From the IMG/VR virus record IMGVR_UViG_3300035523_000075, positions 1-33,789 of that record: DNA of 33,789 bases. One strand, 5' to 3'. Positions 1-33,789 of this stretch are shown here, piece by piece. Origin of the DNA: a virus. The notes under the pieces were generated by a model, which saw only the letters and a list, made by a program, of their open reading frames with translations, was not told the origin of the DNA and did no database searches. The position numbers and the translations under genes were made by a program. Within the stretch, counting starts at the first letter, position 1, and the number at the start of each line of letters is the position of its first letter.

Positions 1-2785
1 GGGTCATGCGCTCCTGAATGCGGCGGGCCCGCTCGGGGTCCCGAATGACCGCCAGGGCCTGCTGGCACGCGGCTAGGGCCCGCTGTAGGGCACTCCGCTG
101 CTGCGCTGGCTCCGAGGCCGACTCAGCCTGGCCTTCCGCGTTGTCGATGGCGTCGGTGGCGGCCTTGTACAGGGCGTCCGCGATGCTGTCGCGCGCCCGA
201 AGGGACGCGTTTGCCCTCTGCGTCTCGGCCTCCTGGGCCCCTCGGTCCATCTGCAGAAACTCGCCAGAGCGGCGCTCCTGGTCATCCGCAACCACCTCGC
301 CCGCCGCGGCCCGGTTTCGCAGCAACCACTGCGCCCAACGGGGCCCGGAGTAGGAGCCGATGTTCTGGCTCTCTCCCAGGGCCTGGAGCAGCCTCAGCCG
401 TAGGCCGCCCAGCATGCGGTTCCGGAACTCCCTCGGGACTCCCGCGCCCTGCAGTCGTGTCTCCACGTCCTGCAGCCGCCCCTCAGAGCCTGCGGCCTGC
501 GCCTCCGCCGCCTGGCGGTTCCCTGCCAACGCCGCCGCAACCTTCGCCTTTGCGGCCCTCACCTTCGCCAGCGCCGCCGCGACCTCGTGCTTGTGCGCGT
601 CAGACCTGAGCTTCGCGACCTCACGCGCATAGGCTGCCTCCTGACCCCTGATGGCGCGAGCCTGTTCCGCCTCCGTCAGAGCTGAGGCCTTGATCTCGGC
701 GATCCTGTCGTCCGCCGCCTTCCGCCGCTCGGCAATCTGTCGGTCGATCTCCTTCTTGATGCCGGCGATCTCGGACTCACGGAGCAGGTCCAACCCCTTC
801 TTGCGCCGGTCCGCATCCTCCGCTGCCTGAGATGCCTTCTCGGGCGCCTTCTGCTTCTGGTGCATCACCTGGTCGTAGTTACTGCTGCCGCCCTGAGAGG
901 CGATGTGTAGGTGCTGGCTGCTCGCGAACTTGCCCGTGGTGCGATAGATCCCCGCCAGACCTTCCACCTTGTCCAGCGCCTCCATGACCGTATCGCGCTG
1001 TTCAGGCGTCCAGTTGCGAATCGACACATCCAGGGCGTCGCCAGTGACATGAGTCTTGCCTGAGAGTGCGTCCCGTGCGTGCTGGCCTCGGGTGGCTCCG
1101 GACTGCAGGAGGCGGAGGACATTGGGAGGGAGCTGCTTCAGCCGCTCGCTCATGCTGGATGACAGCACAAACCGCCCGAACTGGGAGTACCCGCCGTGCT
1201 CCACAAGGTTGCTATTGGACGCCACCATGCGACGGCTCAGCTCCGCGGCTACCTTGGCCAGCAGGGGCGAGTTGGCAGGGAGGTTGTAGACCTCTGAGAG
1301 GTCGCCCCGTTTGGGGACTCCGACAGCGGAGGCTGCTTCCTGGATCTCCTTATCGGCCGGATCTCCCATGTGCCAGCCTGTTACGTTTGTCCAGCCGCCC
1401 TTCCGGGCGTCCGAGAGGCGACTGGAGGCCTCGCGGAGGACCCCAGTCCGGCTCCCGCCAGCGCTATCACGCTCCTTGTCGAGCGCTTGCCCCTGCTTGT
1501 ACCAGTCCCATATCTTCATCCCGGTAAAGTAGACGACTGCGGCGCTGAGGCCAATGAGCCCTAGCTTGGCGATCAGGGCAGCCTTCGGAACCTCCTGGAG
1601 CACCTTCTGGAGGGTGACGAACTTCTCGGCGATGGTGGCGACAAGAGCGGTTGTCGTCAGAGCAACGCCACCGAATCCCGTCAGACCGGTGGTCAGGGTG
1701 CCGAGCCCCACGACCAGATCCTGGCTGGTTGCGGAGAGGCCCCGGAACCAGTCCATCACGCCGCGCGCCTTCTCCGCTACCGTCACCAGAACGGAGCCCA
1801 GCAGATCGAAGGGCTCTCGGAGGGCAGACATCGCGCTGGCGTCTCGGGTCAGAGCGACGAAGGACTTCTGGAGGCCATCGAGGGCCTTAGTGATCTGGGG
1901 CGTGAAGTTGCTGGTCAGACGGGACGAAAACTCATTAAAGGCGTCGCCGAAGTTGCTCAGAATCATCGGCAGGGTGCCGGCCAGCCGCTTCTGCGCTCCC
2001 CCGAACTGCTTCTGCATTCCAGCCACAAGGGCGTCCGCTATCTGGGCTCCCGTTACATGAGCCCGCTGGAGCGCCTCCGTGTCGGCCGTCCCAAACTTCT
2101 TCAGCAGGATGCCAGACACATTGAAGCCTGGAAGGTTCTCGATGATCTGGTTGAGGTCCTCCTGGGAAGGTCGGCCCCGCGCCAGGAGTTGCCGGTAACC
2201 CAAGAGCGCTCTCGCCTGGGCATCCTTCGACACCCCCAGGCCGGTGGCGGCGTCGCCGAAGGCGCGCATGGTCGTGATGACCTTCCCCAGGCCGGCGGCC
2301 CCATAGGCTTGGGTGAGGGCGGCGGCCAGCGACTGCGCGGGTGGCAACATTTCCTTGAACTCCAACTTGGAGCTCAGAGCCTCTTTGCGAAGGTCGCCCA
2401 GGAGTCGGGCGGCACCGGCGCTGGAGCCGGTGATCTGTGTCAAGGCGAGGGTGGTCTGCTGCAGCGTCACGTTCATATCGACGCCCGACTTGGCGATCAC
2501 CCCCATGGCGGTCGCCACACCCGCGAAGGCCGCCGTCAGCCCCAGCCCCACGCCCCGAAGGCCCTCCAGGGCTCCGGTGAGCTTCCGAAGCCCCGCCTCG
2601 CGGTCGGCCAGCCCCTTGGCCGCCTTCTCGGCCTGGGACAGCCCGCGCGCCACCGGCGCCGTGTTCTCTGCCACGCGCTGCAGGTTGCGGCTCATCAGGC
2701 TCATGGTCTCATTGAGCCGGGTCAGCGCCGCTACAGCCTGCTGGCTGTTCGCCGATACTCTGAGGCTAAGGGTCTCTTCGGCCAT
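1..2785 (-). CDS. Tail tape measure protein with embedded M15-like peptidase motif (partial, runs off left edge)
   Basis: The frame is open from ATG at 2785 to the window edge, giving about 928 residues without a stop. It directly follows the tail assembly chaperone, the standard place for a tape measure protein, which sets tail length and fills the tail tube. The N-terminal part is helical and rich in Ala, Gln and Leu. A hydrophobic segment lies near residues 75-100 and a strongly hydrophobic block near 355-420. After about residue 640 the protein is highly charged and coiled-coil-like. Residues 578-627 carry H579-x6-D586 (THVTGDALD) followed by H625-x-H627, the zinc-ligand pattern of M15 D-Ala-D-Ala carboxypeptidases/endolysins. 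A peptidoglycan-cutting domain in a tape measure would help DNA entry. The tape measure call is firm; the peptidase call rests on motif only. Confidence 0.9.
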   Translation of the reverse strand, partial: MAEETLSLRVSANSQQAVAALTRLNETMSLMSRNLQRVAENTAPVARGLSQAEKAAKGLADREAGLRKLTGALEGLRGVGLGLTAAFAGVATAMGVIAKSGVDMNVTLQQTTLALTQITGSSAGAARLLGDLRKEALSSKLEFKEMLPPAQSLAAALTQAYGAAGLGKVITTMRAFGDAATGLGVSKDAQARALLGYRQLLARGRPSQEDLNQIIENLPGFNVSGILLKKFGTADTEALQRAHVTGAQIADALVAGMQKQFGGAQKRLAGTLPMILSNFGDAFNEFSSRLTSNFTPQITKALDGLQKSFVALTRDASAMSALREPFDLLGSVLVTVAEKARGVMDWFRGLSATSQDLVVGLGTLTTGLTGFGGVALTTTALVATIAEKFVTLQKVLQEVPKAALIAKLGLIGLSAAVVYFTGMKIWDWYKQGQALDKERDSAGGSRTGVLREASSRLSDARKGGWTNVTGWHMGDPADKEIQEAASAVGVPKRGDLSEVYNLPANSPLLAKVAAELSRRMVASNSNLVEHGGYSQFGRFVLSSSMSERLKQLPPNVLRLLQSGATRGQHARDALSGKTHVTGDALDVSIRNWTPEQRDTVMEALDKVEGLAGIYRTTGKFASSQHLHIASQGGSSNYDQVMHQKQKAPEKASQAAEDADRRKKGLDLLRESEIAGIKKEIDRQIAERRKAADDRIAEIKASALTEAEQARAIRGQEAAYAREVAKLRSDAHKHEVAAALAKVRAAKAKVAAALAGNRQAAEAQAAGSEGRLQDVETRLQGAGVPREFRNRMLGGLRLRLLQALGESQNIGSYSGPRWAQWLLRNRAAAGEVVADDQERRSGEFLQMDRGAQEAETQRANASLRARDSIADALYKAATDAIDNAEGQAESASEPAQQRSALQRALAACQQALAVIRDPERARRIQERMT

Positions 2786-2787
2786 CT

Positions 2788-2978
2788 CTACCCCGTCGCG
2801 GTCTTGACGCCCAATATGGACGCCAGCAGCTCAACCTGCTGGCGCCGCTCGTCGTGGATACCCCGCAGGCACGCTCGCGCCTCGGAGAGCAGCATCCCCC
2901 GAACGACTGCCGGGGGATGCCGAGTCATCAGCGTCGCGGCGATCAGCTCCCAGTCGGTGGGGCCGTCGCCGTCACGGC
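2788..2978 (-). CDS. Tail assembly chaperone frameshift extension (T part of gpGT-like fusion)
   Basis: This is the -1 frame relative to the preceding chaperone gene, entered at the slippery heptamer at 2979-2985. I translated it codon by codon: 63 sense codons, no stop until TAG at 2790-2788, two bases before the tape measure ATG. The predicted fusion is 209 residues (146 + 63), compared with 157 for the unshifted product. The extension contains a helical Arg/Glu/Leu-rich stretch. It has no ribosome site or early start of its own, and it fills exactly the gap between chaperone and tape measure. By analogy with lambda gpGT, this part would bind tail tube subunits while the G part binds the tape measure. 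Confidence 0.8.
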
Positions 2979-3416
2979 GTTTGGGTCAGGCTCCTGCTCC
3001 ATGAGGCCCGCGATCACCAGGAGCCGGTCAACCAGTCCTCCGCTCCCGACCGCCATCAGGTCGCGCGCGGTGAAGATGCACCCGACCTGCTCCGGCGTCA
3101 GCTCCGGGTCGTGCTGTCGGAGCAGCACCCACAGCACCTCAAGAATCGCCTGGGGACTACTGGCCCGGATGCTGTCGATGCCCCCGCCGGCCGACTCCAG
3201 CAGCGCCAGGTCGTTGAGCGTCAGCTCGTGCAGCTTGCAGCGGATACCCTTGACGTTGATGAGGGTGGTGACCGGCAGCGCCTCGCTCAGGCGCGTGGCG
3301 CGCTGCGGCTTGCCCCTTCGAGCGCCCTTCAGGGCCTGCCGGCCGCTCTCGCTGGGCGGCCGGGCCTCGAGTACTTCAGCTCCGCCCTCGACCTTCTCCT
3401 TGCTCTCAGTGCTCAT
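2943..3416 (-). CDS. Tail assembly chaperone, short (gpG-like) product
   Basis: This encodes 157 residues from ATG at 3416, with AAGGAG just upstream formed partly by the TAA of the tail tube gene. The N-terminus is charged, and residues about 70-140 are helical and rich in Leu, Asp and Glu. Position decides the assignment: it sits between tail tube and tape measure, where long-tailed phages encode the chaperone that coats the tape measure before the tube polymerises. Near its end, at codon 146, lies a canonical -1 slippery heptamer. A second frame then stays open to the tape measure gene, as in lambda G/GT. An upstream in-frame start at 3521 would lie inside the tube gene and has no ribosome site, so it was not used. 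Confidence 0.85.
   Translation of the reverse strand: MSTESKEKVEGGAEVLEARPPSESGRQALKGARRGKPQRATRLSEALPVTTLINVKGIRCKLHELTLNDLALLESAGGGIDSIRASSPQAILEVLWVLLRQHDPELTPEQVGCIFTARDLMAVGSGGLVDRLLVIAGLMEQEPDPNAVTATAPPTGS
2979..2985 (-). promoter_or_regulatory. Programmed -1 ribosomal frameshift site CCCAAAC
   Basis: In the zero frame the bases read C CCA AAC, an exact X XXY YYZ heptamer, so both tRNAs can re-pair after slipping back one base. The zero frame stops 34 bases later and the -1 frame runs 63 codons to the tape measure gene. A short GC-rich hairpin (GCCG-TGA-CGGC) starts directly after the heptamer. It is closer than the usual 5-8 base spacing, so the true stimulator may be different. The site is in the gene where tailed phages most often frameshift. 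Confidence 0.8.
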
Positions 3417-3424
3417 GGCGCTCC

Positions 3425-4483
3425 TTAGGCGGGAATCGGCGTACCGACCGTGGTGATGGCGGCGTCCAGCTCGGCATTGATGAGGGTGATGATGATGTCC
3501 GCGGCGCTCGCGAGGTCCCACTTGGTCTCGAAGGTGAGCCGCTGGGTCACCGCGCCGTTCTTCTTGTCCTCAACCTTGGGCCCGCCGGGGCCCGTGTAGT
3601 AGGCCGCAGGCAGGTCGACCTGCAGGCTGTGGGGGCCGCTGACGTACTTAAGCTGCATCGTCAGCGGCGTCAGTAGGTTACTGGGCGTGTAGGGCCTGGC
3701 GGTTCGCGCGTTCCCCATCCACCGCTTGTACTCAGTGTCATCGGCGAACACCATGTCGAAGCTGCCGGTCGTCTTGGCTTCCCCAGCGGTGCCCCTGCGG
3801 GCGGCGCGGCCACAGCCGAGGGCGTACTGGAGAGCAAACCCGGTCTCGTGGGTGATCTCCCAGTTGCCCGTCTCGTAGGTGGTCGCTCCCGCCAACTGGA
3901 CCGCGCTGCCCCAGAAGACGAAGGGGTCGAGGGAGGAGGCAACAATGCCGGCGTCGCTCTGCTCGGCGTCGTAGGCCAACTCCAGGCAGTTAGGGCCGGC
4001 GCCCACGCAGTCCACCGAACCCGTCAGGAGCCCATCGGTGGCGCCCCGCAACACCAGGCGGGTCACGTACTGATTGGCGTTGACGATCCAGGTGTCGCCA
4101 AACTTCTCCTGCCAGGTGAAGGGCCGCAGGATAGGTCCAGCGCCGTCGTTGGCCGGCTTGAACACGTGGGGAATCTGACCCTGCGTCAGGGCGCTGGGCG
4201 TCAGGTTGGCCAGGGCGCAGTAGAAGAGCTTGCTGGTTCCCTTGTCAGGCGTGACCGCGAAGGGGAGGGAGCCGCCGGCGCTGTACCGACCGGCCACGAC
4301 CTTGGTCGTCCCTCGGCCGCGGTTCGCGCTCTTGACCCGAATCGTCCCCTGGTCGCCGGCAATCCCGCCGCCGTCCTGCAGCTCCAGCTCGACCTGCCCC
4401 TTCACGGGCAGTAGAGCCTGGGTTCCGGTCATCGCCTCCAAGCCGAGGGTACCGACCGAGAAAGCACCACTAGGTTCGCCCAC
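3425..4483 (-). CDS. Major tail tube protein
   Basis: This encodes 352 residues from a GTG start at 4483 with GGGAGG upstream. It lies directly before the chaperone/tape measure pair and after the connector genes, the usual place of the tail tube gene. The sequence is beta-rich with many Gly, Thr and Val and no long helices. Motifs such as GGSLPF...KLFYCAL near residues 70-90 and the repeated ELAYDAEQSD/NWEITHETG style resemble the Phage_tube_2 type of tube proteins, including an internally duplicated beta-sandwich layout. No sheath gene adjoins it, which favours a non-contractile tail. Its TAA contributes to the ribosome site of the next gene, so the two are probably translationally coupled. 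Confidence 0.85.
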   Translation of the reverse strand: MGEPSGAFSVGTLGLEAMTGTQALLPVKGQVELELQDGGGIAGDQGTIRVKSANRGRGTTKVVAGRYSAGGSLPFAVTPDKGTSKLFYCALANLTPSALTQGQIPHVFKPANDGAGPILRPFTWQEKFGDTWIVNANQYVTRLVLRGATDGLLTGSVDCVGAGPNCLELAYDAEQSDAGIVASSLDPFVFWGSAVQLAGATTYETGNWEITHETGFALQYALGCGRAARRGTAGEAKTTGSFDMVFADDTEYKRWMGNARTARPYTPSNLLTPLTMQLKYVSGPHSLQVDLPAAYYTGPGGPKVEDKKNGAVTQRLTFETKWDLASAADIIITLINAELDAAITTVGTPIPA

Positions 4484-4504
4484 CAGGGCCTCCCTTCAGC
4501 AGAA

Positions 4505-4532
4505 GGCCCTCCGGAGGGGTCTCCGAAGGGCC
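4505..4532 (-). repeat. Intergenic hairpin upstream of the tail tube gene
   Basis: The arms GGCCCT-C-CGGAG and CTCCG-A-AGGGCC pair around a four-base loop with one mismatch. It lies in the 81-base gap between the glycosyltransferase stop and the tail tube GTG. There is no clear T-run on the minus strand, so a processing or mRNA-stabilising hairpin ahead of a highly expressed gene is more likely than a strong terminator. Confidence 0.6.
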
Positions 4533-4564
4533 GCGTGTGTTGCCAAACGATGTATCGATGTGCC

Positions 4565-5569
4565 CTAGACCTCGGCCGGCGCCACCTCGGGCGCCTCGAT
4601 GGGTGCCGCCTCAGCGGCCTCAGCCTCCGGTTCGTCCGCCGGCACGTGCGCCACGTTCACCAGCTCCAGGTGCCCGCTCTCGGCGAGCTCCAGTAGGTCC
4701 GCCTCACTGAAGGGGGTGCCGTCCACCCACTCCTTGACGGGGCGTCCCCTCCTGAGCTCGCCCAGACGGTGGTTGACGCCGTCCGTCAGAGCGATCAGCA
4801 CCTTGGCGCCCGTGGGCTCCGGCGCTCCCTCGTCTCTCTTCCTGGCCACCTCGAACCTCCTGATCTGACGGCTCCAGGTGCCGTCCGCCTGGGGCACCGA
4901 CTGCCCCGCGATTCCGCTGTCGTCCAGGTGCCAGGGGCGCACGGAGGGCAGTGCCCACAGGGCGTAGCCCGCCTCCTTCGCCCTCCGGCACCACCACAGG
5001 TCCTCCCCGGTACCGAACTCCGGGCGCTCCAGGTAGGCCTCCCAGCCCACGCTGAGTGCCGAGGCAGGCATGAGGACGCAGCCGAAGCCAAAGCCCTCTA
5101 CCGGCGTGGCCCCTTCCCCCACGAAGGGCTCTGGTCGCAGGATAGGGCCTCCTGACCGCCGGTACGGCAGGATGGCCGACAGCACCACTGGCCCCTCCGA
5201 CAACAGCCCCAGCGGCTGGGTGGCGTCCAGCATCACCCGCAGGCTGTCTAGTTCCAAGATGACGTCGTTGTCCACCCACAGGACCGACTCCAGACCTCGC
5301 TGCTCCCGCAGCCACTCCACTGCCCGCTGGCGCAGGCGCGCCGCCCGCAGGGCACCGGACTCCTGAGGGTTGAGGGGCTCCGTCTCAACCATCGCCACAC
5401 CGGTGAGGCCATGCTGGTAGGGGTTGAGCTCGATAGAGCCGTCAGTGACCACCAGGTAGTGGTGATGGACCTCCTGCCCCTCCGGCGCTTCGAGGTGCGC
5501 TATGGACTCCAGGCACAGGCCCAGTGAGTAGCTCTTCTGGGCGCTGGCCATCGTCACAACAGCGATCAC
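4565..5569 (-). CDS. GT-A-like glycosyltransferase in the tail module
   Basis: This encodes 334 residues from a GTG at 5569 that overlaps the TGA of the tail terminator gene, so the two genes are coupled. The N-terminus VIAVVTMAS fits the first beta strand and helix of a GT-A fold. A DxD motif (D100-N101-D102 in LWVDNDVIL) would hold the metal and nucleotide-sugar. GTGEDLWWCRRAKEAGY (residues 186-202) resembles the acceptor-side E-D motif of family 2 transferases, and H214 is a plausible third metal ligand. The last 35 residues are a low-complexity Ala/Glu/Pro tail. It probably transfers a sugar to a virion protein or host surface glycan; the target is inferred only from its neighbours. An in-frame ATG at 5551 is possible but would cut the first strand. 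Confidence 0.75.
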   Translation of the reverse strand: MIAVVTMASAQKSYSLGLCLESIAHLEAPEGQEVHHHYLVVTDGSIELNPYQHGLTGVAMVETEPLNPQESGALRAARLRQRAVEWLREQRGLESVLWVDNDVILELDSLRVMLDATQPLGLLSEGPVVLSAILPYRRSGGPILRPEPFVGEGATPVEGFGFGCVLMPASALSVGWEAYLERPEFGTGEDLWWCRRAKEAGYALWALPSVRPWHLDDSGIAGQSVPQADGTWSRQIRRFEVARKRDEGAPEPTGAKVLIALTDGVNHRLGELRRGRPVKEWVDGTPFSEADLLELAESGHLELVNVAHVPADEPEAEAAEAAPIEAPEVAPAEV

Positions 5570-6057
5570 TCCTCGCCCCTCCCAACGCGGCAGGGAACGT
5601 CGAAGACCAGTGTCGCCATCTGGAGCAGGGCTGTGGTGGAGCTCTCGTTCGGCGTGTAGTCGTCCTCCAGCCACCGGACCCACAGCGCCTCGCCCCCCAG
5701 GGGGACGGCTTCAGTGGCGTACTGCTCCGCCTCCAGGCATTGGCGGACCAGGTCCGCCGTCTGCCGCAGATTGCTGGCCGCCACGGCTGCTTCGCTGCCG
5801 GCGCCTGTGATGCCGACGAGCAACGTCCTATTGCGCACGAAATACCCCTGGGAGGCACCACGCCCGGGAGCCTCGGAGCGTTTCGCCTGGGGCATGTCCA
5901 GCCACACCTGGGGCGCCTTCGCGGCGTTCAGCAGCCCTGGCTGGTAGGTGAGCACTTCGCTGATAGCCGGCAGGCCCGCTGCCGTCAGGCGCGCGGGAAG
6001 GTCAGCCTCGAGGCGCGTCTTTACGGCGTCGATTAGGCGCTGGGTAGAGGTCGCCAC
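5566..6057 (-). CDS. Tail terminator / tail completion protein
   Basis: This encodes 163 residues from a GTG at 6057 with GGAGGAG six to ten bases upstream. The pattern is a long N-terminal helix (TQRLIDAVKTRLEADL), then beta strands, a second helix (NLRQTADLVRQCLEAE) and a final strand pair. It resembles gpU/gp17-type tail terminators, small alpha/beta proteins that cap the tail tube and join it to the head. Position between the gpG-like connector protein and the tube module supports this. The call comes mainly from gene order and fold pattern, not a diagnostic motif. Confidence 0.6.
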   Translation of the reverse strand: MATSTQRLIDAVKTRLEADLPARLTAAGLPAISEVLTYQPGLLNAAKAPQVWLDMPQAKRSEAPGRGASQGYFVRNRTLLVGITGAGSEAAVAASNLRQTADLVRQCLEAEQYATEAVPLGGEALWVRWLEDDYTPNESSTTALLQMATLVFDVPCRVGRGEE

Positions 6058-6058
6058 G

Positions 6059-6541
6059 TTACTCCTCCTGCCACAGCGCCCGCACCAGCATCGCGCGCCA
6101 TCGCGTGGTCACACTCTGGGGCAGGTTGATGATGGGCCGCCGCGGCAGGTTGCTCTTCCGGGGCCGCCGGGACTGGTGGTAGATGCCATAGCGGACGGCG
6201 GAGCTGAGGGTCATCTCCCCCGGCCCCTTCTCCACCGTCAGGCCCGTAGTCAGGGAGTCCTTCAGGGCACCCGTGCGCTCCAGGATGGGCCGCCCCGGGT
6301 AGTGGCGCGCCTTCCAGGCTGCGTACCGGGGAGAGAGCGCCTGCCACTTCCCGCCCTTCTGGGCCGCGCCCTCGCTGCCAAAGACCTCGCCCATGTGCTC
6401 GCGGAAGTCGGCCTCCAGCTCGTCGAACACGGGCCGCAGGTCCTTGGTCCGGTCAATGACGCCCTTCACCCGCGCGGTGAGCTGCTTCTCGCCCTCAACC
6501 TCGATGGATAGCCTGACATCCCCCGCCCCGTAGCCAGCCAT
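6059..6541 (-). CDS. Mu gpG-like virion morphogenesis protein
   Basis: This encodes 160 residues from ATG at 6541, with AAGGAG upstream and a one-base TGATG overlap with the previous gene. The centre contains the family signature: a Gly-Lys-x-Trp, then LSPRYAAWKARHYPGRPILERTG (residues about 85-108), followed by SLTTGLTV and a short YGIYHQ motif. In Mu and related phages this protein acts in tail completion/head-tail joining. The C-terminus is basic and rich in Arg and Pro. The motif and the neighbours (gp36-like before, terminator after) agree, so this is one of the firmer connector calls. Confidence 0.85.
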   Translation of the reverse strand: MAGYGAGDVRLSIEVEGEKQLTARVKGVIDRTKDLRPVFDELEADFREHMGEVFGSEGAAQKGGKWQALSPRYAAWKARHYPGRPILERTGALKDSLTTGLTVEKGPGEMTLSSAVRYGIYHQSRRPRKSNLPRRPIINLPQSVTTRWRAMLVRALWQEE

Positions 6542-6999
6542 CACAGCTCCTTGCCGATGCTGAACATCCGTGGGTTGCTGGGGAAGACGTCGGGGTCCGT
6601 GAAGGTGCTGACCGGCGTTCCGGTCTGGGCCTCCCCAGTAGTGGCGGCCGGCGTGTTGGCCAGCACGAGGTTGGAGCGCCCGGTCTTCGCATCGTAGGCC
6701 AGGAGCTGCAGGGCCTCCTTGCGCAGTCCCTCCGCCACCTCTCGGTAGTCCGCATCGGCGCCGGCCTGGACCTGGTACACGCGGCTCGCGACCAGAGCGG
6801 CGCAGATGGGCTTCAGCAGCCCCGCGTCTGCGGCCGCCGCCGGCATCTGGTAGCGCCACAGCAGCGTGGCGTCGATCCAGGCGGAGTCGGAGTTCACCCA
6901 CTCCATCACCTGGCCAGAACTCGGCTGACTCCCCTCCGCGATGGTCAGCGTCTGGGTCGGCACCCGAGCCTGCACGTGTACCAGGTCACAGTACGCCAT
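6541..6999 (-). CDS. Mu gp36-like (DUF1320-type) head-tail connector protein
   Basis: This encodes 152 residues from ATG at 6999 with GGAGG upstream. The opening MAYCDLVHVQARV matches the MAYxxxxDLxxR start of Mu gp36-like proteins, followed by helices with Trp and Asp (WIDATLLWRYQMP) and a helix with LRKEALQLLAYDAKTGR. These small helical proteins form part of the neck between portal and tail. The C-terminal 35 residues (TGTPVSTF...FPSNPRMFSIGKEL) are extended. It lies between the capsid block and the gpG-like gene, which fits. Confidence 0.7.
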   Translation of the reverse strand: MAYCDLVHVQARVPTQTLTIAEGSQPSSGQVMEWVNSDSAWIDATLLWRYQMPAAAADAGLLKPICAALVASRVYQVQAGADADYREVAEGLRKEALQLLAYDAKTGRSNLVLANTPAATTGEAQTGTPVSTFTDPDVFPSNPRMFSIGKEL

Positions 7000-7001
7000 C
7001 G

Positions 7002-7292
7002 CTAGCCCTCCGGAGGCTTCTGCTCGCCGGTGTCCGCGCCGCCCTCAACGGAGTCACCCTTGGGCTCGCCCTCACCCGTGCCGGAGTCATCCTTGGGCTC
7101 GGCGGGCGGGCTCTGGGGCTCGATGGACCCCACTTCGATCAGCCAGGCGATATCCACGCCGGAGGCGGCCCCGAGGAGCTGCTCCCGGCTCACGACCTGA
7201 CCGCGGCTGAACACCCCGCCCAGGTCGTCGCAGGTGACTAGGAACAGAGAGGGCCCCGCCGAAGCGGAGCCCTTGTCAGCACTCTTTGCCAT
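7002..7292 (-). CDS. Small acidic protein between capsid and connector genes
   Basis: This encodes 96 residues from ATG at 7292 with GGGAGG upstream. The first half is a compact segment (FLVTCDDLGGVFSRGQVVSREQLLGA, then DIAWLIEVGSIEP). The second half is a disordered acidic tail of Pro, Glu, Gly and Asp. Proteins of this layout are common directly after the major capsid gene in Mu-like and related phages, but their role is not settled. Start, spacing and codon pattern support a real gene; function is unassigned. Confidence 0.7.
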   Translation of the reverse strand: MAKSADKGSASAGPSLFLVTCDDLGGVFSRGQVVSREQLLGAASGVDIAWLIEVGSIEPQSPPAEPKDDSGTGEGEPKGDSVEGGADTGEQKPPEG

Positions 7293-7304
7293 GTCGCCTC
7301 CCGG

Positions 7305-8327
7305 CTAGACGGTCATGATGATGACAGCGGAAGGGAAGTAGAAGCAGGGCCCTCCGTTGTGTCCGTCATGCACCTGGAAGCTCCTGGGCGGGCCCTGGAT
7401 GTCCTTCACGATCGTGTAGGGGCCAGGGGCGCAACCGGGGTTGGTGGCGTTTCGGGTGAGCTTGTATTCCGCTACCCGAGCGCCCGTGGTTCTCTTGCCA
7501 ACCACGATGCACTTGTTGTTGGGCACCCAGAGCTGGAAGGTACCGGCGTCATCGATGTAGCCCTCGTCATACTCGACGATTCGGGGCAGCTCGTTGGCGA
7601 TCAGGATGCCGTTCAGCGCATCTAGCGTGTTGTAGGTAGCGCCGTTGGGCGCTCGCATCCCGTAGAGGTCCGCGGCGTTCTGGTTGCCCAACAGCGCGTT
7701 CAGGGTCGCGGAGTTCACGTAGGCCCTGGCTCCCGAGTCGAACGTCACGCCCTTCGCGCGATGCTTCAGCTTCGCGGCGCGGAAGTCCGCCACCGGCCTG
7801 GCCGTCGCCACCGTCGCCCACGCCACCAGGGCGTTCTGCGTCTGCATGGTGTAGCTATCCAGATGGATAGCTCCGCTCGGCCCAGACACCGAGAAGGCGC
7901 CGGTGGAGATGAGGTTCCAGCCGATCCAGCGGATCCGGTCCAGCCGGCGCTGCAGCAGGCGGTCCTGCTCCTTCCTAACCGTCTTGGCGAGGTCGATAGG
8001 GGCGCCCCAGGAACCCAACTGGCGGGCACGGGTAATCTCGGACTCACCGACGGTGGAGAACTCGCCGTAGACCCCCGACTGCACCTGGTACCGGCTGGAG
8101 CCGATGCGCGCCACCGCAGAGGGCTGGCCGTCCAGGCCGCGGACCCCCTGCAGGCCCTGGTAGTTGTCCTCCTGCTCCCACTCCAGCAGGTAGGCGTCGT
8201 CGTTGGTGATGGGCATGACGCCGTCGGGCGCCAGCAGTGGGTCGTTCATCACCAGGCGAGGCATCACGACCTGCTCGACCTGCTGCAGCTCGGCGGCAGA
8301 CGGATAGACGAAATCAGTTGCGGCCAT
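7305..8327 (-). CDS. Major capsid protein, lambda gpE-like (HK97 fold)
   Basis: This encodes 340 residues from ATG at 8327 with AAGGAGG upstream. It follows the gpD-like decoration gene, as in lambda. Features include an early helix (SAAELQQVEQVVMPRL), the E-loop-like GESEITRARQLGSWGAP region, a long spine-like helix (RKEQDRLLQRRLDRIRWIGWNLI, residues about 118-140) and an A-domain with VNSATLNALLGNQ and the late motif LWVPNNKCIVVGKR. This is the typical gpE family pattern, as is the ending with repeated aromatic-hydrophobic strands. It should be the main shell subunit. Confidence 0.88.
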   Translation of the reverse strand: MAATDFVYPSAAELQQVEQVVMPRLVMNDPLLAPDGVMPITNDDAYLLEWEQEDNYQGLQGVRGLDGQPSAVARIGSSRYQVQSGVYGEFSTVGESEITRARQLGSWGAPIDLAKTVRKEQDRLLQRRLDRIRWIGWNLISTGAFSVSGPSGAIHLDSYTMQTQNALVAWATVATARPVADFRAAKLKHRAKGVTFDSGARAYVNSATLNALLGNQNAADLYGMRAPNGATYNTLDALNGILIANELPRIVEYDEGYIDDAGTFQLWVPNNKCIVVGKRTTGARVAEYKLTRNATNPGCAPGPYTIVKDIQGPPRSFQVHDGHNGGPCFYFPSAVIIMTV

Positions 8328-8338
8328 GGGGTACCTCC

Positions 8339-8767
8339 TTAGGCCATGCGGAGGATGCCGTCAGCCACGGAGCCCTGGAGCAGCCGCCCCAGGTCCGCCA
8401 CGCCGTTGGCGTCGAGCCCGATGAGCTCGGAAGTCTTGAAGGTCCCGGCGACGTAGGTCGGGATCGAGAGCAGCTTCTCGCCGTGCTCGCCGCCGGACTG
8501 GCCGGCGGTCGCGGTCACGGTGATGAGGCCTGCGGCGTCGACCACCACGTCCTGCGAGAGGATGCACTTGGCGACTTCGGTGCCGTCGTTGTGCGCATCG
8601 TTGTAGGCGCTGAAGACGCCCGGAGTGAGGGTGACCTCACCCAGGACAGTGCCGCGCGCCAGGGTCTGGCTGGCAGTGAGCTTCACCGCCCGCAGCACGG
8701 CGCCCTTGGGGTCCTCATAGGGCTCCAGGCGCTTGTTGCTGAAGGTAGCGACCGGTGCGGTAGGCAT
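8339..8767 (-). CDS. Head decoration protein, lambda gpD-like
   Basis: This encodes 142 residues from ATG at 8767, which immediately abuts the TAG of the protease gene. A purine-rich ribosome site (GGAAGGGGG) lies inside the protease gene end. The sequence shows the gpD family pattern: LASGxxLARGTVLGEVT-like core, a VFSAYNDAHNDGTEVAKCILSQDVVVDAAG segment, then TYVAGTFKTSELIGLD. Decoration proteins trimerise on the expanded capsid and stabilise packaged DNA. The order protease, gpD, gpE is the same as in lambda. Confidence 0.88.
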   Translation of the reverse strand: MPTAPVATFSNKRLEPYEDPKGAVLRAVKLTASQTLARGTVLGEVTLTPGVFSAYNDAHNDGTEVAKCILSQDVVVDAAGLITVTATAGQSGGEHGEKLLSIPTYVAGTFKTSELIGLDANGVADLGRLLQGSVADGILRMA

Positions 8768-10192
8768 CTAGGCCCCCTTCCTGCTGGCCAGGGCGGCTTG
8801 GCCGATGTCGGTCATGCCCGCCAGTTCCGCGACGCGTGCCTCGGAGGGCTTGTCGGGGTCGGAGGCCTCGTCGGCCGTGAACCCCACCTCGCCGAATTGC
8901 ACGAGCTGAACCTCGGCTAGCGCGTCCAGCACGGCGGTCCTGCCCTGAGGCTCCAGCCCCAGCAGCACCGCGCCCAGCGTCTCGCGGCTCTTGGGCGTCA
9001 GGCTGTGGGAGCCGAACTTCAGGCTCGACAGCCGAGCCTCCACCTGGCGCCGGTCCTCCCGCGCCCGGAGCTGCGCCGCCTCCTGCTCCACGGCCTGCAG
9101 CCTCGCCTGGAGCTGCTCCACCACCGAGGGGTCGGCGCCCGCGGCGGCCACCTCGGGCTTCGCCGCCAAGGCCGCGCCCTGGGGGGATTCATCCGGCATC
9201 TTGTCGTCCGGCATCTCAGTCACACTCTCCCGCGCCTCGGGTGAGGCGCTCACGCCGAGGGCAGCGAGAGCGTCCGTGAGGGCCTCGGCAAGCACACCCC
9301 TCACTGACTCCAGGCTGAGACCCCGCTTCGGGTCCCAGAGGCCTCCGTAGGCCAGCTTCACGTCTTCCAGCTCGTCACCGACCAGGCCCCGCCGGGACTG
9401 GAACGCCTTGCGAAACCCGGCGCCATTCACGGCGCCGTCGTACACCCCGCTCACCTCGCCAAGCCTCCCGTCCTGCACCGTATAGGAGGCGCAGCCCTTC
9501 CGCACGCCCCGCTTGGCCTGGGCCTGTTGCTGTTCGGCGCTCATCTTGCGCGTGGTGCCGGGTATGTGGGGGCACTTGCTGTCATTGAGGCCGAGGCCGC
9601 ACACGTCGCAGGTCGCTTCGCCCTGGCTCAGCCGGACTGACACGTCGAACAGCGTGCCGGCCTCTATGGCCTGATGGAGGGTGTCGGTGGTGGGCCCCAG
9701 GTCGCCGTTGGGTAGGGCTCCGCGCAGCATGTAGAGGCCAACCAGGGCGCGCCTAGTGCCATCAGCGAGCTCCTCATAGCAGCCGGCGAAAGTCTTGCCG
9801 TAGGGGAGCTCAGCGGGATGGGACAAGTCGCCGTCCCGGTGGCTGTTCATGAACGCCACTCCCGCCGCGGCGTCATCGGCGATGTTGCGGAGCGTGGTGT
9901 CTCCGAGAAACGCGAACCGGTCCCCGATGAAGGAGGCATTGGCTGCCTCTGCGTAGTGGATCCACACCTGCGAGAGCTGCAGGGGCGTGGACCCCGCCGG
10001 CAGCAGCGCGTTGATGCGCTCCAGCGCCTCCAGCTCCGTCGCCGGCAGGCTGCCGCGCCGGGTGATCGGCTCCTCCGCTCCGGAGGGCGCGCCCGCCAGC
10101 AGCGTGATGGGGGCTGCCTCGATGCCGTCTCGGCGCGCCGCCAGAGCGTTCCTAAACGCGCACTTCTCTGGGTCCAGACCGGGGATCGGCAT
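8768..10192 (-). CDS. Prohead serine protease fused to scaffold domain
   Basis: This encodes 474 residues from ATG at 10192 with GGAGG upstream; an earlier in-frame ATG at 10210 would leave no room for a ribosome site. Candidate catalytic residues of a U35/S78-type prohead protease are H118 (MNSHRDGD) and S185 (FDVSVRLS). A small zinc site follows: C195, C198, C207 and H209. Residues about 355-400 form a coiled coil (VEQLQARLQAVEQEAAQLR), the usual scaffold part, before a conserved C-terminal helix region. The protein would shape the procapsid and then cleave itself and other head proteins. Confidence 0.8.
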   Translation of the reverse strand: MPIPGLDPEKCAFRNALAARRDGIEAAPITLLAGAPSGAEEPITRRGSLPATELEALERINALLPAGSTPLQLSQVWIHYAEAANASFIGDRFAFLGDTTLRNIADDAAAGVAFMNSHRDGDLSHPAELPYGKTFAGCYEELADGTRRALVGLYMLRGALPNGDLGPTTDTLHQAIEAGTLFDVSVRLSQGEATCDVCGLGLNDSKCPHIPGTTRKMSAEQQQAQAKRGVRKGCASYTVQDGRLGEVSGVYDGAVNGAGFRKAFQSRRGLVGDELEDVKLAYGGLWDPKRGLSLESVRGVLAEALTDALAALGVSASPEARESVTEMPDDKMPDESPQGAALAAKPEVAAAGADPSVVEQLQARLQAVEQEAAQLRAREDRRQVEARLSSLKFGSHSLTPKSRETLGAVLLGLEPQGRTAVLDALAEVQLVQFGEVGFTADEASDPDKPSEARVAELAGMTDIGQAALASRKGA

Positions 10193-10211
10193 CGCAACCT
10201 CCAGAAACACG

Positions 10212-10239
10212 AAGGGCCCACCCCGAAGGGTGAGCCCTT
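10212..10239 (-). repeat. Intergenic hairpin with UUCG loop upstream of the protease gene
   Basis: The arms AAGGGC-C-CACCC and GGGTG-A-GCCCTT surround a four-base loop. On the transcribed minus strand the loop reads C(UUCG)G, an exceptionally stable tetraloop. It sits in the 78-base gap between the small cysteine protein gene and the protease ATG, with no strong T-run after it. It resembles the hairpin at 4505-4532 in size and placement. Confidence 0.65.
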
Positions 10240-10270
10240 GTCCGAAAACGCCCGTTGTGTGTGGCCCTAG

Positions 10271-10522
10271 CTACTCCGTGGGCCGCTCCTCAAACTGTAT
10301 GCCGTGGTCGCCCTCATAGGGCTGGCGATGGTCGTTCGCGCCCTCCCAGATGGGCAAGGGGATGCCCTCAGGGAAGGCCTCGCAGGTCAGAGCCGCCACC
10401 TTCCCCTCGGACGAGTTGGGGATGCAGCGGGGCTCTGCGTCGAGGTGGCGGCAGCGGTCACAGACAGGGCTAAACAGAGAGGTGAACCGACCTTCGCGGC
10501 TATCATTGATGCCCGACTTCAT
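10271..10522 (-). CDS. Small cysteine-containing phage protein of unknown function
   Basis: This encodes 83 residues from ATG at 10522 with GAGGA upstream and an ATGA overlap with the MuF-like gene. It has CDRC (residues 21-24), two further Cys (C33, C47) and the ending [28 protein letters not shown]. This pattern of spaced cysteines followed by GIPxxIxxGxxxHxxPYxGDxGIxFE occurs in small proteins near portal/head genes of many phages. The four cysteines suggest a small metal site. No function is known to me. Confidence 0.75.
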
Positions 10523-11727
10523 GGCTTCCTCGGTGTTCGACTGTACCCCATCCCCGTGATGCTCGATACCCGCTCCAGAATGAGGTGCTGAAGCTGGGAG
10601 AGCGCCTCGTGCTCCGTTAGCTCCCCCCGTAGAACCGCAGCCCGGAGCTCAAGGATGACACGCTGCTTGGCGCGGTCATAGGTGGGCGCCAGCGAGTACT
10701 TGGCCCAGAGGGCGTTCCATCCCTGGGTGGGTGGGGTGGCGACGTGCCGCCACTTCTTTGAGACCGCCCGAACCTGGAGCGCCCCCCGTTGGGCCGCAAG
10801 CATCAGGTCGTCGAGTGAGAGGGTGCCGCCGTCTCGAAGTGGGCTCCCAGCCGGGTACTGGCGCCAGTCCGGGTGGTTGTGAGTCACGTGGTTACCCCGG
10901 ACGGTCGCGAGCTCCGCTGGCGTCATGCTGACAGCATCCTCGGTGCCGGTAGCGTGTACCAGCACCTGGCCCGTCTCGTCTACCACCAGAGCGTGCTCCA
11001 CCGCCTGGAGCGCGATCCCCTCCTCCAGGTCCCGCAGACGCTGCTCCAGCTCCTTCTCACTCAACACTCGGTGGGCCGCTAGACCCTCATCCACCCATCC
11101 TTCTACCCGATCCCTGAGCCCCAGCAAACATGCCCTCCGGAGCTGCTCCGGGTCGTCGAGGTTCGTCAGCCCGAGGCGCTCCAGCAGCCCCCCCAACTCC
11201 GCCGCGTCCTCCGTGTAGCGCGCCCTCAGCACCAGCTCCTTGGTGCTCTGCGGTACCCCGTCCCACCAGGGCGCCCAGTCCAGAGCCATTCGGGTCCGGC
11301 CGGTCTCCAGGTTGCGTATTCGGCGCGCAATGATGTGGCGCCCGGCGGGCTCCGCCGGCATCCTCAACTCCGCGTGGGCCCGGGGGTTGATGTGGTAGTG
11401 TCCATGCCGCTCGATGAGCGTCTGGCTGGGCCGCTCGAAGTCGGGCGTTACGTCTGGCTCATCCTTAGAAATCAGCGCCATTACCCTGCGGCAGTTGATG
11501 TGGGACGGCCCGCGCCACTCCGAGTACTCCGGAGACCCGACCTCCAGCACCATCCCGTCTACGGCGCCGCACAGCTCACAGGTCCGGCCGTCCAGACGCT
11601 CCACGATCTGCGCGTGGGGCCACTCCTCGCGGTCGGTGGCCGAGTCCCGGCCCTCGGCGTAGAGCTCCGTGATGCTCAGGCTCGCGGTGGCCTGGATGCC
11701 CCGCTCCTGCTGGTTGCTGAGCGCCAC
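10519..11727 (-). CDS. MuF-like head morphogenesis protein, C-terminal part, with JAB/JAMM-like domain
   Basis: This encodes 402 residues from a GTG at 11727, seven bases after GGGAG and just beyond the portal stop. Residues 38-85 carry the MuF/SPP1 gp7 core: [20 protein letters not shown], then GPSHINCRR (C50, C53, H76, C79). Near residues 240-310 there is E244 at the start of a strand ([13 protein letters not shown]), then T-H283-N-H285-P and S304-L-D-D307. This is the Glu, HxH, Sxx D order of JAMM metalloproteases, with a longer than usual HxH-to-Ser gap. The upstream MuF N-terminal helices seem to be encoded at the end of the portal gene. Earlier starts would overlap the portal gene in a non-coding-like frame. 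Confidence 0.75.
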
Positions 11728-11731
11728 GGCC

Positions 11732-13672
11732 CTACTCCCGCGCCAACTGCTCGGCGATCTCCTGCCCGGCCGCGTTCCAGTCCTGCTGCACGGCGGCCGC
11801 CAACTCCTCGGAGCCCGTCGCGCCGGCGTCACTCAGGATCCTGCTGGCCGCCATACCGGCCCGGACGCCCGTCAGTACTCGGTTGAGGACGTCGGTCCGG
11901 AGCTGCTCCAGGTGGTGAGCCGCGATCGCCTGCGCCCGCGCCGTTACCCAGGCGTTCAGCCTCGGCGTCACGGGGGCGGGGGCGGGCTGCTTGGTCTCGC
12001 GCTCGATGCTGGTGCGTCCCTGCTGCAACACCTGCGAGAGCCAGCCGCGCACTAAGACGGTGTACTCAGCGCCGCCCGGAACGTCCACCTGCATCATCTG
12101 GTGGATGGGACCCGCCGCGCCGACTGGGTCCGCGCCCTCGGCCGCGTCCACGTGGGGCTTCAGGGCCGCCAGGTAGGCGCTCTGGATGGCCTCCAGGTGC
12201 CGCTTGGCGCTGGCCGCGAAGCTCGTCTCCTCCCGATGGCGCCCCTCGGGGTCGCTCAGGCTACTGGCCAGCATCATGGACGGCGCCAGGCTCAGCACGT
12301 CCCGTAGCGGGCTGGTGCTCATGCCGTCCTGTCCGTCACCCTTGGGCCTGGGCTTCTGCTGCGCCTCGCGCTCCTGCTGGGCCTGAGCCTGCCGCTCCTG
12401 CTCCGCCTTCAGGAGCTGCTCCCTCGGGATGGCGGGCAGCTCCATCAGGTCCCGCAGATACTCCTCATCCTCGACCGTGGGGTGCGCCCAGCCGCCTGTG
12501 GTGAGCTGCTGCAGAACGGCCGCCAGCGCGTCCAGCGACCGCGCCCCGATGCGCCGGTGCCGCAGCAGCGGAGGCCGCACCCCCTCGCCGTAGCAGTAGA
12601 GGCACCAACGCTTGACCAACTGCTGCTGTAGCGTGGCCTCTATCCACCCTGCCGTCGCCTCCTCGGCGTCCTGAAACACCTTGACCAGCTCGGTCGCCAG
12701 CGCCTGGGTGCCGGCCTTGCCCTGGCCCAGCAGCAGGTACTGCGCCAGCGCCACCTGGGCGATCCGCGCGTCCTGATGCTGGACGAACTGCAGCGCGTCC
12801 ATGGGGGAGCGCTGGGACTCGAACCAGCCCAACTTCCAGCCCTGAGGGATGACGGCGGCCGCGTCCTCCGCGGCCCTCAGGCGCGACAGGATGCCCAGCA
12901 TCGCGTTCTGCTGGTTTGCGTCGGCGCCTTCTCCCTGCTCGGCGTAGGGGACACCCAGCAGGCTGCGCTCGATGCCGATGGCCATGATTCGGGCGGTGGC
13001 ATCGGACATGTACCAGTGGGGGTACATGGAGCGCCAGAGCCCCAGCCCCTGAGGGTTCTCGTTCTCCTGGTCATAGACGAAGTGGACCGTCTTCTCCAGG
13101 GGCACGGCCACCCGCGCGCTCTGGCTGCCGCTGAAGCCCTGCTCCGTCAAGCCCGCGCCCGTAGGCTTGCTGCCGTTGTAGACGAAGCCCACCAGCCTGC
13201 CTCGCTCATCGTAGAGCCACCGCTCGACCAGCTTGGGGTTGCGGCTGGCGATATGCTCGATCGCCAGCGCCCCCTCGCGCTCCTCCCACAGGATCTCCGG
13301 GATCCGGAACCCGTAGTAGACCGCCAGGCAGGCCTCCCTCAGGAGGTCATCGAAGCTGCCCCGCATGCCGCCGAAGAGGTTGCTCCGGAGCAGTTCCGCC
13401 GCCTCCTTCTCCGCCGCGCTCGGCTTGTCGGGCTCCTCCACCAGCCAGGTGGTGCCGCGGATCGGCAGGCTGATGACCTTCTCGATGCTGCGGACGACTC
13501 CTGACCGCCGCATCTTGTCGGCCGTCTCGATCGCCCTACTGCCCCGCAGTTCCTGGTTGTGGTCGTCGCTGACGATTCCGCCGAACACCTGCACTCCGCC
13601 CCAACCCAGCTCCGCCAGGGAGGGTCGCCGGGGCGGTACCGGGTTGCCACGAGCATCAAGAACGGTCGCCAT
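11732..13672 (-). CDS. Portal protein (Mu gp29/DUF935-like) with C-terminal MuF N-domain-like extension
   Basis: This encodes 646 residues from ATG at 13672. Residues 1-450 match the DUF935 portal pattern: ADKMRRSGVVRSIEKVISLPIRGTTW, a YYGFRIPEILWE strand, KTVHFVYDQENENPQGLGLWRSMYPHWY, and ALAQYLLLGQG...VFQDAEEATAGWIE. The portal ring forms the DNA channel at one capsid vertex. After a Gln/Glu/Lys-rich linker near 420-450, a further 190 residues include helices such as LNAWVTARAQAIAAHHLEQLRTDVL, then MAASRILSDAG. That style is normally found at the N-terminus of MuF proteins. The next gene starts with the MuF C-terminal core, so the domain boundary appears shifted between the two genes. Confidence 0.82.
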   Translation of the reverse strand: MATVLDARGNPVPPRRPSLAELGWGGVQVFGGIVSDDHNQELRGSRAIETADKMRRSGVVRSIEKVISLPIRGTTWLVEEPDKPSAAEKEAAELLRSNLFGGMRGSFDDLLREACLAVYYGFRIPEILWEEREGALAIEHIASRNPKLVERWLYDERGRLVGFVYNGSKPTGAGLTEQGFSGSQSARVAVPLEKTVHFVYDQENENPQGLGLWRSMYPHWYMSDATARIMAIGIERSLLGVPYAEQGEGADANQQNAMLGILSRLRAAEDAAAVIPQGWKLGWFESQRSPMDALQFVQHQDARIAQVALAQYLLLGQGKAGTQALATELVKVFQDAEEATAGWIEATLQQQLVKRWCLYCYGEGVRPPLLRHRRIGARSLDALAAVLQQLTTGGWAHPTVEDEEYLRDLMELPAIPREQLLKAEQERQAQAQQEREAQQKPRPKGDGQDGMSTSPLRDVLSLAPSMMLASSLSDPEGRHREETSFAASAKRHLEAIQSAYLAALKPHVDAAEGADPVGAAGPIHQMMQVDVPGGAEYTVLVRGWLSQVLQQGRTSIERETKQPAPAPVTPRLNAWVTARAQAIAAHHLEQLRTDVLNRVLTGVRAGMAASRILSDAGATGSEELAAAVQQDWNAAGQEIAEQLARE

Positions 13673-13676
13673 CAGC

Positions 13677-15557
13677 CTACTCCGGCCACACGTACCAGGG
13701 GTCGCCCGTCCCCTGGTAGGCCCTGGCGATGAGCCACGCGATGAGGCGGTCGCCGGCCTGCGCGAAGTGGACCTGATCCTGCGTCAGGCTGTTGTGCTTC
13801 TCACGCTGGGAGTTCAGCGTCCCAAGGTCAATGATCCATGGCACGATGTTGGCCACGAACACACCACTGTGGGCGCCCAGGGTCAGGACCAGCCGGTTGA
13901 AGAGGTGCCTGCTCTTCGTGTTGTAGTAGGGGGCCGGGTCAGAGCCATCTGACGCCATCGGAGGCACGTCGGTGAGCACGACTTCGTTGTTGTAGGCCCT
14001 GGCCTGATTGACCAGACTGAGCAGGTCTGAGAACTCCCGCCGCACCGATGAGGCCATCGCTTCATCGGTGCCCCAGTAGGCGGTACGGAGGTCATTAGTC
14101 GCTCCGCACTCTACCAGGCAGACGGTCGCGTCCCGCACCTCGCGAATGTCGTGGCGACCGATGACGCTGTTGGCGTGTCCTCCCCAGCGAACCCAGAAGG
14201 GTGTCTTGGTTCCGTCATAGATATCCGGCGAGAACCCTTTGCCAGGGATCCCCAATCCAATCACATAGGGTGGTGCGGCGAAGTACCCTAGGCTGGCATT
14301 AGCCAACTCAGCGCCAACGTGCTGCAGCGGATAGGTGTAGACATAGCTATCCGCTCCCACAACCCATGGTCGCCGCGCGATGACGAGCCGGCCGATCGTC
14401 AGGCTGCCGCCCGAGGCCGTGACCGTGACACGAGTCAGGTCGATCCACTCGTTGTTGGTGGCGTCGATCTGGTCTCGGCTGCCCCTGGCGCCGGTCGCCT
14501 TGACGGCGTGGCAGATTAGGGTGGTGTCGCCCGCATCAGAGCCGCCCGCCTGACCTAGGGTCTTGTCGATGTAGTACAGATCGCACTTCTTCGCCGCAGG
14601 GTCGACATGGAGCATGAAGCAGAACCTGCCCGCGGCCTCCCCGGCGCCGAGGTTGTTGCTCCTTCCGGCCCAGGTAACCCGGTCGGTCGCGCCCAGGTCG
14701 AGTACCAGGCTCTGCGCCGTCTGGATGCTGCTCTTGGTCCCGCCGGGGCTATCGACTCCCCTCACGCCCTGCAGGTTGATGGTGACGGTCTGGCCGTCCA
14801 CGCCCACCACGTCATCCAGGATGATGTAGTACGGGGACTGGAAGGCCGGGACGGTGTAGGTGCTGCCGGGGGACGCCGCGTACTCAATCCGCTTGCAGGC
14901 CGTCTTGACGCAGGCCCGAAGCAGCATAGGGTACGTCTGGTTCGTTAGGCTCGCGACGGTCAGAGGGTCGGTCGTCCAAGCGCCGGCCAGCGTCTTGAGG
15001 GTGCCCTGAGTGCTGGGCCCGGTCCCGCACGAGGGATTCAGGGTGTCCGCTTTGGTCAACCACAGCGCGACCTTGTCGCCGGTCGCCACGGGGCCGATGC
15101 CGGCGGTCGTGCCCCCTGCGGTCAGGTCTATGGTCTGGTTCGCGCCACCTGCGGGGTTGGTCGCCGTGAAGGGGACGCTGCCCACCAGGGTCAGAGTCGC
15201 CCCGGCCGGCCGATAGACGCACACACGGCCGGAAGCAGCGTTGATAGTGGTGACGCTGACCTCGGTCAGGTAGTGGTTGCCCTGAGCGGCGACCTCCGCT
15301 GGCAGCGTGATGGCATCATCGGAGATGAGCCACCCGGAGGCATCGCCGGGGTTACGCCAGCCCGCTACCAACACGGAGGCGGCGGCATTGTGGCTCTGGC
15401 CCCAGCCGCCTACCTGGAGCGCGTAGGCGCCGGTGTCCGCGGAGGGGGCGGGCACCACCACGCTCTTGGCGCGGATCGCGCTCTGAGGATTGGCACCCCA
15501 GGCCTGCCCCCAGACGAGGGCAACCGCCGCCAGCAGCAGAGTCAGGCGCCGCATCAC
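13677..15557 (-). CDS. Secreted SGNH/GDSL-type hydrolase
   Basis: This encodes 626 residues from ATG at 15557. It starts with a classic signal peptide: MMRR, then a hydrophobic core LTLLLAAVALVWG, with a likely cut after AWG near residue 21. Residues 25-380 are beta-rich (Gly, Thr, Val) and look like adhesion or carbohydrate-binding modules. The C-terminal part has SGNH elements: GADS with S404, CGATNDL with N488, and D594-Q-V-H597, the expected Ser, Asn and Asp-x-x-His order. It could deacetylate or de-esterify a surface polysaccharide. A signal peptide on a product of the head operon is odd. It may be exported to change the host envelope or displayed on virions. The alanine where block III usually has Gly is a small deviation. 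Confidence 0.75.
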   Translation of the reverse strand: MMRRLTLLLAAVALVWGQAWGANPQSAIRAKSVVVPAPSADTGAYALQVGGWGQSHNAAASVLVAGWRNPGDASGWLISDDAITLPAEVAAQGNHYLTEVSVTTINAASGRVCVYRPAGATLTLVGSVPFTATNPAGGANQTIDLTAGGTTAGIGPVATGDKVALWLTKADTLNPSCGTGPSTQGTLKTLAGAWTTDPLTVASLTNQTYPMLLRACVKTACKRIEYAASPGSTYTVPAFQSPYYIILDDVVGVDGQTVTINLQGVRGVDSPGGTKSSIQTAQSLVLDLGATDRVTWAGRSNNLGAGEAAGRFCFMLHVDPAAKKCDLYYIDKTLGQAGGSDAGDTTLICHAVKATGARGSRDQIDATNNEWIDLTRVTVTASGGSLTIGRLVIARRPWVVGADSYVYTYPLQHVGAELANASLGYFAAPPYVIGLGIPGKGFSPDIYDGTKTPFWVRWGGHANSVIGRHDIREVRDATVCLVECGATNDLRTAYWGTDEAMASSVRREFSDLLSLVNQARAYNNEVVLTDVPPMASDGSDPAPYYNTKSRHLFNRLVLTLGAHSGVFVANIVPWIIDLGTLNSQREKHNSLTQDQVHFAQAGDRLIAWLIARAYQGTGDPWYVWPE

Positions 15558-15835
15558 AGCGACTCCTCCACCGCGAACGCCTGGCCAGCCACCGCGCAGA
15601 TGATGTACACGGCGCTGGCCGGGACCGCCGTAGCCCAGACCTGGTCGGCGCCCTGAGTCAGCAGGTAGTACCCCTTGCCAATCTCGGCCGCCTGCCCCAA
15701 GGCCACGAACATGGGACTGGGTCCGTAGCTTACGACCCGTAGGAAGCGTCGCCCTCGCGCAGGCAGGACCAGCTGAGAGACGTTGGCCTGGGCGATGGTC
15801 CCCTCGGTCGTCATCGGTATCACCATGTTGACCAT
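15554..15835 (-). CDS. Small beta-rich structural-type protein of unknown function
   Basis: This encodes 93 residues from ATG at 15835, six bases after GGAGGA. A closer ATG at 15840 is out of frame and hits a stop at once. It overlaps the hydrolase start by four bases. The sequence has strands such as SQLVLPARGRRFLRVVSYG, PMFVALGQAAEIGKGYYLL and VPASAVYIICAVAGQAFAVEE, with no helices or cysteine clusters, and reads like one small beta sandwich. It may be a capsid accessory or a partner of the adjoining hydrolase. No family was recognised. Confidence 0.7.
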   Translation of the reverse strand: MVNMVIPMTTEGTIAQANVSQLVLPARGRRFLRVVSYGPSPMFVALGQAAEIGKGYYLLTQGADQVWATAVPASAVYIICAVAGQAFAVEESL

Positions 15836-15852
15836 CACATTCCTCCAGGGTC

Positions 15853-17415
15853 CTACAGCACTTGGCGCATACTGGGCGCGATCGGCACGTTCACCACCGG
15901 GAAGGCCGGCGCTTCCAGGCGCTGGGCCAGGTGCTTCCTCATCTGCCAGGCAATGCCGGTGCTCATCACCCGGTCGTCCCACTGGCCCTGAGGGGCGCCC
16001 GTCTTGCCGTCCGGCAGGTTCTGGTAGAACACCAGTTCGGGGATCGCCATCGCGTCGCTGAGGGCCAGCGCGAAGGTCCGCAGGCCGTGCTCCAGCTCGT
16101 CGATGAGCAAGGGTTTGGTGCTGACGCTCGTCAGCCAGCCAAGCTTGCCTGGCTCGATCTCGACGCCCTGGGCGCTCAGGACCGGCCGCTCCCGGAACAA
16201 GCCCGGCGTCCCCAGGTTGCGGCAGGTCACCACCACAGTCAGGCCGTGGTTGTTGCGCTCGATGCCGTACAGGCCGGGGTAGACGCGGGCAACGCGGTCG
16301 ATGAGGGTGCCGAACACGTCCGGCGGCCAGTGGCCATGCAGCCTCAGGACCTCCGTGGGGCGCTCCGGCGCGTCCGCGTCCAGCACCACCAGGTCGCTGT
16401 AGTCGCCGTGCTCGAGGCCCTCCGCCACGTCGGCGCCGGCGATGTACCGGTGTCCCTTCACGGGGGCCGCGAACACGCGCAGCTCCTCGGGGTCGAACCT
16501 CAGGTGCTTGGCCCAGTGCGGCCGGTCAGACTCGACGCCGACCCAGTACAGGCCCGCGGTGAGCTCCCGCGGCCACTGCTCCGGCGGCAGAGGCTCGCGG
16601 CAGAGCAGCCGGTGCTTGTCCAGGTAGGCCTTGTCGAACACGGGGCGGCCCGTCTGAACGAAGGCCTCGTCTGGGTCTCGGGGGTACTCCTGGTGGATCT
16701 GCCAGGGCCGGACGTAGTCCGCCAGCTTCTGCTCGTACCAGGCTTCGTCCCGCTCCGGCCGCATGCTGTACGGAAGGAAGACCCGGTGCCAGGAGCTCTT
16801 GGGGTGTGCCGCCTTGGCCCACAGCTCCGCGAAGAAGTTGCCGATGCCGTCAGCAGTCGAGAGCGCGATGAAGCGCCCGCCGGCGTCCATGGTTGGGCCA
16901 AGGGCGGCGAAGTTCTGCTCAGCCCATTGGTGAAAGGCGTGCTCGTCGGCGATCACCAGGCTTGCCGTGCGGCCGCGGCCTGCCCTCTCGGTGCTGGTCA
17001 GAGCCACCACTTCACTCGCCAGGCAGGGAAACTCCAACCTCACGGTGTTGTTGCGACCCACCTCAGGCTGCAGGTAGGGAGGCAGGTGCTCAAAGATGTA
17101 GCGGGCCTTGCCCAGCAGCAGCTCGGCGTCATCGCCCGTCTGGCTCACCAGCAGCACCGGGCTGCCGGGGCGCGTCATGGCGGTGTGGAGCGAGAAGGCA
17201 GCCGCCATCCAGGAGATGCCTAGCTGGCGTGCCTTCAGGATGACGACTCGCCGGTGCTCCTCCCACACCTCCGCCAGCCGGAGCTGCCAGGGCCAGGGCT
17301 CCAACTGGGTGCCGCCGTTGTCCTGCACCCATACGTGATGCTGGAGGAAGTACCGAAAGGACCCTACCGAGGCCCTAAAGTCCTTCAGCTCCTCCGTAGT
17401 CCTCAGGACCCCCAT
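15853..17415 (-). CDS. terL: Terminase large subunit
   Basis: This encodes 520 residues from ATG at 17415, overlapping the small subunit gene by 41 bases. The ATPase part has the terminase-type Walker A KARQLGISW (residues 61-69) and Walker B VIADE (154-158), with the coupling motif LSTADG near 185. The nuclease part has the acidic residues expected of an RNase H-like fold: GADVAEG (near 330), DYSDLVVLD, YGIERNNHG, and QWDDRVMS near the end. It would pump DNA into the procapsid through the portal and cut the concatemer. Length and motif order are normal for the family. Confidence 0.95.
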   Translation of the reverse strand: MGVLRTTEELKDFRASVGSFRYFLQHHVWVQDNGGTQLEPWPWQLRLAEVWEEHRRVVILKARQLGISWMAAAFSLHTAMTRPGSPVLLVSQTGDDAELLLGKARYIFEHLPPYLQPEVGRNNTVRLEFPCLASEVVALTSTERAGRGRTASLVIADEHAFHQWAEQNFAALGPTMDAGGRFIALSTADGIGNFFAELWAKAAHPKSSWHRVFLPYSMRPERDEAWYEQKLADYVRPWQIHQEYPRDPDEAFVQTGRPVFDKAYLDKHRLLCREPLPPEQWPRELTAGLYWVGVESDRPHWAKHLRFDPEELRVFAAPVKGHRYIAGADVAEGLEHGDYSDLVVLDADAPERPTEVLRLHGHWPPDVFGTLIDRVARVYPGLYGIERNNHGLTVVVTCRNLGTPGLFRERPVLSAQGVEIEPGKLGWLTSVSTKPLLIDELEHGLRTFALALSDAMAIPELVFYQNLPDGKTGAPQGQWDDRVMSTGIAWQMRKHLAQRLEAPAFPVVNVPIAPSMRQVL

Positions 17416-17851
17416 CGGCTCTCACGCTGCCCTCTGGGGCCGGCTCGCGCAGTATGCCCAGCGCCTGCTCGTAGGTCACCTCGGACACCTGGATGGGTCC
17501 GCCGTTGGGTCCGCTGACCTCCTGCCGACTCTCGGTGCGCTCGATGTAGCCGCGCTCTCGCCCAAGGCATTTGAGGGCAAAACACACGGCCCAGGGCTGC
17601 TTCCTCTTGACGCTCAGCCGCAGACCCGACTCCGCTTCGTCCAGCAGCGCCTCTCTGGCGTCCCGAAGCGCCTCCTGGCACTCCTCAAAGGTCTGCACGT
17701 AGTCCCGCACGGTAGAGGGCGCGCACCTCAGCCGAGTGGCCGCTTTGCTGATTAGCCCGTGGCACGCCCTGAGGGCGGCCGCCACCTGCTCAGGCTCGAA
17801 CCTGCGCTGTTTGATAGGTGGCGGATTGGAGGGTTTGGCAGTTTCGTCCAT
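17375..17851 (-). CDS. terS: Terminase small subunit
   Basis: This encodes 158 residues from ATG at 17851; only a weak purine-poor leader precedes it. An N-terminal helix-turn-helix (VAAALRACHGLISKAATRL, then CAPSTVRDYV) would bind the packaging site. It is followed by an oligomerisation helix (EALRDAREALLDEAESGLRLSV), then KRKQPWAVCFALKCLGRERGYIER, a segment typical of small terminases. The acidic C-terminal tail would contact the large subunit. The gene directly precedes terL, as usual. Confidence 0.88.
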   Translation of the reverse strand: MDETAKPSNPPPIKQRRFEPEQVAAALRACHGLISKAATRLRCAPSTVRDYVQTFEECQEALRDAREALLDEAESGLRLSVKRKQPWAVCFALKCLGRERGYIERTESRQEVSGPNGGPIQVSEVTYEQALGILREPAPEGSVRADGGPEDYGGAEGL

Positions 17852-17873
17852 GGGTGCCGGGCCGTAAACGAGC

Positions 17874-18002
17874 GGGGCCCGACGTACCTGGCTGGCAAGT
17901 CGGGCCCCTGTCTGTTGTTGACTGGTTGGGTTGGGAGCGAGGGCCCAGGTCGTGCGCCCGGGCCCCGGCTCCCTCCGGCAGTTAGGGCCGGCTTCGCGCC
18001 GG
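17874..18002. repeat. Three tandem inverted repeats upstream of terS (candidate packaging or RNA element)
   Basis: The 174-base gap upstream of terS holds no gene. It contains a perfect 10-bp inverted repeat (GGGGCCCGAC at 17874-17883 with its reverse complement at 17899-17908). A larger hairpin has arms GGGAGC at 17933 and GCTCCC at 17968, with inner GGGCCC copies. A third has CCGGC at 17988 with GCCGG ending at 18002. None has a T-run on either strand. The position next to the terminase genes makes a cos/pac role possible; stable leader RNA folds for the late message are the alternative. Confidence 0.55.
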
Positions 18003-18025
18003 TATTCGGCGCCAAATAGTGCGGG

Positions 18026-18352
18026 CTAGTCCTCCAACTCGCCGGACAGGTACTCACGGCGGGTCAGGACGCCCTTGGGCGGGCAGACCTCGGGGTGGAC
18101 GCGCCCATCAGCGATACGCTCACTCGCTTGGCGTACAACGGTACACCGTCCGCGACCAGCACCTTCGTAGCACTGAGCCCCCACGGCCCCCAGCGCCAGT
18201 GACTCCGCGGAGGACAGTAGCACGTGAGTGATCTTCACCGGCCGAGGCGCCGGCCTATGCTCCTCTTCCCTGCGCTGGCGCTCCTGCAGGGCCGCGATGG
18301 GCCCCTTCGTGCTGCCCGCCGCGCCGTCTCTGCGCCACGCCGCCACACTCAT
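18026..18352 (-). CDS. First late-operon protein, unknown function
   Basis: This encodes 108 residues from ATG at 18352 with GGGAGGG three bases upstream; an in-frame TTG at 18364 lies inside the terminator tail and was not used. The N-terminal 40 residues are strongly basic and helical (RRDGAAGSTKGPIAALQERQRREEEHRP). The second half has two Cys around CYEGAGRGRC and a third in EVCPPKG. It is the first gene after the leftward promoter and terminator, and it precedes terS. In many phages a small DNA-binding or HNH-type protein sits here, but no catalytic motif is visible. Confidence 0.65.
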   Translation of the reverse strand: MSVAAWRRDGAAGSTKGPIAALQERQRREEEHRPAPRPVKITHVLLSSAESLALGAVGAQCYEGAGRGRCTVVRQASERIADGRVHPEVCPPKGVLTRREYLSGELED

Positions 18353-18362
18353 ACACCCTCCC

Positions 18363-18398
18363 AAACAAAAAGCCCCCTCGTCTAGAGACGAGAGAGCC
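18363..18398 (-). terminator. Intrinsic terminator between the late promoter and the first late gene
   Basis: On the minus strand a stem with core CTCGTC/GACGAG and loop TCTA is extended by further G-C and G-U pairs to about 11-12 pairs. It is followed by TTTTTGTTT. This is a standard Rho-independent terminator reading leftward. It lies only about ten bases upstream of the first late gene and downstream of the promoter at 18473-18501. The late operon is therefore expressed only if polymerase reads through. Confidence 0.8.
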
Positions 18399-18472
18399 CT
18401 ATACTGACACCTGCCGCGCCGGTGACCCGTGGCCAGATTGTCTGAAGCGTGTGGGTCGTCAAGACCGGCTAC

Positions 18473-18501
18473 AGTCTAGCGAGCCCTGCCACGCTTGTCA
18501 A
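18473..18501 (-). promoter_or_regulatory. Sigma70-like leftward promoter for the late operon
   Basis: On the minus strand, a perfect -35 TTGACA at 18501-18496 is followed by a 17-base spacer and -10 TAGACT at 18478-18473 (4 of 6 consensus). Predicted initiation is near 18466, giving a leader of about 60-70 bases before the terminator. No other close consensus promoter was noticed upstream of the terminase genes. Confidence 0.7.
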
Positions 18502-18642
18502 TGGGGGGTGTGTTCCAACCCTCAGCCGACTCTGGGGCCGGCTTAAGTTCGAGTCTCCCGCGAGGTGCTCTTCCCCATGGGCTGCCGACACTGTCCTGTG
18601 ATACTGAGGCCCCGCCAGCCGCCCCAGACACACTGACTACTA

Positions 18643-18659
18643 TCGTGCGTAACGCACGA
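18643..18659. promoter_or_regulatory. 17-bp perfect palindrome, candidate operator
   Basis: TCGTGCGT-A-ACGCACGA is a perfect inverted repeat with a one-base centre. It lies in a 399-base gene-free stretch (18353-18751) between the leftward late promoter and the plus-strand gene at 18752. A TACTAT box ends where the palindrome begins (18638-18643) but has no good -35. Length and symmetry suit a dimeric phage repressor or activator. No second copy was noticed. Confidence 0.5.
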
Positions 18660-18751
18660 CCCGTGGGAGCGGCCTGCGGGGCCTCCTGCTGGGCGCCCGC
18701 ACGCACCCAACACTCTGTTGTTCCTGGTTTTGCTGGCCGACCTTACCCCTG

Positions 18752-18964
18752 ATGGATCCCAAGTACCTGTACATCATCCCCATCGTCACTCCGCGTGGCC
18801 TCGTGCATCTGCACCTCTACCAGGCGCCCTGCGGCATCTACGTGCAGGCCGGGCCCGGAGCTCGGACAAAGCCCCGCACAGACCCGGAGGGCGAGGCGCT
18901 GCTGGGCAAGCACCTTGAGGGGTGTGCGGACTGCCAGCGGCTGATGGCCCACGTGGAGTTCTAG
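18752..18964 (+). CDS. Small HxxxCxxC protein, unknown function
   Basis: This encodes 70 residues from ATG at 18752. The codons have the strong G/C third-position bias of the other genes, but no ribosome site is visible, so it may be leaderless or start elsewhere. It ends in a four-base CTAG overlap with the convergent gene on the other strand. A beta-like N-terminus (YLYIIPIVTPRGLVHLHLYQ) is followed by GKHLEGCADCQRLMAHVEF. The H-x3-C-x2-C spacing resembles the metal site of small zinc-binding regulators. It is one of few plus-strand genes in the left two thirds. Confidence 0.6.
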   Translation: MDPKYLYIIPIVTPRGLVHLHLYQAPCGIYVQAGPGARTKPRTDPEGEALLGKHLEGCADCQRLMAHVEF

Positions 18965-19362
18965 CCCAGCCCTCGGGGGTGAGTGGGAGCAGGGCTGATG
19001 TACCCGAAGCTCTCCGCCCTGTCCCTGAGCTTCTCTTCCCAGCACCCCTGGCAGCACCAGACCGCGCTGCGGTAGGTCGCTGACTGAGCGAGGTACACCC
19101 CCACCTCGCCAAGGCGGGTGTGGCAGAGGATGCACTGCATGCCTACAGGCGGAATCCCGCTCTCTCCAAAGCGAAGCATCTCATTGGCCGTCCTCCCCCT
19201 TTCGCAAGCCTCAGCCTTAGCGTTCAGCTCCTGCCAACAGGAGGGGCAGATCCAGAGGTTCCTGCCAGGGGTCGTGCCGCTCTCAAGAGTACGGGCACCT
19301 TCACGAACGGAGATCCGGCAGACCATGCAACGAGCCTCTGGATCTGTCCTGGAGCTGGACAC
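18961..19362 (-). CDS. Multi-zinc-ribbon protein (four CxxC knuckles)
   Basis: This encodes 133 residues from a GTG at 19362, six bases after GGAGG; an in-frame GTG at 19422 with a poorer ribosome site would add 20 residues. There are four CxxC-type pairs in order: CMVC, CPSC, CILC and a CCQGC cluster, forming two similar ribbons. Each ribbon pairs a C-x2-C strand with an LWICPSCW- or VWCCQGCW-like second half. The layout suggests a duplicated treble-clef/ribbon fold that could bind nucleic acid or protein. No enzyme motif is seen. It is the last gene of the leftward accessory transcripts. Confidence 0.75.
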   Translation of the reverse strand: MSSSRTDPEARCMVCRISVREGARTLESGTTPGRNLWICPSCWQELNAKAEACERGRTANEMLRFGESGIPPVGMQCILCHTRLGEVGVYLAQSATYRSAVWCCQGCWEEKLRDRAESFGYISPAPTHPRGLG

Positions 19363-19642
19363 CCTGTCCCTCCGACGCCCGGCAAGCAAACCGAAGGCCA
19401 CCCTGCCTAGTGGTTCGGTCACCTGCTCGGACTCCAGGTTCCTACCCCATTCCGCACGCTGTCAAGCAGGCGGTACCTAGTCGGCCCGTCGCTAGCCCGA
19501 CTCGTCGCCCCGGCCGTCCTGGTCGAACCCCTGATCCCAGCACCTCAGGCGCACCTATAGAGTCGTCCCATGGGTGTTGGCTATCAGGGCCCCTTCCTCC
19601 GCGCTCCGCCCCCCGCACCCAGGAATGGTGAGCCAAAGCGGG
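19363..19642. other. Gene-poor spacer, no confident feature
   Basis: Between the zinc-ribbon gene and the small membrane gene I see no convincing gene on either strand. A minus-strand TTGACA box at 19460-19465 lacks a matching -10 at normal spacing. A 64-residue minus-strand frame here (19442-19636) is Gly/Arg/Pro-rich and has no ribosome site. Confidence 0.4.
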
Positions 19643-19816
19643 CTAGCGGTGGCCGTCCCGGGGGTGACTCAGGTGGGACAGACCGATCCCCAGCAGACTG
19701 AGGGCGGCGACCAGAATCGCGAAGGCGAAGGCTCTCTCATCCCTCAGGGCCTTGGCGTCAGGACGTGCGGGGTCGTCGGCGGCTGCACGGGTAGGGTCGT
19801 TAGGCGACAGGGGCAA
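19643..19816 (-). CDS. 57-residue single-pass membrane protein with TTG start
   Basis: I read this by hand. The strong ribosome site GGAGGT lies six bases before TTG at 19816, and the frame stops at TAG, 19645-19643. The 25-residue N-terminus is hydrophilic (SPNDPTRAAADDPARPDAK). A charged turn RDERAF then leads into one transmembrane helix (AFAILVAALSLLGIGLSHL) and a short basic/His tail. Third codon positions are nearly all G or C, as in neighbouring genes. It could be a holin-like or membrane-anchoring partner of the ImmA module upstream. The function is a guess; the coding call is good. Confidence 0.7.
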   Translation of the reverse strand: MPLSPNDPTRAAADDPARPDAKALRDERAFAFAILVAALSLLGIGLSHLSHPRDGHR

Positions 19817-20258
19817 GGGATTACCTCCACTTCGGGGATGGTACGGTGGGTGTCTCGCGGTCTCGACCCACTTGAAGGGTCTGGGGGCACAGGGGGGAGG
19901 CGGTTCATCAGAGGGGCTCGGACATTCCGCAGTATGCCCGAGCCCTGCGTGGGGCAGCGGGGGAAGGAGTTCCGCTCAGGGGAGCCCCCACGGTTCTGCC
20001 TTCGATACTGGGAAGAAGTGGCCTTCTGTTGGGTGGATGGAAGCAACCTGGGGTCCGGCTCGGAGCCCTGCCCGCGTGGCGAGAGGAAACAAAGGGGCCT
20101 CGGCGTCCCGCACAACGCCCAGGCCCCACTGTGGGCCAGAGGGTACCCTCTCAGGGAGAGGCCCAATGATGTGTTCGGTGCCGTGCTGCCAGCGACCTGC
20201 CGTCATCGCCGGTCGTCTAGGTTCTGACGCTGGAGGCATCCTGAGGTGGGGAAGGGGC
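19817..20258. other. 442-base spacer with clustered inverted repeats
   Basis: No confident gene is seen. A 14-bp perfect palindrome AGAGGGTACCCTCT lies at 20138-20151, next to GGCCC-cactgt-GGGCC and CTCTC-agg-GAGAG, so 20120-20165 could fold into a compact multi-hairpin. Minus-strand frames of 76 to 140 residues exist here, but they are Pro/Arg-rich with mixed codon use and no ribosome sites. The stretch lies downstream of the ImmA/membrane pair and could be its 3' untranslated region. Confidence 0.4.
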
Positions 20259-20795
20259 TCATTCGGGGTGCCCATCCTGCTCGGATGTAGCCGCAGGGGG
20301 ATCGGCCGTTCCCGCGCCGCTCTTGCGGGGTTTGATGGACCTGGTGACTCGTGCTGCGCCACCCTTGTACTCAGGGCCGTCCTTCCCGGAGCTCGGATCC
20401 GGCGGGGCGGGAAACAGGTGTTTGACCACCAGGTAGGCGATGCCCACGATCTGCAGGAAGTTCTCCCCCACTACCACGAGCACAAGATCGTGGTAGCCAG
20501 TGAAGTCTATCTTCTTCCAACCGATGAGCAGGACAAGCAATGCCTGGAACAGCAAGGTGCCGCAGAGCAGGCGGAAGGCGTAGGCCGACCACCTCGCCTG
20601 TAGTTCGTGGTACTGCATCTGACCCTGATTCGCGATCCGGAGGCGATCTGCTCGGGCCTTCAGCTCGGCCAGATCAGGGTCCTCTGAGTCCAGGCCATAC
20701 TCTCCTACCAGCGTGGCTCCCTGAATGCTCTCCTTAACCACAGTGTACGAGAGCTGGGGCACCTGGACGTCCGGATCCTCCCCATTGCCAGGCAT
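20259..20795 (-). CDS. Two-helix membrane protein paired with ImmA/IrrE
   Basis: This encodes 178 residues from ATG at 20795, directly abutting the TAG of the ImmA gene, so the two are coupled. The N-terminal 70 residues are soluble with a coiled-coil-like helix (PDLAELKARADRLRIANQGQMQYHELQ). Two transmembrane helices follow: YAFRLLCGTLLFQALLVLLIGW (about 72-93) and LVLVVVGENFLQIVGIAYLVVKHLF (about 104-128). A disordered Lys/Pro/Gly tail ends the protein. Such helical-hairpin proteins often accompany ImmA proteases. Here it could be the protease substrate, a pore-forming effector or an anchor. No named family is assigned. Confidence 0.75.
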   Translation of the reverse strand: MPGNGEDPDVQVPQLSYTVVKESIQGATLVGEYGLDSEDPDLAELKARADRLRIANQGQMQYHELQARWSAYAFRLLCGTLLFQALLVLLIGWKKIDFTGYHDLVLVVVGENFLQIVGIAYLVVKHLFPAPPDPSSGKDGPEYKGGAARVTRSIKPRKSGAGTADPPAATSEQDGHPE

Positions 20796-21317
20796 CTAGA
20801 GCAGGCCGCAGATTTGGAGCCTGAAACCGATCACGTCCTCAGAGACCACAAACGTCCTGGCCAGGTCTGGGATGTCATCCGGATGGTATTGTCCCTTACG
20901 CCCGAAGCTGGGGAGGAGCGTCCGCAGGAATGCCTGGGGCACGAGAAGGTTAGCCGCGAAGACGTTGGCCTCGCGCTCGACGGGGTCTCGGTTGGATGTG
21001 CCCAGAGGCACCCTCATCAGTACGCCGCGCTCTGGGTTGTTCTGAAGCTGGTCCTGGTGCAGGGCCCAGTGTCCAAGCTCATGGGCAATCGTGAACCGCT
21101 GTCGGTTCGGGCGGTCCACCGCGTTGACCACGACCGATTGCTGCTCAAGGTCTATGTACCCCGCGACTTGGCGGGCCTGATCTGAGAAGTAGGCCATTGC
21201 GACAGACAGACCTTCGGACTTGGACAGCTCCACCACGTTCACCGGAGGCGACTTCACGAAGTTTCTCTCCAGCATGGCTTCGGCCGCCATCTGCGCCCTC
21301 TCGTCAGCCTGGCTCAT
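20796..21317 (-). CDS. ImmA/IrrE-family metalloprotease
   Basis: This encodes 173 residues from ATG at 21317 with GGGAGG upstream. The zinc motif HELGH is at residues 79-83 (RFTIAHELGHWALH). The second-helix acidic ligand lies in DPVEREANVFAANLLVP (E114/E116), exactly the family pattern. Upstream, the VNVVELSKSEGLSVAMAYF region is the usual N-terminal subdomain. ImmA-type proteases cleave repressor-like regulators in integrative elements, and IrrE plays this part in radiation response. A cognate HTH repressor usually sits next to it, but none is present here. The partner gene is instead a membrane protein. Confidence 0.9.
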   Translation of the reverse strand: MSQADERAQMAAEAMLERNFVKSPPVNVVELSKSEGLSVAMAYFSDQARQVAGYIDLEQQSVVVNAVDRPNRQRFTIAHELGHWALHQDQLQNNPERGVLMRVPLGTSNRDPVEREANVFAANLLVPQAFLRTLLPSFGRKGQYHPDDIPDLARTFVVSEDVIGFRLQICGLL

Positions 21318-21409
21318 CTGCCTCCCCTCACACGACCTACCCGCACGAACACCTGTTCACCTGCTGTATGTATGACTTCGGTGCACTCAGGCAAGTTCCT
21401 CTGCTGGGG

Positions 21410-21628
21410 CTAGAACGGCGGTGGTGGAGGCTTATCACCCCCGCCGCGCTTCTGTGCCTGCCAGTCATGGTTGATGTCCGGCACGTAGACGAGTCCCTGG
21501 GCGGCTCCTTTCACCGCCAGCAGCCACCCGCCCGGGACGCGCGCCCTCTGGACGTCGCCCACTATGCCACCCTCTTGCTCCACGTGCTCCCAGACCAGCT
21601 TGGCGTGCCCCGCTGTCTGCTCAGGCAC
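21410..21628 (-). CDS. Small protein of unknown function (VPGGWLL/FVPD-like)
   Basis: This encodes 72 residues from a GTG at 21628, six bases after GGAGG; longer in-frame starts run into the upstream zinc-ribbon gene. Helix AGHAKLVWEHVEQEGGI is followed by a beta hairpin ARVPGGWLLAVKGAAQGLVYVPD, then a Trp and a Pro-rich tail (PPPPPF). Small proteins with RAxVPGGWLV followed by a FVPDPxHxW-like end are known from phage and bacterial genomes, but without a settled function. It lies between two accessory genes, all leftward. Confidence 0.65.
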   Translation of the reverse strand: MPEQTAGHAKLVWEHVEQEGGIVGDVQRARVPGGWLLAVKGAAQGLVYVPDINHDWQAQKRGGGDKPPPPPF

Positions 21629-21698
21629 TTCGGTCCTCCATCTCTGTTCGGGATCACCACTTCCGCACCACGCCGTTTGCCAGATCCTACGTCCAGTG

Positions 21699-21929
21699 CT
21701 ACTGCCCGTCGGCGACGAAGAGAAGGGTGTGCGTGCACGTATCACATATCACCGGTACCACAGCCAGGCCCTTTTGGAGGCTCAGGGCTCCGCCGCTCAC
21801 GATGGGCATGACGTAGATGTCATCCTGAACCGTCCAGCTCTCGCCACCGCAGAGCGAGCATGGGCGAGGGAACCCCAGGGCATCAAGCTTACGAGCGATC
21901 ATCTGTTTCTGTTGTGGTGATAAAGCCAT
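21699..21929 (-). CDS. Small zinc-ribbon protein
   Basis: This encodes 76 residues from ATG at 21929, eight bases after AGGAG. An N-terminal helix (SPQQKQMIARKLDALG) precedes a two-knuckle ribbon: CSLCGGESW and ICDTCTHTLLF, separated by about 40 residues of beta-rich sequence. The layout (helix, CxxCG, strand, CxxCxxTxLF) is seen in small bacterial and phage proteins of unknown role. It lies downstream of the TIR-like gene in the same direction. Confidence 0.75.
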   Translation of the reverse strand: MALSPQQKQMIARKLDALGFPRPCSLCGGESWTVQDDIYVMPIVSGGALSLQKGLAVVPVICDTCTHTLLFVADGQ

Positions 21930-22023
21930 TTATCGATCTCCTGGTTCGCGGCCGGCTTCGCTCATTGCATCCCGTGTCTAGGCCCAGCACCACCCTGGCG
22001 AGCGCCGTGCACTTGGCCTGTAG

Positions 22024-22110
22024 CTCCTCACCCGCCGCCGCCCCCGCCACTCCCCCAGCGTCGGCCCGCCCGGATGGCCGCGCCCTTGGTCATCGGGATG
22101 CAGCTCCGGC
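22024..22110 (-). pseudogene. Remnant of a YHxxGCRYL-type domain (copy A of a direct repeat)
   Basis: Bases 22070-22110 match 23183-23223 at 39 of 41 positions, and weaker similarity continues to about 22024. At 23183 this sequence encodes the end of the second zinc-type domain of the secreted protein (RSCIPMTKDAAIRMG). Here the same reading would give RSCIPMTKGAAIRAG, then breaks down into Gly-rich sequence. The last codons of the TIR-like gene (AGAASR and its TGA) are read from this repeat in another frame. It is best explained as a truncated duplicate of the secreted-protein gene. In the spacer below it (21930-22040) a possible 50-residue minus-strand frame lacks a good start. Confidence 0.7.
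22070..22110. repeat. Direct repeat copy A (39/41 identical to 23183-23223)
   Basis: The core reads ccggatggccgcg on the plus strand and continues through tcatcgggatgcagctccgg. The two differences are c/t at position 14 and g/c at position 19. Copy-to-copy distance is 1113 bases, and the TIR-like gene occupies almost exactly the interval. Confidence 0.85.
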
Positions 22111-23064
22111 CAACGCTTCTGGCCTGCCGATCGTACTCTCGATCCGCATCTGCAGACGGTCCGGCAGCGTGTCTGGCGCCTCCCACACGATGACGTTGCG
22201 GTTGCGGATGTCGAAGTGCATCCGTTCGGAATCGGCCTGCCCGTCAAGGCAGTCCCTTCGGCACGTATATATGACGGGCTTGCCGAGCCCCTCAGCGAAC
22301 CCGGCTTCGTAGTAGACGTTCTGTCGCTGCCCTGTCATGTCAGCCACCACAAAGCGTGCTCTTCGGATTCCGGCAATCACCCCATCGTGGATATCGTGGT
22401 TGAACTGCTCGTGACGGATGATGAAGGGCTGATAGCCTGCAGCCTCCACTCCCTGATGGAGCGCCGCTGCCGCCATCGCCATCCCGTCGCCGAAAGACAT
22501 AGCGATGAAGCCGGTAGTCAGCTGCTGGCGTTCGGCCTCCCGTGTGAGGTCGAAGACCCGCTGCCAGCCCTTTGCCGTCAGCCTCCACTTCCTGGCGTCT
22601 TGCTTGCGCTGATCAATGTAGCCGCCATTGAGTAGCTGGTCCCGGAGGAATATCAGGGCTCCTTCGTCCTCAGCGTAGAAGAACTGCTCTGCCCCCTCCA
22701 GAACCTCGACCCATCTCCCAGGTACCTGTGTTGCGGCACCAAAGTTGAGTAGGGTTCGGTCCATCCGCTCCAGCACCGTGCGCGGGAACAGATCGAGGAT
22801 CTGCTCAGGCGTGAGGGCCCCTGGCCGATCCTCCCAGCACCCTGGCCTGGGGACGATGGACAGCCGTTCCCCCCTCTCATGGTACTCGCGAGCGATGGAC
22901 GCCACTTTGGGCCACATGTATGGGCTTGTAGACTGGGGGGCCCACCCGCCGCCCTCGTAAAGCTCGTAGGCACCACATCCAACACAGACGTAGCGGACCG
23001 CCTCGCTGCCAACGCAACTGACGTCTTTGCCGCAGAGAGGACACTTACTGCTCGCCGAGTTCAT
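22090..23064 (-). CDS. Zinc-ribbon protein with C-terminal TIR-like / nucleoside deoxyribosyltransferase-fold domain
   Basis: This encodes 324 residues from ATG at 23064 with GGGGGA upstream. An N-terminal zinc ribbon has C8, C11, C27 and C30. The middle region (130-180) looks winged-helix-like (LRDQLLNGGYIDQ...WRLTAKGWQRVFDL). From residue 184 a Rossmann-like domain follows: GFIAMSFGDG, AGYQPFIIRHEQFNHDIHDGV, RARFVVADMTGQRQNVYYEAGFAEGLGKPVIY, then MHFDIRNRNVIVW. This is the pattern of proteins related to nucleoside 2-deoxyribosyltransferases and TIR-like nucleotide-binding domains. Glu253 in NVYYEAG and Asp242 are candidate active-site residues. Such proteins often act as NAD- or nucleotide-consuming effectors in bacterial immunity. 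Here it may block superinfection. Confidence 0.75.
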   Translation of the reverse strand: MNSASSKCPLCGKDVSCVGSEAVRYVCVGCGAYELYEGGGWAPQSTSPYMWPKVASIAREYHERGERLSIVPRPGCWEDRPGALTPEQILDLFPRTVLERMDRTLLNFGAATQVPGRWVEVLEGAEQFFYAEDEGALIFLRDQLLNGGYIDQRKQDARKWRLTAKGWQRVFDLTREAERQQLTTGFIAMSFGDGMAMAAAALHQGVEAAGYQPFIIRHEQFNHDIHDGVIAGIRRARFVVADMTGQRQNVYYEAGFAEGLGKPVIYTCRRDCLDGQADSERMHFDIRNRNVIVWEAPDTLPDRLQMRIESTIGRPEALAGAASR

Positions 23065-23143
23065 CGGAAATCCCCCTTCGTCAAGCCCTCGTCACAGTGC
23101 CCGCTCGCTGGCGCAGTCGGTCCACAAGGCTGGGGCTGCACCC

Positions 23144-23632
23144 TCACCCGTCCCCGCACACGCTGCACGGCGTCAGCCCCATCCGGATGGCCGCGTCCTT
23201 CGTCATCGGGATGCAGCTCCGGCTCAGGTAGCGGCAGCCGGCCGCGTGGTACTTGCTCCCCGTCCGCGTCGCGTAGACCGTGACCGCCACCGGAGCGCGC
23301 TTGACCGGAGGGCTCGCCGCCCGGGCCCGTGCCGGCGCTGGGGTTGCAGCCGCGGTCCTGTAGACGGTCGGCACCCCGCCACACACGGAGCAGGGCGTGA
23401 GGCCGCGTGCCTCAGCGTCGGCAAGGGTGACGGTGGAGTCACTCTGGCTGAGGTACCGGCACCCGGCGGAGTGGTACTTGCTGCCGGTCCGGGTGACGTG
23501 AACCAGCCGCACCACCACCGATGCCCGGGCGGGCTGGGGACTCCGCGGCTTGGCCTTCGCCAGGCTGGGGGCCGGCGCCAGCGACCCACAGAGGAACAGG
23601 AGCGCGGCGAGTACTGCGACTGCCTTCCTCAT
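23144..23632 (-). CDS. Secreted protein with two YHxxGCRYL zinc-type domains
   Basis: This encodes 162 residues from ATG at 23632. A signal peptide (MRKAVAVLAALLFLCGSLAPAPSLA) is followed by a linker and two near-identical domains. Each reads TRTGSKYHxAGCRYLSxS, then GLTPCSVCG (residues about 47-90 and 121-161). His and three Cys per domain suggest one metal ion each, as in Ada-type N-terminal ribbons. This module is often attached to secreted nucleases and surface proteins, but here nothing else is attached. Partial duplication of its last domain appears at 22024-22110. Confidence 0.8.
   Translation of the reverse strand: MRKAVAVLAALLFLCGSLAPAPSLAKAKPRSPQPARASVVVRLVHVTRTGSKYHSAGCRYLSQSDSTVTLADAEARGLTPCSVCGGVPTVYRTAAATPAPARARAASPPVKRAPVAVTVYATRTGSKYHAAGCRYLSRSCIPMTKDAAIRMGLTPCSVCGDG
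23183..23223. repeat. Direct repeat copy B (intact source copy)
   Basis: It lies inside the secreted-protein gene, in the second zinc-type domain, and is in frame there. It matches copy A at 39 of 41 positions. Because this copy is coding and copy A is degenerate, this is probably the source. Confidence 0.85.
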
Positions 23633-23697
23633 GGCTGTTCCCTTCTGGGCCCGCCTATTGCGTGCTCAATACCAATGCCCTGCGACGCGCCAGATTG

Positions 23698-24897
23698 CTA
23701 CTTGTTCCCCCCGCCGACCTTTGGAGCTGCCAATCTCTTCGCCTTCTCCTGAGAGCTCCTAGCTAGGGCGCGGTACCTTTCCATGTCCGGGTACTCCTTC
23801 GCGGCAACCATCTTCTCCCGGTACGTCCTGTAGAGCATGGCGTAGACCCGTGGCTCTGCGGTACCTGCTGCGGTGACCTTCTCAAGCGTTGAGATGGCGT
23901 TATCCAAACGTCCGGTCTTTAGCTGCCCCTCAGCCTCTGCCAGGGCTGTGTCGGTCGGAGACTCATACAGGTATCCGTCCTCCGACAGCAAGGCCATCAC
24001 ACCGTCCACCTTGGCTCGGGGCCATAGCAGCACACGGACTTGGGTACCAACCTTCACCGCAGGCACGGGTCCATCCCCGCACACTCCCAGCGACCCCTCA
24101 GCACCGATCAGTCTGAGCTGCGCGGTGAAGCCTCTTCCGTCACCGGTGGGGGTTAGGCCCTCCACCACGCCACGGCCCTCATAGCACTCGCTGTTCTGGC
24201 TTACGACGATCCCCTCGTCCATCGCCAACACGTAGCGAACTCCGTTCCGCTTCAGGAGTTCACGGTAGCGCGCCGCAGCAGGGCCTTTGAGAGCTGTTCT
24301 TTCTAGCTCGGCTTCCTCGGCCGCCTTCTGCCTAGCCTCCTGAGCCGCCCTCTCCTTGGCCTCCTGGGCCGCTACCTTGGCCTGGTGCCGCTCCGCCAAC
24401 GCCTTCTCCCGCCAGGCCCCATAGGCGGTCTGCCAGTGGTTCGTCTCCTCACTGCTATCAGTAAGCCGCCAGCGTCCGCCTTGGTATGCCAACTCGTAGG
24501 TGGTCTTGGTGTAACTCACCAGCTCCGCCGGAGCTCCGCGAGCTAGAGCAGGGGTCGCGTAGCGACCGCTAAAGGGCTCGTACGTCTCCACGATCACGTA
24601 ACCGGTGTAAGGAGTCACCAGCGATATGGTCTTCAGGATGTTGTGCGAACAGGCGAGGGTGCCACGGGGACACGAGAAGTAACCACCCTCGTCTGGCTTG
24701 ATGGGTTCGCAAGGAGCGGCTCTGACGCGGGCCTCAGCGAGCTGCGGCGCGATCGCGCGGTACATCCCCGCCACCATGCGGTCAACGAATGATCCGCCGG
24801 TGGCTCGCCTGGGCTTCTTGGCCGCAGCGCTCCCCGGACTCCCCACGACGCAAAGCGCCAGCGCCAGCAACCCCCACACCACCACCCGCTTGCCCAT
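23698..24897 (-). CDS. Secreted protein with coiled coil and TPR-like C-terminus, unknown function
   Basis: This encodes 399 residues from ATG at 24897, six bases after GAGGAGG; an upstream ATG at 24912 is poorer. A signal peptide (MGKRVVVWGLLALALCVVGS, cut near AAA) is followed by a domain with three Cys (AAPCEP, FSCPRG, LACSHN) and a beta-rich part (TPYTGYVIVETYEPFSGRY). A charged helix of about 45 residues is rich in Ala, Lys, Glu and Gln. A second beta domain has SECYEG and GVCGDG. The C-terminal 70 residues are two to three TPR-like helix pairs (EAEGQLKTGRLDNAISTLEKV). It looks like a host-envelope or moron-type product, not a virion protein. Confidence 0.7.
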   Translation of the reverse strand: MGKRVVVWGLLALALCVVGSPGSAAAKKPRRATGGSFVDRMVAGMYRAIAPQLAEARVRAAPCEPIKPDEGGYFSCPRGTLACSHNILKTISLVTPYTGYVIVETYEPFSGRYATPALARGAPAELVSYTKTTYELAYQGGRWRLTDSSEETNHWQTAYGAWREKALAERHQAKVAAQEAKERAAQEARQKAAEEAELERTALKGPAAARYRELLKRNGVRYVLAMDEGIVVSQNSECYEGRGVVEGLTPTGDGRGFTAQLRLIGAEGSLGVCGDGPVPAVKVGTQVRVLLWPRAKVDGVMALLSEDGYLYESPTDTALAEAEGQLKTGRLDNAISTLEKVTAAGTAEPRVYAMLYRTYREKMVAAKEYPDMERYRALARSSQEKAKRLAAPKVGGGNK

Positions 24898-24914
24898 ACT
24901 GAGCCTCCTCACGG

Positions 24915-24926
24915 GCGGTATACCGC
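24915..24926. promoter_or_regulatory. 12-bp palindrome GCGGTATACCGC, possible operator/promoter element
   Basis: This perfect palindrome contains a TATAC box and lies between the upstream terminator and the secreted-protein gene, exactly where that gene would need its own promoter. No good -35 box was found at standard spacing, so the regulatory reading is tentative. Confidence 0.35.
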
Positions 24927-24956
24927 AACCGGCCGCTATCTCCTCCTCCCAGACAC

Positions 24957-24993
24957 GAAAAGGCCCCCGGCGTCCTCTCTACGCCGGGGGCCT
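24957..24993 (-). terminator. Intrinsic terminator ending the accessory membrane-protein operon
   Basis: A perfect 13-bp stem (AGGCCCCCGGCGT at 24961-24973 with its reverse complement at 24981-24993) has a seven-base loop. On the minus strand the stem is followed by TTTTCGT. It lies just downstream of the stop at 25027 and closes the three-gene leftward operon 25027-26565. Confidence 0.9.
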
Positions 24994-25026
24994 CAGCTTG
25001 CCTGGGGGGTGAGCGGAACCGTTAGG

Positions 25027-25203
25027 CTAGCGGAACTGGACCACGATACGCTCGGTCGTGACCTGCTCCGGAGCCGTAGGGGCGGGGCGCTTGGCCCCGG
25101 CGGTTGTACCGGACATCTGGAACCGTGGCGTCGGGTTGGACACCTCGCGGGGAGTGCCCTCGACAACCACGGCGCTCTCGGCACTCGTCGCTGATAGCTT
25201 CAC
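25027..25203 (-). CDS. 58-residue protein, unknown function
   Basis: It starts at GTG 25203, seven bases after AAGGAG, with a GTGA overlap with the upstream membrane-protein gene; longer in-frame versions read through that gene and are not credible. It is rich in Ser, Thr, Ala, Val and Pro (SATSAESAVVVEGTPREVSN, then RIVVQFR at the end). It has no cysteines or transmembrane helix. It is the last gene before the strong terminator and is probably co-made with the two genes before it. Confidence 0.65.
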   Translation of the reverse strand: MKLSATSAESAVVVEGTPREVSNPTPRFQMSGTTAGAKRPAPTAPEQVTTERIVVQFR

Positions 25204-25748
25204 TGTGGAACTCCTTTGGGTTCGCTCCCTGGCTTGGCTGAGGCGGCCCGTTCGGCCACCTCCCGGCGGGCCTCCAGGTACTTGGCCCGGTACCGGGCGT
25301 ACTGTACCGAGTCCAGCGCGGTGCACATTGACACCAGCAGGGCATAGGTGCTCAGGACTCCAAAGGCGACGAACAGCCCCCGAGGGTGCAGCCGATTCCC
25401 TACCGTGAGCTGGTAACTCGTCACTACATAGAGAACAATCGCTAGGGAGAGCGACGCGAAGAGCATCACCAGGCACCAGCGGAAGGCGCGCGACAGGGTC
25501 TCATAGTGCCCGTGCTTGGAGAGGTAGAACACGAACTCATCGTCGCCGGAGCTGACGATCACGGCTAGCGAGGCGAAGTAGAGGGAGAAGACGATCGACA
25601 GTACGGAAATTCCGACCCCGTAGACGTCTTTCGCGAAGGCTAGGCTCACCTGCGGTGGCAGGGCCCACCAGAGCAAGAGACCCAGTGCCGCCGCGACAAC
25701 AAAGTCGACTGAGACCAGGTAGGACCTAGCCGTCTCCGTCCTTACCAT
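25200..25748 (-). CDS. Four-helix membrane protein, candidate effector
   Basis: This encodes 182 residues from ATG at 25748, overlapping the previous gene by 23 bases. Four transmembrane helices are visible: VVAAALGLLLWWALP (about 15-30), ISVLSIVFSLYFASLAVIVSS (46-66), LVMLFASLSLAIVLYVVTSY (92-112) and GLFVAFGVLSTYALLVSMC (124-142). They are followed by a charged helix ARYRAKYLEARREVAERAAS. Short loops and a cytosolic coiled-coil end give the look of membrane effectors in phage-defence or exclusion pairs. No family name is claimed. Confidence 0.75.
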   Translation of the reverse strand: MVRTETARSYLVSVDFVVAAALGLLLWWALPPQVSLAFAKDVYGVGISVLSIVFSLYFASLAVIVSSGDDEFVFYLSKHGHYETLSRAFRWCLVMLFASLSLAIVLYVVTSYQLTVGNRLHPRGLFVAFGVLSTYALLVSMCTALDSVQYARYRAKYLEARREVAERAASAKPGSEPKGVPQ

Positions 25749-26565
25749 CTCGATACCTGTCCCGTATCTGCTGGAACCTCACCATCAGCGCGTCCAGGAT
25801 CCCCTTGGGCTCCTCCAGGGACGCCGGCACCGCCTGGACGACGGGGTTCGTGCCGGTGCGGATGACCTGCCGCTTCCCGTCTCTCTCGCCCTCTGCGCAG
25901 GCTACCCCCAGGCCATCCTCTGCCATGAGGATCCGGTCAATCATACCACCTGCCGCCTCCAGGTCAAGCCCCTCCGAGGACTCGTACTCCTCCCTGAAAG
26001 TAAGCGCCTTGATCTTACGGATCTGTTCGTCTAGGTCTCGCCATAGGTGGCTGTTGTTGGGGTTGGAGGGGTGCAGGGTCACGGAGAACCGAGTCACCTT
26101 TTGGAGGGTCCCTACCGCGGACAGGAACTCCTCCCGCTCCTCGATGGCGACCATGAAGGCTTCGACGAGCGTGTGCTGGGGGCTCCTGAGCAGCACAGCC
26201 GGAAACCGCTCCACAAACTCCAGAGCGGTGATGCCGCCCACGATCTGGTGGGAGACGATGCCACTGGACGGGTCCAGGAAGAAGTGGGCTTTGGCCTCCA
26301 CGATGAAGCTCAGGTCCTGGGGTGTCATACCGGCCTGACCTGGCGGCGCCTGCTCCACGTGCTTCTGGTCTCGGGCCTTAACCAGGAATCCGTGAAGCTG
26401 AGGCCCCTCGGCCACCACTGACACGTCCCGAAAGGACCACTGGTGCTTGGTGCTCTCGTAGAACGCTCCCGACCCTAGCGCCTCCAGCAGGTAGGCGCCC
26501 TTGTCCGGGTAGGGGGTCCTCAAGTTCAGCTTGCTAAAGGCGTAACTGTGGTTTCTCTCGCTCAT
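25726..26565 (-). CDS. Uncharacterised protein, tentatively DUF4747-like
   Basis: This encodes 279 residues from ATG at 26565; an in-frame start at 26580 is less likely. The leader is G-rich rather than a clean ribosome site. A soluble alpha/beta protein, it opens with SYAFSKLNLRTPYPDK and has SFIVEAKAHFFLDPSSGIVSHQIVG near the middle. A conserved-looking segment, FSVTLHPSNPNNSHLWRDLDEQIRKIKAL, lies near 165-193. This overall order recalls DUF4747-type proteins, which occur in accessory regions. It heads the operon, with the membrane protein next, so a sensor plus membrane effector arrangement is plausible. The family assignment is from memory of pattern only. Confidence 0.6.
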   Translation of the reverse strand: MSERNHSYAFSKLNLRTPYPDKGAYLLEALGSGAFYESTKHQWSFRDVSVVAEGPQLHGFLVKARDQKHVEQAPPGQAGMTPQDLSFIVEAKAHFFLDPSSGIVSHQIVGGITALEFVERFPAVLLRSPQHTLVEAFMVAIEEREEFLSAVGTLQKVTRFSVTLHPSNPNNSHLWRDLDEQIRKIKALTFREEYESSEGLDLEAAGGMIDRILMAEDGLGVACAEGERDGKRQVIRTGTNPVVQAVPASLEEPKGILDALMVRFQQIRDRYRDGKDGDG

Positions 26566-26791
26566 CCACCCCGCCCCCACACTACTACCGCCCCGGCGTC
26601 GGCACCCTTCCCTCGCTCACCCATTGGTCGCTACCCCCTTGCTCTCTCCTGCCGCCTCGTTCGGCATCCCCTCGCCATCTCCTCTTCACTGTTTGCCGAT
26701 CTCACGGTCCTACGTTTGTGGGAACAGATGTTTGGTGTGGCTGGCGCGCGGAAAGAGGCGAAGGAACCTGGGGTGGAAGGTGGAAACACTC

Positions 26792-26814
26792 CTTGGCAGC
26801 GGTCGACCGCCAAG
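26792..26814. repeat. Inverted repeat around GGTCGACC
   Basis: CTTGG and CCAAG flank a central palindrome CGGTCGACCG. It lies in the 483-base divergent region between leftward and rightward operons, where operators are expected, and 34 bases before the large structured element. The region 26566-26790 holds no gene that I can support. Confidence 0.4.
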
Positions 26815-26847
26815 CGTCCGCTACTCACATACCGCGCGCACCTTCTG

Positions 26848-26941
26848 GGCCTCTGGCCCAGGGGGGCACCTGTCGTCGGGTAACCGACCGGGCCGCGCGC
26901 GGCCCGTCTTGGCGGAGCAGGACCCCCCTGGGCCAGAGGCC
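26848..26941. ncRNA. Large structured inverted-repeat element, possible three-way-junction RNA
   Basis: A perfect 19-bp inverted repeat (GGCCTCTGGCCCAGGGGGG at 26848-26866, complement at 26923-26941) encloses 56 bases that form two further hairpins. One is GTCGG-GTAA-CCGAC at 26875-26888, which has a GNRA tetraloop if transcribed rightward. The other is an 18-bp palindrome CGGGCCGCG|CGCGGCCCG at 26889-26906. The elements are adjacent, so the RNA could fold as a closed three-way junction. There is no T-run on either side and no coding frame of note. It lies between the divergent operons and about 110 bases before the SH3b-type gene. A regulatory RNA, leader or protein-binding DNA cruciform are all possible. 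Confidence 0.55.
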
Positions 26942-27048
26942 TGCTGTGTTTGTAGCCGCCTGCCCCTAGAAAGCGCTGTTCCTCGCCCGTGTTGCTCCCA
27001 GGAGCCCAGCCAGCCAGGCCGAAGCTGATCCCACAAGGAGGTCAGCCC

Positions 27049-27663
27049 ATGATCGGTGATATCGGCCTAATGGTTGGGGTCTACGTGGTGGTTCGCCTGC
27101 TCGCGATGATGCTGGGCCAGGAGAACGGCCAGGAGCATCCCGTGGTACGGGTCGCCTCGGTACTGGCCGGCATCGTCGCCTTGGCCTGCCTGGTATCAGT
27201 ACTTAGCTCTGGTGTCCAGAACGTGAAACTGCTGGAGCGACTCACGGTGCCGCCAGAGACCTCGGCGCGGCCCAGCAGGATGGAGGCGGAGGTTCCCTTT
27301 CTGAGCGCGCTTCCACCCAACCTGACGGCGCCACCGGAGCTCAGCCCAGAGCGCACAGAAGCACCAGTCGAGGGCGCTACCGATCCCACATGGCTTCGAT
27401 TTGGCGATATCCTTCGCGTCAAGACCCCTCGCGGTGGCGGGGTCAACGTCCGGGTAGCTCCAGACAACGCGTCACAGATGGCACGACCAACCAGCCATGT
27501 CAGCGACGGAGAGGACATCCTGGTCCTGCAGGCGGTTGGGGACTGGATAGAGGGGTGTCTGCCCGACGACAACCAGGGCTGGATTCGGTGGAGGTACAAG
27601 GGCGTGGTCTACGGCACGAAGCTATCAGAAAGGCAATCGCGCGAGGTGAGGAAAGGGCATTGA
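27049..27663 (+). CDS. Membrane-anchored SH3b-domain protein
   Basis: This encodes 204 residues from ATG at 27049 with AAGGAGG upstream; an earlier ATG at 26989 lacks a ribosome site. Two N-terminal transmembrane helices (IGLMVGVYVVVRLLAMML and VASVLAGIVALACLVSVLSSGV, residues about 5-54) precede a Pro/Glu-rich linker (60-115). A bacterial SH3-like domain follows at about 130-195: GVNVRVAPDNASQMARP, then VGDWIEGCLPDDNQGWIRWRYKGV. Such domains bind peptidoglycan or peptides. It could be an envelope sensor or lysis/exclusion factor. It is the first rightward gene, and the early promoter overlaps its last codon. Confidence 0.75.
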   Translation: MIGDIGLMVGVYVVVRLLAMMLGQENGQEHPVVRVASVLAGIVALACLVSVLSSGVQNVKLLERLTVPPETSARPSRMEAEVPFLSALPPNLTAPPELSPERTEAPVEGATDPTWLRFGDILRVKTPRGGGVNVRVAPDNASQMARPTSHVSDGEDILVLQAVGDWIEGCLPDDNQGWIRWRYKGVVYGTKLSERQSREVRKGH

Positions 27664-27688
27664 CAACCCGATGTAATCCTTGTAACAT
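27660..27688 (+). promoter_or_regulatory. Rightward early promoter (TTGACA-17-TAACAT)
   Basis: A perfect -35 TTGACA at 27660-27665 is followed by a 17-base spacer and -10 TAACAT at 27683-27688 (4 of 6 consensus). The -35 overlaps the stop codon of the SH3b gene. It points into the small-gene and replication operon that runs unbroken to the right edge. Confidence 0.7.
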
Positions 27689-27695
27689 CGTTACA
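27681..27695. promoter_or_regulatory. Operator-like inverted repeat overlapping the early promoter
   Basis: TGTAAC-ATC-GTTACA is a perfect 6-3-6 inverted repeat covering the -10 box and the predicted start point. A second symmetric pair, GATGT at 27670-27674 and ACATC at 27685-27689, overlaps it. A dimeric repressor bound here would block the promoter. The nearest candidate regulators are the proteins at 27811 and 30297. Confidence 0.6.
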
Positions 27696-27707
27696 GACAC
27701 ACAGAAC

Positions 27708-27737
27708 GGGGGTGGAGGAAGGGCTTCCGCCACCCCC
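27708..27737 (+). repeat. Leader hairpin just after the early promoter
   Basis: GGGGGTGG and CCACCCCC pair, with an A/G mismatch and an inner GGAAG/CTTCC stem. It lies about 15 bases into the predicted transcript and has no T-run after it. It may stabilise the 5' end of the early message or act in attenuation. Confidence 0.6.
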
Positions 27738-27810
27738 AACGGAGGGATCGATGCCAGCTAGGTGCTCCACCCCACCCCTCCGCGTATCACCTACGACGCG
27801 GAGTGAGACG

Positions 27811-28014
27811 ATGCCTGTTCCGAAGGACAGGAACCCACTGGGGGAGCCAACCAAGGGAGTCCTTGCCGATGTGCCGCTCTCGCTAGATCAGCGGTTCGAG
27901 CGTATCTGCCGCTACTACGGAGTGGCCAAGAGACCAGCGGCGCTTGAAGCCATAGCGCGGTTCGTCGAGGCCGAGGAGAAGGAAAACGCGGAAGCGCTCT
28001 CCCTGATGAAGTAG
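27811..28014 (+). CDS. Small ribbon-helix-helix-like protein, candidate early regulator
   Basis: This encodes 67 residues from ATG at 27811, seven bases after GGAG. An in-frame ATG at 27751 with GGAGG would add 20 unstructured residues and cannot be excluded. The segment VLADVPLSLDQRFERICRYYG, then RPAALEAIARFVEAEEKENAE, reads as a beta strand followed by two helices, like Arc/MetJ-type DNA-binding dimers. It is the first gene after the operator-like promoter, so autoregulation is plausible. Fold assignment is by eye. Confidence 0.6.
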   Translation: MPVPKDRNPLGEPTKGVLADVPLSLDQRFERICRYYGVAKRPAALEAIARFVEAEEKENAEALSLMK

Positions 28015-28045
28015 CCGGCCACTAGCGGCCCACAGACGAAGAGAA

Positions 28046-28092
28046 GCCCCCAACCGTCGCCTTATCTTGGCGGATGACACGACGGCGGGGGC
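28046..28092 (+). repeat. Long imperfect hairpin between early genes
   Basis: GCCCCC and CCGTCG on the left pair with CGACGG and GGGGGC on the right, with a small AA/C bulge. An inner GCC-TTATCTT-GGC hairpin lies within. It fills the 87-base gap after the regulator gene. There is no following T-run, so it may be a processing site separating expression of the first gene from the rest. Confidence 0.6.
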
Positions 28093-28101
28093 CGTGGAGA
28101 C

Positions 28102-28386
28102 ATGATCATGTCACCATCACCGATCCTAACACGTCCGCGCGCCTCAAAGCAAGCGGCCGACCACGCAAGCGTAGCGCATCACCATCACCCACACGCCCGA
28201 CCGCGGCAGCTCTACCGCGCCCTCGGCTGGGTCATCGCTGGAGCGGCCCTCTGCTCCGCCGCCTACCTCGTCCTCAGCGCCAGCCTTGACCGTGACGCCG
28301 AGCTGGCCGCCCAGAAGGGTCGCCGGCACCTGGCCACCTGCCCCCTGTGCCGCGCCCAGGCCCGTGAGTCTGGCGGTGCGAGGTGA
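28102..28386 (+). CDS. Single-pass membrane protein with HxxxCxxC end
   Basis: This encodes 94 residues from ATG at 28102; the in-frame ATG at 28108 has better spacing (eight bases) from GGAG and may be the true start. A His-rich N-terminus (VAHHHHPHARPR) precedes one transmembrane helix (LGWVIAGAALCSAAYLVLSASL, about 40-61), then RRHLATCPLCRAQA. The GTGA overlap with the next gene starts a chain of coupled small genes. Function unknown. Confidence 0.65.
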   Translation: MIMSPSPILTRPRASKQAADHASVAHHHHPHARPRQLYRALGWVIAGAALCSAAYLVLSASLDRDAELAAQKGRRHLATCPLCRAQARESGGAR

Positions 28387-28580
28387 GCGCCCCCGTCGCC
28401 CTCTCCGCCCTGCTGTACCGCCGCAAGGGGCACTTGCCCCTCACGGCCGTGCAGGACTCCCAGCGCCACGTCTGCTCGGACTGCGGACGTGAGATCCGCC
28501 CCACCCGGTCCCATGGCGCCGACCTGAGCCAGCCCGCCGTGCGGCGCTACTGCCTGGACTGCTGCGAGGTGCCGCGATGA
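28383..28580 (+). CDS. Small zinc-ribbon protein
   Basis: This encodes 65 residues from a GTG at 28383 with a GTGA overlap upstream and an ATGA overlap downstream. The two knuckles CSDCG and CLDCC are 24 residues apart, giving one compact ribbon (HVCSDCGREIRPTRSH, then RRYCLDCCEV). The N-terminus is basic and may contact nucleic acid. No enzyme motif is seen. Confidence 0.75.
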   Translation: MSAPVALSALLYRRKGHLPLTAVQDSQRHVCSDCGREIRPTRSHGADLSQPAVRRYCLDCCEVPR

Positions 28581-29110
28581 CCACCCTCGCCAACGCCTCT
28601 CCCCAGGAGCTCGCCCAGAGGGTGGACTCCGTGCTGGAGCAGCACTGCCAGCGCGTTCTGCGCCAGGCGGAGCTGGACCGGCGGCGCCAAGAGCGCTTCC
28701 CCAGCGGCCACTATCCCCTGGGATGGCCCTACCTCCAGCCCGCCCAGCCGTCCGACGACCGCGCCCAGTGGGTCGAGGGCTGCATCGTGTTCCACCGTTC
28801 GCACGCCGCCACCCTCGTCCTCGGCACCGTCACGGCCCAGCGGTATCTCCGCTGCCGGCACCTCGGCTGCCTCATCGCGCCCGGCACCCTCTGCGCCGCC
28901 ACCGCCCCGCGCCTGGGCACCCGCCAGCGCACCTACTACTGCCTGGGCTGCTGCACCCACCGCGCCCCGGTCCGGCCCGGCCCTCAGAACCGGCGCCCCT
29001 ACAGCCGACCCTCCATCACCGCCTCGGTGCTGGTGGAGAGCATCCTGGAGCCTCGCGCTCAGCGGGTGATAGACCGAGCCCGCGCCCTGGTGGCCGGAGG
29101 TGCCGGATGA
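28577..29110 (+). CDS. Zinc-ribbon protein with helical arms
   Basis: This encodes 177 residues from ATG at 28577. A long N-terminal helix (SPQELAQRVDSVLEQHCQRVLRQAELDRRRQERF) is followed by an aromatic segment, then knuckles CRHLGC and YYCLGCC with an intervening C at APGTLC. A C-terminal helix (RAQRVIDRARALVAG) ends it. It shares the LxCLxCC second knuckle style with the preceding gene, suggesting duplication and divergence. Coupled by ATGA overlaps on both sides. Confidence 0.72.
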   Translation: MTTLANASPQELAQRVDSVLEQHCQRVLRQAELDRRRQERFPSGHYPLGWPYLQPAQPSDDRAQWVEGCIVFHRSHAATLVLGTVTAQRYLRCRHLGCLIAPGTLCAATAPRLGTRQRTYYCLGCCTHRAPVRPGPQNRRPYSRPSITASVLVESILEPRAQRVIDRARALVAGGAG

Positions 29111-29289
29111 CCGCCACCACCTACCCCCTCACCGAGGGTCCCTGCGCCCTCTGCACCCTGCCCGACACCCTAGTGCCCCTCACGATGGGCGCCGAGACCG
29201 TCCTGCTGTGCGCCCGGTGCTACGGCGACGCCACGGACACCGAGGTCACCCTTGATGACCTGCTCGACGAGGAGGGCGACTATGCCTGA
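29107..29289 (+). CDS. Small zinc-ribbon protein with acidic tail
   Basis: This encodes 60 residues from ATG at 29107, in an ATGA overlap. The knuckles are CALC and CARC (EGPCALCTLPD, then VLLCARCYGD), and the last 18 residues are acidic (TEVTLDDLLDEEGDYA). A longer version of this frame from 28723 would be antisense-like in composition and was rejected. Confidence 0.72.
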   Translation: MTATTYPLTEGPCALCTLPDTLVPLTMGAETVLLCARCYGDATDTEVTLDDLLDEEGDYA

Positions 29290-29521
29290 GAGATCCAAAC
29301 TCGCGTTCAGCGTGCGCGTTGACCCGCCCGAGTCGGCCCGGATGAACGCGGCCTCCCTGCTGAGGGGTTCGGTCGCACTCCTGGCCCTGTCGAGGGACCT
29401 CACCTACCAGCACCTGCGCGCAGACGACTCCCAAGCCGTCGAGGCGGCCCTAGAGGCCACGCTCAGCGCCATGGACGTACTGGTGGAGCCCCTTGAGAGT
29501 GAGGCCGGCCATGGTAACTGA
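29282..29521 (+). CDS. Small helical protein, unknown function
   Basis: This encodes 79 residues from ATG at 29282 with GGAGG upstream, overlapping the previous gene by eight bases. It has a strand (KLAFSVRVDPPE) and two helices (NAASLLRGSVALLALSRDL and SQAVEAALEATLSAMDVLV). It has no cysteines, unlike its neighbours. The strand-helix-helix pattern might again be ribbon-helix-helix-like, but this is weak. Confidence 0.65.
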   Translation: MPERSKLAFSVRVDPPESARMNAASLLRGSVALLALSRDLTYQHLRADDSQAVEAALEATLSAMDVLVEPLESEAGHGN

Positions 29522-29831
29522 CGAGGCCCCAACCGGCCTGACCACCTGCCGCGTCTGTGGCAAGACGGTGGACCCCGACGACTACTCAGACGCCAAGCGC
29601 GTGGCCCTCTACCCGGACCGTGAGCCAGAGCCCTTCATCTGGCTCTGCCCGGGCTGCTTCAGGGACCCCGCGATCCGCAAGTATGCCCGGGAGCAGGCGG
29701 TGGAGCTGCATGAGGCGGAGCTTCGGCGCCACGAACGCGAGAAGGAGGCGAACCGCCAGGCCGCTCTTGTCGGTACCCGCGTGCGCCAGGCCGGCCGTGC
29801 CGCCACCACCCGCAGAGGAGGTCTGCTGTGA
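29511..29831 (+). CDS. Zinc-ribbon protein with C-terminal helix
   Basis: This encodes 106 residues from ATG at 29511, overlapping the previous gene. The ribbon is CRVCGKTVDPDDY ... FIWLCPGCFRDP, closest in style to the LWICPSCW ribbon of the protein at 18961. A long charged helix (REQAVELHEAELRRHEREKEANRQAAL) and a basic tail follow. The shared Trp-x-Cys-Pro-x-Cys element links proteins on both arms of the genome. Confidence 0.72.
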   Translation: MVTDEAPTGLTTCRVCGKTVDPDDYSDAKRVALYPDREPEPFIWLCPGCFRDPAIRKYAREQAVELHEAELRRHEREKEANRQAALVGTRVRQAGRAATTRRGGLL

Positions 29832-30232
29832 CGCGCCGTGCGAACCGACCGCCCACCCGCCACTACCGGCGCCTGCCCTCCGCCGGCCACCGCGCCGAGC
29901 CCGAGAGCCGTCAGGCTGCCGCCCGGGAGCTCGTCGGCCTCGCCCCCTACCTGTTCCGCAAGAGCCCCGCGGCAGACAAGGCCCGCGCCCGGTTCCTCGC
30001 CACTGAGTTCCTGGGCCTGAACCCCGTGTGGATTCAGCGCTGCTGCAGCCGACCGGAGCCCTTCGAGCAGCCGCTCCCGGCGGAGCCGCCGGCGCCACCC
30101 GAGGCGCCCCAGCCGGAGGTGCTCTGCCTACGGAACCGGCTGTCCGTCGGCCGCCCCGCCGCCTCCCGGAAAAAGGCCCGAAAGAGGCCGGAAGGAGAGC
30201 TTGGGAGGGTGCCGAAGCACCTTCCGGCCTGA
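29828..30232 (+). CDS. Basic protein, unknown function
   Basis: This encodes 134 residues from a GTG at 29828, six bases after GGAGG, overlapping the previous stop. It is very rich in Arg, Pro and Ala. A structured core (QAAARELVGLAPYLFRKSPAADKARARFLATEFLGLNPVWIQRCC, about 29-73) is followed by a Pro-rich linker and a lysine/arginine-rich end. Nucleic-acid binding is plausible from charge alone. No family recognised. Confidence 0.6.
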   Translation: MTRRANRPPTRHYRRLPSAGHRAEPESRQAAARELVGLAPYLFRKSPAADKARARFLATEFLGLNPVWIQRCCSRPEPFEQPLPAEPPAPPEAPQPEVLCLRNRLSVGRPAASRKKARKRPEGELGRVPKHLPA

Positions 30233-30245
30233 AAAGCAAGCTATT

Positions 30246-30263
30246 GTTGCATAGCTGTGCAAC
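30246..30263. promoter_or_regulatory. Inverted repeat GTTGCA-TAGCTG-TGCAAC upstream of the winged-helix gene
   Basis: This is a perfect 6-6-6 inverted repeat in the 64-base gap before the gene at 30297, with a TATAGG box 16 bases downstream. It contains GCATAGC, the same heptamer found in several of the replication iterons at 32843-33014. It is a candidate operator, possibly for the adjacent winged-helix protein or the initiator. Confidence 0.5.
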
Positions 30264-30296
30264 ACAAACAACCGCGCAGTATAGGTTTCGGCCCAA

Positions 30297-30623
30297 ATGC
30301 TGGACTGGTTCACTCCCGAGGAGCAAGAGATGTGGGATGCGTTGGAGCACGGAGGGTGGCTCGCCTACATGAGCGAGCGCATGCTGGCGATCTACCTCTA
30401 CATCGCGCGGCATCAGGACCGGGCAGCGACGAAGGGATTACCCCAGGGTACCATCGCGGACGCCTACGGTATCTCCACCTCCTGCGTATCCCGCACCCTA
30501 CGGAAGCTGAAGGAGGACTCCCTCGTTACCGTAGTCAGGCGCACGGGCCAACAGGCTAACCTCCTGGCGATTCGGATCCCCCTTCACCCCGCTCCCGAGG
30601 GCAAGCAGTCCAGGAAAGGCTGA
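30297..30623 (+). CDS. Winged helix-turn-helix DNA-binding protein
   Basis: This encodes 108 residues from ATG at 30297; no clear ribosome site is seen. N-terminal helices (MLAIYLYIARHQD) precede a clear helix-turn-helix: GTIADAYGISTSCVSRTLRKLKED, then the wing SLVTVVRRTGQQANLLAIRI. It resembles MarR/replication-initiator-type winged helices. It could regulate the early operon or act as a second initiator-like factor. It has an inverted repeat just upstream, consistent with self-control. Confidence 0.75.
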   Translation: MLDWFTPEEQEMWDALEHGGWLAYMSERMLAIYLYIARHQDRAATKGLPQGTIADAYGISTSCVSRTLRKLKEDSLVTVVRRTGQQANLLAIRIPLHPAPEGKQSRKG

Positions 30624-30633
30624 GGAGACCCCC

Positions 30634-31041
30634 ATGGATGCCCGACACCTCGCGATCTTCCATCGCCGCCTGCCCCGCGTGTTTCCGGAGCAGCCTCCGG
30701 AGCCCCCGCCCCTGGTGGAGCTGGCCGACCGCTACCTGACGCTGTGGCGCCTGGTGGCCGCCACCGGACGCGCCGCCCTGCGCGCCTACGTCCGGGACAA
30801 CATTGACTGGGTGCTGCAGGACCTCCGCCACTGGCCCGCCGACGGCACCGAGGAGGATTTGCGGATCCTCCGCCTTCGGCTGCAGCAGGTGGCGGACAAC
30901 AGCCGGCTGCTCCTGACGGAGCCGGCGCTTCCGGAGCTGGTACTCAACACCGTGGCGGAGCTTATCCGCCTCGCGGAGCTGAGCCTGCACCGCCTGCCTC
31001 TGCCCGTCCCCAGCCGCTTCGACCAGGAGGCCCTGCGATGA
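30634..31041 (+). CDS. Helical protein, unknown function
   Basis: This encodes 135 residues from ATG at 30634, six bases after GGAG. Almost entirely helical and rich in Leu, Arg and Ala, with segments such as LADRYLTLWRLVAATGRAALRAYV, LRILRLRLQQVADNSRLLL and LVLNTVAELIRLAELSL. It has no cysteines and no membrane helix. It is coupled to the next gene by an ATGA overlap. No family recognised. Confidence 0.65.
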   Translation: MDARHLAIFHRRLPRVFPEQPPEPPPLVELADRYLTLWRLVAATGRAALRAYVRDNIDWVLQDLRHWPADGTEEDLRILRLRLQQVADNSRLLLTEPALPELVLNTVAELIRLAELSLHRLPLPVPSRFDQEALR

Positions 31042-31256
31042 CGGACCTTCTGGCGCTAGTGCTGTCCTGCTGTGGGGCAGCGGCCCTGCTCCTGCTGATG
31101 GCGATGCGTGCCCGCGAGAGGCGCGCCCAGATGGAGCAGGATCGCCTGCTGATGAGCCCCCAGGCGCTTGACCATCTGGCGCACGACCTGCTCCTCGGCG
31201 ACGCCGAGGCCATGGTTGAGCGGGCCTTCGGCGATGAGTCGGAGGTGGAGTGGTGA
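31038..31256 (+). CDS. Small single-pass membrane protein
   Basis: This encodes 72 residues from ATG at 31038. The N-terminal transmembrane helix (LLALVLSCCGAAALLLLMAM) is followed by a positively charged stretch (RARERRAQ) and an acidic helical domain. The charges predict the N-terminus outside. It overlaps its neighbours on both sides. Its place next to a second small membrane protein suggests a pair. Confidence 0.65.
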   Translation: MTDLLALVLSCCGAAALLLLMAMRARERRAQMEQDRLLMSPQALDHLAHDLLLGDAEAMVERAFGDESEVEW

Positions 31257-31414
31257 CTGGCTTCCCCCTCGGCCTGGCTTGCGGCGGCGCGGTCATGGCC
31301 ATCGCCATCGCGCTGATGATACTGGCGGCCGCCTTCAGCCGCGGCGACGAGACCCCGCTGCGGGACCCGGAGGCGCTGTCGGAGCGGGCCACCACTGCGG
31401 AGGAGGTGCTCTGA
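31253..31414 (+). CDS. 53-residue membrane protein with GTG start
   Basis: I read this by hand from GTG at 31253, inside the previous stop region, to TGA at 31412-31414, whose last base begins the ATG of the ATPase gene. One hydrophobic helix (GGAVMAIAIALMILAAAF, about 11-28) is followed by an acidic tail (SRGDETPLRDPEALSERATTAEEV). The unbroken chain of overlaps on both sides is the main support. Confidence 0.65.
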   Translation: MTGFPLGLACGGAVMAIAIALMILAAAFSRGDETPLRDPEALSERATTAEEVL

Positions 31415-32610
31415 TGGCCTTCCAGCGAGCATCGAAGAGCCAGGCCCGTCTGCGTCTGGCCCTGGTGGGCCCCTCGGGGTCCGGAAAGACCATGACGGCC
31501 CTGCGGATCGCCAAGGGCCTGGGGCAGCGGGTGGCGGTGCTGGACACCGAGCGCGGCTCCGCCAGCAAGTACGCGGAGCTGGGCTTCGACACCCAGGAGC
31601 TCACCAGCTTCCACCCAGAGCGCTACATCGCGGCCATCCACGAGGCGGAACAGGCCGGGTACGACGTGCTGGTGATCGACAGCCTCAGCCACGCCTGGAG
31701 CGGCAAGGACGGGGCCCTGGAGCTGGTTGACAGGGTCTCGAAGCGCAACCAGGGCGGCAATAACTTCGCGGCCTGGAGAGACGTCACCCCACTCCAGAAC
31801 GCGCTTATTGACGCCATCCTGGGCGCCGGCCTGCACGTCATCTGCACCCTTCGGGCCAAGGAGGACTACTCGCTGGAGAAGGACGCCAGCGGGCGCTCCC
31901 AGGTCGTCAAGAAGGGGCTGCAGCCCATCCAGCGCGAGGGCCTTTCCTACGAGTTCGACGTTGTCGGCGACATCAACATGAACCACGACCTCGTCATCTC
32001 CAAGACCCGCTGCCCGGCTCTGACTGACCAGGTCTACCCCATGGCCGGCCCCGAGATCGCGGGTATCCTCAACGCTTGGCTCACCGACGGCGCTCCGCCT
32101 CCGCCCGACCTGGTCGCCGAGTGCGACGCTCTGGCCAAGCAGCTCCGGCAGAGCCACGGCTACACGCCCGAGGACTGGCGCCAGGACTGCCAGGCCGCGG
32201 GCGGCTCCCTTAACCCCGCCAAGTTCGCCCGTGAGCAGCAGGCGGCCCTCCTGGAGCGGCTGCAGGCCCTGGCCGCCACCGAGCCGGCCGCAGAGGACGA
32301 GGACCCTGAGACGGAGCCGGAGGGGGCCCCGGTGGCCACTGAGCCAGCCGATGCCACAGCGACTACGGACCGCCCCCGGGAGGAGCCTATCAGTGACGAC
32401 ACCCTCCGGAGGATTGAGGCGCTGACGGCGGACCTGGGAGCGGCCGGGGTCGGGAAGGTGAAGCTCTCCCTGCTGAAGACGAAGACTGTGGGCGCGCTGC
32501 CCCTAACCAGCCTCTCTGAGTCCCAGGGCCAGGCCCTACTGAAGGCGTTGGCCAAGAGCGGCTCGATGGCCACTGAGGCCTCAACGCCGGACCCATACGC
32601 GAACGAGTAG
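31414..32610 (+). CDS. RecA-like ATPase, Sak4-type recombination protein
   Basis: This encodes 398 residues from ATG at 31414, seven bases after GGAGG. The Walker A is GPSGSGKT (residues 19-26) and the Walker B strand is YDVLVIDSLSHAW (about 84-96). The RecA-like core continues with HVICTLRAKEDYSLEKD and a basic GLQPIQREGLSYEFDVV segment, the usual pattern of phage AAA_24/Sak4 single-strand-annealing ATPases. Residues 290-330 are an acidic Glu/Ala/Pro linker, followed by a small helical C-domain. It probably works with the adjacent initiator in recombination-dependent replication. No exonuclease or single-strand binding protein is visible in this window. Confidence 0.82.
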   Translation: MAFQRASKSQARLRLALVGPSGSGKTMTALRIAKGLGQRVAVLDTERGSASKYAELGFDTQELTSFHPERYIAAIHEAEQAGYDVLVIDSLSHAWSGKDGALELVDRVSKRNQGGNNFAAWRDVTPLQNALIDAILGAGLHVICTLRAKEDYSLEKDASGRSQVVKKGLQPIQREGLSYEFDVVGDINMNHDLVISKTRCPALTDQVYPMAGPEIAGILNAWLTDGAPPPPDLVAECDALAKQLRQSHGYTPEDWRQDCQAAGGSLNPAKFAREQQAALLERLQALAATEPAAEDEDPETEPEGAPVATEPADATATTDRPREEPISDDTLRRIEALTADLGAAGVGKVKLSLLKTKTVGALPLTSLSESQGQALLKALAKSGSMATEASTPDPYANE

Positions 32611-32614
32611 GCCC

Positions 32615-33613
32615 ATGCCGCTACCCGCTCTTGGTCCCCGGTTGGGGTCCATGTCAACCGCAGAACTCAAGGTGCTGGTCGCCCTCTCGGAGGCCAGCAC
32701 CCCCCTCTCCACCGCCGATCTGTGCGCCCTCACGGGCCTGGACCGGAACGCGGTAGGGCGTGGGGCCCAGCTCGCCATCGCCCGCGAGCTGGTGACGCGA
32801 GGGAGAAGAGGTCACCAGTTGGTCTACTCGATCTCGGACCCCAACTGCGATGCAGCACAGCAGTTGAGGTCCCTAACTGCTATGCAGCATAGCAGTTCCA
32901 GTGTGGAGGTCCCCCCAACTGCTATGCAGCATAGCAGTTGCGGCGGGCCCAACTGCGATGCAGCACAGCAGTTGCCACCCCAAACCGGCCCAACTGCGAT
33001 GCAGCATAGCAGTTCCGAGGGCACTTCACGCTCAGCCACCCCTGCCGAGGGCGCCCAAGGCAGCGAAACGGGTTCTTTCCCCCCCATACCCCCTCTATCT
33101 CCTTGTGTGGTCTTAGATCCTCACACCCAAGGGGGGAGAGGGGAGAGACAAGGGGGAGGTGCAGGAGGGCCCCAGCCGGTACCGACCCCCCGACGCGCCA
33201 AGCCAGCCAGTCGCAAGCACCCCGCCCACTCCGAGCGGTTCGAGCAGTTCTGGGACGCCTATCCCCGGCACGAGCGGAAGGTCAAGAAAGTGCTCGCCTG
33301 GGAGGCCTGGCTACGCATCAGCCCCCAGCCCGACGCGGACGACACCACCTTCCAGGCCCTAATGCAGGGGCTGGAGCGCTTCAAGCGCAGCCAGCACTGG
33401 GCCAATGGCAACGTCTGCATGCCCTCTACGTTCCTGAACGAGTTCATGTGGACGGAAGACCCCCTCCCGGCCCTCGTGACCTCCAGCATCCCCGTCGGCC
33501 CACCCCACCGCCCCGCCACCGATGGCCGCCCCATCACACAGGCGGACCGCGACGCGGAGGAGTTCGAGGCCCGGGCCCGCCGCGGCCAGCAGGGAGGAGG
33601 CCCCCGTGGCTGA
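32615..33613 (+). CDS. Replication initiator, lambda O-like, containing the iterons
   Basis: This encodes 332 residues from ATG at 32615; an in-frame ATG at 32651 is an alternative and neither has a strong ribosome site. The N-terminal winged helix (LKVLVALSEASTPLSTADLC, then DRNAVGRGAQLAIARELVTRG) would bind the origin repeats. Residues 76-135 are a low-complexity linker (NCDAAQQL and TAMQHSSS repeats), which is simply the translation of five DNA iterons. The C-terminal domain (FEQFWDAYPRHERKVKKVLAWEAW, then MPSTFLNEFMWTED) matches the FWxxYP...PxTyLN pattern of phage replication proteins that recruit the helicase loader. An initiator gene carrying its own origin is the lambda arrangement. 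Confidence 0.82.
   Translation: MPLPALGPRLGSMSTAELKVLVALSEASTPLSTADLCALTGLDRNAVGRGAQLAIARELVTRGRRGHQLVYSISDPNCDAAQQLRSLTAMQHSSSSVEVPPTAMQHSSCGGPNCDAAQQLPPQTGPTAMQHSSSEGTSRSATPAEGAQGSETGSFPPIPPLSPCVVLDPHTQGGRGERQGGGAGGPQPVPTPRRAKPASRKHPAHSERFEQFWDAYPRHERKVKKVLAWEAWLRISPQPDADDTTFQALMQGLERFKRSQHWANGNVCMPSTFLNEFMWTEDPLPALVTSSIPVGPPHRPATDGRPITQADRDAEEFEARARRGQQGGGPRG
32843..33014. repeat. Five 23-bp palindromic iterons, probable replication origin
   Basis: The copies start at 32843, 32875, 32917, 32951 and 32992, each 23 bases. The consensus is AACTGCKATGC-A-GCAYAGCAGTT. Copies 2 and 3 are perfect 11-1-11 palindromes; the others differ at one or both of the two central variable positions. Centre-to-centre steps are 32, 42, 34 and 41 bases, near three or four helical turns. 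A pyrimidine-rich, lower-GC stretch follows (about 33070-33120) and could unwind. All lie within the initiator coding sequence. Confidence 0.88.
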
Positions 33614-33789
33614 CTTCGCCGCCCTTGGCTTCAGCAGCATCCCGGTGGTGCCCAAGGCCGTCTCTCCCAACCGGCCCGATACCTGGCTCTGCCAGCACCC
33701 CAGGCTTGCGTCGGACCTCACGCCCCAGGAGTTCGTGGCCTTCAGGGAGTGGACCGAAGAGCAGCAGACCGCCTACTTAGCCGCGGGCT
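33606..33789 (+). CDS. Protein following the initiator (partial, runs off right edge)
   Basis: It starts at GTG 33606, five bases after GGAGG, and overlaps the initiator stop by eight bases. The first 61 residues read VADFAALGFSSIPVV, then PDTWLCQHPRLASDLTPQEF and REWTEEQQTAYLAAG. By position a helicase or helicase loader would be expected, but the visible part shows no diagnostic motif, so no product is assigned. Confidence 0.6.
   Translation, partial: MADFAALGFSSIPVVPKAVSPNRPDTWLCQHPRLASDLTPQEFVAFREWTEEQQTAYLAAG

Follow-up and report, generated by a model that had tools for sequence, protein, structure and literature searches.

Five palindromic iterons inside an initiator gene as a candidate lambda-type replication origin in an unclassified GC-rich phage

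Each iteron of the lambda origin is an imperfect 19-bp inverted repeat that is bound by a dimer of the O protein, and Stx lambdoid phages carry six iterons (PMC7466680; PMC5043065). In lambda, an A-rich melting region is located directly after the iterons (PMC5043065). Here we analyzed a virus record of 33,789 bases, which is probably a fragment and is referred to as the window in the following. It contains five palindromes of 23 bp each at positions 32843-33014, all of them within the gene of a putative replication initiator (Table 1). The original prediction had contrasted this array with lambda because of its long palindromes and higher copy number, but this contrast is wrong, as the lambda iterons are inverted repeats too, and the Stx phages have six iterons (PMC7466680; PMC5043065). 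In our interpretation the array is very probably a lambda-type intragenic replication origin, new in sequence and ordinary in kind, for which we infer origin activity, protein binding and melting.

Table 1. Coordinates of the features at the initiator locus (positions refer to the window)
Feature	Position	Strand	Remarks
Sak4-like/AAA_24 ATPase, upstream, replication-recombination context	31408..32610	+	phrog_124 E 2e-12; Pfam AAA_24 E 2e-27
Initiator gene, 332 aa, lambda O-like layout	32615..33613	+	phrog_270 E 7e-15; also phrog_9474, phrog_9327
N-terminal winged-helix-like DNA-binding segment, about residues 13-79	32651..32850	+	weak MarR_2 and HTH_metalloreg matches
Iteron 1	32843..32865	+	AACTGCGATGCAGCACAGCAGTT; 9/11 arm pairs; a perfect palindrome would give an in-frame TAG
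Iteron 2	32875..32897	+	AACTGCTATGCAGCATAGCAGTT; perfect palindrome, 11/11 arm pairs
Iteron 3	32917..32939	+	perfect palindrome, 11/11 arm pairs
Iteron 4	32951..32973	+	same sequence as iteron 1; 9/11 arm pairs; a perfect palindrome would give an in-frame TAG
Iteron 5	32992..33014	+	10/11 arm pairs
Candidate unwinding segment	33072..33160	+	low duplex stability; extreme pyrimidine/purine tracts of the contig
C-terminal 'FWxAYP' domain	33236..33466	+	phrog_270 family; presumed recruiter of the helicase or its loader

The presence of a five-copy array of a 23-bp palindrome inside the initiator gene was confirmed at five start positions. Shuffled windows contained no match to the palindrome, even if three mismatches were allowed, and codon-shuffled versions of the gene reached a maximum of 2-3 copies in 200 trials in comparison to the five observed. 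Two of the copies are perfect palindromes and one is near-perfect; the remaining two have two mismatches each. The distances between the iterons are 32, 42, 34 and 41 bp, corresponding to 3.05, 4.0, 3.24 and 3.90 turns. As the resulting phase coherence of 0.79 at 10.5 bp is equalled by 2.6% of random spacings (p about 0.03), there is only moderate support for a spacing near whole helical turns. Between the iterons, the spacers are unlike each other, which argues against a simple recent tandem duplication. No further copy of the palindrome was found in the rest of the contig, a search of 2.9 million viral contigs with two degenerate forms gave no match, and a DNA search with the array revealed no close relative in phages. 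A loose form of the palindrome produced scattered matches in genome contigs, each at a single place, which we took as chance matches or terminators.

The iterons are read in two frames, encoding NCDAAQQ in copies 1 and 4 and TAMQHSS in copies 2, 3 and 5. It is the NCDAAQQ frame in which a perfect palindrome would contain the TAG stop, and the T-to-C difference that avoids it is carried by exactly copies 1 and 4. This pattern makes clear mechanical sense if the iteron is preserved as a DNA site within the limits set by the protein, but with five copies the placement is only a 1-in-10 coincidence, and the two identical copies may share descent.

At the protein level, the array is positioned between the N-terminal winged-helix-like segment and the C-terminal domain of the initiator. 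The match to the phrog_270 profile 'replication initiation protein' (E 7e-15) aligns residues 139-297 with profile positions 151-264 of 383 and covers the C-terminal part only. The first 65-80 residues gave matches under the cut-off to the Pfam family MarR_2 (E 9e-5) and to the ArsR-type HTH_metalloreg (E 0.003), and a structure model of this domain consists of three helices at low confidence (mean pLDDT 53). TIGR01610 (phage_O_Nterm) did not match the N-domain at E 0.1, and a profile comparison of the C-domain with the lambda O-type C-terminal domain resulted in a probability of 0.6%. Judged from these sequence comparisons, the initiator should not be filed in the lambda O family, despite its lambda-like arrangement. 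A search of solved structures yielded no useful relative, and no close relative was detected when viral and genome contigs were searched directly with the initiator or phages with only the N-domain.

The contig stops 176 bases past the initiator gene, which cuts off the next gene, and no helicase or loader gene is seen there. On such an incomplete contig the GC skew is uninformative for the origin: its cumulative curve declines almost continuously up to the contig end and has no inflection. The upstream ATPase is 57% identical to proteins of Myxococcus phages Mx8/Mx9 over 57% of its length and has no close relative in the viral contigs searched; the initiator and the ATPase are both absent from viral contigs that have the capsid or terminase gene in common with this phage, and most of these contigs are fragments. 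About 2 kb before the initiator, an orphan 108-aa winged-helix protein (30297-30623) matches the N-terminal part of phrog_270 (E 6e-6) and is possibly a regulator or a relic of another initiator N-domain. Further upstream, a perfect 19-nt inverted repeat (26848-26866/26923-26941) with 56 nt between its arms lies near a switch from minus- to plus-strand genes and is possibly a regulatory or attachment site. Small proteins with paired, zinc-ribbon-like CxxC motifs are scattered at 18752-19422, 21699-21929 and 28383-29831, and the two that were scanned (18961-19419 and 29493-29828) had no Pfam match. A 324-aa protein with an N-terminal CxxC region on the minus strand (22090-23064) shows a weak nucleoside 2-deoxyribosyltransferase-like match (E 6e-5, under the cut-off) and might be a nucleotide-signalling or defence protein. 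The phage may be temperate, as hinted by an IrrE/ImmA-like M78 metallopeptidase (20796-21317, minus strand), since peptidases of this type are frequently associated with the control of prophage repressors.

Additional evidence comes from a panel of C-domain relatives drawn from phages, viral contigs and plasmids, in which the label Burkholderia-type means grouping with Paraburkholderia phage IPK and not known hosts of the viral contigs. Because the iterons are imperfect, counting exact palindromes with 7-bp arms did not distinguish the linker from other parts of the loci, whereas a count of repeated 16-mers did. By the latter, the linker preceding the C-domain contains 3-5 repeat copies in most relatives, and outside the linker three copies are almost never found in the same loci. 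Such linker repeats are present in Paraburkholderia phage IPK, in Acinetobacter phages LZ35 and Cato and, with four copies, in the initiator of the Rhodococcus aetherivorans plasmid pRA1. Between groups the repeats are unrelated in sequence: the Burkholderia-type phages carry GGTTATCNAAACGATAAC, GGGGGAGATTCCCC-like, GGTTGTTGATTCAACAACC, GGTTCTGAAAATCAGAACC and GGTTACCGAATCAGTAACC repeats, LZ35 carries AACCCAAATTTGGGT, and pRA1 carries GCCTCAGTCAGTGAGGC at a spacing of 23 bp. Two loci with the C-domain (L146 and L154) have no linker array. The strict count gives no more than two copies for Lagaffe, L136, L148 and L150, although palindromes are visible by eye in the last three. In the Burkholderia-type phages, a near-constant tract, ACAAAAGACAACTCCAAAAG, follows iterons of five different sequences (L129, 2940-3000, and the linkers of L137-L152), and in lambda, ACAAAAGACA immediately follows iteron 4 in the corresponding position (L180, 622-661). 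The tract is perhaps a common melting-region motif.

For 16 Burkholderia-type loci, the identity of the N-domain predicts the identity of the iterons (Spearman 0.76, Mantel p 0.0002), and the identity of the C-domain is no significant predictor (0.25, p 0.07). That the repeat sequence tracks the N-domain is expected if this domain recognises the iterons. The test was run on O_N-type relatives and not on the N-domain of this phage; TIGR01610 matched the tested member of each of five N-domain classes as well as lambda O. The predicted origin function with binding by the N-terminal winged helix appears well supported by this comparison, that is by repeats at the same place in relatives and by their co-variation with the N-domain.

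A candidate melting region adjoins the iterons and starts about 58 bp past iteron 5. Positions 33072-33121 form the fifth least stable independent 50-bp interval of the contig, and 33086-33125 is the least stable 40-mer between the iterons and the C-domain, within the top 0.13% of the contig. The 30-mers richest in pyrimidines anywhere in the contig are found at about 33073-33104 (start about 33075) and those richest in purines at about 33129-33160 (start about 33130). In absolute terms this candidate melting site is GC-rich, and it is strand-asymmetric and not AT-rich. A hairpin formed by the pyrimidine/purine tract was rejected, since the tract folds no better than its shuffles.

We propose that dimers of the initiator would bind through the N-terminal winged helix to the five palindromic iterons in the initiator's own gene, one dimer per iteron. 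The nucleoprotein complex would then strain and open the segment shortly downstream (about 33072-33160), which is weak and strand-asymmetric, and the FWxAYP domain, which presumably recruits the replicative helicase or its loader, would bring it to the opened DNA. The iterons would be kept by selection on the DNA, with a protein linker that tolerates whatever they encode. We infer binding, dimerisation, melting and helicase recruitment at the array. Read from the sequence, the matches of the C-domain to replication initiation families and the weak segment at the position where lambda has its AT-rich region point to an origin. What counts against it is the missing close relative in which repeat conservation could be followed, the weak MarR homology together with the low confidence of the structure model, the missing TIGR01610 match, the GC skew without inflection, the helicase or loader gene not seen before the contig end and the relatives that have no array or only two copies.

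The size of the palindromes also suits dimers of MarR/ArsR-type proteins, and the gene of the orphan winged-helix protein that resembles the N-terminal part of phrog_270 lies 2 kb upstream. The palindromes could mainly be operators at which a dimeric winged-helix regulator, either the initiator itself or the 108-aa protein, blocks or times transcription through the gene, with no origin role. We consider this unlikely, because all five sites are far inside the coding region and no site lies in a promoter region, repeats are found at the corresponding position within initiator genes of unrelated phages and of a plasmid, and a low-stability segment adjoins the array. Origin function and autoregulation by the same palindromes are compatible and do not exclude each other.

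It is very unlikely that the palindromes function as hairpins in RNA or DNA, for example in mRNA structure, attenuation or a cruciform, and not as protein-binding sites. Copies 2 and 3 do fold into hairpins of 10-11 bp with z-scores below -4.5, but copies 1, 4 and 5 have lost base pairs through uncompensated changes, which favours protein half-sites and argues against hairpin extrusion, one of the two options named in the original prediction. Furthermore, no Rfam family was matched at its gathering score, and the relatives with repeats matched to their N-domains speak for recognition by protein. Palindromic elements inserted within genes are known in other bacteria, and the copies could represent such a small mobile element that has multiplied in a tolerant linker and has no role in replication. 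Its absence elsewhere in the contig and in the 2.9 million viral contigs, together with unrelated repeats at the same place of related initiators, makes this extremely unlikely.

With the array read as an intragenic origin, we lean towards the idea that one constant helicase-side C-domain has repeatedly been joined to different winged-helix domains, not only of the lambda O type, and that each joining brought its own palindromic sites in the same gene, resulting in a plug-in origin. The MarR/ArsR-like domain with its 23-bp sites would be one version and pRA1 another. The locus provides a concrete origin candidate for an unclassified GC-rich phage and a further example of a DNA-binding domain that is not recognised by the lambda O model and that seems to carry its own matched iterons within the same gene. 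As five O-type domain classes and five repeat sequences are combined with a near-constant C-domain, modular exchange of origin specificity is directly testable.

In lambda ori, and also in the Stx phages 933W and P27, the origin is located in the middle of the initiator gene, as proposed here, and inverted-repeat iterons between the DNA-binding and C-terminal domains are followed by a melting region. The phage studied here shares the repeats in the initiator gene between both domains, and every iteron is an inverted repeat. In contrast to lambda with its 18-19-bp iterons spaced 20-24 bp, its palindromes have 23 bp, are spaced 32-42 bp and are more regular in their symmetry; the N-domain has no TIGR01610 match, the C-domain has no detectable similarity to lambda O, and the putative melting region is not simply AT-rich. 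The Burkholderia-type O-like initiators (IPK, L137-L152) have the FWxAYP C-domain family in common with this phage, as well as palindromic linker iterons followed by a strand-asymmetric tract, which is A-rich in their case. They differ in a TIGR01610 O-type N-domain and in about four shorter and more closely spaced repeats, none of whose five sequences resembles the one described here. The HTH protein of R. aetherivorans pRA1 belongs to the same C-domain family and also has palindromic linker repeats, four at 23-bp spacing with an AT-rich stretch after them, but it is encoded by a plasmid and the repeat sequence is another one; in the literature consulted we found no statement that the array segment is the replicon of this plasmid. 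The arrangement is also in line with iteron plasmids, in which arrays of initiator-binding sites adjoin the melting region.
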